Source of the DNA: an uncultured Pseudomonadota bacterium
GTDB lineage: Bacteria; Pseudomonadota; Gammaproteobacteria; Steroidobacterales; Steroidobacteraceae
Length of the DNA: 64,000 nt
NCBI GenBank assembly: GCA_903858165.1
Contig: CAIOHZ010000234.1
Coordinates: 1-64,000, forward strand
Direction of reading: 5' to 3'
Shown: positions 1-64,000 of the stretch, piece after piece
Position numbering within the stretch: position 1 is the stretch's first letter
How the letters are laid out: the number at the start of each line of letters is the position of its first letter
The notes under the pieces: model-generated
What the model was told of the DNA's origin: nothing
The model's database searches: none
Seen by the model: the letters and a program-made list of their open reading frames with translations, nothing else
Position numbers and translations under genes: made by a program

Positions 1-21
1 CCACGCAATTTGCTTGTTCAT
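1..21 (-). CDS. Possible start of a gene running off the left edge
   Basis: On the minus strand an ATG at 19-21 opens a frame reading M-N-K-Q-I-A-W to the window edge. A purine-rich AGGGG lies about 8 bases upstream and could be its ribosome binding site. Only seven codons are visible, so no function can be given and the call rests on the start context alone. Confidence 0.3.
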
Positions 22-201
22 CGTCTATCCCCTGCCGCTGGTGTACCCAGCTTTCACCGAATCATGCGCCGCAATCGTGTGCAGGGATATCCCTCAATCG
101 GGGTATTAGTTTGGCCTTAATCAAGATATCCATCGGATTTGCAGTGCAGTTTTGCGCGTGAGGGATGATTTCTCACCCCAACCGTCAATCCTTTTACCGC
201 T

Positions 202-582
202 TCAGGCCCTGAACCTGGCGTGAATGGCCCGGCTGGCGCTTTCCAGCCCCGCATCGAACTCGCCCTCGCCCGCCGCATCCCGTAGCGTTTTCAGTGTGGC
301 CACGACTTCACCCAAGCAGTCCACCTGCACGGCCCTACGCCCCCGCGCCAGTTCGATGCAGCGATTGCCATAGCGCAGGGTCACGAACCACTCGCTGCCA
401 TCCACCTGCCAGAACCACGCGTAGAGCCTGCGTGGCCATTCGATACGCCGCCGTTCACCCGTAGCAGGGTCGATTTCCCAGCGTGGCACGGTGGGCGTGT
501 AGCTTTCACCCGCCTGCATCCGCTCGGCCAAGCGGATCTGCTCATCCAGCGCGCCGTTGCAGGCCGCGGTGCGGACGCACAA
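202..582 (-). pseudogene. DUF6641-family protein, N-terminally truncated
   Basis: The 126-residue frame matches my memory of the DUF6641 pattern: an N-terminal helix (LDEQIRLAERMQAGESYTP), a Trp-rich strand, the core WFVTLRYGNRCIELARGRRA, and the tail LKTLRDAAGEGEFDAGLES ending in ARFRA. Family members are usually about 140 residues with some 30 residues before the first helix. Here that part is missing, and the only start is a TTG directly after the end of the neighbouring lipoprotein gene (stop 593). The gene is therefore probably a 5'-truncated remnant. The function of DUF6641 is not known. Fragments of the same family recur near 1,500 and 2,790. Confidence 0.6.
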
Positions 583-592
583 TTACGCAATT

Positions 593-1330
593 TCAAACTG
601 GCTCAAAACGCCCGATGAAGCGCTGATAGTAGACACGACTGAAACTCTCGAATCCGGAATCGATGCCGACCAGAAACCACGCCTCGCCTCGATCATCGGC
701 CCGGATGATTAAAGGTGACGGTATAGGCGTCGAGAGAGACTTGGTTTCCCAACGCCGAGGACCGCAGTCCTGCACCGTGTTGGCGATGTTGCCGACGACC
801 ACACCATCTCTTCCACTTTGTGACTGGTTTCCGCGCTCGATGTTCATTCGGTACTCGAGACCATTGAATTGCGTCTGCGGCTCGCTGCTCGAGGTGGCGA
901 CGACTACCCATACCGATTCACCAGGCGCACCGCCGACACCGGAACAACCGGCCGGAACATCGGTCAGGAACTCGACGGTCGCACCCACGCGATAATTCGT
1001 CCCTGCGGCAAGCCCACCGATCTTGGTCTTTACGTAGATGAACAGGTCGTCGCTGCGATTCGTTCCGGCGTTGTAATAGCCGAAGCCACCGAATGGAACT
1101 GGTAGCGCCCGAATCTCTGAAACAACGTCGTTAGGGGCGGTACTAGGCGAGTAGTCTGCATATCCGGCCAGCCAGCCCCCGCTACCTTGGGCGAAATCGA
1201 ACGTTTTTTCCACGACAGGACGAGGTGGCGCGGGCGGCGGATTGGGCACTCCGGAAGCCCCACCTGAGCCTCCGCAGGCGGAGAGCAGCAAAGCAGTTGC
1301 AGCGAGGCTGGTTATCTTATGCGCGAGCAT
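593..1330 (-). CDS. Putative lipoprotein of unknown function
   Basis: This 245-residue protein starts with a lipoprotein signal (LLLSAC, acylated Cys19) followed by a Gly/Ser stretch and a Pro-rich linker (residues 20-40). The remainder looks like a single secreted beta-rich domain (FDFAQGSGGWLAGYADY, EYRMNIERGNQSQSGRDG, AWFLVGIDSGFE), reminiscent of lectin- or carbohydrate-binding-like lipoproteins found scattered in proteobacteria. I do not recognise the family. It stops 10 bases before the truncated DUF6641 frame on the same strand, so insertion of this gene may have truncated DUF6641. It probably sits at the outer membrane. Confidence 0.7.
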   Translation of the reverse strand: MLAHKITSLAATALLLSACGGSGGASGVPNPPPAPPRPVVEKTFDFAQGSGGWLAGYADYSPSTAPNDVVSEIRALPVPFGGFGYYNAGTNRSDDLFIYVKTKIGGLAAGTNYRVGATVEFLTDVPAGCSGVGGAPGESVWVVVATSSSEPQTQFNGLEYRMNIERGNQSQSGRDGVVVGNIANTVQDCGPRRWETKSLSTPIPSPLIIRADDRGEAWFLVGIDSGFESFSRVYYQRFIGRFEPV

Positions 1331-1534
1331 CTCCGGATATCTCCCAACTTACGTTGTTTCCCATGGCCGAGGGCAATACCCGGCCGAACGAAGACTTGAA
1401 TTCAGTAGCTTCGAAGACAAGCGAGAAGTCACCAAGTTCCTTAGGGAGTTTTGCAACCGGCAGCAGTTCCGTAGAACCGTCAAAAGGTTTACCTCTTAAC
1501 TCGCCTTCCGCTGCCGCCGCCCGTAGCGTTTTCA
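1317..1534 (-). pseudogene. DUF6641 motif fragment (copy 2) with an unrelated open tail
   Basis: In the minus-strand frame, bases 1534-1498 encode PLKTLRAAAAEGEL, matching the C-terminal LKTLRDAAGEGEF of the DUF6641 gene at 202-582, and sharing the 15-mer TGAAAACGCTACGGG with it. After this the frame continues about 60 residues (FDGSTELLPVAKLPKELGDF and onward) without DUF6641 similarity and stops at 1317, overlapping the lipoprotein start. No start codon or upstream DUF6641 domain is present because the DUF924 gene lies immediately upstream. It is most likely a recombination scar, not an expressed gene. Confidence 0.45.
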
Positions 1535-2134
1535 ACGGTCGTTCTCTTCGCCGTCTAGAAACGCGCGTTCTGCCGCCGTGCTCACCCGGCCCAGCAGCGC
1601 ATTGCGGTGGGGAAAACGCCCGAAGCGGGTAATGGTCTCGCAGTGGTGGCGGGTCCAGAACAGAGGTTCCGTGAACGTGGGTTCGTCGGCGACCAGTTGC
1701 GTAATCAGCCGCACGGCCGTGTGCTGGTGTGCCAGGTCTTCGGCATGCTCGTACGGCAGATAGACGAACAAGCGCTGCACGCCGGTTAAAGTCCGGTCCA
1801 ATCCGGCGGCGACCATGCGACTGGCAAGCTGCAACGCCTGGGCATCGCCAGCGAAGCTCAAGGCACTGTCGCGATAAAGATTGCGCGTGAACTGGTCCAG
1901 CACCAAAAGACGCGCCAGTGCCGGCAACGGCTGCAAGGGCTCGCAACCCCAATGACTGCTGGCATCTTCGGCATCTGCCCGTAACGCCGCAGCGGTGAGT
2001 GAACCGAAGCGCCGGCGGATCATGGCGTCGAAAGCCTCGTCCCGCTTGAACCATGCTGCACGCCAATGGCTGTAGGCAGGACTGTCTGGCGTGCCGAACC
2101 AGCAATCGAGGACTTCAGTGTAGGTGATGCTCAC
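1532..2134 (-). CDS. DUF924 family protein
   Basis: The protein begins MSITYTEVLDCWFGTPDSP when read from a GTG preceded by AGAGG; an ATG 24 bases further upstream (2158) would add eight residues. The VLDxWFG opening, the aspartates and tryptophans around FKRDEAFD, the core LVLDQFTRNLYRD and LFVYLPYEHAEDL, and the tail ITRFGRFPHRNALLGR are hallmarks of DUF924, an all-helical, TPR-like protein of about 180-200 residues common in proteobacteria. Its role is unknown. The TGA stop lies inside the DUF6641-derived repeat at 1498-1534. It is divergent from ubiC. Confidence 0.85.
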   Translation of the reverse strand: MSITYTEVLDCWFGTPDSPAYSHWRAAWFKRDEAFDAMIRRRFGSLTAAALRADAEDASSHWGCEPLQPLPALARLLVLDQFTRNLYRDSALSFAGDAQALQLASRMVAAGLDRTLTGVQRLFVYLPYEHAEDLAHQHTAVRLITQLVADEPTFTEPLFWTRHHCETITRFGRFPHRNALLGRVSTAAERAFLDGEENDR

Positions 2135-2221
2135 AACCGCTTGCCTCTGCCAAGCCATTACTCACGCCGCGCTATACGCTCATCAGATATTATACTTGCG
2201 TTAGCTAAGGAGCTCGTCGCG

Positions 2222-2788
2222 GTGTCTGTCGAAGCTTTGCCGGGAAACGTACCCACCCCTCCCGAGCTGATGCCGTCCAACACTGGTTGGTTAAGCGGCC
2301 TAGAACTGGTCGCCCACGAAGAACGATCGTCGCTACGCAGTTGGTTGCTAACTCCTGGCCTGCTGACGCAGCGCATTCGTGCTGCGGCCGGTGAAGACTT
2401 CAGCATGTCGGTGCTCCGGGAGCAGACCACCGCCAGTGGACACGAGCGCGAGATCGACATGCGGTGCGCGGGGGCAGTATGGCTATTCGCCCACACCCGC
2501 ATTCCTGCCCCCACGCTGTCGGCCCAGCCCTGGCTCGGTCAAATCGGCAACGCGGCACTGGGCGAGGCCTTAGCAGCGCATGGTGACTCTAAGCGCTCCG
2601 ACTTCCAATACGCACGCTGCAGTGCCGATCACTGGCTAGTCCATCGCGCCTTGCAGCACGCGTCGCTAACGCCCCAAAGCCTGTGGGTACGTCGTTCTGT
2701 CATCACCGTCACCGGTTCCGCATTTTCGCTCTACGAAGTGTTTTTGCCGGCCATCGGCGAACGCCCCTTCCCGCGCGGCCTGCCATAG
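2222..2788 (+). CDS. ubiC: Chorismate--pyruvate lyase
   Basis: UbiC removes pyruvate from chorismate to make 4-hydroxybenzoate, the first committed step of ubiquinone synthesis in the cytoplasm. The frame carries the family pattern: SLRSWLLTPGLLTQRI, SVLREQT with its conserved Glu, R-E-I-D followed by AVWLFAHTRIP, then PALG-like GNAALGEAL and the C-terminal LWVRRSVI ... YEVFLP signature. I chose the GTG at 2222 because AAGGAG (2207-2212) sits nine bases before it; the open frame extends further upstream without family similarity. The resulting 188 residues fit the family. The TAG stop falls inside a DUF6641-derived fragment on the opposite strand. No ubiA follows. Confidence 0.85.
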   Translation: MSVEALPGNVPTPPELMPSNTGWLSGLELVAHEERSSLRSWLLTPGLLTQRIRAAAGEDFSMSVLREQTTASGHEREIDMRCAGAVWLFAHTRIPAPTLSAQPWLGQIGNAALGEALAAHGDSKRSDFQYARCSADHWLVHRALQHASLTPQSLWVRRSVITVTGSAFSLYEVFLPAIGERPFPRGLP

Positions 2789-2838
2789 CGTTTTCAGGGC
2801 CTGGGCCACCTGCAAGGCCCGGCAGCCCCGTGCCAGCG
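2756..2838 (-). pseudogene. DUF6641 fragment (copy 3)
   Basis: Read on the minus strand, 2838-2756 encodes LARGCRALQVAQALKTLWQA followed by AREGAFAD. This aligns with ELARGRRAVQV and LKTLRDAAGEGEFD of the DUF6641 gene at 202-582, keeping frame and residue order with a short deletion. Neither the N-terminal half nor the C-terminal helix is present. The ubiC gene on the other strand ends inside it. I regard it as a gene remnant. Confidence 0.5.
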
Positions 2839-2886
2839 GCTGTTAATGTGTCAGTCTTGGCTTTCAGAAATTCCCGAGTATTCAAA

Positions 2887-5508
2887 ATGACACTCTTCGC
2901 TCGCCCCCTTCTACTTGCCGGCGTATCGCTCTTGGCAATGGCGGGCGCACCGGCCTATGGACAGACCAGCGGTGACGAAACCGCCGACGCTGCCGAAGAA
3001 ATAGTCACCGTCGTGGTCACCGGCACCCGCCGCAGCGGTCGCACTGTCGCGGACAGCCCCGTACCCATCGATGTCATCGTTGCTGACAATCTGGCGCGGT
3101 CCGGCTTTACCGAGACCAACCGGCTACTGAACGAACAGTTGCCGAGCTTCAACTTTCCGCAGCCTTCCATCACCGACGGTACCGATGTGGTCCGTCCGGC
3201 GACGCTGCGCGGGCTGGGGCCCGACCAGACGCTCGTCCTGATTAACGGCAAGCGCCGCCACACGGCATCGCTGCTAAACATCAACGGTTCGGTTGGCCGC
3301 GGCACCTCCGCCGTCGACATCAATCTCATCCCTTCCATCGCGCTGAGCCGCGTCGAGGTTCTACGCGACGGTGCCGCTGCCCAATATGGTTCGGATGCGA
3401 TTGCGGGGGTCATCAACTTCCAGCTACGCGACAAGCCGGAGGGCGGGCGAATCACTGCCACTTACGGTCAATATGAAACCTCGTTGCGAGGGGTGCCACA
3501 GTTCACCGGCCTTGCCCTTGGCTCGAATGGGCAGCCCGCGGTCGTTGCCGATGGTACTTATGGCACTTCCGACAACGGCAAGAATCGCCGGGCATCGGAT
3601 GGCGAGACTCTCACCATTGCAGGCGTCATTGGCCTTCCCCTCGGCGATGGTGGCTACATCAACTTCGCCGGCGAATATCAGGACCGTGGCCGCACCAATC
3701 GTGCCGGCTACGATCCGCGTCGCCAATACAACCTCGTCGCAGGCCTTGCCGATACGCGCGAACTGACCTTCGACCGGTTGAGTCATATTTATGGTGACGC
3801 GGCGACCAAAGACATCAAGCTCGTCATGAACGCCAGCCGGCCCATTTCGGACAGTACAGAACTTTACAGCTTTGCCACTTACGGTTTCCGCGATGGGCAG
3901 AGCGCCGGTTTCTATCGTATCGCCAGCGATGCGCGCAATGTTCCCGCTATTTACCCCGACGGCTTCCTGCCGCGTATCAATACGGAACTGAACGACTATG
4001 CCGGCACAGTCGGCCTGAAGGGCGAACTTGCTGATTGGCGCTGGGATGTGTCGGGTCAGTACGGTGTCAATCGCTTTGACTTCAATATCACCAACTCGCT
4101 AAACCGCTCCTTCGGAACCGCATCGCCACAAGCCTTCGATTCCGGTGGGTTGCGCTATGCGCAGACATTGCTCAACCTCGATGTAAGCCGCGAGCTCGTC
4201 GTCGGCTTCGCGCAGAGCTTTACGCTTGCCGGCGGTCTGGAATATCGCCGTGAGACGTTTGATATCCGCCCTGGCGAGGCCCTGAGCTATGCCAATGGTC
4301 CGGCGGGCGGCGCACCGGGGGCGCAGGTGTTCCCAGGCTTCCGTCCGAGCATTGGCGGTCAGCAGGTCGACCAACCGCACAATCGCCGTAACGTTTCGGC
4401 TTATGCGGAGTTGGACGTCGATGTTAGCGACAGGTTCAGCCTGCAGGCAGCCGGGCGGTTCGAGGATTATTCGGACTTTGGTGTTGACTGGAACGGCAAG
4501 CTTGCCGCCCGCTTCGAACCGGCTACTGGCTTTGCCCTGCGTGGCGCAATAGCTACCGGGTTCCGGGCGCCTTCGTTACAGCAGCAATTCTTTGCGGCAT
4601 CGGCAACCAACAACGTCAATGGCGTATTGCTCGAAACCGTAACGCTGCCAGTAGATAACCCGGTGGCCATCGCGCTTGGTGCAGTACCGCTTCAGCCTGA
4701 AACCTCGGTGTCCTATTCGGTCGGCTTTGTGTTTACGGCTATTCCTCGGCTCAGTGTCACGGTTGACCTTTATCAGATCGATATTGATGACCGTATCGTG
4801 GTTACCGAAAATCTGCAGGCTTCCCGCGATGCGCTGGGCAACCCAAACGGAAGCAACCCCGGAATCCGTATTGCCCAAATCTTGAACGATGCCGGCTTCA
4901 ATAACATCAATGCAGCGCGTTTCTTCGTGAACGGCGTTGACACCATCACCCGCGGCGTCGACGTGATTGCCACCTATCGCATGGACTTGGGTGGTGATGC
5001 AAAGCTTGGGCTAACCGCCGGTTTCAACCACAACAAGACGGATGTGAAGCGGGTGCTTACTGCAGCGGGGCCGCTGGCGACGGTTCCGGGCATAGTGCTT
5101 TTTGGACGCCAGGAAACGCTCCGTCTTTCCGATGGGCAACCACGCTCGAAGATCAACCTGGGGCTCGATTATGACCGGGGATGGTTTGGCATGACCCTGC
5201 GGACCAATCGTTATGGCAAGGTGCTGGGCGCCGGTTCAGACCCGTTCCTCGACGTACCGCTTAGCTCGAAGTGGGTCGCAGACTTGGAGATGCGCGGTAC
5301 CTTTAACGACAAGGTCACTATCGCAGTGGGTGCCAATAACCTGCTGGATGTCTATCCGGACCGTGTTCCGTTCGGCCGCGGCGTTGACGCGGCTACCGGG
5401 GCTGCGCGCAACTATCCGGTGAACAACTACTTCCTGCCGTATTCAAATTTCTCGCCGTTCGGCTTCAACGGTCGCTTCCTGTATGCAAGGGCGAGCATGA
5501 GCTTCTGA
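2887..5508 (+). CDS. TonB-dependent outer membrane receptor
   Basis: An 873-residue outer membrane receptor that imports a ligand using TonB energy. The start ATG at 2887 gives a clean signal peptide (LLLAGVSLLAMAGAPAYGQ); the frame is open upstream but without signal character. A TonB-box-like VTVVVTG is followed by a plug domain (about 40-165; RGLGPDQTLVLINGKRRHTA, SRVEVLRDGAAAQYGSDAIA) and a 22-strand barrel ending in the usual terminal Phe (RASMSF). The plug resembles receptors abundant in sphingomonads and steroid-degrading proteobacteria. The substrate cannot be told. Codon use looks less GC-biased than neighbouring genes, which may mean transfer. Its 3' end overlaps the convergent gene at 5465-5785. 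Confidence 0.9.
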   Translation: MTLFARPLLLAGVSLLAMAGAPAYGQTSGDETADAAEEIVTVVVTGTRRSGRTVADSPVPIDVIVADNLARSGFTETNRLLNEQLPSFNFPQPSITDGTDVVRPATLRGLGPDQTLVLINGKRRHTASLLNINGSVGRGTSAVDINLIPSIALSRVEVLRDGAAAQYGSDAIAGVINFQLRDKPEGGRITATYGQYETSLRGVPQFTGLALGSNGQPAVVADGTYGTSDNGKNRRASDGETLTIAGVIGLPLGDGGYINFAGEYQDRGRTNRAGYDPRRQYNLVAGLADTRELTFDRLSHIYGDAATKDIKLVMNASRPISDSTELYSFATYGFRDGQSAGFYRIASDARNVPAIYPDGFLPRINTELNDYAGTVGLKGELADWRWDVSGQYGVNRFDFNITNSLNRSFGTASPQAFDSGGLRYAQTLLNLDVSRELVVGFAQSFTLAGGLEYRRETFDIRPGEALSYANGPAGGAPGAQVFPGFRPSIGGQQVDQPHNRRNVSAYAELDVDVSDRFSLQAAGRFEDYSDFGVDWNGKLAARFEPATGFALRGAIATGFRAPSLQQQFFAASATNNVNGVLLETVTLPVDNPVAIALGAVPLQPETSVSYSVGFVFTAIPRLSVTVDLYQIDIDDRIVVTENLQASRDALGNPNGSNPGIRIAQILNDAGFNNINAARFFVNGVDTITRGVDVIATYRMDLGGDAKLGLTAGFNHNKTDVKRVLTAAGPLATVPGIVLFGRQETLRLSDGQPRSKINLGLDYDRGWFGMTLRTNRYGKVLGAGSDPFLDVPLSSKWVADLEMRGTFNDKVTIAVGANNLLDVYPDRVPFGRGVDAATGAARNYPVNNYFLPYSNFSPFGFNGRFLYARASMSF

Positions 5509-5785
5509 CTGCTCGGTAACGAGCCCAGTAGTAAGCGTCCATCACTGACAAGGCATAAATAAATAGGCCACCCGCCAGTTTGCCCACCCAAGACACGCCT
5601 ACCGCGGCCAAGTTGAAGGTGATCAACCCCAGTATCACCATAAAACACGCCATGAACAGTCCCCGCCAAGGCGTGTTGTTTAGCACCTGGCCCATGCCCG
5701 GGAGCAGGAGTGCGACCAGCAGTACCCAGTAAGGGGAAAGCGGCGCCTGCGGAACCGTCTGCTCTGCATTGCTGGGCTTCAGCAT
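5465..5785 (-). CDS. Small membrane protein, unknown
   Basis: About 106 residues starting MLKPSNAEQ (AGGTGGG about 9 bases upstream; the frame is open further upstream). Three hydrophobic segments are visible: YWVLLVALLLPGMGQVL, a stretch from GLFMACFMVILGLI, and VGKLAGGLFIYALSVMDAYY. The LLPGMGQ-N-x-x-x-RGL pattern is reminiscent of small TM2/DUF5683-type membrane proteins, but I cannot assign the family with certainty. It is the last gene of the minus-strand run headed by the permease cluster, 34 bases after the 219-residue gene. Its end overlaps the TonB receptor gene by 44 bases in convergent orientation. Confidence 0.6.
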   Translation of the reverse strand: MLKPSNAEQTVPQAPLSPYWVLLVALLLPGMGQVLNNTPWRGLFMACFMVILGLITFNLAAVGVSWVGKLAGGLFIYALSVMDAYYWARYRAVRSSCSPLHTGSDR

Positions 5786-5819
5786 AAAATAAACCCACCT
5801 CGTTCTACTGTAAAAACTG

Positions 5820-6479
5820 CTAGTGCGTTGCCGCTTCGAGTTGTTGGCGCAGGGCAATGGCTTGCAGCAATAGCGCCTCCACCAGCGCCTTAGCCACCGG
5901 TGCACTGTGGTAAGCCGCCGTGCGCAGCAGCAAGTACTCGCCAGCTTGTCCCTGCCGCAAGAGATAGGTTAGCCGCAACAGGGTTGGGGTAATCAACAAC
6001 TCTTTCATCGCCGGATCGGAAAAGAATAGCGGCACTGCGTCATTCAATAACACCAAGTCCACCGCCTGCTCTTGGTATTTGATGAGGGCATGTTGCGGCC
6101 AGGCAGCCGGAATGGTTAGAACCCCGTCCCACTGCCACGATGGACTATAAAACTCGTTGTTCGCCGGCCGCGCGATGATATCCAGCGTGCCACGGGTGGG
6201 CGCATTCGCCGCCACCTTCACCAACAACCACAGGGGCGGCAGCTTGCGCCAACCGACCGTGTCCTCCACTACACTCAGCGCGACATGGTAGCCGCCATAA
6301 CAACCTTCGAGAATCGGCAGTTGCGCGAGGTCGCGGCGAATGCTCGGCTCCTGCAGCAGGTCGACGCACTCGTCAAATAGCTGCTGGCGCATCTGCGCCT
6401 GAAATTGCCGGGCCTGTCGGTACTGGTGCAGCCACCAGCCAGAAAGAACCACCACCAGCATCGCCAGCATGAGGTTCAT
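5820..6479 (-). CDS. Membrane-anchored protein, unknown
   Basis: A 219-residue protein with one N-terminal hydrophobic anchor (LMLAMLVVVLSGWWL) followed by a soluble domain of mixed helices and strands (LLQEPSIRRDLAQLPILEG, RGTLDIIARPANNEFYSPSW, and a Leu-rich C-terminal helix LVEALLLQAIALRQQLEA). The domain probably faces the periplasm, but topology is inferred. I do not recognise a family. It is 98 bases downstream of the permease in the same orientation and 34 bases upstream of the next small membrane protein, so membership of the permease operon is likely. Confidence 0.65.
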   Translation of the reverse strand: MNLMLAMLVVVLSGWWLHQYRQARQFQAQMRQQLFDECVDLLQEPSIRRDLAQLPILEGCYGGYHVALSVVEDTVGWRKLPPLWLLVKVAANAPTRGTLDIIARPANNEFYSPSWQWDGVLTIPAAWPQHALIKYQEQAVDLVLLNDAVPLFFSDPAMKELLITPTLLRLTYLLRQGQAGEYLLLRTAAYHSAPVAKALVEALLLQAIALRQQLEAATH

Positions 6480-6577
6480 CGTGACGGGGCCGGTGGCATG
6501 GCAGATGGCGTAGCAGGGGGCGTAGCACGCAGACGCTGGCTCAATGGCGGCTTCGCTCTGGTAGGCAAACGGCGGGC

Positions 6578-7975
6578 CTAGTAGCCCCTAGGCCGCGGCC
6601 AAGGCATGGAGAACTGCTCCGCGCGCCTGACATAGGGGTAGCGACGCAGGACAAACCACAGGGAAGCGAGGATGTAAAACGACATCACCGACAATAGCGT
6701 GGCGCCATAGCCCAAAAAGGTCGCGAAATACGTTAGGCAACACAGCGCCAGCAAAGTGAGCGCCGGCAGCGGGTGGAAAGGGTGCTCGTAACCACGATGG
6801 ATACTCCCCAGCGGCCACATCCTTCTGAACTTAATGATATTGAAAGTCATGAACGTATAGCTGAGCAAACCTGACAGGATCGAAAAAGTGATCACTTGGT
6901 CAAGCAGGCCGGTGAACGCGAATGACACCGCAATTGGCACCAGAAACAGAATGGACCGATAAGGCGTGCGGTATTTCGGATGAATGGCTCCAAAAAACTC
7001 CGGCAGATAGCGGTCGCGCCCCATCGAAAACCAAGCCCGTGAAGCGTCATTGATACAGCCATTGGCTGAAGCGATGGCGGCAAACGCCGTAGCCACAAAC
7101 ATCAGCAACTGCAGTTTCGCGCTGCCCAGCAGCGTCGCCGCATCGTACATCGGCGTGTAAGTCTGCCCTAGGTATTGCCACGGCAACAGACCCGTGGCCA
7201 CAAACCAGGTAATTGTGGCCGCAACCAGCAGCGTCATTATGCCGCCCATCGTACCGAGCGGAATGGCCCGGCCAGCAGAGCGCACTTCTTCAGCGGCCTG
7301 ACAGGTGCCTTCAATACCCAAGTAATACCAAATGCCAAACTGGAGCGAGGCGATAACGCCAATCCAGCCATAAGGCAGGTCGGTGAGCAACCCCTGATGC
7401 TGCAGCACCACCCCTTGCTGCCAAGGTTCCACCGCCACAAACAACACCAGCAGTGAAACGAAGGCCAATAAGGTCATGACCAAGTTCAGCGTCAGCGTGA
7501 CAAACACACCCCGGTAGTTCAGCCAGGAAAGAAACACCACCACCAGCACCACAAACGGTCTGGGATCCAGATGAGCGAAACCCATCACCTTGGCACCGGA
7601 CCGCAGGAGGTCGCCCACCACCAAAGCATCTGCCGCACAGAGCATGGTGTAGGCCATCACCAAATAAAGCCCGACATTAAAGGCCATCAAGGGGCCGACA
7701 ATGTGCTTCGCTTGCGTGTATTGCCCGCCCGCCGCCACCACGGTGGAACTGACTTCTGAATCGATCATGGCGACGCAGGTGTAAAGCAAGCCGATGACCC
7801 AACAGGCGATCAACGACGCATAAGCACCACCCTTATCGACGGTAAAATTCCAGCCCATAAACTCGCCAACCAGCACAATGCCTACCCCCAAACCCCAGAC
7901 ATGAAAGGGGTTCAGCACTTTCAGCAGTGCGATGGGCTTTTTACCGGTAGTGGTTATTTTGCTGCGCGCCGTCAT
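6578..7975 (-). CDS. APC-superfamily amino acid/amine permease, ethanolamine-permease-like
   Basis: A 465-residue permease with about 12 membrane segments. The N-terminal GLGVGIVLVGEFMGWNF resembles the first helix of ethanolamine permeases (G-D-F-x-G-W-N-F type). Other APC marks are AAGGQYTQAKHIVGPL in helix 3, GIEGTCQAAEEVRSAGRAIP after helix 6 (the E-x-x-x-P-x-R-x-I-P loop in variant form) and NDASRAWFSMGRDRYLPEFF in the loop after helix 8. The transported substrate is not certain. The start ATG overlaps the stop of the preceding 60-residue gene (ATGA), showing translational coupling to small membrane proteins. No ethanolamine ammonia-lyase genes are nearby. Confidence 0.85.
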   Translation of the reverse strand: MTARSKITTTGKKPIALLKVLNPFHVWGLGVGIVLVGEFMGWNFTVDKGGAYASLIACWVIGLLYTCVAMIDSEVSSTVVAAGGQYTQAKHIVGPLMAFNVGLYLVMAYTMLCAADALVVGDLLRSGAKVMGFAHLDPRPFVVLVVVFLSWLNYRGVFVTLTLNLVMTLLAFVSLLVLFVAVEPWQQGVVLQHQGLLTDLPYGWIGVIASLQFGIWYYLGIEGTCQAAEEVRSAGRAIPLGTMGGIMTLLVAATITWFVATGLLPWQYLGQTYTPMYDAATLLGSAKLQLLMFVATAFAAIASANGCINDASRAWFSMGRDRYLPEFFGAIHPKYRTPYRSILFLVPIAVSFAFTGLLDQVITFSILSGLLSYTFMTFNIIKFRRMWPLGSIHRGYEHPFHPLPALTLLALCCLTYFATFLGYGATLLSVMSFYILASLWFVLRRYPYVRRAEQFSMPWPRPRGY

Positions 7976-8154
7976 GCGCCGCCCTCTTCGGGGAGCACGC
8001 CGTGCACGGCAGGGCTTTCGCGGCCTTCACGCGAACTCATCAGATACTCTTCATCGTACTGCGATGAAACCAGCAATGCGTCTACCAGCATCCACGCCAG
8101 CAGGATTGCCGAGAGGCCCCATGCTACATACCCCAAGATATTCCATAGGCTCAT
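7972..8154 (-). CDS. 60-residue single-span membrane protein
   Basis: A tiny protein with one hydrophobic helix (ILGYVAWGLSAILLAWMLVDALL, residues 6-28) followed by a charged tail (YDEEYLMSSREGRES). The stop codon overlaps the permease ATG by four bases, and the preceding gene ends only 25 bases upstream, so it belongs to the permease operon. It could be an accessory subunit or a stabiliser of the permease, but that is inferred from context only; no family was recognised. Confidence 0.65.
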   Translation of the reverse strand: MSLWNILGYVAWGLSAILLAWMLVDALLVSSQYDEEYLMSSREGRESPAVHGVLPEEGGA

Positions 8155-8179
8155 GGTTACTGTTCCCGAATATCAGCCG

Positions 8180-8572
8180 TCATTCTTGGTCGAATTTTTC
8201 GGCGATCACTTCGCGGTATTGCTTAGCGGAGACTTTCAACAGGAAAATGAAATACCCGATGATGACCGCAGACGTGAGGCCCAACATCACGGGGTCAATC
8301 GTATAGTCGAAACGGTTATTAATCAGCATGGCCGCTTTTTCTGGGCTGTAGCCAAGCCTTATCCATTGTTCCTGTTGGATGGCATTTTGCCCCAAAGATT
8401 CCCAGGTGGCTTGAACCGCAACCGCGGCCTGGACCACAGCATTTTCCGCCTTGGCGGCTGCCTTAAATAGCAGTGGCAGCATTAAGCTGACATAGACCAA
8501 AACCAGCACCGTCGCGGTATCGACTATCTGGCCGAGCATGCCTTGCTTGGGTGGAACATAGTGGCGCTTCAT
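8180..8572 (-). CDS. Small membrane protein with two spans, unknown
   Basis: A 130-residue protein with a hydrophobic segment at about 17-36 (ATVLVLVYVSLMLPLLF), an Ala/Gln-rich central part (AVVQAAVAVQATWESLGQNA), and a second segment at about 97-115 (LGLTSAVIIGYFIFLL), ending in a charged tail. Its ATG overlaps the stop of the upstream gene (ATGA) and is preceded by GGAAGG. The central part contains LGYSPEKAAMLINN, which looks like a soluble periplasmic stretch. It is part of the permease cluster; no family was recognised. Confidence 0.7.
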   Translation of the reverse strand: MKRHYVPPKQGMLGQIVDTATVLVLVYVSLMLPLLFKAAAKAENAVVQAAVAVQATWESLGQNAIQQEQWIRLGYSPEKAAMLINNRFDYTIDPVMLGLTSAVIIGYFIFLLKVSAKQYREVIAEKFDQE

Positions 8573-8865
8573 GGCGCCTTCCAGCGCAGGCGTCTGGCGA
8601 TACGGTTAGCATCCAGATGCTGAATATCTTCGCCGTAGATCAATGCCTTGTCTTGTCGCAACTGCTTGGTTAGCGCAAAGACCGCTGCCGTGTTGAAGAC
8701 TATCAACAGCACACTCGACGCTATGAGCACCAGACGAATCAACGGTTGCTGCACAATGCCAAGCACCACCACCAACACAAAGAGGACCACGGCCCAGAGC
8801 AAGGCAACGTCAAACCAAGCCATGCAGCAATCCCGCTGATACATCGCTTGTATTCGGTCACTCAT
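8569..8865 (-). CDS. Small membrane protein with two spans, first gene of permease operon
   Basis: About 98 residues from the ATG at 8865 (MSDRIQAMYQRDC); internal ATGs at 8844 and 8823 are possible alternatives since no strong ribosome binding site decides. Two adjacent hydrophobic segments follow (FDVALLWAVVLFVLVVVLGI and IRLVLIASSVLLIVFNTAAV), then a cytoplasmic-looking charged tail (KQLRQDKALIYGEDIQHLDA). It overlaps the next gene by four bases. It appears to lead the minus-strand operon that contains the permease. Confidence 0.65.
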   Translation of the reverse strand: MSDRIQAMYQRDCCMAWFDVALLWAVVLFVLVVVLGIVQQPLIRLVLIASSVLLIVFNTAAVFALTKQLRQDKALIYGEDIQHLDANRIARRLRWKAP

Positions 8866-8982
8866 CGGCTGTCTCACTCTACTAGAGCTCCTTGCTGCCG
8901 CAGACCCCGGACACCGGCACACCACTTTGGGCCGCCATCACCTGCCGTCATAGTACACGCGCCCAGCGTCAAATCGGTGGGG

Positions 8983-11025
8983 TCACGGCAGATGCAGCCC
9001 CAGCGCATTGACGGAGCCGAGAATAACTACCAACCCGGCGCCGGCTAGGGCGAGCACCGCACCGTGCCAGCGGGCAAGATGCTCGCGCCATCCCGCCGCG
9101 GAAGAACGCCACGCCTCGACAGTACTCCAAGCGACAACGGCTGTGACCACGATTAGGAAGTTGGCTAGCAGCGCAAACAACGCCCAGCGGCCAGGCTGCG
9201 CAGACAGCAGGTAATAGGCTATGCCACCCGGTCCATGGAAGGCGAGCACCACTAGCGGCATGGCCACGATAGTCAGTGCGCCAAGCATGGCCATCAACCG
9301 GCCTACCGAACTAACTCGGCTTTTAGCCCGCCAGAAGACGGCTGCGAATCCACTCAGTAACACTAGCGCTAGCCCCAGCGCCCAACGGCCGCGTACACGC
9401 AGGTCAGCGAAACCGGACACACGCTGCTGCATGTCCACACCGAAGGGGTGCACCAATCCAGTCAACCGCCCAGCGGCATTGCGCGTAAAGGCGTAAAGCG
9501 GCCCCGCCCAGTCCGGGCCTGGCGTGAAGTCCTTTTTCCAGAAGCGGTCCCCGCCCACGGGGAGATAGCCGTCGACGCCAGCGATACGCAGACCGCCCTG
9601 ACCGTCCTCGGTCACCCTCGTGACAAAGTAGTTGCTGTCAGAATCGCCGCTGCTGGCGCCGATGAGGTCCAGCAAAGCCTCCAGCGTCGAGTAGTTGTGC
9701 TGAAGTTGCTGGTAGCTCCCAACATATTCGCCCAGAGGCGCCTCAGCGCCGGGCTGCGTCTCATACGTCTGGGCTCCGAACAGGCGCGTCAACAGGCGCG
9801 CACGAACTTCCCACGCCGGCATGAAGCGAGCACCGCCCGTCGCGTCACCAACGGTGGCGATGAAGATACCCAGTTTCTCCTCTGGCATGAGCGTCAGCAT
9901 CGAAATGTTGTAGGGCCAGTTACCGCCGTGCTCAACCAAACGCCGACCGTTCCAGCTACCGGTGAAGAACTGCATGCCAAACTGGTTGACGGCCGGATGA
10001 TTGCCGAAATGTGGCGCGTGCATCGTCGCTAGCGTCTGCGGCTGCAAAATGTTGCGTCCTGCGAACTCGCCAGTTCCCAAATGCGCCTTGATGTACTGCG
10101 TCATGTCTTGCGGGGTGGCACTGATACCGCCGATGGGTCCTGCATACGCGCTGAACGGCAACCAGCCCAGTTCCTCCGGAGACGTTCCTTGGCCAAGGCG
10201 ATAGGCATGCACCAGCGCTTCCGGCCGCTCCGGGCTTAGGTTAATACGCGTGTGGCGCATGCCCAGCGGATTGAAAATGTTCTCTTGCATGTACTGATCG
10301 ATGGGCCGCCCTGTGACGTCCTCTACCAGGACCGCCAACAGGCCAGCACCAGCGTTCGCATACAAAGAGTACTGACCCGGGGGATGGGCAATCTCTGCCG
10401 CGACGCTACGAAGCGCTTCCGGCGTGAGCGGCCGCCGCTGGGCTTCGAGCGCAGCGAGCCCGGCATTGCGCACCTCGAAGCCGGCAGAGTGGGTGAGCAG
10501 GTGCCAGAAAGTCACCTGGTCCCCATAGGGCGGCGGCAACTGAACGCGCTTAAGATACTTATTCACGGGCTCATCGAGCGAAGCGATTTGTCCGCGCTCT
10601 AGGAGCTGCGCCAGTGCCGTGGCAGTAAAGGTCTTGGTGATGGACCCGATGAGAAACTCGGTCCGAAAACTGTCCACGGGTTCGCGGGTCACCCAATTGG
10701 CATACCCGTAAGTCCGGTCAAGGATGACCTGATCGCCCGAAACAACCACCAGAGCCAACGCTGAGTAGCGGTTGGCGGCACCAGACCCACCGAACTCGCG
10801 GTCCGCCCAGGCTGCCAAGGCCGGTGCGTCGATAGTCTGCGGGATGGGTGGGACGGATATCTCGGCATGCGCCGCCTGCCACCCCATTCCCCACGCCAGC
10901 AGCAGCGCTGCGAGCCCGTGCATCCATGGCCGTGGAGAGGGAGTACGCAACCCTAACCGCGCAGCAACAGTTCGGGCCAGCACTTTACCGGCAAGGTCAT
11001 TCTTCATCACCCGAACATGGCTCAT
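8983..11025 (-). CDS. Serine beta-lactamase-family hydrolase with C-terminal membrane domain
   Basis: A 680-residue class C beta-lactamase-like/esterase-type enzyme (PF00144). Catalytic marks are S128-I-T-K131 (GSITKTFTATAL), Y222-A-N (YSLYANAGAG) and an HGG in LVEHGGNWPYN. An N-terminal segment (residues 36-55, ending AAHA) looks like a signal peptide after an unusually long positively charged start. The last 130 residues contain about four hydrophobic segments (ALGLALVLLSGFAAVF, LMAMLGALTIVAMPLVVL, WALFALLANFLIVVTAV, VLALAGAGLVVILG), so the catalytic domain is probably periplasmic and tethered to the inner membrane. AGGAG lies before the ATG at 11025. The substrate is probably a peptide or ester; beta-lactam resistance is not implied. 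Confidence 0.85.
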   Translation of the reverse strand: MSHVRVMKNDLAGKVLARTVAARLGLRTPSPRPWMHGLAALLLAWGMGWQAAHAEISVPPIPQTIDAPALAAWADREFGGSGAANRYSALALVVVSGDQVILDRTYGYANWVTREPVDSFRTEFLIGSITKTFTATALAQLLERGQIASLDEPVNKYLKRVQLPPPYGDQVTFWHLLTHSAGFEVRNAGLAALEAQRRPLTPEALRSVAAEIAHPPGQYSLYANAGAGLLAVLVEDVTGRPIDQYMQENIFNPLGMRHTRINLSPERPEALVHAYRLGQGTSPEELGWLPFSAYAGPIGGISATPQDMTQYIKAHLGTGEFAGRNILQPQTLATMHAPHFGNHPAVNQFGMQFFTGSWNGRRLVEHGGNWPYNISMLTLMPEEKLGIFIATVGDATGGARFMPAWEVRARLLTRLFGAQTYETQPGAEAPLGEYVGSYQQLQHNYSTLEALLDLIGASSGDSDSNYFVTRVTEDGQGGLRIAGVDGYLPVGGDRFWKKDFTPGPDWAGPLYAFTRNAAGRLTGLVHPFGVDMQQRVSGFADLRVRGRWALGLALVLLSGFAAVFWRAKSRVSSVGRLMAMLGALTIVAMPLVVLAFHGPGGIAYYLLSAQPGRWALFALLANFLIVVTAVVAWSTVEAWRSSAAGWREHLARWHGAVLALAGAGLVVILGSVNALGLHLP

Positions 11026-11090
11026 GTCCTCTCCTGCACGACAGCGTGATTGACCAACCAGACTTGTGCTCTTAATAGTGAGTCGCTGGC

Positions 11091-11118
11091 TTGGATTGAT
11101 ACTACCCTAAGCTATATT
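11091..11118 (+). promoter_or_regulatory. Candidate sigma-70 promoter of nhaA
   Basis: TTGGAT (11091-11096), a 16-base spacer, and TATATT (11113-11118) lie 21 bases before the nhaA ATG. The mRNA leader would be only about 14 bases, which agrees with the absence of a visible Shine-Dalgarno sequence. Confidence 0.35.
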
Positions 11119-11138
11119 GGGTGTTAGTGTTCAGTCCT

Positions 11139-12296
11139 ATGTCCTCCCCCACCCCCGTAAACGCTGACCGCCAAGCCGTCCTCGTACTGGCCATCGCCAC
11201 CGCGCTGGCTTTGCTCGTCGCCAATTCGCCTCTAGCAGGCGCGTACCGCACGCTACTCGATGGCGATATCGCCATCGGCTTCTCGCCGTTGGTATTGGAA
11301 AAAACGCTGCTGCACTGGATTAACGACGGCTTGATGGCTGTGTTCTTCCTGCTGGTGGGCCTCGAAATCAAACGCGAACTAGTGCAAGGCGAACTGGCAG
11401 GTGCCCGCCGGGCCCGCCTACCGCTGGTGGCCGCTGTTGGCGGCATGTTGGCGCCGGCGGCGGTTTACGCGTGGGTGAATGCCGGCTCGCCAGCTACCGC
11501 ACATGGTTGGCCTATTCCGGCGGCCACGGACATCGCGTTCACCCTCGGCATCTTGGCCGTCGTCAGGACGCGTGTCCCCGCCTCCATCCGTGCGTTCCTG
11601 CTCGGCTTGGCCATCATCGACGACCTCGGCGCCATCATTCTCATCGCCGTGCTGTTCACATCCGGCCTTTCGTGGTTCGCGTTGGGCTTAGGCGCGTTTT
11701 TCGCCGGAGCTTTGCTGCTGCTGAACCGCTACGGCGTCACGCGGTTGCTGCCTTATTTAGCCTGCGGTGCACTGCTGTGGCTTTGCGTATTGAAGTCCGG
11801 CGTCCACGCCACACTGGCCGGCGTGTTTACGGGCATGGTTATTCCGCTACGCGGCAAGGCTTCATCGCCGGCGCGCCGCTTGGAACATGCACTGCACCCA
11901 TGGGTTACGTTCGGCATTCTTCCGTTGTTTGCCATAGCCAACGCGGGCGTGCCTTTGTCCGGCTTGGGGCTAAGCACCTTGCTGCACCCGGTCACGCTGG
12001 GCACAGCGCTCGGGCTGTTCATCGGCAAGCAAGCTGGGGTGTTTGGCGCTTGCTTCATCGCTATCCGCAGTGGCTGGTGCACCGCTCCGGCAGGCGCCAA
12101 CTGGCAGGTGCTCTACGGCGCCTCGGTGCTCACGGGCATAGGGTTCACCATGAGCCTGTTCATCGGCTCGCTAGCCTTCCCCCATGGGGAATATGACCAG
12201 ATGGTGCGCACAGGCGTATTGCTGGGTTCCGCGCTTTCCGTCGTACTGGGACTAGCGTGGTTGTTGCGGCTGCCGCGCCAGGCGAACAACCTCTAG
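11139..12296 (+). CDS. nhaA: Na+/H+ antiporter NhaA
   Basis: NhaA exchanges cytoplasmic Na+ (or Li+) for protons at the inner membrane and keeps pH and sodium homeostasis. The family marks are clear: LLHWINDGLMAVFFLLVGLE with the conserved E-I-K-R-E, the unwound helix region AATDIAFTLGILAV, and the ion-binding pair in AIIDDLGAIILIAVLF (equivalent of Asp163/Asp164). About 12 membrane segments fit the 386 residues. I prefer the ATG at 11139; a GTG at 11121 is also in frame. It is a single-gene unit followed by a strong hairpin at 12302-12336. Confidence 0.95.
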   Translation: MSSPTPVNADRQAVLVLAIATALALLVANSPLAGAYRTLLDGDIAIGFSPLVLEKTLLHWINDGLMAVFFLLVGLEIKRELVQGELAGARRARLPLVAAVGGMLAPAAVYAWVNAGSPATAHGWPIPAATDIAFTLGILAVVRTRVPASIRAFLLGLAIIDDLGAIILIAVLFTSGLSWFALGLGAFFAGALLLLNRYGVTRLLPYLACGALLWLCVLKSGVHATLAGVFTGMVIPLRGKASSPARRLEHALHPWVTFGILPLFAIANAGVPLSGLGLSTLLHPVTLGTALGLFIGKQAGVFGACFIAIRSGWCTAPAGANWQVLYGASVLTGIGFTMSLFIGSLAFPHGEYDQMVRTGVLLGSALSVVLGLAWLLRLPRQANNL

Positions 12297-12301
12297 AGCG
12301 C

Positions 12302-12336
12302 GTTCCTGCCGCGGCCCACGGGGCCGCAGCAGGAAC
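12302..12336. terminator. Bidirectional terminator hairpin between nhaA and the DUF2846 gene
   Basis: GTTCCTGC (12302-12309) pairs with GCAGGAAC (12329-12336), and GCGGCCC (12311-12317) with GGGCCGC (12321-12327), leaving one mismatch and a 3-base loop. It is centred between two convergent genes. The T tract is short, so termination strength is inferred from the stem. Confidence 0.65.
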
Positions 12337-12344
12337 TTTCGAAC

Positions 12345-13013
12345 TTACAGCTTCGACATCTTCAGCTTGGCACGCACCGCCTCGAAGGCGGCCGCATCGG
12401 AAGGCGTCAGGTTGGGGCGGCCCACCATCACACCCATGCTGAGCGAACCGCTGACGTAGTACACCTCGCCCGCTTCCACTTCTACCGGCAGGATGTCCTT
12501 CGCTTCCGAGTGAACTTCGTACTCGTGGCGCCCCGGGGTGGCGGCAATGACGAAGTAGCTGCCGTTCTTCATCAGGCCCAGCTCCTTGCCAGCTTCGCGC
12601 ACCTTGAAGCCGACGGCCATGCCGACGAACTTGGACGGACGAAAGAACACAATCTGCCCGTAGCCGGCCGGCGGCTGACCGATCTCGCCGGGGGCGACGG
12701 CACCACCAGCAGCGGGTGCTGCCGGCGCGGCGCTTTCCGCAGGCGCGGCAGGCGCAACAGTGTCCGCCAGGGCAGCGGGTTCAGCCGGGGCCACAGCAGG
12801 TGCTGCAGCGTCAACGGGCGCGGCAGGCGCTGGAGCCTCCGCAGGGGCCGCCGGTGCCACGACTTCAGCTGGTGCCACGACTTCAGCTGGTGCCACCGGG
12901 GCGGCGGGTGCAACCGTTGGTGCCGGGGGCGTTTCCTGTGCGAGCACGGGGGCGGCGCACAAAGTGAGGCTGAAAGCGGCAGCAAGCGCCGCATGGCGCA
13001 TCGAAATAGACAT
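12345..13013 (-). CDS. DUF2846 domain protein with Ala/Pro-rich linker
   Basis: A signal peptide (residues 1-25, ending VLAQ) is followed by about 85 residues of Ala/Pro/Val-rich low complexity with the exact repeat VVAPAE, then a C-terminal DUF2846 domain: GQIVFFRPSKFVGMAVGFKV, LGLMKNGSYFVIAATPGRHE, EVEAGEVYYVSGSL. DUF2846 proteins are envelope-associated with unknown role and are often lipoproteins; here the linker may span peptidoglycan. It shares direction and a 17-base gap with the upstream 195-residue gene, so the two are likely co-transcribed. Confidence 0.75.
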   Translation of the reverse strand: MSISMRHAALAAAFSLTLCAAPVLAQETPPAPTVAPAAPVAPAEVVAPAEVVAPAAPAEAPAPAAPVDAAAPAVAPAEPAALADTVAPAAPAESAAPAAPAAGGAVAPGEIGQPPAGYGQIVFFRPSKFVGMAVGFKVREAGKELGLMKNGSYFVIAATPGRHEYEVHSEAKDILPVEVEAGEVYYVSGSLSMGVMVGRPNLTPSDAAAFEAVRAKLKMSKL

Positions 13014-13030
13014 GGATGAACTCCGTGAGG

Positions 13031-13618
13031 TCAGGGGGAAGGAACGGCCGGCGCAGGGGCCGGCGAGGGAATGACGGGTGCGGGGGGAATGATGGACTCG
13101 GCGGTACGCGCGGCGAAAAAAGCGCCCGCGGGTAGCTCTATTTCGCCACCCGAGAGGAAACTGCCAAGCCCGAAGGTCAGCGAGCTCAGCACCAAGGCCT
13201 CATAGATGGTATTCGCTCCGACCACACCGAGGTTGGACCGGAGTTTCACGGCACCGGTGGGCAACTGCATGCGCCGTGCCGCGAGCACTAACTCGCCAGG
13301 CTTGCCGCCCCAGCGCGCTTTCGCGGCGTGGATGACTTCTCCCTGAACCGGCACACCTGCAGCCACTATTTCCTGTCCAGCCGCAGACACCGCCCTGGCA
13401 ACGGTGAACGAGACGATCTGACCGGGAGTGGCCGTCTTGGAGCTGAGCGGGGTTTCCAGACGGAGCAGCACCACAGTGCCCACTGGCAACTGCGGCGGGC
13501 CTGTATTACTTACCGGTGGCGCAGCAGACGCGGCGACGGGGACAGGAACGGAGGGCTCTTGCGCGAGTGCGGGCAGTGTAGCCAGAAATAGCAGCAGGCC
13601 CAGTAAACGAAACACCAT
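13031..13618 (-). CDS. Secreted protein of unknown function
   Basis: 195 residues with a signal peptide (LLGLLLFLATLPALAQ). The mature part has a beta-rich domain, VGTVVLLRLETPLSSKTATP, then SFTVARAVSAAGQEIVAAGV and VQGEVIHAAKARWGGKPGEL, and a Pro/Ala-rich end. This resembles periplasmic domains that recur in Xanthomonadales and sphingomonads, but no function is known to me. GGAGG lies directly upstream of the ATG. It is the first gene of a two-gene unit with the DUF2846 protein and is divergent from the lipoprotein at 13779. Confidence 0.65.
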   Translation of the reverse strand: MVFRLLGLLLFLATLPALAQEPSVPVPVAASAAPPVSNTGPPQLPVGTVVLLRLETPLSSKTATPGQIVSFTVARAVSAAGQEIVAAGVPVQGEVIHAAKARWGGKPGELVLAARRMQLPTGAVKLRSNLGVVGANTIYEALVLSSLTFGLGSFLSGGEIELPAGAFFAARTAESIIPPAPVIPSPAPAPAVPSP

Positions 13619-13778
13619 GCTCCTCCCCCCATTTCACGACGACACTTTACGCAAGCTCTGCGTACCTCGCAATCGTTCACAAGCTGAGCGACGGGCAGCA
13701 AAGCAAGGCACTCGACAAACGTCTATGCTTCCGTGTATTGCAGCCAGAAACGGCAATAACAACCATCAGGAGTGGGCA

Positions 13779-14186
13779 ATGAATAAGTCATCTTTGCTTG
13801 GCCGTATCGCGCTGCTGGCATTGACCGTAGGCACACTGACAGGCTGCGCCACTATCACTCGTGGTAGCTCGGAGGCGCTAGTGGTCGAATCTACGCCGAC
13901 TGGCGCCGAGGTGCGCTTGTCGTCCGGCGAGATCTGCAAGACACCGTGCACACTGAAAAAGAAGCGTAAGGACAACTTCGTGGTATTCATCAACCGCGAG
14001 GGTTTCGAGCCGGTGGAAGTCGCCGTCATTAGCGAGACAGCGGGCGCCGGTGCGGCTGGCATGGCGGGCAATGTGTTGGTGGGCGGCATCATCGGCGCTG
14101 GCGTCGATGCGGCCACCGGCGCCACCAAGAGGCTCACCCCCAACCCCATCCGCGTAACGCTGAACCCTTTGAAGACTTCGCCGTAG
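13779..14186 (+). CDS. PEGA-like lipoprotein
   Basis: 135 residues with a lipobox (GTLTGC, Cys23). A short beta domain follows: VVESTPTGAEVRLSSGEICK and PCTLKKKRKDNFVVFINREG, which has the S-x-P-x-G-A-x-V and TPC-x-L layout of PEGA-type domains of surface lipoproteins. A glycine-rich hydrophobic segment (GNVLVGGIIGAGVDAATGA) near the end is typical of this small lipoprotein group. AGGAG (13768-13772) decides the ATG at 13779 although the frame is open upstream. It probably faces the periplasm from the inner or outer membrane. Confidence 0.75.
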   Translation: MNKSSLLGRIALLALTVGTLTGCATITRGSSEALVVESTPTGAEVRLSSGEICKTPCTLKKKRKDNFVVFINREGFEPVEVAVISETAGAGAAGMAGNVLVGGIIGAGVDAATGATKRLTPNPIRVTLNPLKTSP

Positions 14187-14240
14187 TCATTCTGTAATAC
14201 CGCGTTCACGGCGCGTTCATCGTTTGCGCTCACCCTCCCA

Positions 14241-14258
14241 TGTTGGCTATGTCCAACA
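14241..14258. promoter_or_regulatory. Small dyad before the choice-of-anchor I gene
   Basis: TGTTGG (14241-14246) and CCAACA (14253-14258) form a perfect 6-base inverted repeat with a 6-base loop, 15 bases before the ATG of the next gene. It could be an operator half-site pair or a weak RNA hairpin near the ribosome binding site. Confidence 0.3.
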
Positions 14259-14272
14259 TTCGGGAGAGAAAC

Positions 14273-16024
14273 ATGCGCATGCAGCGACTGACGGCCCAGG
14301 CCGCGTCCTTATTCGTTTTGGGAGCCCTGCTGGCAGGGTGCGAAGGCGGTACCGGCACGACCGGCGCTCCGGGTCCTACCGGTTCCACGGGCGCGACTGG
14401 CGCGACTGGCGCCACTGGTGCGACGGGCGCAACAGGTGCTACGGGCACCACCGGTGCTACAGGCGCCACGGGCGCTTCTGGCTCGGGCGAAGTCCTGCTA
14501 GACCTGAACTTGCTGGGCCGCTATTCCTCGGGGCGTTATAACGTCAGTTCTGCGGAAATCGTCTCCTACGATAAGGGCAGCAAGCGGCTGTTCGTCGTCA
14601 ATGCCGCTGCGGTCACCGTGGATGTGCTCAACCTCTCGAACCCCACCAACCCCGTTCTCCTCGGTACCATCAACGCGCAAGCCGAAGGCGGCTACGCCAA
14701 CAGCGTGGCTGTGCGTAATGGCGTGGTCGCAGTAGCGATTGAAGCCACGGTGAAGACAGACCCAGGTAAGGTCGTGTTCTACGACGCCCTGACCTTGGCG
14801 CGCCTCGGCAGCGCCGCCGTCGGCGCCCTACCGGATATGCTCACGTTCACGCCTGACGGCAACTATGTGCTGGTGGCGAATGAAGGTGAGGCGAACGCTG
14901 GCTACACCATCGACCCGGAAGGCTCGGTCAGCGTCATCAATGTTAGCGCCGGCTTCACTGCTCCTACAGTGGCAACCGCCACCTTCACTGCGTTCAACAC
15001 CAACCTCGCCACGCTGCGCGCTGCCGGCGTTCGTGTCTACGGTCCGAACGCCACCGTCGCACAGGACCTCGAGCCCGAGTTCATTGCCGTGGCTGCCGAT
15101 GGTCTTTCAGCGCGCGTCACCCTGCAGGAAGCCAACGCGCTCGGCGTGCTGGACCTTTCGAACAAGGCCGCACCGGTGTTCACTTCCATTCAGCCGTTGA
15201 AGTTGAAGGACCACATGGCCCTCGGCAACGAACTGGACCCCAGCGATCGCGACCCCACTGGCGCCCCGAGCCAGCGCATCCGCAACTGGCCGGTTTTCGG
15301 CATGTATCAGCCGGACGGCATCGCGTCCTACCAGTTCAACGGCAAAACGTTCTACATCACCGCCAATGAAGGCGACGACCGCGATGACTTCATCCCCGGC
15401 GCAGAAACTGCACGCGTCAGCACGCTGACGCTGGACCCCACGAAGTTCCCGAACGCCGTGGACCTGAAAGTGGATGCAGCAATCGGCCGTCTCACGGTGT
15501 CGAAGCTGACAGGCGACACGGACGGCGACGGCGACTACGACCAGTTGCATGTGCTGGGCGCGCGTTCGTTCTCCATCTGGGGCACCGACGGCACACAGCT
15601 CTTCGACAGTGGCTCGCAGTTCGAACAGATAACGGCGCGCCGTTACCCGAACAACTTCAATACCGGCCACACCACGAACGCTCTCGAAGACCGTAGCGAC
15701 AACAAGGGTCCGGAGCCGGAAGGCGTCGTCATCGGGCAACTCGCCGGTCGCAACTTTGCGTTCATTGCCCTAGAGCGTATCGGCGGCATCATGGTGTACG
15801 ACGTCACCAACCCGCAGAACGCGAAGTACGTGCAGTACATCAATGCCCGCGACTTCACGAAGAACCCGGCCACGGAATTCACCGTGCTGGGCGACTTGGG
15901 TCCCGAAGGTCTCGTGTTTATCTCGGCAGCGGACAGCCCGAACGGCAAGCCCTTGCTCGTGGTGGGCAATGAAATAAGCGGCACCACTGCCATCTTCCAG
16001 ATCGACACCATCACTCTGCCCTGA
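14273..16024 (+). CDS. Choice-of-anchor I family lipoprotein with collagen-like repeats
   Basis: About 583 residues. A lipobox (LLAGC, Cys23) is followed by some 14 G-x-T triplets ([18 protein letters not shown] and so on), then a beta-propeller-like domain: [31 protein letters not shown]-like [61 protein letters not shown] and GPEGLVFI. These are marks of the choice-of-anchor I (LVIVD-repeat, alkaline-phosphatase-associated) group of surface proteins. The ATG at 14273 follows GGGAGA. The triplets probably form an extended stalk holding the propeller away from the outer membrane. Ligand or enzyme activity is unknown. Confidence 0.8.
14364..14487 (+). repeat. Collagen-like (Gly-x-Thr) coding repeat
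   Basis: A run of imperfect 9-base units of the type GGCGCGACT/GGTGCGACG encodes Gly-Ala-Thr-Gly-type triplets. Synonymous third-base variation suggests old age, but the tract could still change in length by slippage. Confidence 0.8.
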
Positions 16025-16035
16025 GCCTGACGCAG

Positions 16036-16065
16036 ACGACGGGTGGCGATGAGGCCGCCCGTCGT
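16036..16065. terminator. Terminator-like hairpin between convergent genes
   Basis: ACGACGGGTGGC (16036-16047) pairs with GCCGCCCGTCGT (16054-16065) with one mismatch and a short loop, midway between the choice-of-anchor I gene and the zinc-ribbon gene that converge here. No T tract follows on either strand, so efficiency is uncertain. Confidence 0.5.
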
Positions 16066-16087
16066 TCCGCCAGTCGCTAAGACCAGC

Positions 16088-17713
16088 TTATAGTTCTAGA
16101 GTTGGCGCTGGCTCTTCGGCCGGAACCTCCGGAGGCGACAATTGGGTCACCTCCGAAACCGTCAACAACACACCTGCTTCATCCAACGTGCCGGTAACGC
16201 GACAACGACTGCCCACCTGGCAAGTGGCGAGCACCATGTCGCCGGCAGGGGTTCCACTGCTGAAGGACCAAGCTGTAGCATTTTGGTCATCCGGGTTGGA
16301 GTCCAGCCAGAAGACCGCTTCATGCGGCACTACCAAACCCTCCAACGTATACTCCTGCGCCTGCATGGCGGCGGCGTCAGCTATTGGCGCAGCGTCTGCT
16401 GCGGGCGCAGTTTCTGTCGCCAACTCTTCGACCACCGCATCCGTGGCCACTTGCTCCACTACTTCCGGCGGTAGCGCAGAGCGATAGTCGAGGTAAGAAG
16501 GCACAGCCACCAACAAGGCGACAGCCGCCGCAAGCCCAGGTAGTAACTTGGCATCGAGGTCCGTTCGCGCCAAGGGCGGCATCTTCGGGCGCTGGTAGGC
16601 TTGGTTTAGCGACTCCTGCGCGTAGTCCTGGCCGCTGGTAGTACTGGCCGAAGCGCGTATCTGTGTCAGCAGCGAATCGCGAACCAGCTTCGAATGCTCC
16701 AGCAAAGCCTTGCGGCGCAGCCAACCGTAACCGGCAGCAAGCAGCACAGCGAACACGCCCAACGTGGTCACCGACCAAAGTGCACCCGTAGCGACCAAAA
16801 TCACTGCGCCCGCGACAGCTGGTACGAAGCCCTTGTTGGCGTGACCACGGCGGTCGGCATCTTCCGGCAAGGCATCTGCACGGAAAGTGCTGCCATCTAC
16901 GCCGTTAGTCCAGTAGTGGTACTCGGTGCCGTGGTAATCGAACACCGCATGGCAAATGGGCACATAGACGGTCTGTCCGTCATGCGAATAATTCGCCCGC
17001 CAATGCCAGTCTTTCTGGCGATCGCCCTGCCCATGCGAACGCACGCGCTCGCCGATATGCTCATCTATTTCGCCCTTCAGCTTCGTCAATGCGGCAGCTT
17101 CTGGCAAAGCGAAACTCTCTGTCTCGATGCCTTTCATGAACGAATCATTGAAAGCTGTGATGGCGCCATCTGCCACGACTTCCGGGATGATATCGCCCGG
17201 ATCGAGTGCAGACTCGTTCAACAACTTGCCAGCATAAACGGCAACGCTGAAAGAACCAGCGTCGATACCGTTGGCTGGTCGCCAGTCGGTAACCGTCTTC
17301 GTACGGTTGCGCGGCTCCTGCACGGTATAGCTACGCCCGTTCGAATACTTCGTGACGCTGACGAATTCGGTGTAGTGCTCGGTGCGGTCATAGCCGAAAG
17401 AAGCCGTCCAAGTAGCTTCATAACTGACAATGAAACGATGTGCCGGCACATACAGCCGCTCGCGGCGCGTGAATACGGCTACTTCGAGCATGTCGTCCGG
17501 AGTGAAATCGCCTTGGGCCATGTAGGCCTGAGCACTGCGCTCCAACGCCTCCACCGACATCCCCATGGGAATAATGGCGTCGACAGCGTCCGGCAGAGCA
17601 TCTTCCGGACGCTGAATCTCGTTGACAGTGCCGCAGTAGAGGCACTTCAGCGATTTTTCCTCAGCCGCATACTCAATCTTGGCGCCACAAGAACGGCAAA
17701 TCAGATCGCTCAT
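16088..17713 (-). CDS. Zinc-ribbon membrane protein (YdjG-like)
   Basis: 541 residues. An N-terminal zinc ribbon has Cys6, Cys9, Cys24 and Cys27 (two CxxC pairs). A large soluble part follows, with FIVSYEATWTASFGYDRTEH, TVTDWRPANG and YVPICHAVFDYHGTEYHYWT, then two close membrane segments (VAGAVILVATGALWSVTTLG onward), a cytoplasmic helix, another span (LAAAVALLVAVPSYL) and an acidic tail domain. This layout resembles YdjG of the Bacillus ydjFGHI (PspA) operon and similar PspA-partner proteins; that match is from memory. It is third in a three-gene operon with an SPFH protein. The role is probably in membrane or envelope stress. Confidence 0.65.
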   Translation of the reverse strand: MSDLICRSCGAKIEYAAEEKSLKCLYCGTVNEIQRPEDALPDAVDAIIPMGMSVEALERSAQAYMAQGDFTPDDMLEVAVFTRRERLYVPAHRFIVSYEATWTASFGYDRTEHYTEFVSVTKYSNGRSYTVQEPRNRTKTVTDWRPANGIDAGSFSVAVYAGKLLNESALDPGDIIPEVVADGAITAFNDSFMKGIETESFALPEAAALTKLKGEIDEHIGERVRSHGQGDRQKDWHWRANYSHDGQTVYVPICHAVFDYHGTEYHYWTNGVDGSTFRADALPEDADRRGHANKGFVPAVAGAVILVATGALWSVTTLGVFAVLLAAGYGWLRRKALLEHSKLVRDSLLTQIRASASTTSGQDYAQESLNQAYQRPKMPPLARTDLDAKLLPGLAAAVALLVAVPSYLDYRSALPPEVVEQVATDAVVEELATETAPAADAAPIADAAAMQAQEYTLEGLVVPHEAVFWLDSNPDDQNATAWSFSSGTPAGDMVLATCQVGSRCRVTGTLDEAGVLLTVSEVTQLSPPEVPAEEPAPTLEL

Positions 17714-17747
17714 CTTTCCCCCGAGCCCAACCGCTAAAGCGGGTAGC

Positions 17748-18437
17748 TTAAGCGCGGCTCCGCGCGGCCTTTAGCGTCAGTTCCCTCTGCGCCATAAGAT
17801 TTTCGAATTCGCGAACCCCTTCCACGAAAGCGTTCTCGTGGCCACTAGTAGCCGCAGCGTTCAATGCGGCCACCGCCGCTTCTAGTGGGCCGTCTTGCGG
17901 GCAACCGCCAGGAATGTCGCTGGCGGCATAGCGAGCTTGCTCTTCCAACGCATGCAACTTGTCTCGGTGCTGCGCCAATACCGCGTTAGCGGCCGCCACG
18001 GCCAGCCCACTGCGCCAACCCGCGAGCCGCGAAGGCCCGGAGTGCGCATCGGACACCGCCTGCACCTTGTCCATGGCAGCACGCAAAAATAGCGAACCGG
18101 ACACCAGCACGGCCACTGCGATGACATCCGCCGCAATTCCAAGACGCGTGGCGCCCAAGAGTGCGGCAATAAAGCCGGCCGCAGCCAAAGCGATGACCCC
18201 GAAACCAAGCATCGCCGCCGGACCCAACACCGCGAGCGACCCGGCGTCGGTGCGGGCTGCACGGGTGACCAGCACTACCGGCAGACGCACCAAGGCGACC
18301 GAAGCCGCCAAAACAAAGAGCGTTATAACTGCCGAAGGCCAGGTAGCGAGCCGTTCCGGGACCAGCACGAAGCCCAGCACCACGATAGCCACACCAAGCA
18401 CGGCGGCGGAAAGACTGATCAACTTCGGCGCATTCAT
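17748..18437 (-). CDS. Membrane protein with C-terminal helical domain (SPFH operon)
   Basis: 229 residues with about four hydrophobic segments in the first 120 residues (LISLSAAVLGVAIVVLGFVL, AVITLFVLAASVALVRLPVV, GPAAMLGFGVIALAAAGFIA, VIAVAVLVSGSLFL) and a soluble C-terminal part that looks helical (NAVLAQHRDKLHALEEQARY, ENLMAQRELTLKAARSR). AAAGGA precedes the ATG. It lies between the SPFH gene and the zinc-ribbon gene with gaps of 27 and 34 bases, and likely occupies the YdjH position of the Bacillus operon, although sequence similarity to YdjH cannot be judged here. Confidence 0.65.
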   Translation of the reverse strand: MNAPKLISLSAAVLGVAIVVLGFVLVPERLATWPSAVITLFVLAASVALVRLPVVLVTRAARTDAGSLAVLGPAAMLGFGVIALAAAGFIAALLGATRLGIAADVIAVAVLVSGSLFLRAAMDKVQAVSDAHSGPSRLAGWRSGLAVAAANAVLAQHRDKLHALEEQARYAASDIPGGCPQDGPLEAAVAALNAAATSGHENAFVEGVREFENLMAQRELTLKAARSRA

Positions 18438-18464
18438 TGTTTTTCCTTTGCTCGACTTGCAGGC

Positions 18465-19544
18465 TTACGTGGCTACCTGCTGACCACAGTTGCTGCAGAA
18501 TTTGGCAGTGCCTCCGAGGTCTGTGCCGCATTGCGTACAGAACGCCGCAGCCTTGTTACCGCACTCCGGGCAAAAACGAGCCCCGGCGGGCATGGCATGG
18601 CTACACTTGCGGCAGTTGCTCCCTGAACCAGAGGGCGCCAGTAGAGGGGATGGCGCCGCCACAGCGGGCTGCATTTGCGGCGTAAGTTGGGCCATGGCAC
18701 CAGCCATCGGGCCACCGAGCGCAGCGCCCATTCCAAGACCAAGGCCAGCGCTCATGACGCTGCCCGCATTGCCTTCGTTACCCGCAGCGGTTTGCAGCAC
18801 ATCGAAGCTGCGCTCCTGCTGGTAATTGAAGCCGAGGATGCCCATCTCCGTGCGCTTGGCGAGTGCCGCCTTCAAAGACATCACCGCCGGGTCGTCTTCC
18901 GGCACATTGATTGAGTGGATGTTGAACTGTGCCAAGCCAACGCCGTAGTCCGCCATCTCCGGCGACAGCGCATCACGCAACTGCTCAGAGAGACTTTCCA
19001 GTTCGGTGGAGATCTCGAGCACCGACTTGCCATTTTTGATGATGGCATTGGCGATGCCAGTCTTGATGCGCGTGGTGAACACGCCGCGGAAATAGTTAGC
19101 GAGGGTGTCGGCGTCAAAGCCGGGTAACGTCCCCACTAGCTTCAAAAGGAATTTCTTCGCATCGGTGATGCGCACCCCGTACTGGCCAAATGCACGCACA
19201 GGTACCATCAGTTGGTACTTCGGGTCCTGCAACTGGATGGCGTCAGGTGTGCCCCAACGAATGTCCAGATTGGTAGCGCGGTTGACGAACCACACCTCGG
19301 CCGTGAACGGCGAGTTGCCGCCAAACGGCAGCTTCATCAGTTCACGCAGTAGCGGAATATTTTCCGTTGAAAGCGTGTGCCTGCCAGCACCGAATGGCCC
19401 TTGATACACCCCTTCTTTGACAACGTACGCTTCCTGCGTTTCGTTGACGATGAGCTGCGTCCAGGTAGAGAGGTCTTCAGAAGGGAACTTCCACGCCAGG
19501 ATGCTCGGATTTCCATTCCACTTCACGAAATCTACAACGGCCAT
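18465..19544 (-). CDS. SPFH-domain protein with C-terminal double zinc ribbon (YdjI-like)
   Basis: 359 residues. The N-terminal two thirds are an SPFH (band-7-like) domain of the YdjI/virion-core type: VDFVKWNGNPSILAWKFPSE, LIVNETQEAYVVKEGVYQGP, DIRWGTPDAIQLQDPKYQLM, PVRAFGQYGVRITDAKKFL, and FNIHSINVPEDDPAVMSLK. A Gly/Ala-rich hinge (about 260-300) leads to two zinc ribbons, CRKCSHAMPAGARFCPECG and CTQCGTDLGGTAKFCSNCG. Proteins of this type gather at membranes and act with PspA-like systems. GAGGGG precedes the ATG. It is the first gene of the triad. Confidence 0.85.
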   Translation of the reverse strand: MAVVDFVKWNGNPSILAWKFPSEDLSTWTQLIVNETQEAYVVKEGVYQGPFGAGRHTLSTENIPLLRELMKLPFGGNSPFTAEVWFVNRATNLDIRWGTPDAIQLQDPKYQLMVPVRAFGQYGVRITDAKKFLLKLVGTLPGFDADTLANYFRGVFTTRIKTGIANAIIKNGKSVLEISTELESLSEQLRDALSPEMADYGVGLAQFNIHSINVPEDDPAVMSLKAALAKRTEMGILGFNYQQERSFDVLQTAAGNEGNAGSVMSAGLGLGMGAALGGPMAGAMAQLTPQMQPAVAAPSPLLAPSGSGSNCRKCSHAMPAGARFCPECGNKAAAFCTQCGTDLGGTAKFCSNCGQQVAT

Positions 19545-19555
19545 CGCAACCCCTC

Positions 19556-19597
19556 AGACGTAGAGCGTCTCAACGGAGGTTACGACGGCTTCGTAAC
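19556..19597 (-). promoter_or_regulatory. Two dyads in the leader of the SPFH operon
   Basis: AGACG (19556-19560) with CGTCT (19566-19570), and GTTACGA (19579-19585) with TCGTAAC (19591-19597), are two perfect inverted repeats within 55 bases upstream of the SPFH start codon. They may be operator sites or leader hairpins. The rest of the gap up to 19711 is AT-rich and probably holds the promoter. Confidence 0.4.
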
Positions 19598-19711
19598 ATG
19601 CGCAAACCCGTGAACTGATTAGCTAAAACACCACCCTTTGGGGCAAAAAGCGCGACCCAGATTTTGTGTAATTTATGTTAACGGGTGTGGGTTCCGCGGG
19701 GAGGCTGAGCT

Positions 19712-20341
19712 TTAACCCGCCACTGTTCTACCCAACACCTGCACCACGGCACTCAGGCCAGCGTGGCCTTTGCCTTCACGAACTTCACGTTCCGGCGCAC
19801 TGGCTACCAGCAGCTCCAGCGCCGCCAAATCACGCTGCAACTCGGCAAGCGTGGGCAACAAATCCACCGTGGGTGGGCCACCCGTTCCATAGCGCAGTTG
19901 TTCAGGGCGGTAAGCTTCCAGCACGAATACGCCGCCTAGCTTCAAGGCCGCCACAATGCGCTGGTGCAGCGCAGGCCGCACGGCTTCAGTCATGTGGCAC
20001 CAGATGGATACTATGGCGTCCCATCCGCCAACGGGCGCTGCACTACCAAGGTCCCACGTTTCCAAGTCGGCCACGTGCGTGGTAATGCGCACGCCCTGCT
20101 CTCGCGCCAAAAGCTGCGCCTTCTCCAACCCCACCGCGGACTGGTCCATGGCCGACACCGTGTGGCCACACTGCGCCAGGAACACCGCGTTGCGGCCCTC
20201 GCCTTCGCCGAGGCACAGCACATGGCCCTGACGCGGCAGCAGGGGCTCTACCTCACGCAGGAAGTCGTTGGGTGCCATGCCGTAGTAAAAGCCTGCCGCG
20301 GCATAGCGGCGGTTCCAAGTATCTTCGGGGCGAGTATTCAT
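19712..20341 (-). CDS. Class I SAM-dependent methyltransferase (TehB-like)
   Basis: 209 residues from the ATG at 20341 (MNTRPEDTWNRRYAAAGFYY); the longer open frame upstream is not convincing. The opening W-N-R-R-Y and GMAPNDFL, motif I (VLCLGEGEGRNAVFLAQCGH), the acidic residue in VSAMDQSAVGLEKA, motif II/III (HVADLETWDL, AIVSIWCHM) and GGVFVLEAYRPEQL fit TehB/UbiE-type small-molecule methyltransferases. Substrates of this group include thiols, tellurite or selenite, but none can be assigned. It is divergent from the AbrB-Doc pair. Confidence 0.8.
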   Translation of the reverse strand: MNTRPEDTWNRRYAAAGFYYGMAPNDFLREVEPLLPRQGHVLCLGEGEGRNAVFLAQCGHTVSAMDQSAVGLEKAQLLAREQGVRITTHVADLETWDLGSAAPVGGWDAIVSIWCHMTEAVRPALHQRIVAALKLGGVFVLEAYRPEQLRYGTGGPPTVDLLPTLAELQRDLAALELLVASAPEREVREGKGHAGLSAVVQVLGRTVAG

Positions 20342-20430
20342 TAGGAAAGAGTACACGGACAGGGGACAACCCACCGTCCGGGTGACCGCCACCGGCCGAC
20401 ACTCTGGGTTGCAACTGCTACAGCCTAGGT

Positions 20431-20454
20431 GCACTATACATATAACTATAACCA
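20431..20454 (+). promoter_or_regulatory. AT-rich promoter/operator region of the AbrB-Doc operon
   Basis: CTATACATATAACTATAACC (20434-20453) is a run of TATA-like and quasi-repeated TATA(A/C) units 15-35 bases before the antitoxin start. It can provide a -10 element, and AbrB/MazE-type antitoxins usually repress at such AT-rich repeats. The exact promoter is not resolved. Confidence 0.35.
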
Positions 20455-20467
20455 TGCTAGTTCGCCC

Positions 20468-20692
20468 ATGACATCGCTCAAACTCACCGCGGTCGGTACC
20501 TCCACCGGTGTCGTCATTCCGAAGGAAATGCTCCAGCGCATGAAGGTGGGGCGTGGCGATTACTTGCACGTAGCAGAAACTGCCGAGGGCTATGTCATTA
20601 CGCCCTACGACCCCACCGTGGATGAACAAGTCGAAGCTGGCCGGGACTTCATGAAGCGCTACCGCGACACGTTCCGGAAGCTGGCGGAATAA
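20468..20692 (+). CDS. AbrB/MazE-type antitoxin
   Basis: 74 residues from the ATG at 20468 (MTSLKLTAVGTSTGVVIPKE). The swapped-hairpin AbrB fold is evident: L-T-x-x-G-x-S/T-x-G-V-V-I-P-K-E-x-L, then VGRGDYLHVAETAEGYVITP. The C-terminal helix (VEAGRDFMKRYRDTFRKLAE) is the likely toxin-binding part. The Doc-family toxin starts seven bases after the stop. It should neutralise Doc and repress the operon with it. Confidence 0.85.
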   Translation: MTSLKLTAVGTSTGVVIPKEMLQRMKVGRGDYLHVAETAEGYVITPYDPTVDEQVEAGRDFMKRYRDTFRKLAE

Positions 20693-20699
20693 CGAAGCC

Positions 20700-21095
20700 G
20701 TGGTTCGCTGGCTGGACCGTCGGGCGGTGCTCTTGCTGCATGATGAGAGCATCGGCATGTTCGGTGGCGCGAGCGGCCTTCGCGACGCCGGTCTGCTGGA
20801 CTCCGCCTTGGGGCGCGCGCCCAACCGCCTCGCTTACAAGCCTACGGCTACGCTGCCGGAACTCGCCGCTGCGTACGCGCACGGGCTTGCAAAGACGCGT
20901 CCGTTCATAGACAGCAACAAGCGCTCGGCATTCATGGCGCTCGGCTTGTTTCTGCACGTGAACGGCTACGATCTGACCGCCTCTCAAGTTGAAGCCATTC
21001 ATGTCATGCTCGCTTTGGCTGCCGGGGAAATAGACGAGGCCGAACTCGCCCACTGGATCAGCCTATACTGCCGTCCTCGAGGGAACGCACCATGA
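20700..21095 (+). CDS. doc: Doc/Fic-family toxin
   Basis: 131 residues, GTG start, seven bases after the antitoxin. Doc toxins modify elongation factor Tu by phosphorylation through a Fic fold. The active-site loop here is TRPFIDSNKRSAF, where the family usually has H-P-F-x-D-G-N-K-R: Phe69, Asp71, Asn73, Lys74 and Arg75 are kept but the catalytic His is Arg67, and the Gly is Ser72. Other family marks are GGASGLRDAGLLDSALGRAP and FLHVNGYDLTASQVEA. The stop overlaps the start of the CDF gene by four bases. Toxicity may be altered. Confidence 0.85.
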   Translation: MVRWLDRRAVLLLHDESIGMFGGASGLRDAGLLDSALGRAPNRLAYKPTATLPELAAAYAHGLAKTRPFIDSNKRSAFMALGLFLHVNGYDLTASQVEAIHVMLALAAGEIDEAELAHWISLYCRPRGNAP

Positions 21096-21997
21096 ATCCG
21101 CATAGCGCCGACCAGCCGCCAGCCGATGCCGCCACCGGCCGCCTACTCGGCTGGTGCGTCTTCCAAGAAACGCTGGTGGTCAGCGGCAACCTCACCGCGG
21201 CCTTCATCGCCAGCTCGCTGACGCTCTACGCCGACTCCGCCAAGGAGGCCGTGGAAACGCTGGCCACGCTGGGCGTTTGGCTCATGCTCCGCCGCATGCA
21301 GAACCGCCGGCACGAATTCGACTTCGGCCTTGGGCGCATCGAAAGCCTGCTGACCATTGCGCTAGAAGTGGTGCTGTTCATTACCGGTTGCGCCATCTTG
21401 GTGGAGGCCTACGACCGCTTCCAGCATCCGCACGCTCTAGAGAGTATCGGCATCGCGGTGGTCATTACCATCGCCGGGTTCATCTCGCAGTTCATGATGT
21501 ACGGTGCGCTGGCGCGCGAGCACGCTCAGCGTCCCTCGCACATGCTGAAGTCGAAGATGCTCACCTATCGCATCGCCATGGTCGGCGACTTCGGCATCAT
21601 CGCTACGCTGGTCGCCGGCAAGATCTTTCCGGACCAGGCGTGGGCGCTTTACCTGGACCCACTCGTCGCTTCCGGCTTCGGCATTGCGCTACTGGTGAAG
21701 GTGTACGGAAGTTTGGTGAATGTCGTGGGCGACCTCAGCGACAAGACACTTGAGGAAACCTCGCAACTAGTGGTTTTACGCGAGCTCACGGTATTCTTCG
21801 ATGACTATGAGCAAATTCACGGCATTCGCTCGCGGCGCTCGGGCAATGTGGTCTACCTTGAAGTATTCCTGGAGTTCCGCCCGGACCTTTCTTTGGGGGC
21901 CGTGCATGACACCATGGACCGTATCCGGCAAAAACTGGAGCAGCACATCGGCAACAGCCGTGTGCTGGTGATTCCTTCGCGTAGCCCGCCTACCTAA
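21092..21997 (+). CDS. Cation diffusion facilitator (CDF) family transporter, divergent
   Basis: 301 residues with about six membrane segments (GNLTAAFIASSLTLYADSAK, IALEVVLFITGCAILVEAYD, IAVVITIAGFISQFMMYGAL, MVGDFGIIATLVAG) and a C-terminal cytoplasmic domain (EQIHGIRSRRSGNVVYLEVF, LSLGAVHDTMDRIRQKLE) like CDF metal exporters. Site A residues look changed: D-x-x-x-E replaces D-x-x-x-D in helix 2, and the helix-5 His four residues before Asp is not seen. Metal specificity is therefore uncertain. Its ATG overlaps the Doc stop (ATGA), so it is translationally coupled to the toxin-antitoxin operon. Confidence 0.8.
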   Translation: MNPHSADQPPADAATGRLLGWCVFQETLVVSGNLTAAFIASSLTLYADSAKEAVETLATLGVWLMLRRMQNRRHEFDFGLGRIESLLTIALEVVLFITGCAILVEAYDRFQHPHALESIGIAVVITIAGFISQFMMYGALAREHAQRPSHMLKSKMLTYRIAMVGDFGIIATLVAGKIFPDQAWALYLDPLVASGFGIALLVKVYGSLVNVVGDLSDKTLEETSQLVVLRELTVFFDDYEQIHGIRSRRSGNVVYLEVFLEFRPDLSLGAVHDTMDRIRQKLEQHIGNSRVLVIPSRSPPT

Positions 21998-22067
21998 TTC
22001 CCACGAGCAGCGTTTCGCGTTAGGCGAGACCAATAACGCAAAAATCAGGCCGATGGCGCTAAATTGC

Positions 22068-23123
22068 CTACCGCAACGCGGCGTTCAGCTTATCCAGCAC
22101 GGCCTGACCGGGGCAGAGCTCAGCTTGTGTCAGCTGGTTCAGCGGCTTGGCCACCGTGTTCAGGTGGTGGTGCAAGTCGTCCGCACCCTCTTCCACAAAC
22201 AGCAACCCGGTCAGAATTTCGCCCTTGGCGTTCCACTCGTGCAATTGGTTCATCGCGCGGTTGCGGTCGGTGGGGTCGTAGTCCAGCCCCAGCTTGCGCA
22301 GCAAGAGGGCTGTGCCATCGTGTTGCATTACCCGCCGCACGCTGCCGGGTTCGTATTCCGTGGTTATCTCCTGACGCGGCTGAATCACTTCCACCCGATT
22401 CACGGCTTCGTTGTGCTCGCGCACGTAGTCGTAGCTCTTCGTGGAACCGGAATGGTTGTTGAAAGTGACGCACGGGCTTATGACGTCAATGAACGCCGCG
22501 CCTTGATGGCGTAGCGCGCCCTTGATGAGTGGCACGAGCTGGTCCTTGTCGCCCGAGAAGCTACGGGCTACATAGGTAGCACCCAACTGCAGCGCCAGCG
22601 CCACCAAGTCGATGGGCGCATCGGCGTTCTGCACCCCTTTCTTGCTCTTCGAGCCCTTGTCCGCCGTGGCCGAAAACTGGCCTTTCGTCAGCCCATACAC
22701 GCCGTTATTCTCGACGATGTAAGCAATATTAAGGCCACGGCGCATGGCATGCGCAAACTGGCCAATACCGATAGACGCAGTGTCGCCGTCACCAGAAATA
22801 CCGATGAGCGTCAGTTCGCGGTTCGCCAGCGAAGCGCCCGTGGCCACCGAAGGCATGCGCCCGTGCACGGAGTTGAAGCCATGCGAGGCACCGAGAAAGT
22901 AGTCGGGCGTCTTGGAAGAACACCCAATGCCCGACATCTTCGCCACGCGGTGTGGCTCGATATCCAGCTCGTAGAAAGCCTGCACGATAGCAGCGCTGAC
23001 AGAGTCATGGCCACAGCCCGCACAAAGTGTGGAGATAGCACCTTCGTAGTCGCGCTTGGTGAAGCCGATGGCATTACGCGGCTGCACATCGGCAAGGAGA
23101 CGCGGTTTGGCGAGATAGGTCAT
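22068..23123 (-). CDS. korB: 2-oxoacid:ferredoxin oxidoreductase beta subunit
   Basis: 351 residues from the ATG at 23123 (four bases after the alpha stop). This subunit holds thiamine diphosphate: LCAGCGHDSVSAAIVQAF, GIGCSSKTPDYFLG, then the TPP/Mg motif ISGDGDTASIGIGQFAHAMR and IAYIVENNGVYGLTKGQFS. With the alpha subunit it decarboxylates a 2-oxoacid, most likely 2-oxoglutarate, to the CoA ester and passes electrons to ferredoxin. It is the last gene of a three-gene operon. Specificity for 2-oxoglutarate is from family resemblance. Confidence 0.9.
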   Translation of the reverse strand: MTYLAKPRLLADVQPRNAIGFTKRDYEGAISTLCAGCGHDSVSAAIVQAFYELDIEPHRVAKMSGIGCSSKTPDYFLGASHGFNSVHGRMPSVATGASLANRELTLIGISGDGDTASIGIGQFAHAMRRGLNIAYIVENNGVYGLTKGQFSATADKGSKSKKGVQNADAPIDLVALALQLGATYVARSFSGDKDQLVPLIKGALRHQGAAFIDVISPCVTFNNHSGSTKSYDYVREHNEAVNRVEVIQPRQEITTEYEPGSVRRVMQHDGTALLLRKLGLDYDPTDRNRAMNQLHEWNAKGEILTGLLFVEEGADDLHHHLNTVAKPLNQLTQAELCPGQAVLDKLNAALR

Positions 23124-23127
23124 GGCT

Positions 23128-24969
23128 TTACCCGTGGCTCTGTTGGGGAGCAAGCTTGGCGGCACTACCGGCAGTGCGAATAGCGCCCGCGATAAACCCC
23201 GCAGTGATGGGTGTACCGTCGTAATGCAGCACCTTCACCAGTTTCTTCGGCGAATACTCGCCCTCATTAATGAGCAAGGTGCGTAACTGCGCACTTTCGT
23301 TCTGCTCGACCACGAACACGGTGTCGTGCGCCTCGATGAACGCGTCCACCTGCGACGAAAATGGGAAAGCACGAACGCGTATAGCATCCACATGAACGCC
23401 TTCCGCCTGCAGCATGGCAAGCGCCTCGGCCATGGCCGGGCTGGTACTTCCGTAAAAGAGAACACCCAGCCGCGTTGGCTTGGCGGCGGGCGTTACAACA
23501 GGCTGGGGCACCAGTTCCTTGGCGGTATTGAACTTGCGCCGCAAACGCTCGAGGTTATAAACGTAATCCGAACCTAGCTCGCTGTACTTCGCCTGCGCGT
23601 TGCGGGTGCTACCGCGAGTGAAATACGCGCCCTTGCTCGGATGCGTTGCCGGAATGGTGCGCCAGGGAATGCCGTCACCGTCCACGTCCTGGTAGCGCGC
23701 GAACAGCTTGCCGGCATCTAGTTCGGCAGCGGTCATCACCTTGCCGCGGTCATAGTGGCGGTTCTCGTCCCAACGGAATGGCGCGCTCAGGCGTTCGTTC
23801 ATGCCGATATCGAGGTCGGTCATCAAGAACACCGGCGTTTGCAAGCGTTCGCAAAGATCAAAAGCCTGTGCCGTCAGTTCAAAGCACTCGTTCGGGTCTT
23901 CAGGGAAGAGCAGCACGTGGCGCGTGTCGCCGTGTGAGGCGTAGGCGCATAGCAGCACGTCGGACTGCTGAGTGCGCGTAGGCATACCGGTGGAAGGCCC
24001 ACCGCGCTGCACATCTACGATCACCAAGGGAATCTCGGCAAAGTACGCCAGGCCAATGAACTCCTGCATCAATGAGATACCGGGCCCGGAAGTCGCCGTG
24101 AAAGCGCGCACGCCATTCCAGCCCGCGCCTGCCACCATACCGATGGACGCCAGTTCGTCTTCTGCCTGCACGATGGCATAGCGGGCAGCGCCAGTTGCAG
24201 GGTCCGTGCGGAACTTGCGGCAATACCCGGTGAATGCCTCAATGATCGACGTGGAAGGGGTGATGGGATACCACGCCGCCACCGTGGCGCCCGCATAAAC
24301 GGCACCTAGCGCTATTGCGCTGTTGCCGTCGATAAAGATGCGGTCGCCCACGCCATCGACGCGCTCGCAGCGAATGCCCAGCGGGCAGGTGAAGTGCTTC
24401 ATGGCATAGGCGTGGCCTATGCGTGCCGCATTGCGGTTGCCCTCGATGAGCTTGTCTTTGCCGCGGTACTGCTCGCCGATGAGCGTTTCGACGACGCCCA
24501 GCTCCAAGTCCATCAGGGCCGCAAGAGCGCCCACATACATGATGTTCTTGAACAGCTTGCGCTGGTTCGGGTCGGTGAACTCTTGCGCGCAGATGGCAGT
24601 GAGCGGAATGCCAATGACAGTAATGTCTTCGCGGAACTTCGACCGCGGCAGTTCGCGCGTGGAGTCGTAGACGAGGTAACCACCGGGCACGAGCTCCGCA
24701 ATGTCCCGGTCCCAAGTCTGCGGATTCAGCGCCACCATCAGGTCGCAGCCGCCGCGCCTACCCAGCCAACCATCCTTCGAAACGCGCAGTTCATACCAAG
24801 TAGGCATGCCCTGAATGTTCGACGGGAAAATATTGCGCGGGGAAATGGGAATGCCCATGCGCATGACGGAGCGCGCGAACATTTCGTTGGCCGAGGCGGA
24901 GCCGGAGCCATTGACGTTGGCGAACTTGACGACGAAGTCGTTCGTGGCAGTCACAGGTGTCATGTTCAC
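23128..24969 (-). CDS. korA: 2-oxoacid:ferredoxin oxidoreductase alpha subunit (fused gamma-alpha)
   Basis: 613 residues, fusing the gamma domain (1-190; VNGSGSASANEMFARSVMRM, GGCDLMVALNPQTW) to the alpha pyrimidine-binding domain (from about 210; YPITPSTSIIEAFTGY, AEDELASIGMVAGAGWNGVR, ATSGPGISLMQEFIGLAYFA, QRGGPSTGMPTRTQQSDVL). A C-terminal domain (LGVLFYGSTSPAMAEALAML) closes the protein. Fused gamma-alpha with a short beta subunit is the layout of aerobic-type two-subunit 2-oxoglutarate:ferredoxin oxidoreductases. It sits six bases downstream of the GltD-like gene. Confidence 0.92.
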   Translation of the reverse strand: MNMTPVTATNDFVVKFANVNGSGSASANEMFARSVMRMGIPISPRNIFPSNIQGMPTWYELRVSKDGWLGRRGGCDLMVALNPQTWDRDIAELVPGGYLVYDSTRELPRSKFREDITVIGIPLTAICAQEFTDPNQRKLFKNIMYVGALAALMDLELGVVETLIGEQYRGKDKLIEGNRNAARIGHAYAMKHFTCPLGIRCERVDGVGDRIFIDGNSAIALGAVYAGATVAAWYPITPSTSIIEAFTGYCRKFRTDPATGAARYAIVQAEDELASIGMVAGAGWNGVRAFTATSGPGISLMQEFIGLAYFAEIPLVIVDVQRGGPSTGMPTRTQQSDVLLCAYASHGDTRHVLLFPEDPNECFELTAQAFDLCERLQTPVFLMTDLDIGMNERLSAPFRWDENRHYDRGKVMTAAELDAGKLFARYQDVDGDGIPWRTIPATHPSKGAYFTRGSTRNAQAKYSELGSDYVYNLERLRRKFNTAKELVPQPVVTPAAKPTRLGVLFYGSTSPAMAEALAMLQAEGVHVDAIRVRAFPFSSQVDAFIEAHDTVFVVEQNESAQLRTLLINEGEYSPKKLVKVLHYDGTPITAGFIAGAIRTAGSAAKLAPQQSHG

Positions 24970-24975
24970 GTTTCC

Positions 24976-26799
24976 TCAGGCGCTGACGGCAGCGGCTTCA
25001 GCACCCACCGAACCTGCCTGGCTACCCGCATGGGCCACCTGCCAGTCCACCTTCAGCATGTCCCAGGCGTTGGTAGGGCAGCGTTCGGAACACAAACCAC
25101 AATGCAGGCAAAGGTTCTCGTCCTTCACCATGACACGCCCGGTCTTGAGGCCATCCGCCACATACAGCATCTGCTCCAAGTTTGGCGCTGGCGCCTTGAG
25201 CCGCGTACGCAAATCATCGTCCGTGCCGTCTTCCGTGAAGGTGATGCATTCCGTGGGACAAATATCCACGCAGCTGTCGCACTCGATACAGGTCTTCGCG
25301 GTGAACACCGTAGCCATATCGCAGTTCAGGCAGCGCGAAGCTTCGTTACAGGCTTTTTTGACATCGAAGCCCAACTCCAACTCGAGCTTGATGTCTTTCA
25401 GCGCCAACTCTAGCGCCTGAGTAGGCATCTTTTCCCGGTCGAGGTCAGAGATGGCGCTGTCGTAGGCCCATTCGTGAATACCCATCTTCTGGCTGGCCAG
25501 CGTGATGCGGTCCCCGGGGCGGTCGGCCACCACGTCCTTGCCGCGCAAGAACAAGTCGATGGAGACAGCAGCGGTATGGCCCTGCGCCACGGCGGTGATG
25601 ATGTTCTTGGGCCCCAGCGCCGAGTCGCCGCCGAAGAACACATCGGGTAACGAAGACTGTAGCGTCTTCTCGTTCAGCGCGGGCATGCCCCACTGGTCGA
25701 AAGCCAAGCCGAGGTCGCGCTCAATCCAGGGGAAGGTATTTTCCTGGCCAATGGCCACCAGCACCTGGTCGCAAGCCACCGTCTCCATGCGCCCGGTCGG
25801 CATAAGTGCACGCTTGCCGCGGGCATCGCGCTGCACTTCCACGTGTTCGAAGGTAACGCCCGTGAGCTGGCCATCGGTGTGCTCGAAGGCCAGCGGCACC
25901 ATGCAGTTGCGAATAAGAACGCCTTCGTGGAGCGCTTCTTCTTTCTCCCACGGCGAGGCCTTCATCTCATCGAAACCCGAACGCACAATGACCTGCACGT
26001 CTTCAGCACCGAGGCGCCGCGCGGAACGGCAGCAGTCCATGGCGGTATTGCCACCGCCCAGCACGACTACGCGCCGGCCGACGGTTTCCACATGGCCGAA
26101 TGCCAAGTTCGCCAGCCATTCGATGCCGATATGCACATTCGCCGCCGCTTCGGCGCGCCCGGGCAGGTCCGCTTCGCGCCCGCGCGGTGCGCCGGTACCC
26201 ACGAAAATGGCATCCCAGCCTTCCGAACGTAGCGCGCCGAGACTGTTTATCCAGCGGTCCAGCACTACCTCCACGTCGAGCGCGGCCACATAGCCACATT
26301 CTTCGTCGATGACGCTGTCGGGCAAACGGAACTTTGGAATTTGGCTGCGCATCATGCCGCCAGCTTGCGTGCCGCCGTCGAAGATAGTGACGGCATAGCC
26401 TTCCAGCGCGAGGTCGCGCGCTACAGTGAGCGAGGCGGGGCCGGCGCCGACGCACGCCACGCGCTTGCCATTTTTCTTGACGGGAGCTTTAGGCAGGCGG
26501 GCCGAGATGTCGCCCTTCAGGTCTGCCGCTACGCGCTTCATACGGCAGATGGCGACAGGCTCTTCGTCCACGCGGCCGCGCCGGCAGGCGGGCTCGCAGG
26601 GCCGGTCGCAAACGCGGCCCAGGATGCCCGGGAACACGTTGGACCACCAGTTGACCTCGTAAGACTCGGCGTAGCGGCCAGCAGCAATGAGCCGGAGATA
26701 TTCGGGAACGGGCGTGTGGGCTGGACAGGCCCATTGGCAGTCCACCACCTGGTGAAGGTGGGAAGGAGCGGGGCGAACCCCTGGAGTAGTCGACGACAT
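24976..26799 (-). CDS. GltD-like FAD/NAD(P) oxidoreductase with 4Fe-4S clusters
   Basis: 607 residues from the ATG at 26799, preceded by AGGGG. The N-terminal Fe-S helical domain carries CQWACPAHTPVPEYL and GRVCDRPCEPACRRG, the FAD site is VGAGPASLTVARDLALEG, and the NAD(P) site is VVVLGGGNTAMDCCRSARRL with ATG-type FVGTGAPRGR. The C-terminus adds two 4Fe-4S motifs, CIECDSCVDICP and CLHCGLCSERCP. The protein probably passes electrons between the 2-oxoacid oxidoreductase or ferredoxin and NAD(P). It is first in the operon with korA and korB. The direction of electron flow cannot be told. Confidence 0.9.
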   Translation of the reverse strand: MSSTTPGVRPAPSHLHQVVDCQWACPAHTPVPEYLRLIAAGRYAESYEVNWWSNVFPGILGRVCDRPCEPACRRGRVDEEPVAICRMKRVAADLKGDISARLPKAPVKKNGKRVACVGAGPASLTVARDLALEGYAVTIFDGGTQAGGMMRSQIPKFRLPDSVIDEECGYVAALDVEVVLDRWINSLGALRSEGWDAIFVGTGAPRGREADLPGRAEAAANVHIGIEWLANLAFGHVETVGRRVVVLGGGNTAMDCCRSARRLGAEDVQVIVRSGFDEMKASPWEKEEALHEGVLIRNCMVPLAFEHTDGQLTGVTFEHVEVQRDARGKRALMPTGRMETVACDQVLVAIGQENTFPWIERDLGLAFDQWGMPALNEKTLQSSLPDVFFGGDSALGPKNIITAVAQGHTAAVSIDLFLRGKDVVADRPGDRITLASQKMGIHEWAYDSAISDLDREKMPTQALELALKDIKLELELGFDVKKACNEASRCLNCDMATVFTAKTCIECDSCVDICPTECITFTEDGTDDDLRTRLKAPAPNLEQMLYVADGLKTGRVMVKDENLCLHCGLCSERCPTNAWDMLKVDWQVAHAGSQAGSVGAEAAAVSA

Positions 26800-26940
26800 T
26801 ACTGCGGACCCCTCGCCTTTGTTGTCTGCGCGCACGGTTTTACTACGCGCTGCTCTAGTTATATACCACTCGGGGTCTATTAGGCAGGTTTGGCTTGCCG
26901 ACTGTTATTGGCGACAGGGCCAGTCCCCGCGCGCCATTCC

Positions 26941-26968
26941 AGATGCAAGATGCAAGATGCAAGATGAT
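26941..26968. repeat. 7-base tandem repeat
   Basis: AGATGCA is repeated three times (26941-26961) followed by AGATGATGC, in the gap between the GltD-like gene and ccdB. Too short for a CRISPR and without other signs of function. Confidence 0.8.
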
Positions 26969-26977
26969 GCAGCCCAC

Positions 26978-27292
26978 TTACCCGCCGGTGAATAGACGGT
27001 CGATAGCCGTGAGCAGGGGCCAGCGCGATTCGCGAATGTCGCCGATGGCCCCCTTCAACCGGCGTTGATAGACGGCGCGAAGCATGGGAACCGCGACACG
27101 ATATTCGATGCCGGCGACTTGCACGGCCGGGAGCAGTACCGTACCGCCAGTTGGTAGCATGGTCAGTGGGATGAGGGGCGCAATGACGACGTCCCGTGAA
27201 TTGAGCGCCGTGGCATCCGACTGTAACTGCACTACGTAGGGATAAGCACTGCTGCGCCCGGCCGGGTTGGGATAAACGTCAAACTGGCTCAT
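26978..27292 (-). CDS. ccdB: CcdB-family gyrase toxin
   Basis: 104 residues from the ATG at 27292 (MSQFDVYPNP). CcdB marks are FDVYPNPAG, PYVVQLQSDA, the R-D-V-V-I-A-P-L-I pattern, and LPAVQVAGIEYRVAVPMLRA. CcdB poisons DNA gyrase. The F-plasmid protein needs its C-terminal W-G-I; here the end is RLFTGG, so gyrase contact may differ as in other chromosomal CcdBs. The start overlaps the antitoxin gene by 14 bases. Confidence 0.9.
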   Translation of the reverse strand: MSQFDVYPNPAGRSSAYPYVVQLQSDATALNSRDVVIAPLIPLTMLPTGGTVLLPAVQVAGIEYRVAVPMLRAVYQRRLKGAIGDIRESRWPLLTAIDRLFTGG

Positions 27293-27551
27293 CGAGGGTG
27301 GCCTCCCAAGCTTCCATTTCATCGGTGAACGACCCGTATTTTTCCGCGAACGCGTCAAGAGCGCGGATATCCTCTGCCATCTGCGCGCGCAGGGCTTCGC
27401 GGGCCTTTTCCGTATAGGCGCCGGCCAAAGCCTGCTCGGCCACCCGAGAAACGTTGATACCCGCTTCTTTGGCGCGGGCGTAGAGGTCCGAGTTGAGCGT
27501 CAGGCTGACGGTACGACGGGCGGCGGATTCGTCGAAGAGCGGTTCTTTCAT
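27279..27551 (-). CDS. ccdA: CcdA-family antitoxin
   Basis: 90 residues from the second ATG (27551); an ATG three codons upstream is an alternative. The N-terminal ribbon-helix-helix is seen in RRTVSLTLNSDLYARAKEAG with INVSRVAEQAL, and the C-terminal toxin-binding tail is DAFAEKYGSFTDEMEAWE. It binds CcdB and represses the operon. A dyad-rich operator candidate lies just upstream (27563-27594). Confidence 0.92.
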   Translation of the reverse strand: MKEPLFDESAARRTVSLTLNSDLYARAKEAGINVSRVAEQALAGAYTEKAREALRAQMAEDIRALDAFAEKYGSFTDEMEAWEATLDEPV

Positions 27552-27562
27552 GGGGAACATCC

Positions 27563-27594
27563 GTGTTTAAGACACGGGTAAATTACCCCTGTGT
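27563..27594 (-). promoter_or_regulatory. Nested dyad operator of ccdAB
   Basis: On the plus strand GTGT-TTAAG-ACAC (27563-27575) runs into ACACGGGTAA (27572-27581), which is mirrored by TTACCCCTGTGT (27583-27594) with one extra base. The nested symmetry ends 12 bases before the antitoxin start and is a good candidate for the CcdAB autoregulatory site. Confidence 0.5.
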
Positions 27595-27657
27595 TTTGCC
27601 GGCGTCAATGGCGCGAGAAAGGCAACATTGGCGGGCCGAACGGCTACCCCTCCTGGG

Positions 27658-29673
27658 CTAGCGAAACGCTGCAGGCACTTCCGGGTACGCCGCCAGCACC
27701 GGGCCTAGCGCCGTTTGCAGCGGCTCCAGCCAGGGCTCGTAGTTGCGCCATTGGTCCACGCCTTCGCGGTAGATGGGCCGGCGCACTTGTTCGGAACTGG
27801 CGGTACGCACAGGCCGCGCATTTTCGAAGAAGCGCAGGCACCCTTCCTCAAACGGCAGTTCGCAGTAGTCGAGCAAGCGCCGCACTTCAGCCTCAGTGTC
27901 GTCTACCAACTGTTCGTAGATAACGCGATGCACACGGCCCGGGAGCACCGTATCGAAGTGGGCCATCAGCGCCACGTAGTCGTGGTAGTACCGGCCAACA
28001 TCGGTCAGGCCATAGCTGAAGCGCTGGCCCCGCGCGTAGAACTGCTTGAAGTTCGACAGGCAGCAACCGAGCGGATGGCGCCGGGCGTCGATGATCTTCG
28101 CGTTCGGCAAGATGCTGTGAATAAGCCCCACGTGCAGGAAGTTGTTGGGCATCTTGTCGATGAACAACTGCCGGCCGGTCTTGCGGTAGATGCGGGTGCG
28201 CTGCAGGTAGTCTTCGCCCAGGCGCTGCAACTGCTCAGGGCCCAGTGCAGCGAGGGCTTCACCGTAAGCGCCAATCTCGGCGCCCTCGCCGTCGCCACGC
28301 AGTTCGCGGGCGATGGCGATGATGTCGGGCAACTCGGAAGTGCCTTCCACGGCGGAATGGCTCGAGAGGATTTGTTCGAGCAGCGTCGAGCCGGCACGGG
28401 GCATGCCCACGATAAAGATAGGGTCGTGGGCCGCGTAGCCTATGCCTTGGCGCTGTGCGAAGTAGTCGCGAGTGAATACCTGCCGCAAGCGTTGCACGCG
28501 GGCAGAGTTCTGGTCCGCTTCGTAACGGTTACTCGCCCGGTGCAGCGTGTTGCCACGCTCGTAGTGGTGGAAAGAATCCGCGTAGTCCCCAGCGTCTTCG
28601 CAGGCCTTGCCCAGTGCGAAATGGAAGTGCACGCGGTCGACGGCTTCCAGCGACTTGCCTTCAAGCTGCGCCCGCATGGCGGTGAGGTCATCGGCCGTGA
28701 ACCGGAATGTCTTCAGGTTGGCGAGACTCCAATAGGCCTCGCCCAAAGTGGGCTCGTAGCGTAGACATTCACGATAGGCCTTGATGCAGTCTTCCTGCTG
28801 CCCTTCGGTTTTCAGCACGTGCCCGTAGCTGAGCCATACCTTGGCATTGGCCGGGTATTGCTCAAGCAACTTGGCGTAAATCGCCGCCGAGCGTGCGCCC
28901 TCACCCACGCGGCTCAGCACCACGGCGTGCAGGTTGCGGTAACCCGGGTTGCTCGCCTCCACTTCCAGCAGACGCTCTATCTCCGCGAGCGACTCGCTAG
29001 CCTTGTTCTGCCGATGCAGCAGGACCGCATAGTTGTAGCGGGCCGCCGCGAAAGCCGGAGCCAGTTCGAGACAACGCGTCAGCAGCCGTTCAGCCGCCTC
29101 GTCCTGACCACAGCGCACCGCCACTTCAGCGAGCATGCGAATGGCGGGCACGTCGGTAGGTGCCTGCTTGAGGTGCTCTTTCAACACCCGTTCGGCCTGC
29201 GGGATGTCATTGGCCAGCATGGCAGTGGCTGCCTGCTGCAGCGCTGGGTTCCGCGTGGCGCACTGAATGTGGCGCGTGTAAGCCTTGTCGGCGCCAGCGG
29301 TATCGCCCACGGCCATCAGATGGTCCGCCAGCAAACGCCAGGCTTCAGGATGGGAAGGATTCAGCCGCAGCGCATGACGCAGGGCGGCAATGGCGGCATC
29401 ACCTTGCCCGGTTGCCGCCAGCGCGAGCGCGTACTCGAATTGTGCCGGCGCCCAGTTGGCTTGCTGCCGCGAAAGAGGTTCGAGCAGTTCCAACGCCAAA
29501 ACAGGCTGAGCGGACCGCCGATAGGCGGCGGCCAGCAACAGCACCGCCGGGGGATGCCCCGGCACCACCCGCAAAATTTCCCGCGCCTGCTCGGCGGCAA
29601 GCGCGGCGTCTCGCTCGAGCAGCCGCAGCGCTTGCGCTACGGCTGCCTCGAGCGTACCGGTCGGTTCCTGCAC
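27658..29673 (-). CDS. TPR-repeat sulfotransferase
   Basis: 671 residues, GTG start. The first 400 residues are tetratricopeptide repeats (PAVLLLAAAYRRSAQPVLAL, APAQFEYALALAATGQGDAA, PEAWRLLADHLMAVGDTAGA and others). The C-terminal domain is a PAPS-dependent sulfotransferase with the 5'-phosphosulfate loop FIVGMPRAGSTLLEQILSSH (about residue 420), DKMPNNFLHVGLI and the 3'-phosphate region DARRHPLGCCLSNFKQF. Such proteins are cytoplasmic and may sulfate peptides or glycans. The gene starts six bases after a TonB-receptor gene, a pairing seen widely in proteobacteria. The substrate is unknown. Confidence 0.88.
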   Translation of the reverse strand: MQEPTGTLEAAVAQALRLLERDAALAAEQAREILRVVPGHPPAVLLLAAAYRRSAQPVLALELLEPLSRQQANWAPAQFEYALALAATGQGDAAIAALRHALRLNPSHPEAWRLLADHLMAVGDTAGADKAYTRHIQCATRNPALQQAATAMLANDIPQAERVLKEHLKQAPTDVPAIRMLAEVAVRCGQDEAAERLLTRCLELAPAFAAARYNYAVLLHRQNKASESLAEIERLLEVEASNPGYRNLHAVVLSRVGEGARSAAIYAKLLEQYPANAKVWLSYGHVLKTEGQQEDCIKAYRECLRYEPTLGEAYWSLANLKTFRFTADDLTAMRAQLEGKSLEAVDRVHFHFALGKACEDAGDYADSFHHYERGNTLHRASNRYEADQNSARVQRLRQVFTRDYFAQRQGIGYAAHDPIFIVGMPRAGSTLLEQILSSHSAVEGTSELPDIIAIARELRGDGEGAEIGAYGEALAALGPEQLQRLGEDYLQRTRIYRKTGRQLFIDKMPNNFLHVGLIHSILPNAKIIDARRHPLGCCLSNFKQFYARGQRFSYGLTDVGRYYHDYVALMAHFDTVLPGRVHRVIYEQLVDDTEAEVRRLLDYCELPFEEGCLRFFENARPVRTASSEQVRRPIYREGVDQWRNYEPWLEPLQTALGPVLAAYPEVPAAFR

Positions 29674-29679
29674 CCGGAA

Positions 29680-32190
29680 TCAGAACTTCTGATTGAACTT
29701 GATGCCGATGGTGCGGGGACGCGGACGCACGCCGTAGGGCTGCTCAGCGCCACAGACCTGGTCGGTGCACTGCGTCGTCTTGTAGAGCGACGCGTTCTCG
29801 TTGGTCAGGTTCTGCACGAACAGTTCCAAGGAGTAGTTGCCCTTTTCGACGCCGGTGCTTACATCCAAAGTGGTGTTCGCCTCGATATCGCCGACAAGGG
29901 CGTTGTCAGCGATGTTCAGGCGCGAAGCAGCGGAACCCGAATGCGCAAGCGAACCCTGCACGTGGCCTTCGTAGTCACCAACGTTGAACTTGTAGCGAGC
30001 CAGGACGCTGCCCTTGAACTTCGGGGTGATCGGCAGCCGAGTACCCGCCGGTGCGTTCACGTCGACGACGTTGCCGGCGGCATCGAAGTTCGAGTAGTCA
30101 CTCTTCAGCTTCGACTTGTAGAACGCCGTAGAACTGGAAATGAGCAGGTTTTCACTGGCAAGCCACATCAACTGGATTTCAGCGCCCTTCACTTCAGCCG
30201 AAGGGCCGTTGGCCACCTGCGTGATGCCATTAGCACCCTGGAAGCCAATCTGGAAGTCATTCCACTTCTGCAGGAACAGCGCGCCGTTGAGCTGCAAGGT
30301 ACGGTTGAACCATTCCGTCTTCCAGCCAAACTCGTAGTTGGTGAGGAAGTCCGAACCAAAGTCGCCGGCGAACGGGTTGCGGTTGATGCCGCCCGGACGA
30401 TAGCCCTCGGACCACGTCAGGTACATCATCGCGTCGTCGGTGGCCTTGTAGCGCAGGTTGAGGCGGCTAATGTGGTCGCTTTCCGCAATGCCCTTGTCCA
30501 CGTTCAAGCAAGGCGCGTCCTTGTAAGAAGCCTGCGATTTGCAGCGCCATTCGCCGTTGCGGGACCAGCCCTGACCAGTCGGCGAGAACGCGCCCGAGCC
30601 GCCATTGGCAACCGCGCCCGGCTCGGCACCACCAGGCGCACTACTTGGCCCATAGCCAAGACCGAAGCCGAAGAAGCCCTTCACGGTGACTTCCGGCTTA
30701 AAGAAGCGCATGCCAACCGACACTTCGAGTTTGTCGGTCAAGTCATAGGCCAAATTACCGAAGACCGCCTTGTCAGTGTCTTCACGGTCCATGCTGTTCA
30801 GGTAGACCACGCCCGGAAACTGCTTGCCGTTCGGCTCGTCCTGGTTCATGAGCACGGCGTTCGCCAAGCCCGGGATATTGCCGAACGACTCCTGGAAGTC
30901 GTGCTTCTGGTTCTGGTAGAAGAAGCCAATCTGGCCGCGCAGGCGGTTTCCCTGCGGGGAGCTGAGCCGCAATTCGTGGCTCAGCTTGCTGTAGCCGTCG
31001 TTATTGGCGTAGCTCGCCGACGGATCGACGCGCTGCCCGGCATTGTTCAGGAACAGGCCAGCGAAATAGCCCGAGGTGTAGAGGTTGTCGTACCAGTAGG
31101 TGTAGTCCGAGTAGTCGGAAGAGGCCTCCACATCGCGGTGGAGATAGTTACCAGAGTAAGTCAGGTCGAAGTTGCCGATTTTGCCTTCGATGGTGAGGCC
31201 GGCCTGGTACCACTTGTCCGTCGCGTATTCGGAACGGAAGTGCTTCACGGCGTAGTCGCCGGGCGCGAAACTGCTGAGGTCGTCGCCGCTGGCACCCTTG
31301 CCCTTCTGTTCCTGCATCTGCACGGACGGGCTGAGCGTCCAGTTGTCGTTCAGCTCAACGCGCAACGCAGCGCGCGCGCCGGTGGTGTCGATGGTGTTGT
31401 AGTTGTCCTTCGCGTACTGCGCGTTGTTGGCGATGAAGTCGTCAGCCGTCGTGCTCGCATCGCCCGGGTAGGTGCGGGTGCCGGCGACGTTATCGACCCA
31501 GCCGGCCTTCTTCGACTTCCAGCCCACCAAACGCACCGCGGCCTTCTCGCCGAGAGGGATGTTGACGAAGCCCTCGGCCACATAGCCCTGGCCGCCATTG
31601 TCGACGGTGTTGCCTTCCAGCGAATAGCCAGCAGAGAAACCCGAAGCATCCGGCTTGTTGGTGATGATGCGGATGGTGCCCGCCTGCGAGCTGGCGCCAT
31701 ACAGCGTGCCCTGCGGACCGGCCAGCGCTTCGACGCGAGCGATGTCGTACAGGTGAATGTCCAAGTTGCCCTGAACGGTGGTGATGGGCTGCTCGTCGAG
31801 GTAGGTGCCCACGCTCGGCTGCGAGGTGGTGGCTTGGCCGTCACCGCCGGTGACGATGCCGCGCATGTACACCTTGGCGAAACCGACACCCGTAAACGCG
31901 GAGGGCGTCGCCGAGATGCTTGGCAGCAGCTTGGCGTAGTCCTCGAAGCTCTGAACGTTCAGTTCCTCGAGCTTCTGGTTACCGATGGCTTCCATGCTGA
32001 TGGGCACGTCCTGCATCTTTTCGCTGCGCTTCTGCGCGGTAACTACGACTTCTTCCAGTTCACCGGCAGCGTCTTGGGCCCAGACGGCCTGGCTGCCGAG
32101 GGCCAGCATGACGGCCGCCGCGATGGGCGAATAGGCCACATGACGACGGGAAACGATGGAGGACAGAGTTTTGGTTTTGTGGGCGCGCAT
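29680..32190 (-). CDS. TonB-dependent outer membrane receptor
   Basis: 836 residues from the ATG at 32190, preceded by GGGGA; the frame is open further upstream. Signal peptide (IAAAVMLALGSQAVWAQ), then a TonB box in ELEEVVVTAQKRSEKMQDVP, plug motifs IARVEALAGPQGTLYGASSQ and AGTIRIITNKPD, and a barrel ending in FNQKF. This is the FecA/CirA-like group with the V-V-V-T-A-Q-K-R start, used for iron complexes or complex carbohydrates. It is followed within six bases by the TPR-sulfotransferase, suggesting a linked task. The leader carries a palindrome and direct repeats. Confidence 0.92.
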   Translation of the reverse strand: MRAHKTKTLSSIVSRRHVAYSPIAAAVMLALGSQAVWAQDAAGELEEVVVTAQKRSEKMQDVPISMEAIGNQKLEELNVQSFEDYAKLLPSISATPSAFTGVGFAKVYMRGIVTGGDGQATTSQPSVGTYLDEQPITTVQGNLDIHLYDIARVEALAGPQGTLYGASSQAGTIRIITNKPDASGFSAGYSLEGNTVDNGGQGYVAEGFVNIPLGEKAAVRLVGWKSKKAGWVDNVAGTRTYPGDASTTADDFIANNAQYAKDNYNTIDTTGARAALRVELNDNWTLSPSVQMQEQKGKGASGDDLSSFAPGDYAVKHFRSEYATDKWYQAGLTIEGKIGNFDLTYSGNYLHRDVEASSDYSDYTYWYDNLYTSGYFAGLFLNNAGQRVDPSASYANNDGYSKLSHELRLSSPQGNRLRGQIGFFYQNQKHDFQESFGNIPGLANAVLMNQDEPNGKQFPGVVYLNSMDREDTDKAVFGNLAYDLTDKLEVSVGMRFFKPEVTVKGFFGFGLGYGPSSAPGGAEPGAVANGGSGAFSPTGQGWSRNGEWRCKSQASYKDAPCLNVDKGIAESDHISRLNLRYKATDDAMMYLTWSEGYRPGGINRNPFAGDFGSDFLTNYEFGWKTEWFNRTLQLNGALFLQKWNDFQIGFQGANGITQVANGPSAEVKGAEIQLMWLASENLLISSSTAFYKSKLKSDYSNFDAAGNVVDVNAPAGTRLPITPKFKGSVLARYKFNVGDYEGHVQGSLAHSGSAASRLNIADNALVGDIEANTTLDVSTGVEKGNYSLELFVQNLTNENASLYKTTQCTDQVCGAEQPYGVRPRPRTIGIKFNQKF

Positions 32191-32232
32191 GGTAATCCCC
32201 AGTTTTTTAAAACAGATAGTTAGATTACGACA

Positions 32233-32246
32233 GGATTCGCGAATCC
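32233..32246 (-). promoter_or_regulatory. Perfect 14-base palindrome in the receptor leader
   Basis: GGATTCGCGAATCC is a perfect dyad 43-56 bases upstream of the TonB-receptor ATG. It may be the operator of a dedicated repressor or activator. Confidence 0.4.
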
Positions 32247-32274
32247 GCAAAAGTAAAGGACATGCCCCCTGCCC

Positions 32275-32317
32275 TTGCAGAAAAACACCCAGGTCGCCCG
32301 GGCGTTGCAGAAAAACA
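32275..32317 (-). repeat. 13-base direct repeats upstream of the receptor
   Basis: TTGCAGAAAAACA occurs at 32275-32287 and again at 32305-32317, 30 bases apart (about three helical turns). Such spacing would put two protein-binding sites on the same DNA face upstream of the receptor promoter. Confidence 0.45.
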
Positions 32318-32376
32318 ACGCAGCGAACACCCCACTGACCCACCAGCACCGATGAACACACCACTTTTCTACAAAC

Positions 32377-32415
32377 AAGAATCATTCTTATTGACGAATA
32401 CGAATGATTCGTATT
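32377..32415 (+). promoter_or_regulatory. Tandem Fur-box-like palindromes
   Basis: AAGAATCATTCTT (32377-32389) and AATACGAATGATTCGTATT (32397-32415) are both perfect dyads. The second is 19 bases long with the A/T-rich 9-1-9 symmetry of Fur boxes. They lie 43-81 bases before the receptor start at 32458. Iron-dependent repression of this receptor is the likely reading. The divergent receptor at 32190 could be affected as well. Confidence 0.6.
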
Positions 32416-32457
32416 AACTTTAATCCCGGAAACCAGTCAGTTCCTTGGATTGCCGCC

Positions 32458-34647
32458 ATGCCTTACGCCCACCGCGCCTGGAGCGCCACCCTCGCCTTCG
32501 CCGTCATGGCCGGAACCCCCGGACTGGCGCACTCCGCCGTCAAGCCCGCGCCAGCGGCTCATGAGCCGTCCAGCCAACCGCTGGCGGAAGTGGTGGTCGT
32601 GGGCAATCGCAGCCAGCGGATGCAAGTCCCCGGCGCCGCGGACCGCCTAGAGCGTGCCGACCTAGAGGGCGCCCATGTGCTTTCCGTGAACGAAGCCTTG
32701 CGCAAAGTTCCCGGTGTTTACGCCCGCGATGAAGAAGGACTCGGGCTGCGTCCCAATATCGGGTTGCGGGGTCTGAACCCGACCCGGTCCGCGAAAATCC
32801 TGCTGCTCGAAGATGGGCTACCGCTGGCTTACGCCCCCTACGGCGACAACGCCACCTACTACCACCCTCCTATCGAGCGCTTCGAACGCATTGAGGTCCT
32901 GAAGGGCTCGGGGCAGATCTTGTTCGGGCCACACACCGTGGGCGGTGTCATCAACTACATCACGCCTGCACCACCCACTACCCTCGGCGGACGCTTCAGC
33001 CTCACTGGCGGCACCAATGCCTTCCGTCAGGTGCACGCCGAAGTGGGCAACACCTTGCAGTTACTGCCCCTAGGCGACACCGGCCTTCTGCTCAACGGCA
33101 CGTGGAAACACAGCGACGGAGCACGGGAGCGCACAGACCTCGAACAAGGCGATGTTGGCCTCAAGCTGGTCCAGTCTCTCTCAGAAACCCAGCAGTTGAC
33201 GCTACGGCTCAGCTCCCTTCGCGAAGATTCGCAGGTGAGTTATAGCGGCTTGACGCTGGCCGAGTACCGGCTGAACCCGCGCGGCAACCCGTTCAGCCAC
33301 GACCGCTTCGCGTTGGACCGGCAGGCGGTATCGCTCACCCATGGCTGGCGAATCGCCCCCGGCACAACGCTGACGACGTCGGCGTATTACACGGCTTTTC
33401 ATCGCGACTGGTGGCGGCAGTCCAGCAACAGCTCGCAACGCCCGAGCGATGCCAGCGACCCGGCTTGCGGTGGCTTGGCCAACCTGAACACCACCTGCGG
33501 CAACGAAGGGCGCCTGCGCGACTACAGCACGCTCGGCCTCGAGCCGCGGCTCGCCTGGACAGGCAACCTCGGCAGCCTGGCAGTAAACGTGCAGGCAGGC
33601 GCACGCTTGCACCGTGAAACGCAGGACCGGCTGCAGATCAATGGCGACACGCCCACCTCACGTACCCCCGGAACAGGTGTCAACGCCGGTCTGCGCGAGG
33701 CCAACTCCCGCGACGTGATGGCGCGCAGTGGCTATCTGCAGGTGGCACTACGGGCCGGGGCGCTGAGTGTGGTGCCCGGCATCCGCTACGAACACATGCG
33801 CTTTTCGCGCAGCAACCAGCTGAACCATGCCTACGGCAGCACCACCGTGTCTCAAGTCATTCCCGGCCTCGGGCTCCTCTGGCAAACGAACGAGAAAACG
33901 AGCTGGTTCGCGGGTCTACACCGTGGCTTCTCACCCCCCCGGGTGGAAGATGTGGTGACCAACGCCGGCGGCACGGTGGACCTGAGCGCGGAGCGCTCTT
34001 GGAATAGTGAACTCGGCGTTCGCACCCAGCCTGCGCCCGGCGTCTCGCTGGAAGCTACCGTCTTCCGCATGGATTTCGCGAACCAGATCGTCCCGGCAAG
34101 TGCCGCTGGCGGTGCTGGCGCGACGCTGACTAGCGCAGGCCGCACGCTGCATCAAGGCGCTGAATTGCTCGCCACGCTCGACCGTTCCAACCTGTTCGGC
34201 AGCAGTTGGAATGGCTGGACCCGCCTCGCTTGGACGTGGCTGGAGGACGCCCGCTACCTCGGCGTACGCAACTCGACCATCAGCGGTTACACCGCAACCT
34301 CCGTCAGCGGGCATCGGCTGCCCTACGCGCCACGCCATACCGGCACGTGGTCTGTGGGTGTCGATAGCCCCACTGGCTTTGGCGCACAAGTGGAGCTGGC
34401 CCATACGGGAGCGATGTACGGCGATGACCTCAATACCGTCGCCATCACCGCCGATGGCCAGCGCGGTCGCCTAGCCGGCTACACGGTAGTGAATCTGGCG
34501 GCCAATCAGGAATTACTGCAAGGCAAAATGCAGGTCCATGTGGCGGCGAAGAACTTGCTAGGCCGCGAATACATTGCCGACCTCTCGCGCGGCATCCTAC
34601 CCGGCGCACCGCGCCAACTGCAGGCGGGGTTCTCCTTCCACTGGTAA
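32458..34647 (+). CDS. TonB-dependent iron/siderophore receptor (FecA-like)
   Basis: 729 residues from the ATG at 32458, which gives a clear signal peptide (LAFAVMAGTPGLAHSA); an in-frame ATG at 32404 lies inside the putative Fur box and is less likely. The TonB box is LAEVVVVGN. Plug motifs match FecA-type receptors: NEALRKVPGVYARDEEGLGL, RPNIGLRGLNPTRSAKILLL, ERIEVLKGSGQILFGPHTVG and GVINYIT. The barrel ends QLQAGFSFHW. It likely takes up an iron chelate across the outer membrane. Upstream Fur-like boxes agree. Confidence 0.92.
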   Translation: MPYAHRAWSATLAFAVMAGTPGLAHSAVKPAPAAHEPSSQPLAEVVVVGNRSQRMQVPGAADRLERADLEGAHVLSVNEALRKVPGVYARDEEGLGLRPNIGLRGLNPTRSAKILLLEDGLPLAYAPYGDNATYYHPPIERFERIEVLKGSGQILFGPHTVGGVINYITPAPPTTLGGRFSLTGGTNAFRQVHAEVGNTLQLLPLGDTGLLLNGTWKHSDGARERTDLEQGDVGLKLVQSLSETQQLTLRLSSLREDSQVSYSGLTLAEYRLNPRGNPFSHDRFALDRQAVSLTHGWRIAPGTTLTTSAYYTAFHRDWWRQSSNSSQRPSDASDPACGGLANLNTTCGNEGRLRDYSTLGLEPRLAWTGNLGSLAVNVQAGARLHRETQDRLQINGDTPTSRTPGTGVNAGLREANSRDVMARSGYLQVALRAGALSVVPGIRYEHMRFSRSNQLNHAYGSTTVSQVIPGLGLLWQTNEKTSWFAGLHRGFSPPRVEDVVTNAGGTVDLSAERSWNSELGVRTQPAPGVSLEATVFRMDFANQIVPASAAGGAGATLTSAGRTLHQGAELLATLDRSNLFGSSWNGWTRLAWTWLEDARYLGVRNSTISGYTATSVSGHRLPYAPRHTGTWSVGVDSPTGFGAQVELAHTGAMYGDDLNTVAITADGQRGRLAGYTVVNLAANQELLQGKMQVHVAAKNLLGREYIADLSRGILPGAPRQLQAGFSFHW

Positions 34648-34684
34648 AGCCATCCTCCCGCTGCGCGCCGTATGATGCGGCGTC

Positions 34685-36196
34685 ATGAGCCAGTTCATTC
34701 TCGCCCTCGACCAGGGCACCACCAGTTCCCGTTCCATTCTGTTCGACCACCGTGGCGGCATCGTCGCCGTGGCGCAGCGGGAATTCACGCAGCACTTCCC
34801 AGCCTCTGGCTGGGTAGAGCACGACGCGCAGGAAATCTGGGCCACGCAAGCAGCCACCATCAAGGAGGTGCTCGCCAAAGCGGGCGTAGCGCCGCAGCAG
34901 TTGGCCGCCGTGGGCATTACCAACCAGCGCGAAACCACCGTGGTGTGGGACCGCCGCACGGGCGAACCCATCCACAACGCCATTGTCTGGCAGGACCGCC
35001 GCACCGCCGACACCTGCAGTGCCTTGGTGGCCGCGGGCCATGAGCCGGCTGTCACAGCGACCACCGGCCTGCGGCTGGATCCTTATTTTTCCGGCACCAA
35101 GCTGGCGTGGATTCTCGACCACGTGCCCGCTGCGCGCGAGCGTGCCGAGCGTGGCGAACTGGCCTTCGGCACCGTAGATAGTTGGCTGGTGTGGAACCTG
35201 ACCGGCGGCAAACACCACGTCACCGACGCGAGCAATGCCAGCCGTACGCTCCTGCTGAATCTGCGCACCGGGGAGTGGGACCTCGCCATGCTCGCCTTGC
35301 TGCGCGTGCCGGCCGCCGTGTTGCCGCAAGTGGTGCCTTCTTCGCTGGACGCGCAGTGGAGCGGTCCACGGCCACAAGCACGCATTAGTGGCTGCCTCGT
35401 GCCCATCACCGGTATGGCCGGTGACCAGCAGGCGGCCTTGTTCGGCCAAGCCTGCTTCACGCCCGGCATGGCGAAGAACACCTATGGCACCGGCTGCTTC
35501 CTGCTCATGAACACCGGCAGCCAGCCCGTGGTCTCGCAGCACCGCCTGCTCGGAACCGTGGGCTGGGGATTGGGTTCGCCGCCGACGTTGACCTACGCGC
35601 TCGAAGGCAGCGTGTTCGTCGGGGGCGCAGTGGTGCAGTGGCTGCGCGATGGCCTCGGCATCATCGAGAAATCCAGTGATGTGGAAGCGCTGGCCGCCAG
35701 CGTGCCGGACAGCGGCGGCGTCTACTGCGTGCCGGCATTCACTGGCCTTGGCAGTCCGCACTGGGACGCCCAAGCTCGCGGCTTGCTCATCGGTCTTTCG
35801 CGCGGCACCACGCGCGCGCACATCGCCCGTGCCGCGCTGGAGTCCATCGCCTTCCAAAGTGCGGAACTCCTCGGTGCCATGCAAGCCGATGCACCCGAAT
35901 CGCTACGCGAACTGCGCGTAGATGGCGGGGCCACGGCGAACAACTTGTTGATGCAGTTCCAGGCGGACCTGCTAGGCGTGCCCGTGGTGCGCCCGCGCGT
36001 GACGGAAACCACTGCACTGGGAGCGGCGTATCTCGCCGGGCTCGGTGTCGGCTATTGGGCAACACCGGCCGAAGTAGCCACCCACTGGCAGGAAGACCGT
36101 CGCTTCCTGCCCACTATCTCCCGCGAGGCGGCTGCCGCCCGCATGACCCAATGGGCACGCGCTGTAGCGCGCGCCAAGGACTGGTACCCAGAATGA
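34685..36196 (+). CDS. glpK: Glycerol kinase
   Basis: 503 residues, the normal size. GlpK phosphorylates glycerol with ATP to glycerol 3-phosphate in the cytoplasm. FGGY-kinase marks: [50 protein letters not shown], and the second FGGY signature near [20 protein letters not shown] plus [19 protein letters not shown]. The stop overlaps the next gene by four bases. No glpF or glpD is in the window. Confidence 0.95.
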
Positions 36197-37161
36197 ACAA
36201 CTCCTCGCTAACGGCTGTATTTCTGGACTTCGCCACACTGGGCGATGGGCTGAATGCCCGGTCACTTGAGGCCGTGGCCCCGGGCCTTGTCTGCCACGAC
36301 AACACCGCAGAAGACGCCGTGGCAGCGCGGATTGCCGGCATGGAAGTGGTGCTGACCAACAAGGTACGCATCGACGCCGCGCTGATGGCCGCCACGCCCA
36401 GCCTGAAGTTCATTGGGCTCACAGCAACTGGTGTGAACAATATCGACTTGGCTGCGGCACGCGAGCATGGCATTGCGGTATGCAACATCCGCGACTACTG
36501 CACGCAGAGCGTGGCGCAGCATGTGTGGGGTGTCATTCTGGCGTTGACGCACCACCTGCGCGAATACGACACGGCATTGAAGGCCGGCGAATGGCAGCGT
36601 GCCGCGAACTTTTCGATGCTGAAATACCCCGTGCGCGAACTGTGCGGCCTCACGCTCGGCATCGTCGGCCATGGCGTGCTCGCCGGCGGCGTCATCCGCA
36701 TCGCCGAAGCCTTCGGCATGCAGGTGGTGGTGGCAGAGCGTGCGGGTAGCACCAGCCCCACGGCGGGCCGCCTGCCGTTGGCTGAAGTGCTGCGCACGGC
36801 TGATGTGGTGTCCCTGCACTGTCCACTCACACCCGCCACCAACGGGCTGATTGGCGCGGCGGAACTGGCCCTGATGAAGCCCGATGCGCTGCTGGTGAAC
36901 ACCGCGCGTGGTGGGTTGGTGGATGCCGCGGCGCTCGCCGCCGCGCTGCGCGCGGGCCAGCTAGGTGGCGCCGCCATCGACGTGCTGGCAGTCGAGCCAC
37001 CCGTGGACGGCAACCCTCTGCTCGCCGCGGACATTCCGAACCTGCTCGTCACGCCGCACACCGCTTGGGCGGCCGTGGAAGCCCGCCAGCGCTCGCTGGA
37101 CCAACTGGCGGGCCATCTGGGGGCCTGGCGACGCGGCGAAGCTTCAGGGCGCGTAGTCTAG
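36193..37161 (+). CDS. D-2-hydroxyacid dehydrogenase (glycerate dehydrogenase-like)
   Basis: 322 residues from the ATG at 36193 that overlaps the glpK stop (ATGA). NAD(P)-dependent reduction of a 2-oxoacid such as hydroxypyruvate or glyoxylate is the expected reaction. The nucleotide loop is [20 protein letters not shown], and the catalytic residues are Arg in [14 protein letters not shown], Glu in VLAVEPP and His in [31 protein letters not shown] is also typical. Coupling to glpK suggests C3 metabolism (glycerol and glycerate), but this is inferred. Confidence 0.88.
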
Positions 37162-37316
37162 GTTAGTCCTTGACATCCGTTTTTTCGTTGACCCCGAGCC
37201 AACGAGACCGCAGAGTACGTACCTGTCGCACCTCGGGTCCACGGCGCTCTTGACCACCGCGCTGCAACAGCTGCACCTTTCCCTGCGCGGCCCGCAAGCC
37301 CTCTGAGATCCTGCCC

Positions 37317-38819
37317 ATGTTCGCTGCATTTCTGAATGTTTTGCGCCCCGCAGCTAGACAGCCCTCTAGCCAGTGGATGGCCGTCGTCATTTGTTGGCTC
37401 GGCATATCGGCCATCACCGCCGGTGCGGCCCGGGCAGACACTGCCGCGCAAGCACCAAGCCCTTCTACCGCAACTACGCCGCTCACCAAAGCCACTGCAC
37501 AATTGGTGGCGGAGGCCCTGCAGGCTAACCAAGGGCTACTCGCGGAACGCGCCGTCGTCGCGCGGCGCTTCGCGGAACTGGACCGTGCCCGCGCCCGCTA
37601 CCTGCCCAGCCTCGACTTTCAGGCCCGCTACACCCGCGCCGATGGCGGCCGCACCATCGAATTTCCGCTCGGCGACCTGCTCAACCCCGTTTACGCCGCG
37701 CTCGATGCGCAGTTGGTGGCCCAAGGTCGTCCGCCGCAGTTCCCGCGCGTGGCCAACCAAGAGTTCAACTTCGTCCGCTCGCGCGACCAGGAAACCACGC
37801 TTAGCCTCAACCAGCCGCTTTATGACGCGCGCCTCGGTGCCGGCCGTGACGCTGCCGATGCCGAGCTGCTGGCGTCGCAGGCAGCTACCCGCGCCTATGA
37901 ACAGCGTCTGGCCCGTGACATGAAGCAAGCCTACTTCCAATGGCTGCGCGCCCGTGCCGGCGTGGTCGTGGTGGGCGAGACGCAGCAGTTGGCGGCGGAA
38001 AACCTGCGCATCAACGACAGCCTTTTCCGCGCCGGTAAGGTGACGGAAGACCGCGTCTTCCGCGCCCGCGCGGACTTGCTCGAAGTAGAACAACAACTAC
38101 TGAGCTTGAACAATGCAGCCGGCCAACTGCAGGCCTACGTGAATACACTGCGAAGCCAGCCGGGCACCAACGCCCTGCCCGAAGCAATCCCCACGCTGGA
38201 AGATCTGGCGCTGGCGGACAGGCGCGAGCTGGGCACCGGCACGTTGCAGGAGGCGGCGCTCGGCGCGCGTGCCGAACTGCAGCAACTCGATGCCGCCATG
38301 GCCGGCGCCCGCGCCAGTGGCCGGGCCGCACGGGCGGCATTCAAACCCCAAGTGGGCTTGCAGCTCGTCAGCGGCATTCAAGGCACGAGTTATGGCTTCT
38401 CCGCCGACGAGCGCTTCGTGCTCGCTTCCGTGGTGGTGAAGTTCAACTTGTTCTCCGGTGGCGCGGACCGGGCAGCACTGGCCGCGTCCAGCGCGCGGCT
38501 CGATGAAGCCCGCGCGCGTCGTGAGGAAACGGCGTTCCTGGTGCGCATGGAAGTGCAGCAAGCGGTAGAGGACTACCTGGTGCAACGCGCCGCGCTGCGC
38601 ACCGCTGAAGAACGCGTGACCGCGGCACAAGGCGCGTTCCGTATCGTTGCGCGCAAGCGCGACCTCGGCTCCGCCAACCAAGCTGAATTCATCGACGCCC
38701 GCCGCACGCTAACCGAAGCGCGCCTGAACATCGACAACACCCGCCTTGCCGCGCTCGCGGCACTAACCCAGCTCGACTATGCACTGGGCCAAGCAGTTTC
38801 GAAGGAAGCCACGCCATGA
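37317..38819 (+). CDS. TolC-family outer membrane efflux protein
   Basis: 500 residues with signal peptide (VVICWLGISAITAGAARA; ATG at 37317, alternative 37377). Two outer membrane efflux protein repeats: LQANQGLLAERAVVARRFAE with YLPSLDFQARYTRADGG, and AFKPQVGLQLVSGIQG with VVVKFNLFSGGADRAALAAS. It forms the outer membrane channel of the tripartite pump whose adaptor and RND transporter follow; the stop overlaps the adaptor start by four bases. Confidence 0.92.
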   Translation: MFAAFLNVLRPAARQPSSQWMAVVICWLGISAITAGAARADTAAQAPSPSTATTPLTKATAQLVAEALQANQGLLAERAVVARRFAELDRARARYLPSLDFQARYTRADGGRTIEFPLGDLLNPVYAALDAQLVAQGRPPQFPRVANQEFNFVRSRDQETTLSLNQPLYDARLGAGRDAADAELLASQAATRAYEQRLARDMKQAYFQWLRARAGVVVVGETQQLAAENLRINDSLFRAGKVTEDRVFRARADLLEVEQQLLSLNNAAGQLQAYVNTLRSQPGTNALPEAIPTLEDLALADRRELGTGTLQEAALGARAELQQLDAAMAGARASGRAARAAFKPQVGLQLVSGIQGTSYGFSADERFVLASVVVKFNLFSGGADRAALAASSARLDEARARREETAFLVRMEVQQAVEDYLVQRAALRTAEERVTAAQGAFRIVARKRDLGSANQAEFIDARRTLTEARLNIDNTRLAALAALTQLDYALGQAVSKEATP

Positions 38820-39874
38820 ACGGCCCGTCCCCCCGCTTCACCCTAAGCACGCGCCCTGCAAGCTGGCTGGCCGTACTCCTGCTCGCCGGTTGCCATGGCA
38901 GCAGTACACCAGAAGCACCGCCCGTTCGCTCCGTGCGCGTTGCCATGCTCGAAACCACTGTACTCACCGAAGACATCCGCGCAGTGGGCTTCCTCGCGCC
39001 ACAGGATGAAGCGAAGCTGTCGTTCAAGCTAGGCGGTGTCATCGAAGCCGTACTAGTGGAAGAAGGCCAAAGCATCCGCCGCGGACAACTGCTCGCGCGG
39101 CTACGTTCAGCGGAAGTCGAGGCTGCTGTGGCACAGGCTCGTGAAGGCGCCGCGAAAGCCAAACGCGATCTCGAGCGTGGGCAGCAATTGTTTGCCGATG
39201 GTGTCGCCACCCGCGAGAATCTCGACGACTTGAACACCGCTGCCAGCGTTGCGGCTGCACAGTTGCGCTCCGTGGAGTTCAATGCTTCGTACGCGCGCAT
39301 CACTGCACCTGCCGATGGCATGGTGTTGCAAAAGCTTGCTGAACGCGACGAACTCGTCGCGCCGGGCCAGACCGTGGTCGTGGTTGGCGGTACCCGTCAG
39401 GGCTGGGTAGTGAAGGTGGCCGTGGCGGACCGCGAAGTGGTGCAGCTGCGCACCGGCCTTCCGGCGAAATTGCACTTCGATGCCTTCCCGATACGCGAAT
39501 TCACCGGCATCGTCCGCACGGTGGCCCGCTCGGCGGACCCGGCCACCGGCAGTTTTCAAGTGGAGATTGCTGTTCAGGAAGCGGCGCCGGGCTTCGGCCG
39601 CGGCATGGTAGCTAGCGCCCTTCTACCGCGCGTGACGGAAACCGCCGCCGCCCCTGCGATGGTGTTGCCTAACACGGCACTGCTCGAAGCCAGTGGCGAC
39701 CGCGCCACCGTGCTGGTAGTGGTGGGCGACCGCATACAGCGCCATGACGTGCACCTCGGGCGGCTCGTAGACGACCGTGTGGAAGTGCTGGATGGCCTGA
39801 AGCCCGGCGACCAAGTCGTGGTTGAAGGTGGCTCGTTCGTGGCTGCGGGTGACCGCGTCACGGTCCAGCGTTAG
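38816..39874 (+). CDS. RND efflux periplasmic adaptor (MFP) lipoprotein
   Basis: 352 residues with a lipobox (LLLAGC, Cys26). Membrane fusion protein marks: LSFKLGGVIEAVLVEEGQSI (lipoyl half), a helical hairpin, ITAPADGMVLQKLAERDELV (second lipoyl half), and the beta-barrel LHFDAFPIREFTGIV. It joins the TolC-like channel to the RND transporter nine bases downstream. Inducer and export substrate are unknown. Confidence 0.92.
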   Translation: MNGPSPRFTLSTRPASWLAVLLLAGCHGSSTPEAPPVRSVRVAMLETTVLTEDIRAVGFLAPQDEAKLSFKLGGVIEAVLVEEGQSIRRGQLLARLRSAEVEAAVAQAREGAAKAKRDLERGQQLFADGVATRENLDDLNTAASVAAAQLRSVEFNASYARITAPADGMVLQKLAERDELVAPGQTVVVVGGTRQGWVVKVAVADREVVQLRTGLPAKLHFDAFPIREFTGIVRTVARSADPATGSFQVEIAVQEAAPGFGRGMVASALLPRVTETAAAPAMVLPNTALLEASGDRATVLVVVGDRIQRHDVHLGRLVDDRVEVLDGLKPGDQVVVEGGSFVAAGDRVTVQR

Positions 39875-39883
39875 GCCGCCGCC

Positions 39884-42800
39884 ATGCGCGTCTGGGCTTT
39901 TGCTGTCCGCCAATGGCAGTTCACGTTGGTGCTGTTCGGCCTGCTGGTGGCCATAGGTGTCAACAGCTATATCAACATGCCGCGCGCGGAAGATCCGTCT
40001 TTCTCGCATCCCGCGGTCACCATCACGCTCGGCTACCCGGGCGCAGACCCGGCTGAAATAGAGCGAATGCTCATCGACCCCATCGAAGAGGCGATGAACG
40101 AACTCGACGATGTGAAGAAGATAGTCAGCGTGGCCAATGATGGCCTCGGATTGGTACTCATCGAATTTCACTATGTCGGCGATCCGGAGAAAAAGCAGGA
40201 CGATGTCATCCGCGAGTTCAACCGGTTGCGACCCCAATTACCGGCAGACTTGAGCTACATCGACCTCCGTCGTGCGGGGCCCTCGCGCGTCAATATTTTG
40301 CAGTCGGCGCTAGTCAGCGACACCGCCCCCTGGCGCGAGATGGAGAAGTGGGCTGGCGAACTGGAAGACCGCCTCGAGCGGGTGCCAGGAGTACGGCAGT
40401 CGGAAAGCTGGGCCTACCCGAAATCCGAGGTACGAATCGCCGTCGACCTGGACCGTCTCGGCCGTACGGCGGTGAAGCTGCAACAACTCGCTACCGCAGT
40501 ACAGGCGGAAAACATCAGCATTCCCGGCGGTGCCGTGGATGCAGGCGCGCGCCGGTATGACCTTAAGACCACTGGCTCTTACCGTTCGCTGCAACAAATT
40601 GAAGACACCGTGGTGGGCGCCTCACGCGGCCGTACGGTGCGCTTGCGCGATGTCGCCACCGTCTCTTGGGCTACCGGCGAACATACCTACCTCGGGCGCT
40701 ACAACGGACACCGCGCTGTGTTTGTCACCGCCAGCCAGAAAGACAACCAGAATATTTTCAAGGTGCGTGCCGGCATTGACTCCGTGTTCGACACTTTTGA
40801 GAAAGACTTGCCGCAGGGCATACGTCTGGAGCGCGGCTTCGATCAATCCCGCAACGTAGACCGACGTTTGACTCGACTCGGTTACGACTTCGGCATCGCT
40901 ATCGCGCTAGTGCTAGTGACCCTGCTGCCACTAGGTCTGCGCGCCGCCGGTGTGGTCATGCTATCCATTCCACTGTCGCTAGCCATGGGCTTATCGGCGC
41001 TTTATTTTTCCGGGTTTTCGCTTAACCAACTGTCCATCGCGGGTTTCATCCTCGCTCTCGGCTTGCTGGTCGATGACAGTATCGTGGTGGTGGAAAACAT
41101 CTCGCGCTTCATCCGCATGGGTCACAGTCGGCGCGACGCCGCCATCCTCGCCACCGACCAAATTGCTCTCGCCGTGCTGGGCTGCACCGCCACGCTGCTG
41201 CTCGCCTTCCTGCCCTTGGTATTCCTGCCGGGAGCCTCGGGCGTCTTCATCCGCTCGTTGCCGGCGGCGGTCATGTTGACCGTCATTGCCTCAATGGTGG
41301 TTGCCTACACCATCGTCCCTTTCCTTTCTTCGCGTCTGCTACGCGAAACGGGCGCGCCCACGGGCGGGCGTATGGAGCGGTTCGACCTGCTGGCCGACCG
41401 TCTCCTGCATGGAACCATGCAGACCATTCATCGTGTATACGGACCCGCATTGAAGTGGGCCCTCAGTCGCCCGAAGCGCGCACTGACGGTGGCGGGCGTG
41501 GTGTTCTTCAGCTCCATCGCCCTCATACCCGTCATTGGCGTCAGCGTCTTTCCGCTCGCCGATGTGCCGCAGTTCCTCATTCGCGTCAATGCTGCCGATG
41601 GCGCCAGCCTGGCCGATACAGACCGTGCGTTGCGCTTTGTGGAAGTGGAGTTGGGCCACCGCCCGGAGGTGAAACGCTGGTTCACCAATGTGGGTCACAG
41701 TCAGCCTTTTATTTACTACAACACCTTCCCGCTCGGGACCGCTGCCGACCTGGGCGAAATACTAGTGGAACTCCACAGCTATAGCCCGCGCCACTCACCG
41801 CAGTTGCTAGACGAACTCCGCGCGAAGTTCCGGTCATACCCAGGCGCCAGCATCACGGTAAAGCAGTACGAGAACGGCCCGCCTGTCGATGCTCCCGTGG
41901 CCCTGCGCATCACGGGCCCGGAACTCAATACTCTGCGGCGCTTGGGCGGCGAGATAGAAGTGCTGATGAAGCAACAGCCTGGCCTGCGGGACATCAATAA
42001 CCCGCTCAAACTGCGCCGCACAGACATCAACCTTGGTATCGACTCAGCCAAAGCGGCGCTGTTAGGCGTGTCTTCCGTCGAAGCGGACCGCACTGTTCGC
42101 GTGGCGGTCGCCGGACAGACGCTGGGACGCTTCCGCGAATCGGACGGCGACGAACACCCCATCGTATTACGCCTGCCCATCGACGAGCGCCCCACGCTGA
42201 GTTTGCTGCAGCAAATTCGTATAAACGATGTCACCGGACAACAAGTGCCGCTCTCCGCTATTGCTTCCCCCCATTTCGAGGCCGCGCCCAACGTCATCAA
42301 TCGCTACAACCGCGAACGGCAAGTGACGGTTTCGGCATTTACAAATACCGGGTACACCACCGACAAGGTAACGCGCGCGCTAGTGCAACAAGTAGAGCAG
42401 AAATTCGCGCTGCCTCCAGGCTACCGCCTCACCATTGCCGGCGAGGCCGAATCACGCCAAGAAACGTTTAGTGGTATTGGCACTGCGTTCCTCGTGGCAG
42501 CCTTCGGTATCATGGCAGTGCTTGTGCTGGAATTCGGTAGCTTCCGCTCCACGCTCATCGTGGCCACGGTCATACCGCTGGGTATCACCGGTGCCTTGCT
42601 CGCACTGCTGGTTACCGGCTACACCTTGTCGTTCACCGGCCTCATCGGCTTGCTGGCACTGCTGGGTATCGAGATCAAGAACTCCATTCTGTTGGTGGAC
42701 TTCACGAACCAACTGCGTGCTGAAGGGGTAGGCCTCGACGACGCCATCGAGCAGGCCGGTTCCATTCGTTTCTTCCCCATCCTGCTTACCTCGGCTACTG

Positions 42801-42970
42801 CCATAGGCGGCTTGATGCCGCTGGCAGTGCAAGGCTCACTACTGTATTCGCCACTGGCCATCGTCATCATCGGGGGACTGCTGTCTTCCACGCTGTTGGC
42901 ACGCCTCGTGACGCCAGCCGTGTACAAGCTAATCCCACCCGAAGTGAAGCTGAAGTCGCTGGCGCCGTAA
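39884..42970 (+). CDS. RND-family efflux transporter
   Basis: 1,028 residues, 12 membrane helices and two large periplasmic loops as usual. Start region FTLVLFGLLVAIGVNSYINM with RAEDPSF typical of AcrB-like proteins; helix 4 carries the proton-relay GLLVDDSIVVVENISRFI; GITGALLALLVTGYTLSFTG, IGLLALLGIEIKNSILLVDF and ATAIGGLMPLA mark the second half. It exports a substrate in exchange for protons. The last gene of the operon is a YceI-like lipoprotein. Drug or metal specificity cannot be told; the metal-type (CusA) methionine cluster was not noted. Confidence 0.92.
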   Translation: MRVWAFAVRQWQFTLVLFGLLVAIGVNSYINMPRAEDPSFSHPAVTITLGYPGADPAEIERMLIDPIEEAMNELDDVKKIVSVANDGLGLVLIEFHYVGDPEKKQDDVIREFNRLRPQLPADLSYIDLRRAGPSRVNILQSALVSDTAPWREMEKWAGELEDRLERVPGVRQSESWAYPKSEVRIAVDLDRLGRTAVKLQQLATAVQAENISIPGGAVDAGARRYDLKTTGSYRSLQQIEDTVVGASRGRTVRLRDVATVSWATGEHTYLGRYNGHRAVFVTASQKDNQNIFKVRAGIDSVFDTFEKDLPQGIRLERGFDQSRNVDRRLTRLGYDFGIAIALVLVTLLPLGLRAAGVVMLSIPLSLAMGLSALYFSGFSLNQLSIAGFILALGLLVDDSIVVVENISRFIRMGHSRRDAAILATDQIALAVLGCTATLLLAFLPLVFLPGASGVFIRSLPAAVMLTVIASMVVAYTIVPFLSSRLLRETGAPTGGRMERFDLLADRLLHGTMQTIHRVYGPALKWALSRPKRALTVAGVVFFSSIALIPVIGVSVFPLADVPQFLIRVNAADGASLADTDRALRFVEVELGHRPEVKRWFTNVGHSQPFIYYNTFPLGTAADLGEILVELHSYSPRHSPQLLDELRAKFRSYPGASITVKQYENGPPVDAPVALRITGPELNTLRRLGGEIEVLMKQQPGLRDINNPLKLRRTDINLGIDSAKAALLGVSSVEADRTVRVAVAGQTLGRFRESDGDEHPIVLRLPIDERPTLSLLQQIRINDVTGQQVPLSAIASPHFEAAPNVINRYNRERQVTVSAFTNTGYTTDKVTRALVQQVEQKFALPPGYRLTIAGEAESRQETFSGIGTAFLVAAFGIMAVLVLEFGSFRSTLIVATVIPLGITGALLALLVTGYTLSFTGLIGLLALLGIEIKNSILLVDFTNQLRAEGVGLDDAIEQAGSIRFFPILLTSATAIGGLMPLAVQGSLLYSPLAIVIIGGLLSSTLLARLVTPAVYKLIPPEVKLKSLAP

Positions 42971-42973
42971 ACG

Positions 42974-43828
42974 ATGAAGATTCGTGAGCTAGTTCGCTTC
43001 CCCAAAAAGCCACTATTCATGGTCTTTGGCAGAGTGAACTCGCTCGCGACAGCCCGCGGTTTCATTCTGGGGGCGAGCTTGCTTGCCGCAGTAGTGCTCG
43101 CCGCAGTGAGCTGCGCCAACCTGCCGAGCAGGTCTGTATCTGTGCCTGTGCCTGTGCCTACGCCTGCGACCGAGCCAACTTCGGCTACGGTGATGCCTGC
43201 GCCGGCGGCGCCATCCACCGCCCTGCAATTGCACGACGGCGACAGTCGCATCGAGTTGCGTCTGGACCCTGCGGGTCCTCTGGCGCGTCTCGGGCATCGC
43301 CATGTCATTGTCACGAAAGCCGTGCTTGGCGCAGCCAACTTCGACCCGACCGACCTAACGAAAGCGTACTTCAGTGCTGCCTTCCCGGTGAAGACGCTCG
43401 AGGTAGACCTCCCAGAGGAACGCGCCGGGGCTGGCGAGGGCTTCAACACCGCTCCCGATGCCGCGGCCATCGCCGGTACGCGCGAACACATGCTTTCACC
43501 CGCGCTGCTCGACGCGGAGCGATTTCCGGAGATAGGGCTACGCCTGCAACAACTGGCTACCGTAGAACCGACCGCTGGAACCTTCCTCGCGACGGTGGTG
43601 TTCACCGTAAAGGGCGGGGAATTTGTGCGACCGCTGACTGTGACGGTGCGCGCGCTCGATGCAGAAAGTGTGGATGGAGACCGCAACCACCCCAGCTACG
43701 TAGCAAGCGGCACATGGACCGTCACCCATGCAGAACTGGGACTGATGCCCTATAGCGCAGCAGGAGGCTTGCTCAAAGTGGGCGACCCTATCGAAGTTCG
43801 TTTCCATCTGGTGGCCAAAGCCCGCTAG
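42974..43828 (+). CDS. YceI-like lipocalin-fold protein
   Basis: 284 residues starting three bases after the RND gene. A hydrophobic segment with a possible lipobox (LAAVSC, Cys47), a Pro/Val-rich linker with repeated VPVP, then a YceI-type domain: RIELRLDPAGPLARLGHRHV, YFSAAFPVKTLEVDLPEE, FNTAPDAAAIAGTREHML and FTVKGGEFVRPLTVTVRA. YceI proteins bind amphiphiles such as polyisoprenoids in the periplasm. Its place in the pump operon suggests it hands over or senses a lipophilic pump substrate; that is inference. Confidence 0.8.
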   Translation: MKIRELVRFPKKPLFMVFGRVNSLATARGFILGASLLAAVVLAAVSCANLPSRSVSVPVPVPTPATEPTSATVMPAPAAPSTALQLHDGDSRIELRLDPAGPLARLGHRHVIVTKAVLGAANFDPTDLTKAYFSAAFPVKTLEVDLPEERAGAGEGFNTAPDAAAIAGTREHMLSPALLDAERFPEIGLRLQQLATVEPTAGTFLATVVFTVKGGEFVRPLTVTVRALDAESVDGDRNHPSYVASGTWTVTHAELGLMPYSAAGGLLKVGDPIEVRFHLVAKAR

Positions 43829-43852
43829 CACCAGCCTGCTTCCCACGCCCAG

Positions 43853-44146
43853 TCAATGCCGGCGGATATCCACGCTTTGCGTAGTGGCGTCGTAGACAAT
43901 ATGCGCATCGCCTTTGCGCAATTGCTGCTCCACATGGGCTACTTTCTCGTCGAGCGTGTAGTCACGTTCGCCGTACTCAGTGCCTTCGCGCAGCACGAAC
44001 GCCTCAATGACGGCGCGCAACAATTCCGCAGGCAGGTCCTCCGGCGGCACGAGCACCGGTTCCGCTGGAGTGTCATCCGCAGAACCCGCGACGCCATAGC
44101 CCGGCACACCGTCGTCATCGTCTGAATCAGGCGCTTCGTTGTTCAC
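43853..44146 (-). CDS. yheU: YheU family protein (UPF0270) with acidic N-terminal extension
   Basis: 97 residues, GTG start that overlaps the oxyR stop (GTGA). The C-terminal 60 residues match YheU: VPPEDLPAELLRAVIEAFVL, REGTEYGERDYTLDEKVAHV, EQQLRKGDAHIVYDATTQSV. The N-terminal 30 residues (NNEAPDSDDDDGVPGYG) are an acidic extension not usual for the family, whose members have about 70-75 residues. Function is unknown. Co-translation with OxyR may place it under the oxidative stress response. Confidence 0.85.
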   Translation of the reverse strand: MNNEAPDSDDDDGVPGYGVAGSADDTPAEPVLVPPEDLPAELLRAVIEAFVLREGTEYGERDYTLDEKVAHVEQQLRKGDAHIVYDATTQSVDIRRH

Positions 44147-45039
44147 GGCTTGGTTGCCACGGCCTTGGCCAACACGCTATTGACCATCTCGATGGCGGGT
44201 CGACGGGTGGAACTGCGACGCCACACGGTACCCACAGACCGCCCCGGCTGAGGGTGGGTGAATGGTTTCGTCACCAGCGTCTTGCTCGCCGCAAACGGAC
44301 CTTCCGCTGCCAGTTTTGGCAACAAGGTAATGCCAAGTCCGGAGCCCACCATCTGCCGCAACGTCTCGAGACTCGTAGCGCGGAAGTCCGCTTCCTCATC
44401 CACGGCCAGCAGGCTGCACACTTCCAACGCTTGGTCACGCAAACAGTGCCCATCCTCCAGCAACAGCAATTTTTCGCCGTGCAGTTCGGCGGGCTTCACC
44501 ACCTTTTGCTTGGCGAAGCGGTGTGTGGCGGGCATGGCGACCAGAAAAGGCTCCTCGTAAAGTACGCAGCTATCGAGGCCTTCCTCGTCGGCGGGTAGCG
44601 CCAGGACCGCCATGTCCAGTTCGCCGATGCGGAGCTTCTGCAGCAGCGGACGCGTTTGGTATTCAAACAGCAGCAACTGCAGTTTCGGCAAGGCCTTGCG
44701 CAACTTGTGCATGACGTGGGGCAGAAGATACGGGCCGATGGTGGGGATAAGCCCAACACGCAACTTGCCGGCCAGCGGGTCGCGCGATAGGTGTGCCAAA
44801 TCGACAATGTCGTCGGTGTCGCGAATGACGCGCCGCGCGCGCTCCACCACTTCTTCGCCAGCGGCCGTCAGTGCCACATTGCGCGGCTGCCGCTCCACCA
44901 AAGCGACCCCGAGATAGTCCTCGAGCTTCTTGATTTGCGCCGACAGCGTGGGCTGGCTAACGAAGCAGCGCTCCGCCGCCTTGCCGAAGTGACGGGTGTC
45001 CGCGAGGGCCACGAGGTATTTCAGATCACGCAGATTCAT
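44143..45039 (-). CDS. oxyR: Hydrogen peroxide sensor/regulator OxyR (LysR family)
   Basis: 298 residues from the ATG at 45039. The LysR helix-turn-helix is MNLRDLKYLVALADTRHFGK with AERCFVSQPTLSAQIKKLE. The peroxide-sensing cysteines are at positions 199 and 208 (EDGHCLRDQALEVC), the same numbering as in E. coli OxyR, so disulfide activation is expected. The coinducer domain keeps IPTIGPYLLPHV and the tail LPKLAAEGPFA. The downstream yheU gene is translationally coupled. A symmetric site lies just upstream (45071-45106), and beyond it a divergent candidate small RNA. Confidence 0.95.
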   Translation of the reverse strand: MNLRDLKYLVALADTRHFGKAAERCFVSQPTLSAQIKKLEDYLGVALVERQPRNVALTAAGEEVVERARRVIRDTDDIVDLAHLSRDPLAGKLRVGLIPTIGPYLLPHVMHKLRKALPKLQLLLFEYQTRPLLQKLRIGELDMAVLALPADEEGLDSCVLYEEPFLVAMPATHRFAKQKVVKPAELHGEKLLLLEDGHCLRDQALEVCSLLAVDEEADFRATSLETLRQMVGSGLGITLLPKLAAEGPFAASKTLVTKPFTHPQPGRSVGTVWRRSSTRRPAIEMVNSVLAKAVATKP

Positions 45040-45070
45040 GGGAAGGCTCCGGCGGCACGATACGCACAGC

Positions 45071-45106
45071 CTATCGGTTCGATTCGAACAATCGATTGGA
45101 ACGATA
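45071..45106. promoter_or_regulatory. Nested dyads upstream of oxyR, candidate OxyR site
   Basis: GTTCGATTCGAAC (45077-45089) and AATCGATT (45090-45097) are perfect palindromes, and TATCG (45072-45076) mirrors CGATA (45102-45106). Also TCGATTCGAAC and TCGATTGGAAC repeat directly at 45079 and 45092. The match to the OxyR ATAG-N7-CTAT pattern is only partial, but the place, 32-67 bases before oxyR, suits autoregulation and divergent activation. Confidence 0.45.
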
Positions 45107-45111
45107 ACGGG

Positions 45112-45226
45112 AGCGGCAGGATGATGCAACCACTGGCCGGGCACCTTCCATCCCCTTTAGCCCGGCCGCTTTGGCCCGCGGGTTCCTGTATCGCGCAAAG
45201 GCGCAGGGGCGCCGCGGGTTTTTTTT
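45112..45226 (+). ncRNA. Candidate OxyS-like small RNA divergent from oxyR
   Basis: The gene-free strand opposite oxyR holds a possible -10 (GATAAC, 45103-45108), then a perfect 8-base stem GGCCGGGC (45135-45142) / GCCCGGCC (45160-45167) with the 17-base C-rich loop ACCTTCCATCCCCTTTA, and an intrinsic terminator ending in eight T (45200-45226). The predicted transcript is about 110 bases. Position and size match E. coli OxyS (109 bases, divergent from oxyR, OxyR-activated), although no sequence likeness to OxyS is claimed. The loop could pair with Shine-Dalgarno sequences. The start is inferred, and no reading frame here looks coding. Confidence 0.4.
45200..45226 (+). terminator. Intrinsic terminator without an upstream plus-strand gene
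   Basis: GGCGC (45200-45204), loop AGGG, GCGCC (45209-45213), then GCGGG and eight T (45219-45226). It works only for plus-strand transcripts, yet the nearest genes on both sides are on the minus strand. This supports a small RNA transcribed from the oxyR upstream region. Confidence 0.6.
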
Positions 45227-45231
45227 GGGAG

Positions 45232-45250
45232 TCGCGAGCCAGCGCGCTCC
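45232..45250 (-). repeat. REP-like palindrome downstream of rimO
   Basis: TCGCGAGCCAGCGCGCTCC is, on the minus strand, GGAGCGCGCTGGCTCGCGA. It matches the three REP copies found in the E2 gene (61571-61836) and lies between the rimO stop and the terminator of the candidate RNA. Confidence 0.6.
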
Positions 45251-45257
45251 AGATGCT

Positions 45258-46634
45258 TCAGGCCAGCTTCGCGCGCAGGTCGTAGGTGTCCGCGCCCGTA
45301 ATCTCCACTTCCATGAATTCGCCGACGCGGGCCGCTGCCAAGGCGCGCGAACCGCGTACGCGCACTGTGCCGTCGATATCCGGCGCGTCCGCATAGCTGC
45401 GCGCAATGACAGTACTGCCCTCAATGGCATCCACTAGCACCGTGAGTTTGCGACCCACCTTTTGCTGCAAGCGCGCCGCGCTAATCGCGGCGGCCTTGGT
45501 CATAAAGCGCTCGTAGCGCTCTTGCTTCACTGCCTCGGGCACCGGGTTTGGCAGCGCATTAGCGGGCGCGCCTTGCACGGGCGAATACTTGAAAGCACCG
45601 ACGCGGTCGAGTTGGGCCTCGTCCAGCCAGTCGAGCAGGACCTGAAACTCTTCTTCAGTCTCGCCAGGGAAGCCCACGATGAAGGTGCTGCGCACCGCTA
45701 GGTCCGGCACTTCACGGCGCCAGGCCTTCAGGCGTTCCAGCGTGTTTTCGGCATGGGCGGGGCGCTTCATGCGCTTGAGCACGCTCGGGCTGCCGTGCTG
45801 AAACGGAATATCGAGGTAGGGCAGTACCTTGCCCGCGGCCATCAACGGAATGACTTCATCCACATGCGGGTACGGGTATACATAGTGCAGCCGCACCCAC
45901 AACGGCTGGCCGTCGCTGCCCGGGCCTTCCGCCAATTGGCCTAGTTCGCGCGCCAGGTCGATGAAGCGGGTACGTACTTCGCGGCTGCCCCATTGCTCAG
46001 CCCGGTACTTCACATCCACGCCGTAAGCGCTGGTGTCCTGGCTGATGACCAGCAACTCGCGCACGCCGGCATTGCGCAGTCGAATGGCTTCATTCAAGAC
46101 ATGCGGCAAGGGGCGGCTGACTAGGTCGCCACGCATGGACGGAATGATGCAGAAGCTGCAGCGGTGGTTGCAGCCCTCGGATATTTTCAGGTAGGCGTAG
46201 TGGCGCGGTGTGAGGCGAATACCCTGCGGCGGCACCAAGTCCAGAAACGGATCATGCGCGGGGGGTAGATGCTCGTGCACCGCGTCCATGACTTCGTCGA
46301 AGGCATGGGGGCCGGTAATCTTAAGCACCTGCGGGTGGCGCTCAAGAATCTGCTCCGGACGCGCGCCCAAGCAGCCGGTCACCACCACCTTGCCGTTCTC
46401 GCGCAGCGCCTCGCCAATGGTGTCGAGGCTCTCGTGCACGGCGTCGTCGACGAAGCCGCAGGTGTTCACTACCACCAAGTCGGCTTGGTCGTAGGTGCCC
46501 ACCACCTCATAGCCCTCAGCCCGCAGCCGGGTAAGGATCTGCTCGCTATCGCTGGTGGCCTTGGGGCAGCCCAGGCTGATAAACCCGACTCGAGGGATGA
46601 CCCCTGCTGCGCCTATCCGGTATCCTTCGCTCAT
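45258..46634 (-). CDS. rimO: Ribosomal protein S12 methylthiotransferase RimO
   Basis: 458 residues from the ATG at 46634 (GAAGGG seven bases upstream). RimO adds a methylthio group to Asp89 (E. coli numbering) of ribosomal protein S12, using two 4Fe-4S clusters and SAM. UPF0004 domain: [32 protein letters not shown] and [15 protein letters not shown] give the three cysteines; radical SAM CxxxCxxC is [20 protein letters not shown]; a C-terminal TRAM domain follows. Its start codon shares the tetramer CATG with the divergent dapF start. Confidence 0.95.
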
Positions 46635-47463
46635 GCGACTGCCCTTCGTGAAAATGCACGGCCTCGGCAACGACTTCATCGTGTTCGATGAAACGCCAGG
46701 CGCCCCTCTGCCCGGGGCCGACCTCCTGCGTGCCTGGGGAGACCGGCATCGCGGAATCGGCTTCGACCAGGCCTTGGTCCTCTCGCCTCCCCGTCAACCG
46801 GGGACGGCAGTGTACTACCGCATCTTCAATTCCGATGGAAACGAAGTGGAACAGTGCGGCAACGGCGCCCGCTGCGTGGCCGCCCTCGTCGCCCGCCGGC
46901 AGGGGCTGGGCCCCGGCAAACTCACCATGGACAGCCCGGCCGGCCTCATCCATGCCCGCCTCACCGGGGACGGCGAGGTGTCCGTCCGCATGGGTGTACC
47001 GAACTTTGCCCCCGCCGCCCTGCCCTTCACGGCCAGCGCCGAAGCTGCCTTCTACGCCCTGGAGGCGGGTGGCAGCACCGTAGAAATAGGCGCGGTGAGC
47101 ATCGGCAATCCCCACGCCGTCCTGCGCATCCCTAGCGTGAAAACCGCCCCGGTGGACCGCTTGGGTCCAGTCCTCGAACACCACCCCCGCTTCCCCCGCC
47201 GCACCAACGTGGGGTTCATGGAGGTGGTAGACCGGGGCCATATCCGCCTGCGCGTGCACGAACGCGGCGCAGGTGAGACACTGGCTTGTGGAACCGGCGC
47301 CTGTGGCGCGGTGGCCGTGGGCCGCCGTCACGGCCTGCTGGACGCCATCGTCCGCGTGGATTTGCCGGGCGGCACCTTGCAAATTGGCTGGGAAGGGGAA
47401 GGCCATCCCATCTGGCTTACCGGCCCGGCCACGACGGTTTTCGAAGGATTCATCGAAACATGA
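46633..47463 (+). CDS. dapF: Diaminopimelate epimerase
   Basis: 276 residues from the ATG at 46633 ([19 protein letters not shown]). DapF converts LL- to meso-diaminopimelate for lysine and peptidoglycan synthesis, with two catalytic cysteines, seen in [14 protein letters not shown] and [23 protein letters not shown] and [11 protein letters not shown] are family signatures. The stop overlaps the DUF484 start (ATGA). No clear Shine-Dalgarno precedes the ATG, which overlaps the rimO start on the other strand. Confidence 0.95.
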
Positions 47464-48170
47464 GCACCGCCCCCGCCAGCCCACTGGCGGACCTCACCGA
47501 AGCGGACGTCGCGGCCTTCCTGCGCAACGACATCGACTTCTTCGCTCGGCACGAACCGCTGCTGGCGCAGTTACGTTTGCCCCATGCGCGCGGCGGCAGC
47601 GCTGTGTCGCTGGTGGAGCGCCAAGTGGAAACCCTGCGCGAGCAGAAGCGCGAGGCAGAGACCAAACTGCGCGAATTCGTCGCCGTCGCCCGCGACAACA
47701 ACACCCTGCAGGACCATATCCACCGCTTCGCTTGCGCACTCATCGGTGCCCGAAACCTTGAAGCGGTTGCCAGCGCAGTAGAGCGCAGCCTGCGCGAAGA
47801 TTTCCAGGTGCGCGATTTCACGCTGGTGCTGCTGCAGCGGCCAGTGGCGGGCCTCGCCTCCAGCCGCTTGCGTTTTGCCACCGTGGCTGAAGCCGCCTTC
47901 TGCGGCCTCGACGCGGTGTTGGCGCAGGCTGCCCCGCGCTGCGGCAATCTCCGCGATTCCCAGCGCGATTGGCTGTTCCCGGCCCACCCGGGCGCCATTG
48001 CCTCGGCTGCCGTGGTGCCACTGGGTGGAGGCCACGCCGGCCTGCTGGCGCTGGCCTCGCCAGACGCCGGCCGCTACCACCCCGGCATGAGTACCGATTT
48101 CTTGACGCGCATCGCAGAATTGTTGTCGGCGGCACTGGTAAGTGCCACCAACGGCCAGTCTGCGGTATAA
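47460..48170 (+). CDS. DUF484 family protein
   Basis: 236 residues starting within the dapF stop. DUF484 (GAF-like) proteins lie between dapF and xerC in many gammaproteobacteria. Marks: VAAFLRNDIDFFARHEPLLA, LRLPHARGGSAVSLVERQVE, LREQKREAETKLREFVAVAR and, near the end, SAAVVPLGGGHAGLLALASP. A coiled-coil segment covers about 55-85. Function is not established; the operon context suggests co-expression with chromosome dimer resolution. Confidence 0.92.
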   Translation: MSTAPASPLADLTEADVAAFLRNDIDFFARHEPLLAQLRLPHARGGSAVSLVERQVETLREQKREAETKLREFVAVARDNNTLQDHIHRFACALIGARNLEAVASAVERSLREDFQVRDFTLVLLQRPVAGLASSRLRFATVAEAAFCGLDAVLAQAAPRCGNLRDSQRDWLFPAHPGAIASAAVVPLGGGHAGLLALASPDAGRYHPGMSTDFLTRIAELLSAALVSATNGQSAV

Positions 48171-48176
48171 AGCAGT

Positions 48177-49145
48177 ATGTCCTTGCTCCCTACCGCCTTT
48201 GACCACGACTTGCTGCACCGCTACCTGCGGCACCTGTCGCATGAACGGCAGGTCTCCCCGCACACCAACGACGCCTACTCACGCGACTTGGGTGCCGTGG
48301 TGGCCTTTGCGCTGGCGCAAGGACTGGGCACACCCGACTCCTTCACCGACGCCCACATCCGCGACTTCGTGGCAGAAAGCCACCAGGGCGGTCTGTCGCC
48401 GCGGTCGCTGGCCCGGCGCCTTTCGGCGGTACGCGGTTTCTGGCGCTGGTTGCAGCGCGAAGGCCTGGCTAAGGGCAACCCCGCGCTGGAGGTCCGTCCG
48501 CCCAAGGCCGGCCGGCGCCTGCCCGCCACACTCGATGTAGACCGCATGACCCGTTTACTGACGCCGCAGGTGGCGCCAGCGGCCCAACCTTCCATGGCGC
48601 CAGACCCCACGCTTGCCACGCGCGACCTCGCCATCATGGAGCTGTTCTACTCCAGCGGCATCCGTTTGGCCGAGCTGGTGGGGCTGAATCTCGGCGACAT
48701 CGACTTCGACGAGCAACTGGTGCGCGTCACCGGCAAGGGCCGCAAGCAACGCATCATTCCAGTTGGCGGTCCGGCCCGTCGCGCCGTGCTGGCGTGGCTG
48801 GCGTTACGCCACAAATATTTGCTCGGTGACGAAGAATCGCCGCCGCGCCCGTTGTTCATTGGGCGGAATGGCAATCGCCTTACGCCGCGGGCAGTACAAT
48901 TGCGCGTAGCTGCCTGGGCCAAGCAGCAAGGGCTGGATGTGAACGTGCATCCGCACTTGTTCCGGCATTCTTTCGCCACGCATCTACTGGAAAGCAGTCG
49001 CGATCTGCGCGCCGTGCAGGAACTGCTGGGCCATGCAAACCTGTCCACGACGCAGGCGTATACCCACGTGGACTTCCAGCACTTGGCCCGCGTATACGAA
49101 AGCGCGCACCCGCGTGCGCAGCGCAAAAAAGCTAGCGGCGAATAG
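48177..49145 (+). CDS. xerC: Tyrosine recombinase XerC
   Basis: 322 residues. With XerD it resolves chromosome dimers at dif during division. The SAM-like N-terminal domain (LHRYLRHLSHERQVSPHTND) precedes a catalytic domain with Arg in YSSGIRLAELVGLNLGDID, Lys in GKGRKQRIIPV, HxxR in HPHLFRHSFATHLLESS, the later His in LLGHANLSTTQAYTHV and the nucleophile Tyr in that same motif. Place after dapF-DUF484 supports XerC over XerD or a phage integrase. Confidence 0.95.
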   Translation: MSLLPTAFDHDLLHRYLRHLSHERQVSPHTNDAYSRDLGAVVAFALAQGLGTPDSFTDAHIRDFVAESHQGGLSPRSLARRLSAVRGFWRWLQREGLAKGNPALEVRPPKAGRRLPATLDVDRMTRLLTPQVAPAAQPSMAPDPTLATRDLAIMELFYSSGIRLAELVGLNLGDIDFDEQLVRVTGKGRKQRIIPVGGPARRAVLAWLALRHKYLLGDEESPPRPLFIGRNGNRLTPRAVQLRVAAWAKQQGLDVNVHPHLFRHSFATHLLESSRDLRAVQELLGHANLSTTQAYTHVDFQHLARVYESAHPRAQRKKASGE

Positions 49146-49190
49146 CCCAGTCCAGCTCGCAGCTCGCTAGCGGCCATACGGCACTGGCGT

Positions 49191-50765
49191 TCAATTGACG
49201 CGCCGCGCGCCTTGCCAGTACTGCTCACGCAGCCGGAACTTCTGGAGCTTGCCCGTGACCGTGCGCGGCAAGGCTTCGATGAAGTCCACGGAGGTGGGGC
49301 ACTTGAAGTGCGCCATGCGTTCGCGGCAGAAAGCAATGACTTCCGCTTCCGTGGCTGCCATGCCAGGCCGCAGTACTACGATGGCCTTCGGCGTCTCGCC
49401 CCACTTTTCATGCGGCACGCCAATAACTGCGCATTCAGCGATGGCCGGGTGCCGGTAAAGAGTGTCTTCGATGTCCGGCGAACTGATGTTCTCGCCACCG
49501 GAAATGATGACATCCTTCTTGCGGTCGACGATGTGGACATTGCCCACCGCATCCCACACGGCGAGGTCGCCCGTGTAGAAATAACCATTGCGAATACAGC
49601 GCGCGGTTTCTTCAGGCTGTTCCCAGTAACCGGCGAACACCATGTTGCCGCGCGCGCAGATTTCGCCAATGCTCACGCCGTCCTGCGGCACAGGGTGGCC
49701 AGCATCGTCGAGCAACTGTAGCTCCACGCCAATGCCGGAAACGCCAGCGCGCGCACGGCGCGACCAGTCATCTTTCGCCGTGCCGTAGTCGGGCTGCGAG
49801 ATAGTGAGCAACGGCGCAGTTTCGGTAAGGCCGTAGATTTCCATGAAATGCCAGCCCATCTCCGTTTCCATGCGTTCGATGAACGCCGCTGGCGGCGGCG
49901 CGCCCGCCACCGTGAAGCGCAGCGCGGTGTTCAACTGGTAGTCGCCACGGGCTGGATAGTCGAGCAGCGTGCGCAGAACCGCCGGCGCCATGCAGGCGAA
50001 GGTCGCCTTCTCATCCTGCATCAAGCGATAAATGTCTGGCGCATTCACTGCCCGCAACACCACGTGCGTACCGCCCATACCGGTTAGCGCGTAGACGCCG
50101 CCCCAGCCATTGCAGTGGAACATGGGCAGCGTCCACAACTCCACGTCTTCATGCGCCACACGCAAGTGGGCGATAAGGTTGTAGGCGTTGATGTAGCAAT
50201 TGCGATGCGTCAGCATCACACCCTTCGGGCGCGCGGTGGTGCCGGAGGTATAGTTAATGGACACCATATCGTTTTCATCGCGGGCCGGCGCATCGGGAGC
50301 GCTGGCGGGTTCGTTCGCAATGAGACTGTTCCAATCTTCCCAGCCGGCCACCGGCTCGCTGGTGTATGAAGCGACAATATAGCGCTCGACAGCGGGAATA
50401 CGTTCGCGAATGGCATCAACCATGTCGGTATATTCGGCATCCACCAGCACGGCCTTCACGCCAGCGTGGCCGATGATGTACTCGTGGTCCTCAGGCACCA
50501 AGCGGTAGTTCAACGGCACCAGCACCGCGCCAATGCGTGCCGTGGCGTAAAAGCTTTCCAGAAAAAAATGCGAGTTCGGGCTGAGGATACATACCCGGTC
50601 GCCTTGGCCAATGCCACAGCGACGCAGGGCATGCGCAAAGCGGTTCACCCGCGCCTGGAACTCGCCGTAAGTGAAGCGATGCTGGCCATCAATGATGGCC
50701 GTCTTCGCGGGATACAGCTGCGCCGCACGGCGCAGGAAGTCATCCACCAGCAGGGGAACGTGCAT
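49191..50765 (-). CDS. AMP-binding acyl-CoA synthetase
   Basis: 524 residues of the ANL superfamily: activates a carboxylic acid with ATP to acyl-AMP, then to the CoA thioester. Motifs: INYTSGTTARPKGVMLTHRN (P-loop), GWHFMEIYGLTETAPLLTIS, GYFYTGDLAVWD, VDRKKDVIISGGENISSPDI, and the catalytic Lys in LPRTVTGKLQKFRLR. The sequence resembles medium/long-chain fatty acid or DMSP-lyase-pathway (DmdB-type) ligases; the acid is not certain. It is convergent with xerC and downstream of the exonuclease gene. Confidence 0.9.
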   Translation of the reverse strand: MHVPLLVDDFLRRAAQLYPAKTAIIDGQHRFTYGEFQARVNRFAHALRRCGIGQGDRVCILSPNSHFFLESFYATARIGAVLVPLNYRLVPEDHEYIIGHAGVKAVLVDAEYTDMVDAIRERIPAVERYIVASYTSEPVAGWEDWNSLIANEPASAPDAPARDENDMVSINYTSGTTARPKGVMLTHRNCYINAYNLIAHLRVAHEDVELWTLPMFHCNGWGGVYALTGMGGTHVVLRAVNAPDIYRLMQDEKATFACMAPAVLRTLLDYPARGDYQLNTALRFTVAGAPPPAAFIERMETEMGWHFMEIYGLTETAPLLTISQPDYGTAKDDWSRRARAGVSGIGVELQLLDDAGHPVPQDGVSIGEICARGNMVFAGYWEQPEETARCIRNGYFYTGDLAVWDAVGNVHIVDRKKDVIISGGENISSPDIEDTLYRHPAIAECAVIGVPHEKWGETPKAIVVLRPGMAATEAEVIAFCRERMAHFKCPTSVDFIEALPRTVTGKLQKFRLREQYWQGARRVN

Positions 50766-50795
50766 CGCTCTTCCGTCCTTCTTCCAGTCGGTTGT

Positions 50796-51698
50796 CTACT
50801 TTGCGAATTCAAGCGCCGCCGCCATGCGCGCCGCCTGCCGCCGCAGCATGCTGCCAAATTTCGCTTGATCACAGAACGCTTCGAACCCCGGCAGGTCGGG
50901 CGTGCGGCGTAACAACGCAGCAGGCGAAGGATTCACGGGTACATCGCAGGCAATACGGGTGAGTTCGCGCGCCAGAAAGGCCTTGTCACGGTGCAAGGCC
51001 AGCTTTTCGGCTATGCCCTTGGCGCCGCGCATTGGCAGCGCCGGCACTTCGTGCAGGCTCGCGTAGAGGTGCTCCAGGCTCTCGTAGCGGTCGAGCAAAA
51101 CCCCCGCCGTTTTAGCGCCCACCCCGGGCACGCCCGGAATGTTGTCGACACTGTCGCCAGTCAAGGCCAGATAGTCCGCCATGCGCTCCGCGCGCACGCC
51201 GAACCGCGCGGGAATTTCGTCGTAGCCATAGCGTTTTTCGTCGGCCCAGTCCCAGAACACGTCGCCCTCACGGATGAGCTGGGAAAGGTCTTTATCGCGC
51301 GTCAGCAGCACGGAAGTTTGGCCGCGGCGCCGCGCCAAGGTGACAAAGGTGCCAATGATGTCGTCAGCCTCATATTCGCTGGAGCCGAAATCCGCGACCC
51401 CGAGCAGGGCACAGAGCGAGCGGCACCGCGCGAATTGCTGCTCCAATTCCACCGGCGGCAGTTCGCGGTTCGCCTTGTAGGGCGGGTAGATGCGGTTGCG
51501 GAACGACCGCGAGAGGCTTTCGTCGAAGGCAATGGCTACGTGGGGCGCCTGGGTGCGTTCGAGAAAATCGAGCAGGAAGCGGGCGAACCCGTGAACTGCA
51601 TTGACCGGGCGACCGTCCACATCCGTCATGCCGGGCGGCGTGGAGTAGTAGGCGCGGAAGATGAAGTAGCTGGCGTCGACGAGATGAACAGTTGGCAT
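50796..51698 (-). CDS. 5'-3' exonuclease / flap endonuclease
   Basis: 300 residues, the size of stand-alone bacterial FEN enzymes (like Xni or the PolA N-terminal domain). Metal ligands and helix motifs: VHLVDASYFIFRAYYSTPPG, IAFDESLSRSFRNRIYPPYK, YEADDIIGTFVTLARRRG, LLTRDKDLSQLI and LTGDSVDNIPGVPGVGAKTA (H3TH). It removes 5' flaps in replication and repair. The Xni protein of E. coli lacks part of the metal site; here the acidic residues appear kept. It lies between an acyl-CoA ligase and an HNH endonuclease gene on the same strand. Confidence 0.9.
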   Translation of the reverse strand: MPTVHLVDASYFIFRAYYSTPPGMTDVDGRPVNAVHGFARFLLDFLERTQAPHVAIAFDESLSRSFRNRIYPPYKANRELPPVELEQQFARCRSLCALLGVADFGSSEYEADDIIGTFVTLARRRGQTSVLLTRDKDLSQLIREGDVFWDWADEKRYGYDEIPARFGVRAERMADYLALTGDSVDNIPGVPGVGAKTAGVLLDRYESLEHLYASLHEVPALPMRGAKGIAEKLALHRDKAFLARELTRIACDVPVNPSPAALLRRTPDLPGFEAFCDQAKFGSMLRRQAARMAAALEFAK

Positions 51699-51713
51699 GG
51701 TCCGCGGAGGATA

Positions 51714-52373
51714 CTAGACCTCGCGCTGGTGCAGCGGACTGCTGCGCGGAAAGTGCGCGCGCAGATACTCCATTTGGTCGGCCAGCACGCGCCGACCCTT
51801 CAGGTAGATGTATTCGGCATAGGTGGGCGTGAACGGCACCGCCAACAGCTGCAATCCGGCCTGTTCCGGCGTGCGGTTGGCTTTGTGGTTGTTGCAGCGG
51901 CGGCAAGCGGTCACCACATTGGTCCAGCGGTCCTGCCCGCCTAGATAAAACGGCCGCACGTGGTCGCGCGAGAGCTGCTGGGGCTGGAACTGCACACCGC
52001 AATACAGGCAGAGGTGTGCATCACGCTTGAACAGGGTTTCGTTATTCAGGGGTGGGGTGTAGTCGTGTCGCCGGGCACCGGGGTTGCGGGTATGCCCCAC
52101 CGTGGCGACGATGCTGTGTACCACCACGGAAGTCCGTTGGCCCGAGCGTGCATTGGTGCCACCCCGCAGCCTAAAGAGCGCGGTGCCAAAGGCGTATGCC
52201 ACCTGCCCCATGAACTGCAGGCGCACCGCCTCGCGGTAATCGATCCATTCGAGCGGCATGCCGGAGCGGTCCGTGCGCAGCACCTGTTGTCCCAGACCGC
52301 AGGCCGACAGGGCGTCCCCGGCGTCCGGGAGTTCCAGTTCGGCATGCGACAGGCCAGTAGGGGCATAAACCAT
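51714..52373 (-). CDS. HNH endonuclease family protein
   Basis: 219 residues from the ATG at 52373; the ATG of MPLEWIDYREAV further in is an alternative. HNH motif: LFKRDAHLCLYCGVQFQPQQ, LSRDHVRPFYLGGQDRWTN, VVTACRRCNNHKANRTPEQA, with two CxxC zinc pairs and D-H as catalytic core. The C-terminal part (LLAVPFTPTYAEYIYLKGRR) is typical of a conserved chromosomal HNH protein in gammaproteobacteria. The role is unknown, possibly DNA repair. It precedes the flap endonuclease gene by 15 bases. Confidence 0.88.
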   Translation of the reverse strand: MVYAPTGLSHAELELPDAGDALSACGLGQQVLRTDRSGMPLEWIDYREAVRLQFMGQVAYAFGTALFRLRGGTNARSGQRTSVVVHSIVATVGHTRNPGARRHDYTPPLNNETLFKRDAHLCLYCGVQFQPQQLSRDHVRPFYLGGQDRWTNVVTACRRCNNHKANRTPEQAGLQLLAVPFTPTYAEYIYLKGRRVLADQMEYLRAHFPRSSPLHQREV

Positions 52374-52587
52374 CCCCCGAATGTACGCAAATTCTGGTGT
52401 CAGGTGCAATCGGGACAAGGACAGACGGCCGCAACACCGCGACAAGGGGAACAGGGGGCGGGAGAACCATCCCTTTGTTGCCAAGTCGCGGCCCTGCGAC
52501 AATCCGCATGTTGCACTGCATACAATTCTGAGACACCATCGAGGTCATCACGACACGCCCCACCAAGGGGCACCAGGGGGAGAAGCG

Positions 52588-53712
52588 ATGCCCATCACAA
52601 TCGGGGTAGTGCGGGAAACCGCCGCTGGCGAACGCCGCGTGGCGTTGGTGCCGGAAGTAGCCACTAAATTCGCCGCACTCGGCGTCAGGCTGGTCATGGA
52701 GAAGGGGGCCGGCACCGCCGCCGCCTTCCCGGACAGCTCCTACAAAAACGTGGAATTCGTCGACACTGCCGCCGCCGTACTGGTACAAGCCGATGTCTTC
52801 TTGGCTGTGCAGCCGCCCGCGCCCGCCACGGTAGATGCGCTGAAATCCGGCGCAGTCGTCGCCGGCTATCTGGCGCCTCACCTGCAGCACGACCTCGTGC
52901 GCGCCTTGCGCGACGGCGGCAAGACGGGTTTTGCGATGGAACTCGTTCCCCGCATCTCGCGTGCGCAGTCGATGGACGCGCTGTCCTCACAGGCGGCAGT
53001 CGCCGGCTACAAGGCTGTGCTCATCGCCGCCAACGCACTCGACAAGTTCCTGCCCATGCTCACCACCGCCGCGGGCACTATTCGCCCGGCCACGGTGCTG
53101 GTCATCGGCGTGGGCGTGGCCGGCCTGCAGGCCATCGCCACCGCCAAGCGCCTTGGCGCCGTGGTGGAAGCCTACGACGTGCGCAGCGCCACCCGCGAAC
53201 AGGTGAAGAGCCTCGGCGCGAAGTTCGTGGAAACCGGCATCAGCGCTGACGGCGCCGGCGGGTATGCTCGCGAACTCACGGCGGAAGAGAAGGCCCAGCA
53301 GCAAGAAGTGCTGGATAGCCGTATCGCCGCTGCCGACGCCGTCATCTGCACCGCCGGTGTCCCGGGGCGCCCCGCGCCGCGCATCGTTTCGAAAGCGGCG
53401 GTAGAGCGCATGAAGCCTGGCGCAGTCATCGTCGACATCCTTGCGGAAAACGGCGGCAACTGCGAGCTGTGCAAGGCCGGTGAAACGGTCGAGCACGGTG
53501 GCGTGCGCATCATCGGGCCAGTGAATCTGGCTTCGAGCCTGGCCTACCACGCCAGCGAGATGTACTCACGCAACCTGCTGAACTTCCTGACACCCGCGAT
53601 AGCCAAAGGCGGCGAACTGGCCATCGACTTCACCGACGAAGTCTTTGCCGGCAGTGTCGTAACGCATAGCGGCGTCATCAAGCACGAACCCACGGCCAAG
53701 GCCGTCGGCTGA
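52588..53712 (+). CDS. pntAA: NAD(P) transhydrogenase alpha subunit, part 1 (domain I)
   Basis: 374 residues from the ATG at 52588, preceded by GGGGGAGA. This is the NAD(H)-binding domain of proton-translocating transhydrogenase: IGVVRETAAGERRVALVPEV, FAMELVPRISRAQSMDALSS, QAAVAGYKAVLIAA, VLVIGVGVAGLQAIATAKRL with ARG-like DVRSATREQVKSLGAKF. In E. coli this domain is fused with membrane helices as PntA; here they are a separate gene (53729-54037). Confidence 0.95.
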   Translation: MPITIGVVRETAAGERRVALVPEVATKFAALGVRLVMEKGAGTAAAFPDSSYKNVEFVDTAAAVLVQADVFLAVQPPAPATVDALKSGAVVAGYLAPHLQHDLVRALRDGGKTGFAMELVPRISRAQSMDALSSQAAVAGYKAVLIAANALDKFLPMLTTAAGTIRPATVLVIGVGVAGLQAIATAKRLGAVVEAYDVRSATREQVKSLGAKFVETGISADGAGGYARELTAEEKAQQQEVLDSRIAAADAVICTAGVPGRPAPRIVSKAAVERMKPGAVIVDILAENGGNCELCKAGETVEHGGVRIIGPVNLASSLAYHASEMYSRNLLNFLTPAIAKGGELAIDFTDEVFAGSVVTHSGVIKHEPTAKAVG

Positions 53713-53728
53713 ACACGGAGGCATTCCC

Positions 53729-54037
53729 ATGATTGACGGCATCATTGCTCTGTATATCTTCCTGCTGGCCGGCTTCACTGGCTATGAGGTCATCGGCCGC
53801 GTACCGGCCATCCTGCACACCCCACTCATGTCGGGCAGCAACTTCGTCCACGGCATCGTGGTCGTTGGCGCCATGATCGCGCTGTTCAAAGCGGACACGC
53901 CGCTCGAACAGGCTATCGGCTTCGTCGGCGTGCTGCTCGGCGCTGGCAATGCCATGGGTGGCTACGTGGTCACCGCGCGCATGCTCGAGATGTTCAAATC
54001 TAGTGGCAGCAAGCCCAAGAGTGGGGGGCACCACTAA
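53729..54037 (+). CDS. pntAB: NAD(P) transhydrogenase alpha subunit, part 2 (membrane)
   Basis: 102 residues with three hydrophobic helices (IIALYIFLLAGFTGYEVIGR, HTPLMSGSNFVHGIVVVGAM, IGFVGVLLGAGNAMGGYVVT). H-T-P-L-M-S-G-x-N is the signature of domain II of the split alpha subunit. It forms part of the proton channel. Stop and the pntB start share one base (TAATG). Confidence 0.95.
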   Translation: MIDGIIALYIFLLAGFTGYEVIGRVPAILHTPLMSGSNFVHGIVVVGAMIALFKADTPLEQAIGFVGVLLGAGNAMGGYVVTARMLEMFKSSGSKPKSGGHH

Positions 54038-55458
54038 TGTCCTTCCTCAACCCTGTGGCCACCAAGTGGCTTATCGATATTGCGTACTTCGCTACTGCGT
54101 TCCTGTTCATTATGGGTTTGAAGCGCATGGCTTCGCCCGTCACGGCGCGTAGTGGCATTGTGTGGGCTGGCGGCGGCATGCTCATCGCTACCCTGGTCAC
54201 CTTCTTGGCGCCGTCCCTAGGCACGGAACTTTCTCCGCACCTCAGCACGAACATGGTACTCGTCGTGGTTGCTATCGCCATCGGCGGTGGCATTGCGTGG
54301 GTGAGCGGACAGCGCGTGGCCATGACGGACATGCCGCAGATGATTGCGCTTTACAACGGCATGGGTGGCGGCGCAGCCGCTGCCATTGCGGCGGTAGAAC
54401 TCTACAAGGGTGAAGAACACACTCTCGTGGCTGGCACGCTCGCCGTGCTGGGTGGCCTCATCGGTGGCGTTTCGTTCTCCGGCTCGGGCATTGCCTTCGG
54501 CAAACTGCAGGGGCTCATCAAGAAGAGCTACCGCTTCGGCGGACAGCAATTCGTGAACATGCTCATCCTCGCTGGCGCCTTGGTGGTCGGTGGCCTCATC
54601 GCAACCGGCACCAATACCAGCATGGAAGCAGTCACTCTGTTCTTCGTACTGTCGCTGTTGCTCGGCCTCACCATGACCCTGCCCATCGGCGGCGCGGACA
54701 TGCCGGTCGTCATCTCGCTCTACAACGCCCTCACCGGTTTGGCGGTAGCGTTCGAAGGCTTCGTCACGCAGAACACCGCCATGATCATCGCCGGTACGGT
54801 GGTGGGCTCGGCCGGTTCGTTGCTGACGCAGCTGATGGCGAAGGCCATGAACCGCAGTCTCGGCAACGTGTTGTTCTCGGGCTTTGGTGATACCAGTAGC
54901 GCAGCCACCGGCCCCGTCACGGGTTCGCAGAAGCCCATCGACGCCAGCGACGCCGGCGTAGCCATGGCTTTCGCGCAAAAAGTCATCATCGTGCCGGGTT
55001 ACGGCATGGCGGTGGCACAGGCCCAACACAAGGTGTGGGAGATGACGCAGCTGCTCATCGACCGCGGCGTGACGGTGAAGTTCGCCATCCACCCGGTGGC
55101 AGGCCGCATGCCGGGCCATATGAACGTACTGCTGGCGGAAGCCGGCGTGCCGTACGACATCATCGCCGACCTCGACGAAATCAATGCCGAGTTCGAGACG
55201 GCGGATGTGGCACTCATTATTGGTGCGAACGACGTGGTGAACCCCGTCGCCCGCAACGACAAGAGCAGCCCCATCTATGGCATGCCCATCTTGAATGCCG
55301 ACAAGGCCAAGACCTGCATCGTCATCAAGCGTGGCCAGGGGCAGGGCTTCTCGGGTATCGAGAACGCCCTGTTTTACTTGGACAACACCCGCTTGTTGTA
55401 TGGCGACGGCCAGAAGGCTGCCGCGGGGCTCATCGCCGCCATCAAAGCGGTGGACTAG
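54037..55458 (+). CDS. pntB: NAD(P) transhydrogenase beta subunit
   Basis: 473 residues. Membrane helices in the first 270 residues (IDIAYFATAFLFIMGLKRMA and later segments, with GGADMPVVISLYNALTGLAV), then the NADP(H)-binding domain III: VIIVPGYGMAVAQAQHKVWE, FAIHPVAGRMPGHMNVLLAE, ANDVVNPVARNDKSSPIYGM and FSGIENALFY. With the two alpha parts it drives NADPH formation from NADH by proton flow. A strong terminator follows (55482-55508). Confidence 0.95.
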   Translation: MSFLNPVATKWLIDIAYFATAFLFIMGLKRMASPVTARSGIVWAGGGMLIATLVTFLAPSLGTELSPHLSTNMVLVVVAIAIGGGIAWVSGQRVAMTDMPQMIALYNGMGGGAAAAIAAVELYKGEEHTLVAGTLAVLGGLIGGVSFSGSGIAFGKLQGLIKKSYRFGGQQFVNMLILAGALVVGGLIATGTNTSMEAVTLFFVLSLLLGLTMTLPIGGADMPVVISLYNALTGLAVAFEGFVTQNTAMIIAGTVVGSAGSLLTQLMAKAMNRSLGNVLFSGFGDTSSAATGPVTGSQKPIDASDAGVAMAFAQKVIIVPGYGMAVAQAQHKVWEMTQLLIDRGVTVKFAIHPVAGRMPGHMNVLLAEAGVPYDIIADLDEINAEFETADVALIIGANDVVNPVARNDKSSPIYGMPILNADKAKTCIVIKRGQGQGFSGIENALFYLDNTRLLYGDGQKAAAGLIAAIKAVD

Positions 55459-55481
55459 GGCTCGCGCGAAGGCGCAACGAA

Positions 55482-55508
55482 AAGCCCCGCTTCGGCGGGG
55501 CTTTTTTT
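55482..55508 (+). terminator. Rho-independent terminator of the pnt operon
   Basis: GCCCCGC-TTCG-GCGGGGC (55484-55501) followed by seven T (55502-55508), 26 bases after the pntB stop. A textbook stem with a stable UUCG loop. Confidence 0.93.
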
Positions 55509-55643
55509 GGACGCGAATACTGCTGCGCGTTTTCTTTGAAACGCACCCTTTATGCGAACGTGCGCGGCCTGCCGCTCGAGCTATTCTTTACTACACCCGG
55601 GAGCCATGGAAGGCTCGTGCGTGCGCCCGCTTTCAATTGTCTT

Positions 55644-55672
55644 TTGACAACTAGTATTGATCTGCTTAATAT
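55644..55672 (+). promoter_or_regulatory. Near-consensus sigma-70 promoter of the fused HicA-like/HTH gene
   Basis: TTGACA (55644-55649), a 17-base spacer and TAATAT (55667-55672) end 14 bases before the ATG at 55687. AAGGAAAGGA (55675-55684) is the ribosome binding site, so the transcript leader would be very short. Constitutive expression would be expected unless repressed, for instance by its own HTH domain. Confidence 0.75.
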
Positions 55673-55686
55673 CCAAGGAAAGGACC

Positions 55687-56472
55687 ATGCGTCGTCGACA
55701 TCCCGACAAGGAAATCGAAAGCGTTCTGCAATTCGCTGAACTAAACGGCTGGCGAGTAGTACCCGGCGGCAGCCATGCTTGGGGGCGTATGTACTGCCCT
55801 TCGCGAAGTGACAGTTGTCGCTGCGGTGCGTTTTGCATCACCAGCGTTTGGAGCACTCCGCGGAACCCAGGCGGGCATTCGCGATTCCTGCGCCGGGTGG
55901 TCTTGAACTGCAGTTTCGGTCAATCCATCGAGGACGACGCGCCGCGCGACACCGAGGCCATCATGGAATACCAATTCACCCTGCACTTCCGGCTTGGCCA
56001 TACTGCCGAACTCAAAGATGCGGACCTCGACCGCCTCTTCGAGGCAGGTTGCGACGATACCTCTGTCGGCCTTGGCAACCCCGGCCATGTTGCGTTGGCT
56101 TTTTGCCGGGAAGCCGCAAGCGCCCTGGAGGCCGTAGCGGAGGCTTCCGCCCAAGTGTTGAGCGCCCTGCCAGAAGCCGAACTCACTGAGGCGGCGCCCG
56201 ATCTCGGCGGCTTAAGCGATGTCGCAGAGTTGGTCGACGTTAGCCGACAGAACCTGCGCAAGCTGATGCTCAACCACCCCACGAGTTTTCCTGCGCCCAC
56301 CCACGCCGGCAGTACCTTGCTGTGGAATATGGCAGAGGTGCTCCACTGGCTGGAACAAAGGGGCGGCTATTCTCTGGCGCCTGGCCTTCTGGAAACCACA
56401 CGGGCAACGTGGACCACGAACACGGCAATACACCGTGTTCGTATGCGCCGCCTTCAGCGCGCTGCGCGGTAG
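55687..56472 (+). CDS. Fusion of a HicA-like domain and an HTH antitoxin-like domain
   Basis: 261 residues in one uninterrupted frame. Residues 1-75 (MRRRHPDKEIESVLQFAELN, GWRVVPGGSHAWGRM, a Cys-rich YCPSRSDSCRCGAFC) look like a HicA/YcfA-type small protein with the key GGSH. From Met93 on (MEYQFTLHFRLGHTAEL, GLGNPGHVALAFCREAASAL, LSDVAELVDVSRQNLRKLML) it resembles a DNA-binding protein normally encoded by a separate downstream gene. ATG 55963 has GAGG eight bases before it, so the second part may also be made alone. No stop separates the two. Toxin-antitoxin function is inferred. The 3' end overlaps the convergent gene by 19 bases. Confidence 0.65.
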   Translation: MRRRHPDKEIESVLQFAELNGWRVVPGGSHAWGRMYCPSRSDSCRCGAFCITSVWSTPRNPGGHSRFLRRVVLNCSFGQSIEDDAPRDTEAIMEYQFTLHFRLGHTAELKDADLDRLFEAGCDDTSVGLGNPGHVALAFCREAASALEAVAEASAQVLSALPEAELTEAAPDLGGLSDVAELVDVSRQNLRKLMLNHPTSFPAPTHAGSTLLWNMAEVLHWLEQRGGYSLAPGLLETTRATWTTNTAIHRVRMRRLQRAAR

Positions 56473-57998
56473 CCCGGGCCTTGCAGTGCCTTGCCAGGGC
56501 GCTTGCCCGTCACCGCACCATCGCGAATAACCCACTCGCCGGACACCATCACCGCCGGAATGCCCAGCGGCGGGGCTTCGGGGTGTTGGATGGTGGACTG
56601 GTCAATAACGGTTGCCGGGTCGAACAGCACGAGGTCTGCCACATACCCCGGCGCGATGCGTCCGCGGTCCGCAAGCCCCAAGCGTGAAGCCGGCAGGCTG
56701 GTCATCTTGCGAATAGCCTCCGGCAACGGCAGCACCTTGGCTTCGCGTACATAGTGGCCAAGGATGCGCGGGAAAGCGCCAGCGCCACGCGGGTGCGAAC
56801 CGTGCAAGGCACCATCGCTGCAGAAGGCAATCTCGGGGTGCGCCACGAACCAACTCACATCGTCTTCGCTCATCGAAGTGCCGATGATGTCTTCCATGGA
56901 TATACCGGTTTCCAGCTGGGCTTCCGTCTCGCGGATGGTGCGCATGTAGGCTGCAACGGGCGAGAGGCCCCAATGCGCGGCCATCTCTGCCAACGTCTTG
57001 CCGGCGAGCGTCGGGTCGGGGACATAGCTGGCAAACAAAATAGCGGCGGCGCCACCGTTTTCTTCCAGCGCTTTCGCTACTTTTTCTGCGTTGAAGAAAT
57101 CGCGGTCTGGTACCAACACACGAATGGTGGAGTGCCAATAAGTATAGGGATACACGTCCGGCGTCAGCTTCACGCCTTCACGCTTGGCCTGTTCGAAGTA
57201 AGCCGGCATGCGCTTCGCTGCCTGGTGCCATACCGACGTAGCACCCATCTTGATGTGCGTGATGCCTACGGGAATTTTTGCCTCGCGACCAATACGCAAT
57301 ATTTCATCGTAAGACTCGAACACCTTGGTCGACTCATCGCGAACATGGCTGAGGTAAGTACCGTGGCTGGCAGCAGCGATCTTTGACAAACCCACCACTT
57401 CTTCGGTGGTAGCGAAATGGCCTTGCTCGTACTCCAGGCCCGTCGAAAGACCAAAGGCACCGTCCAGCATTTCTTGCTGCAGTAATGCTTCCATGCGCAC
57501 CTGTTCGGCGGGGGTAGAGGCGCGGTAGAGATCTTTGCCCATCACCTGCATGCGCAGCGTGGCATGGCCGGCGAAGCTGGCCACATTGATGGCGGGCGGC
57601 GTGGCTTGCAACTGGGCGCGATACTTCCCTAACGGGAACACGGACTCACCATCCTGCCCGACCACTACCGTGGTGACACCTTGTCGCGAAACCGTGGCAG
57701 CGTCGAGATCGTCCAACAATCCGGAATCCGCATGCGAATGCACGTCGATGAAGCCGGGAGCCAGCGCGAGGCCACGCTGATCGCTAACTGTTTCGCCCGG
57801 CTCCGGCGTCAGCTGCGGCGCCACGGCGACAATCTTGGTGCCGCGGATGCGTACGTCAGCCGAGTAGGGTGCCGCCCCGGTGCCATCGTAGACCTGCACG
57901 TGCTGCAGCAGCACATCAGCCGCAGCCGTCACCGAAGACCAGGCAAGGCCGACGGCAATAGCCGCGGCAAGCACAGAGGAATGTTGCGGGGTAGGCAT
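56454..57998 (-). CDS. N-acyl-D-amino-acid deacylase (D-aminoacylase), secreted
   Basis: 514 residues from the ATG at 57998 with a signal peptide (VLAAAIAVGLAWSSVTAAA). Amidohydrolase-fold zinc enzyme: VQVYDGTGAAPYSADVRIRG, GFIDVHSHADSGLLDDLDA, QGVTTVVVGQDGESV, STGLEYEQG, YLSHVRDES, VGITHIKMG and CSDGALHGSHPRGAGAFPRI. The D-aminoacylase group cleaves N-acyl-D-amino acids. Periplasmic export suggests work on D-amino-acid-containing peptides or cell-wall products. It begins 11 bases after the steroid-reductase-like gene and is last in that operon. Confidence 0.9.
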   Translation of the reverse strand: MPTPQHSSVLAAAIAVGLAWSSVTAAADVLLQHVQVYDGTGAAPYSADVRIRGTKIVAVAPQLTPEPGETVSDQRGLALAPGFIDVHSHADSGLLDDLDAATVSRQGVTTVVVGQDGESVFPLGKYRAQLQATPPAINVASFAGHATLRMQVMGKDLYRASTPAEQVRMEALLQQEMLDGAFGLSTGLEYEQGHFATTEEVVGLSKIAAASHGTYLSHVRDESTKVFESYDEILRIGREAKIPVGITHIKMGATSVWHQAAKRMPAYFEQAKREGVKLTPDVYPYTYWHSTIRVLVPDRDFFNAEKVAKALEENGGAAAILFASYVPDPTLAGKTLAEMAAHWGLSPVAAYMRTIRETEAQLETGISMEDIIGTSMSEDDVSWFVAHPEIAFCSDGALHGSHPRGAGAFPRILGHYVREAKVLPLPEAIRKMTSLPASRLGLADRGRIAPGYVADLVLFDPATVIDQSTIQHPEAPPLGIPAVMVSGEWVIRDGAVTGKRPGKALQGPGYRAAR

Positions 57999-58009
57999 GG
58001 GAGATGACC

Positions 58010-58768
58010 TCACAGCAGAAAAGGGACCAGCGCTTTGCGCTCGGCAGGGTAGTCGGCAAAACGTTCGCGATACCAGCGATGGTGAGCCACGGCGCGCGGC
58101 ACCAAATTGGCGGCAGTCCACACCACGAATGTCCATGCCGCCGGCGAGGCCACCGCGAGCGCAAAGCCGGTCCACTCGATGAGCTCGCCGAGATAATTCG
58201 GGCAAGACACATAGCGGTAAAGGCCGCCTTGGGGAATGCGGTAGTCGGTCTCACCGGGGCGGCGTAGGCCAAACAAGATTTGGTCGGACTGCAGATTGAT
58301 GCCCGCGCCTAAAGTCCACAAACCCAGCCCCAGCAGCGTCGTGGGCTCACTGAACCAGGTCCAGTCGTACTGCGGCCCGAAGAGCGTGAGGCTGCGTCCG
58401 TTCAGGTAGGCGTTCACGAGGTTGAAGAAGATGGCCAAGCCGCAGATGGACAAAGGCATGGGCTTGGCACGGCCCGGGTTGCGTAGCGGGTAGATGAACG
58501 TACGGTTCACGTAGTGCGCCGTCCACAGGCCGAGAAACACCCAGCCGCCAGGCAGTTCCGGCGACTGCAAGGCGAAGCACAACACCATGACGATGAGCGA
58601 TGGGGCTTCCATCAACATCCAGCCCGCCCAACTCGGAACGAGCGGCCCCCAACCGCTGCGACCATGCCGACCATACGGCGCGGTGATAAAGAACAAGGAC
58701 AGGAAAGTGATTGCCGCGACGCCGATCCACACCGGCATGAGCGCGGTAAACAAGGCTTGTTCGGTCAT
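58010..58768 (-). CDS. Steroid 5-alpha-reductase-like membrane protein (DUF1295 type)
   Basis: 252 residues with about six hydrophobic segments. The C-terminal half has the 3-oxo-5-alpha-steroid 4-dehydrogenase signature: GINLQSDQILFGLRRPGETD, RIPQGGLYRYVSCPNYLGEL, IEWTGFALAVASPAAWTFVV and HHRWYRERFADYPAERKALV. Enzymes of this fold reduce C=C bonds of steroids or other enoyl lipids with NADPH, or methylate isoprenyl Cys. Its ATG overlaps the stop of the 3beta-HSD-like gene. Steroid substrate is plausible from the pair but not proven. Confidence 0.85.
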   Translation of the reverse strand: MTEQALFTALMPVWIGVAAITFLSLFFITAPYGRHGRSGWGPLVPSWAGWMLMEAPSLIVMVLCFALQSPELPGGWVFLGLWTAHYVNRTFIYPLRNPGRAKPMPLSICGLAIFFNLVNAYLNGRSLTLFGPQYDWTWFSEPTTLLGLGLWTLGAGINLQSDQILFGLRRPGETDYRIPQGGLYRYVSCPNYLGELIEWTGFALAVASPAAWTFVVWTAANLVPRAVAHHRWYRERFADYPAERKALVPFLL

Positions 58769-59748
58769 GGTTCGAGCCTCCCCGCTTCACGGAACCAAGT
58801 GAAGGTATCACGCACCGTGGCCGCCAGCGAACGCGGTGCATAGCCCAACTCCTGCCGGGCCCGCGCGTAACTGATGTCCAGATGGTTGCGCAGTGCGTAA
58901 AGCGATTCCGGAGTAAACAGCGGACGCCGGCCGGCAAGACGCGCGGCCCACTCCGCGCCCGGCGCTACGGCCCGCGCAAGCCACATGGGTGTCACTAGCC
59001 AAGGAGCAGGACGTCCGGTCACCTGCGCCACCAGACTAGCCAGTTCGGCGACCGTGGCCCGTTGGCCCCCCAGGAGATAGCGACTGCCGGCCGGGGCATG
59101 GTCGGCGGCGGCAAGAATGCCCGCAGCCACATCGCGTACATCTACCCAATCGAAGCCGCCCGCCACAAGACCTGGCAGGCGTTGGTGGTAGAGGTCCAAG
59201 AGCACCTCGCCCAAATGGGAAGGACGGAAGTCGTAAGGGCCCAAGATGGCGGTAGGGTTAAGCACAACGACGTCCAGCCCGCTGGCGAGGGCCGCCTGCA
59301 CCACGCGCTCTGCGGCCACTTTCGAAGCGTCGTAGCCAGGCAGGCCACGTCCGGTGGCCAAGGCACGGTCTTCGGTGACGGGCTCATGGCGCGGATGCGA
59401 GGCTAGGGCGTGGATGGAGCTGACATACACCAGCCGGGCGACGCTGGCAACGCGACAAGCATCCACCACACACTGCGTACCCCCCATATTCACGCGGTGC
59501 AGTTCAGCGCGCTCGCGTGGGTCGATGGAGACCTTGGCAGCGAGGTGGTAAACGCGCTCCATACCCTGCACTAGGCGCAACACGGCAGCCGGGTCAGTGA
59601 CGCTGCCATGGCAATGCTCGACCGGCAGGCCCGCAATGCCGCGCGTATCGGCATGGACCAAGACCCGTACTTGGTCGCCACGAGCCAGCAGTGCGCGCAC
59701 GAGGTTGGCGCCTACATGCCCTGCCGCCCCAGTGACCGCTACTTGCAT
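58765..59748 (-). CDS. NAD-dependent epimerase / 3-beta-hydroxysteroid dehydrogenase-like
   Basis: 327 residues of the extended short-chain dehydrogenase family. Nucleotide loop TGAAGHVGANLVRALLARGD, active site Ser in VYVSSIHALASH and Tyr-x-x-x-Lys in GYDASKVAAERVV, followed by VLNPTAILGPYDFRPS. HpnA-like and 3beta-HSD-like members look like this. It is the first gene of the operon with the steroid-reductase-like gene (overlap of four bases) and D-aminoacylase. Substrate is open. Confidence 0.88.
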   Translation of the reverse strand: MQVAVTGAAGHVGANLVRALLARGDQVRVLVHADTRGIAGLPVEHCHGSVTDPAAVLRLVQGMERVYHLAAKVSIDPRERAELHRVNMGGTQCVVDACRVASVARLVYVSSIHALASHPRHEPVTEDRALATGRGLPGYDASKVAAERVVQAALASGLDVVVLNPTAILGPYDFRPSHLGEVLLDLYHQRLPGLVAGGFDWVDVRDVAAGILAAADHAPAGSRYLLGGQRATVAELASLVAQVTGRPAPWLVTPMWLARAVAPGAEWAARLAGRRPLFTPESLYALRNHLDISYARARQELGYAPRSLAATVRDTFTWFREAGRLEP

Positions 59749-59796
59749 TGCGGGGGCGCTAAAGAACGTGCCGTCAGCGCCTTGACCAAGCCCGGG

Positions 59797-60807
59797 TCAA
59801 ACCCGGGTCAACCAGCCGCGCGTATCGGGGATGATTCCCTGCTGCAGCCCTACCAGAGCGGCGCGCAGACGCTGCGTGTTCGGGCCGATGTTGCCATCGC
59901 CGACGCGGATTTCCTGCCCATCACGGAGCAAAGTGCCCACACCGGACAACACAGCTGCCGTACCCGAAAGAGCAGCCTCGCCGGTCTTCACCCACTCGAG
60001 CATTTCCTCGACCGTGAACACGCGTTCTTCGACCTGGTAACCAAGGTCCGGCGCCATGCGCAGTAAAGAGTCGCGGGTGACGCCATGCAGGAAGCTCGGG
60101 TCGAGACTGCGCGTCAAGATGTGCCCTTCGCGGATGAGCAGGAAATTGGCAGCGCCCGTTTCCTGTACCTCGCCACCCGGACAGAACAACACTTGGTCCG
60201 CACCGTACTGCTTACGGGCCGCCAACGTCGGGCCGAGCGCAGCGGCGTAGTTACCGCCGGTCTTCACCATACCGAGATGGCCAGCACAGCGGGTGGCATG
60301 CTCTTCCACGTAGATGCGCAGCGGCTTGGCGCCGCCAGCGAAGTAGTCCCACACGGGGCTGCAGAGGACCATGAGCATGGCGGAACTGCTAGGCGTGGCG
60401 GCCGCGCCGATATTCGGCGTCGTGCCGATGAGCATGGGGCGAAGGTACAGCGCGCCGGGGGCCTCCGGTACTTCCTGCCGGTTGTGCTCGATGGCGGCTA
60501 GCACCATGGCTCGCAGTTGCTCCGGGTTCGGCTCGGGAAGCACCAGGCTATGGGCGCTCTGGATCATGCGGGCGATGTGCTTGTCGAGACGAAAGACATT
60601 CACCGAGCCATCGGCATGCAGGAAAGCTTTGCCACCCTCGAAGCAGGTGCTGCCGTAATGCAGCACATGGGCCGCAGGGCTCAGCGGCAGCGGCGCTACC
60701 GGGCGTACCTCGAAGGCACCCCAGGCACCGTCGTGGTACTCCGCCACGGCCATCTGGCCGGCGAGGATGCTGCCGAAGGGGGCGCTTTGCGCGGGGTGGT
60801 TCGCCAT
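59797..60807 (-). CDS. ilvE: Branched-chain amino acid aminotransferase
   Basis: 336 residues from the ATG at 60807, preceded by AGGAGA. Fold-type IV PLP enzyme: HVLHYGSTCFEGGKAFLHAD, ALYLRPMLIGTTPNIG, CAGHLGMVKTGGNYAAALGP with the PLP lysine, GGEVQETGAANFLLIREG and LDPSFLHGVTRDSLLRMA. It interconverts Leu, Ile and Val with their 2-oxoacids. It lies right after the BCKDH E2 gene (63-base gap), so the operon links transamination to oxidative decarboxylation of branched-chain 2-oxoacids. Confidence 0.92.
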   Translation of the reverse strand: MANHPAQSAPFGSILAGQMAVAEYHDGAWGAFEVRPVAPLPLSPAAHVLHYGSTCFEGGKAFLHADGSVNVFRLDKHIARMIQSAHSLVLPEPNPEQLRAMVLAAIEHNRQEVPEAPGALYLRPMLIGTTPNIGAAATPSSSAMLMVLCSPVWDYFAGGAKPLRIYVEEHATRCAGHLGMVKTGGNYAAALGPTLAARKQYGADQVLFCPGGEVQETGAANFLLIREGHILTRSLDPSFLHGVTRDSLLRMAPDLGYQVEERVFTVEEMLEWVKTGEAALSGTAAVLSGVGTLLRDGQEIRVGDGNIGPNTQRLRAALVGLQQGIIPDTRGWLTRV

Positions 60808-60870
60808 GGTCGTTCTCCTGCTGCAGCGCCGGGCTTCCGGGCGCCGGGCCATAGGTTGTTCCGGTCCGCG

Positions 60871-62124
60871 CTACTCCGCCATAAAAATGGTGGCGGGCTG
60901 CTCGAGCCTTTCCTTTAGCGCCTGGACCATCGCGGCGGCATCAAAGCCATCCACGAAACGGTGATCGAACGATGAAGACAAGTTCATCATCCGGCGCACC
61001 ACCACGGCACCTCCCACCACGACAGGACGCTCCACCGCCTTGTTCAGGCCGATGATGGCGACTTCGGGCAGATTGAGCACCGGGGTGCTGACAATGCCGC
61101 CCAGCTTGCCGAGGCTGGTCACCGTGATTGTACTGCCGCCGAGCTCCTCGCGGCGGGCGGTATTGTTGCGGGCCGCGGCAGACACCCGCCGCACCTCTGT
61201 CGCCACCTGCCCCAGGGTGAGTGCCTCGACATGGCGAACCACGGGGACCTTCAGACCGTCCGGCGTTTGGGTGGCCACGCCGATATGCACCGCGGCATGG
61301 CGCAGGATGACGTTGCGCGCGGTGTCGTAGTGCGCGTTGCACTGGGGAAAATCGCGCAGCACGCGGGCTAAAGCGACCATGACAAACGGCAGGTAGCTGT
61401 AGGCTTCCTCGCGGGATCGACGGGCATTGAGATGTAGGCGCAAGGCTTCCAAGGCCGTGACATCCACTTCTTCTACGTAGGAAAAATGCGGCGCCGTGCG
61501 CTTGGCCTGCTCCATGCGCTGCGCAATAACCCGACGTACGCCGATGACCGGAATCTCGGTCACGCCGCTTGCAGGAGCGAGCTTGCTCGCGACTTCCGCT
61601 GTAGGAGGGCGCTGGCTCGCGACAGCCCGGTCTAGGTCCGTGCGCAGCACGCGCCCACCCGTCCCGGTCCCGGGGAGCGTGGCGAGATTCACTCCCGCCT
61701 CCCGGGCCCGCCGCCGCGTCGCGGGCGAAGCCATGACACGGGCCGTGCCGGTTTCTGCGTGGGACGATGCGCTGCCAACAATTGCTAGCGAACTCACGAC
61801 TTCCGGCGATGAGGGCGCGAGCCAGCTCGCACTTGCCTCAGCCGTGGCGTCACGCTCTTCAAGTGCAAACACCGCCAGCACGGAGCCCACAGCCACCGCA
61901 TCGCCCGGGACACCGGCCAAGCTCACCACCCTGCCACTCACCGGCGATGACACCTCCACCACGGCCTTGTCGGTGGACAGCTCCACCAGTGGCGCATCTT
62001 CCGGAACCCAGTCGCCGACGGCTACCTTCCATGCCACGATCTCCGAACTGACCGTGCCTTCGCCGAGGTCCGGTACCTTGAACTCGAAGCGACGCGGTAC
62101 TGCGCTTACCACTACGCCGTTCAT
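60871..62124 (-). CDS. bkdB: Dihydrolipoamide acyltransferase (E2) of branched-chain 2-oxoacid dehydrogenase
   Basis: 417 residues from the ATG at 62124, overlapping the E1beta stop. A single lipoyl domain carries the lipoylated Lys53 (ELSTDKAVVEV), then a linker, the peripheral subunit-binding domain (about 130-165; PATRRRAREAGVNLATLPGT), a second linker, and the catalytic domain with VRRVIAQRMEQAKRTAPHFS and the active-site SFDHRFVDGFDA. Both linkers contain REP-like DNA: residues 97-104 (ASASWLAP) and 168-185 (VASQRPPTAEVASKLAPA). The protein transfers branched acyl groups to CoA. The E3 gene is not in the window. Confidence 0.93.
   Translation of the reverse strand: MNGVVVSAVPRRFEFKVPDLGEGTVSSEIVAWKVAVGDWVPEDAPLVELSTDKAVVEVSSPVSGRVVSLAGVPGDAVAVGSVLAVFALEERDATAEASASWLAPSSPEVVSSLAIVGSASSHAETGTARVMASPATRRRAREAGVNLATLPGTGTGGRVLRTDLDRAVASQRPPTAEVASKLAPASGVTEIPVIGVRRVIAQRMEQAKRTAPHFSYVEEVDVTALEALRLHLNARRSREEAYSYLPFVMVALARVLRDFPQCNAHYDTARNVILRHAAVHIGVATQTPDGLKVPVVRHVEALTLGQVATEVRRVSAAARNNTARREELGGSTITVTSLGKLGGIVSTPVLNLPEVAIIGLNKAVERPVVVGGAVVVRRMMNLSSSFDHRFVDGFDAAAMVQALKERLEQPATIFMAE
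61571..61622. repeat. Two tandem REP-like elements inside the E2 coding sequence
   Basis: GCAGGAGCGAGCTTGCTCGC(GA) at 61571-61592 and GTAGGAGGGCGCTGGCTCGC(GA) at 61601-61622 are 22-base imperfect palindromes of the REP type known from pseudomonads and xanthomonads. Both are read through in the E2 frame as linker. Confidence 0.75.
61815..61836. repeat. REP-like element in inverse orientation inside E2
   Basis: GCGCGAGCCAGCTCGCACTT(GC) matches the reverse complement of the copy at 61571-61592 with four differences. It encodes the first linker of E2 (ASASWLAP). Confidence 0.6.
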
Positions 62125-63140
62125 GCCGCCTCTCCCATCACGCGTTTCAGAGCATTCGCTACACGGGTCTGGCCGGGGAAATACTCCCACTCGAAAGCAT
62201 GCGGGTAAGGCGTGTCCCAGCCACCGACACGCACGATGGGTGCTTCCAGATGCCAGAAGCATTCTTCCTGAATGGTGGCGGCAATCTCGCCCCCGAAGCC
62301 GCCGAAGCGCGTCGCTTCATGCACCACCACACAGCGTCCGGTCTTCTTCACCGAAGCAATGATGGTGGCGGTATCAAGCGGCGAGATGGTGCGCACGTCG
62401 ATAATCTCGGCATCAATGCCGACGGCTTGTGCGGCGCCTGCGGCGACATGCACCATCGTGCCGTAAGTGACGATAGTCAGTTCGCTACCAGCACGGGCAA
62501 TGGCGCATTCGCCTATCGGCAAGCGGTAATAGCCTTCTGGCACCTCGCCCTTGGCGTGTGCGGTCCACGGCACAGCCGGCTGGTCGGGTTGTCCGTCGAA
62601 GGGCCCGTTGTAGAGCCGCTTCGGCTCCAGAAAAATCACCGGGTCGTTATCTTCGATGGCGGCGATGAGCAAGCCTTTGGCGTCGTAAGGGTTGGAGGGC
62701 ATCACCACCTTCAAACCACACACATGCGCGAAGATAGCTTCCGGGCTCTGCGAATGCGTCTGCCCACCGCGAATACCGCCCCCACAAGGCGTGCGAATGG
62801 TGACAGGAGCGGTGAAGTCGCCGGCGCTGCGGTAACGCAGGCGGGCCAGTTCGCTCACAATCTGATCGTAAGCCGGGTAGATGTAGTCGACGAATTGAAT
62901 CTCCGTCACCGGCCGTAGCCCATTCACTGCCATACCGATGGCCGCGGCAATGATGCCACCCTCGGCGATGGGCGTATCCAGCACGCGGTGCTCACCGTAT
63001 TTGCGTTGCAAGCCTTCAGTGGCGCGGAACACACCACCGAAATAGCCGACGTCTTCGCCCAGTACCACCACGCTGCGGTCGCGCTCCAGCATCACGTCCA
63101 TAGCGGAGTGGATGGCCTGCACCATGTTCATTTGTGGCAT
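62121..63140 (-). CDS. bkdA2: Branched-chain 2-oxoacid dehydrogenase E1 beta subunit
   Basis: 339 residues from the ATG at 63140. Marks: NMVQAIHSAMDVMLERDRSV, LGEDVGYFGGVFRATEGLQR, FDTPIAE-like VLDTPIAEGGIIAAAIGMAV, EIQFVDYIYPAYDQI, TPCGGGIRGGQTHSQSPEAI, and the C-terminal EATRFGGFGGEIAATIQEEC. With E1alpha it decarboxylates branched 2-oxoacids using thiamine diphosphate and acylates E2. It starts four bases after E1alpha and overlaps E2. Confidence 0.94.
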   Translation of the reverse strand: MPQMNMVQAIHSAMDVMLERDRSVVVLGEDVGYFGGVFRATEGLQRKYGEHRVLDTPIAEGGIIAAAIGMAVNGLRPVTEIQFVDYIYPAYDQIVSELARLRYRSAGDFTAPVTIRTPCGGGIRGGQTHSQSPEAIFAHVCGLKVVMPSNPYDAKGLLIAAIEDNDPVIFLEPKRLYNGPFDGQPDQPAVPWTAHAKGEVPEGYYRLPIGECAIARAGSELTIVTYGTMVHVAAGAAQAVGIDAEIIDVRTISPLDTATIIASVKKTGRCVVVHEATRFGGFGGEIAATIQEECFWHLEAPIVRVGGWDTPYPHAFEWEYFPGQTRVANALKRVMGEAA

Positions 63141-63144
63141 GGCT

Positions 63145-64000
<856 letters not shown>

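Follow-up and report, generated by a model that had tools for sequence, protein, structure and literature searches.

A candidate OxyR-activated small RNA gene in the peroxidase slot divergent from oxyR

OxyS is the textbook example of a peroxide-responsive RNA, and represses fhlA, nusG and other genes with the assistance of Hfq. It was reportedly concluded by Krieger et al. in 2022 that OxyS arose from the mRNA of a peroxidase. Homologues of OxyS are described from 10 genera of the enterobacterial clade, all of them upstream of oxyR, the gene sitting divergently in the 5' intergenic region of oxyR (PMC5793797). Krieger et al. (2022) is cited for OxyS in PMC11975290. A different kind of RNA, sX13 of Xanthomonas, uses CCCC-containing hairpin loops to repress mRNAs that carry G-rich motifs at or near the translation start, and does so without a need for Hfq (PMC3771888). 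Among the matches listed in a search of the open-access literature (titles and the beginnings of abstracts, with subscription papers outside its scope), there was no sRNA divergent from oxyR outside the enterobacteria.

Here we describe a candidate sRNA gene divergent from oxyR in another lineage. The window, which is the whole stretch of 64,000 nucleotides analysed, is part of genome G000 (3.38 Mb in 307 contigs, 99% complete), one of the four species sampled (G000 to G003) of a genus here called g1, in family f1. The features of the locus are as follows, in coordinates of the window; L003 and L002 are the corresponding loci of two other species of the genus.

44146-45039, minus strand: oxyR, LysR family, containing DGHCLRDQALEVC; its best NCBIfam match is the OxyR model
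45060-45096, plus strand: OxyR box of 37 bp facing the RNA; for oxyR, on the opposite strand, it is immediately upstream as well; found with a matrix and kept in L003 and L002
45096-45101, plus strand: -35-like element TTGGAA at the end of the OxyR box; its TGGA is kept in peroxiredoxin promoters
45120-45125, plus strand: -10 element GATGAT, at bases 24-29 after the box; CATGAT in L003 and L002
45132-45226, plus strand: predicted sRNA of about 95 nt, from promoter geometry, terminator, fold and conservation; the predicted 5' end is accurate to within a few nt
45135-45167, plus strand: stem-loop 1, with an 8-bp stem and a 17-nt loop ACCTTCCATCCCCTTTA that includes the invariant CCATCCCCTTTA; putative target-binding loop
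45175-45226, plus strand: intrinsic terminator, with a hairpin at 45175-45218 and T8 at 45219-45226; kept in three of three species
45258-46634, minus strand: rimO (TIGR01125, 547 bits), the end of which adjoins the RNA gene

The product of oxyR matches the OxyR model with 311.6 bits (E 5e-93), which is slightly below the model cut-off of 329, and it is 93-98% identical to the OxyR proteins of L002 and L003. We take its DGHCLRDQALEVC to be the motif with the redox cysteines. The alignment with the oxyR genes of near relatives begins at the ATG at 45039, and the longer frame starting at a GTG was therefore not used. The closest plus-strand genes are a frame of 284 aa that ends at 43828 and, beyond rimO, dapF.

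The arrangement is close to that of OxyS in E. coli, which is likewise divergent from oxyR. The OxyR box is 21 nt from the oxyR ATG here and 22 nt in E. coli, where the box was placed by its best match (14/16) to the consensus. In both, the -10 element lies at bases 24-29 after the box, with the sequence GATAAT for E. coli oxyS. The 5' end of the RNA is predicted at +36 after the box here, compared to an annotated +38 for E. coli oxyS, and the predicted length of about 95 nt compares with an annotated 117 nt for OxyS in E. coli. Both end in a terminator with eight T. Unlike OxyS, the RNA here consists of one C-rich stem-loop plus the terminator, and its far neighbour is rimO, whereas E. coli oxyS has argH beside it. 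The Rfam model for OxyS (RF00035) has no match in the window at the gathering score and none in the oxyR-rimO gap at E values up to 10, while the positive control on E. coli gives 139.5 bits. The longest sequence shared between this RNA and E. coli OxyS is 8 nt, and this is the T run. The original prediction of an OxyS-like RNA is supported for position, promoter and regulator, with box and -10 element arranged as at katG and ahpC, in 19 peroxiredoxin promoters of the family and at E. coli oxyS. None of the tests used here makes it an OxyS by descent.

No Rfam family reaches its gathering score anywhere within the window. At E values up to 10 there are matches in the gap to Xoo2 (13 bits, cut-off 45), anti-hemB (12.6 bits, cut-off 49.5) and tsr24 (9.3 bits, cut-off 50), all of which were taken as chance. 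The sX13 RNA resembles the present one in having CCCC in a hairpin loop; it has three C-rich loops, compared to one here, and neither an Rfam match nor other evidence speaks for shared descent.

The stem of stem-loop 1 is formed on the plus strand by GGCCGGGC at 45135-45142, which pairs with GCCCGGCC at 45160-45167, the loop ACCTTCCATCCCCTTTA lying between them at 45143-45159. The eight-base stem, the C-rich loop and the T8 terminator, on the plus strand between the minus-strand genes oxyR and rimO, are all exactly where they had been predicted to be. The length is a different matter. An RNA of about 110 bases with a 5' end near 45112 had been expected; the promoter geometry of the peroxiredoxin loci and of E. 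coli oxyS instead gives a predicted 5' end near 45132 and a length of about 95 nt. For the 116-nt span that starts from the earlier 5' end, the fold has a z score of -1.4. With the new bounds, the 95-nt RNA has z scores of -3.2, -2.8 and -3.9 in the three species compared. The 17-nt loop with its CCCC is the longest unpaired part in the folds, and is open. A consensus terminator scan finds three terminator-like sites in 3.5 kb, against 2.4 expected from shuffles. Judged on its sequence, the site is unremarkable by itself and is more than chance once relatives are compared. Its significance comes from the comparison.

The comparison used the two other species that were found with oxyR adjoining rimO, namely L003 (contig G001:C4) and L002 (contig G002:C164). 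Over the stretch that begins with the OxyR box and ends with the terminator stem, the gaps of the window, L003 and L002 align without insertions or deletions; at the T run, L002 has one additional base. Both species keep the promoter, the stem with its loop, and the terminator. A lack of conservation in relatives sharing the oxyR neighbourhood had been named in advance as grounds for rejecting the original prediction; both relatives keep the stem and the terminator, and with compensatory changes. Pair 29-59 is G-C in the window, T-A in L003 and G-C in L002, and pair 30-58 is C-G, C-G and T-A in the same order. Compensatory changes are thus present in two of the eight pairs of stem 1, while L003 has lost the pairing at 28-60. 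In the stem of the terminator there are three one-sided changes, all of which still pair. Overall, pairing is found in 98.7% of 75 cells, compared to 37-47% when the partner is slid. In column shuffles the covariation score is reached in 57 of 500, the counts being small with only three related sequences. The loop segment CCATCCCCTTTA is invariant in all three species.

The predicted RNA is also more conserved than fourfold-degenerate sites. Its identity between the window and L003 is 88/95 and between the window and L002 84/95 (88-93%), whereas the fourfold-degenerate sites of oxyR and rimO are identical at 307/413 and 276/399 positions, respectively (69-74%; Fisher p 2.5e-5 for L003 and 5e-5 for L002). 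After the T run, the identity drops to 28/51, 23/31 and 24/51 (47-74%). The substitutions in the RNA region are spread 5, 5 and 5 over the codon positions of a frame that starts with ATG, and there is therefore no coding signature in this region.

OxyR had been expected to bind at palindromes upstream; the predicted OxyR site was placed at 45060-45096. Boxes of 37 bp that resemble it lie upstream of katG in G001, G002 and G003, and upstream of an ahpC-like gene in G000. (It is worth adding as a separate observation that KatG, of peroxidase family PF00141, has no match in G000, which is rated 99% complete, while the other three species of the genus have a katG with an OxyR box.) A matrix was constructed from four strings, these being two katG variants and the single ahpC box entered twice, with the box of the window left out. 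Over 127,928 window positions on both strands, this matrix ranks 45060 first, with 31.4 bits; the next position has 13.1. Scored by the general E. coli consensus for OxyR alone, this site reaches 12/16, as does one other plus-strand position in the window.

The promoter can be compared in more detail with 19 promoters of peroxiredoxin genes. In these, TGGA comes right after the box (T in 19, G in 16, G in 18 and A in 15 of the 19), and the -10 element is at bases 24-29, with A25 and T29 invariant in 19/19. The promoter in the window fits this pattern, with TGGA, GATGAT at bases 24-29, and then GC. A 68-nt promoter matrix was built from the 19 peroxiredoxin loci, in which the boxes were placed with the first matrix. 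It gives 44.5 bits at 45060, while the next-best site in the window, on either strand, has -6.4. Taking the parts of this matrix separately, the -10 element in the window scores 9.5 bits, against a mean of 8.4 for the 19 loci, and the box 29.4 against 50.8. A consensus promoter scan found no sigma-70 site at the RNA locus. The box and the -10 element are placed as in OxyR-activated genes of the lineage, and OxyR is predicted to bind here.

In relatives, the place of the RNA is often taken by a gene for a peroxidase. We analysed 66 oxyR loci outside g1 from 23 genera, comprising the 26 best OxyR matches outside g1, which came with loci, and 40 chosen across genera. A peroxiredoxin gene diverges from oxyR in 19 of these 66 family loci, which represent 12 of the 23 sister genera; it was counted if its protein had over 70% identity to the peroxiredoxin of L069, a locus that is itself included. 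These genes have the same box, the same -35 and -10 geometry and the same orientation to oxyR as the RNA, but they encode a protein. In L140 the divergent position is taken by an apparent katG and in L173 by an apparent ahpC, in each case behind a strong OxyR box. Using a threshold of 18 bits, which was picked after the scores had been seen, a box is found in 16 of the 66 loci; 15 of them have a divergent peroxidase-type gene, and none was seen in L086. Six of the 19 peroxiredoxin loci (L137, L143, L151, L161, L169 and L170) score lower, at 11-15 bits.

At E 1e-15, none of the four g1 genomes, of which G001 is only 75% complete, yielded the sister-genus peroxiredoxin. This search gave only an AhpC-type match of 34-35% in G000, G001 and G003, and none in G002. 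Plus-strand terminators within 450 bases of oxyR were found in none of 40 family loci (L134 being shorter than this span); in 73 other loci, some of which are the same contig under two ids, a plus-strand terminator near oxyR appears weakly in two, L070 and L091. No relic of a peroxiredoxin was found in the body of the RNA (blastn, best E 0.12), and for this reason descent of the RNA from a peroxiredoxin mRNA cannot be claimed.

The promoter, on the other hand, is very probably inherited from an ancestral arrangement of oxyR and peroxiredoxin. That this arrangement is ancestral is something we infer from its spread over genera and not from a tree. We put at about even the chances that, after g1 lost its OxyR-driven peroxiredoxin, the promoter that was kept came to drive an unrelated sRNA, in a second and independent birth of an OxyS-type RNA. 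If the claim of Krieger et al. for OxyS is right, the RNA described here would be a parallel case: a peroxide-responding sRNA would again have replaced a peroxidase gene beside oxyR, in another lineage and with an unrelated RNA in which no homology to the peroxiredoxin gene was found.

A covariance model of the RNA, R1, was used to analyse its distribution. It finds the RNA in G000, G001 and G002, in other words in three of the four g1 species, and nowhere else above chance. There are four matches in 200 family genomes and three in 396 order genomes (1 of 72 genera), the filters being strict ones that may lose weak matches. The fourth family match, of 25.8 bits in G130, falls inside an apparent uvrD coding sequence and was rejected, as was one of 19.2 bits at 37640-37771 of the window, which has no T run. 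The apparent uvrD (L095, on G130:C13, bases ~190-1260) has by eye an intein-like insert, with CLAAGTAV...VHNS between helicase motifs. The RNA is absent from G003 even when R1 is run with lenient filters, the best match (15.8 bits, E 1.1) being rejected. In this species oxyR follows an apparent ArsR-type regulator gene, and rimO is beside an apparent acyl-CoA ligase gene. The exact 17-base loop pattern was not found in viral contigs.

It had been suggested that the loop could block Shine-Dalgarno sequences, and this role is a guess. With one mismatch allowed, TAAAGGGGATGG occurs at 6, 1, 6 and 7 places in G000 to G003, which is below the reversed control (11, 11, 10 and 15). Three of these 20 places are the RNA gene itself, and none of the other 17 is just upstream of a convincing gene start on the same strand. 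The pattern RRRGGGGRTGG is found in 16, 6, 13 and 28 places in the same genomes, against 14, 8, 13 and 18 for the reversed control, and is clearly above the control only in G003, the species without the RNA. The places examined for this pattern were 13 of 16 in G000, 6 of 6 in G001, 12 of 13 in G002 and 8 of 28 in G003. One match, L195 in G002, is just upstream of the possible start of a frame of at least 501 codons; we do not claim it as a target because the pattern did not show this match in G000 or G001. Matches common to G000, G001 and G002 (L193/L198/L214 and L207/L182/L205, L182 not being among those read) were rejected: the gene next to them starts on the opposite strand, and its leader therefore carries the C-rich version and not the complement of the loop. 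The loop-complement searches turned up no convincing target in the genus, and in the three RNA-bearing species the counts do not clearly exceed the reversed control.

It can be noted separately that the 5' leaders of L133 and L186 (ahpC-like), and those of L193, L198 and L214, contain sense-strand stretches similar to CCACCCCCTCT or CCATCCCCTT, which are like the loop of the sRNA and not like its complement. The leader of L193/L198/L214 precedes an apparent gene for formate-tetrahydrofolate ligase, and the stretch is found there in three species. These C-rich stretches may reflect coincidence or a common binding motif.

The simplest account of the locus is an OxyR-activated sRNA in the slot of a peroxidase gene. 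We think it probable that this is a lineage-specific sRNA gene which acts in trans via its loop, in parallel to OxyS. Other readings have to be weighed against it. It is conceivable, if unlikely, that the box is kept for autoregulation of oxyR, or is left over from a lost peroxiredoxin promoter, while the terminator shields rimO and the RNA itself has no function. The box is indeed also 21 nt from the start of oxyR, the terminator sits just before the 3' end of rimO, and a peroxiredoxin occupies the slot in many relatives; yet stem-loop 1 is unnecessary for termination, and nevertheless has a stem with compensatory changes and an invariant loop segment, and the -10 element is kept as well. A cis-antisense function would have the RNA pair with a fully complementary read-through mRNA from rimO into oxyR, and so tune oxyR. 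The consensus terminator scan finds no terminator-like site of rimO's own in the oxyR-rimO gap, and oxyR comes next on the same strand. However, an RNA that is complementary over its whole length would not need a stem or loop to be conserved, and the compensatory pattern points to a folded RNA, which makes this function decidedly improbable.

The remaining alternatives are the least likely. A true OxyS, diverged from the enterobacterial RNA, would account for the same place, the nearly identical promoter geometry and the similar length, but we consider such descent highly improbable in the face of the RF00035 and sequence comparisons given above; moreover, the RNA looks recent, because R1 finds it in only one of the 72 genera of the order. 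We give hardly any credence to a short-peptide leader or mRNA. The ATGATG at 45121-45126 does open a frame through the region, but this frame runs without a stop through the terminator, the even spread of substitutions over its codon positions speaks against it, and the ATGs fall within the predicted -10 element, before the RNA begins. That the hairpins are merely chance in G+C-rich DNA would fit with terminator-like sites being about as common in shuffles, and with the z score of -1.4 obtained with the first bounds; against the conservation and the promoter evidence, this is most improbable.

For the preferred reading, that of an OxyR-activated sRNA, the following mechanism is proposed. Peroxide would oxidise OxyR, and the oxidised protein would bind the 37-bp box at 45060-45096, recruit polymerase and activate the divergent promoter with its -10 element at 45120-45125. 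An RNA of about 95 nt would then be transcribed, starting near 45132 and stopping at the T8 terminator, which ends at 45226; this short and very stable RNA would accumulate. It would consist of the stem-loop with the constant C-rich segment CCATCCCCTTTA, followed by the terminator hairpin; its eight-U tail would also suit Hfq. The RNA most likely acts in trans, probably via the CCCC loop. The loop would pair with purine-rich ribosome-binding sites, such that translation of the target mRNAs falls under peroxide stress. This pairing is a step that we infer, since the target searches found nothing convincing. The role of the RNA would be like that of OxyS, and the chemistry of its loop like that of sX13.

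If the promoter was indeed taken over in this way, the oxyR-divergent promoter would be a slot where regulatory RNAs repeatedly replace peroxide-scavenging genes. The genus would then provide a concrete case in which an sRNA was born on a reused promoter, and 12 of the 23 sister genera sampled still show what is presumed to have been the ancestral state, a divergent peroxiredoxin. More than one origin of the circuit of OxyR plus an sRNA would follow from an unrelated RNA that occupies this slot, under the same kind of promoter, in a different lineage.
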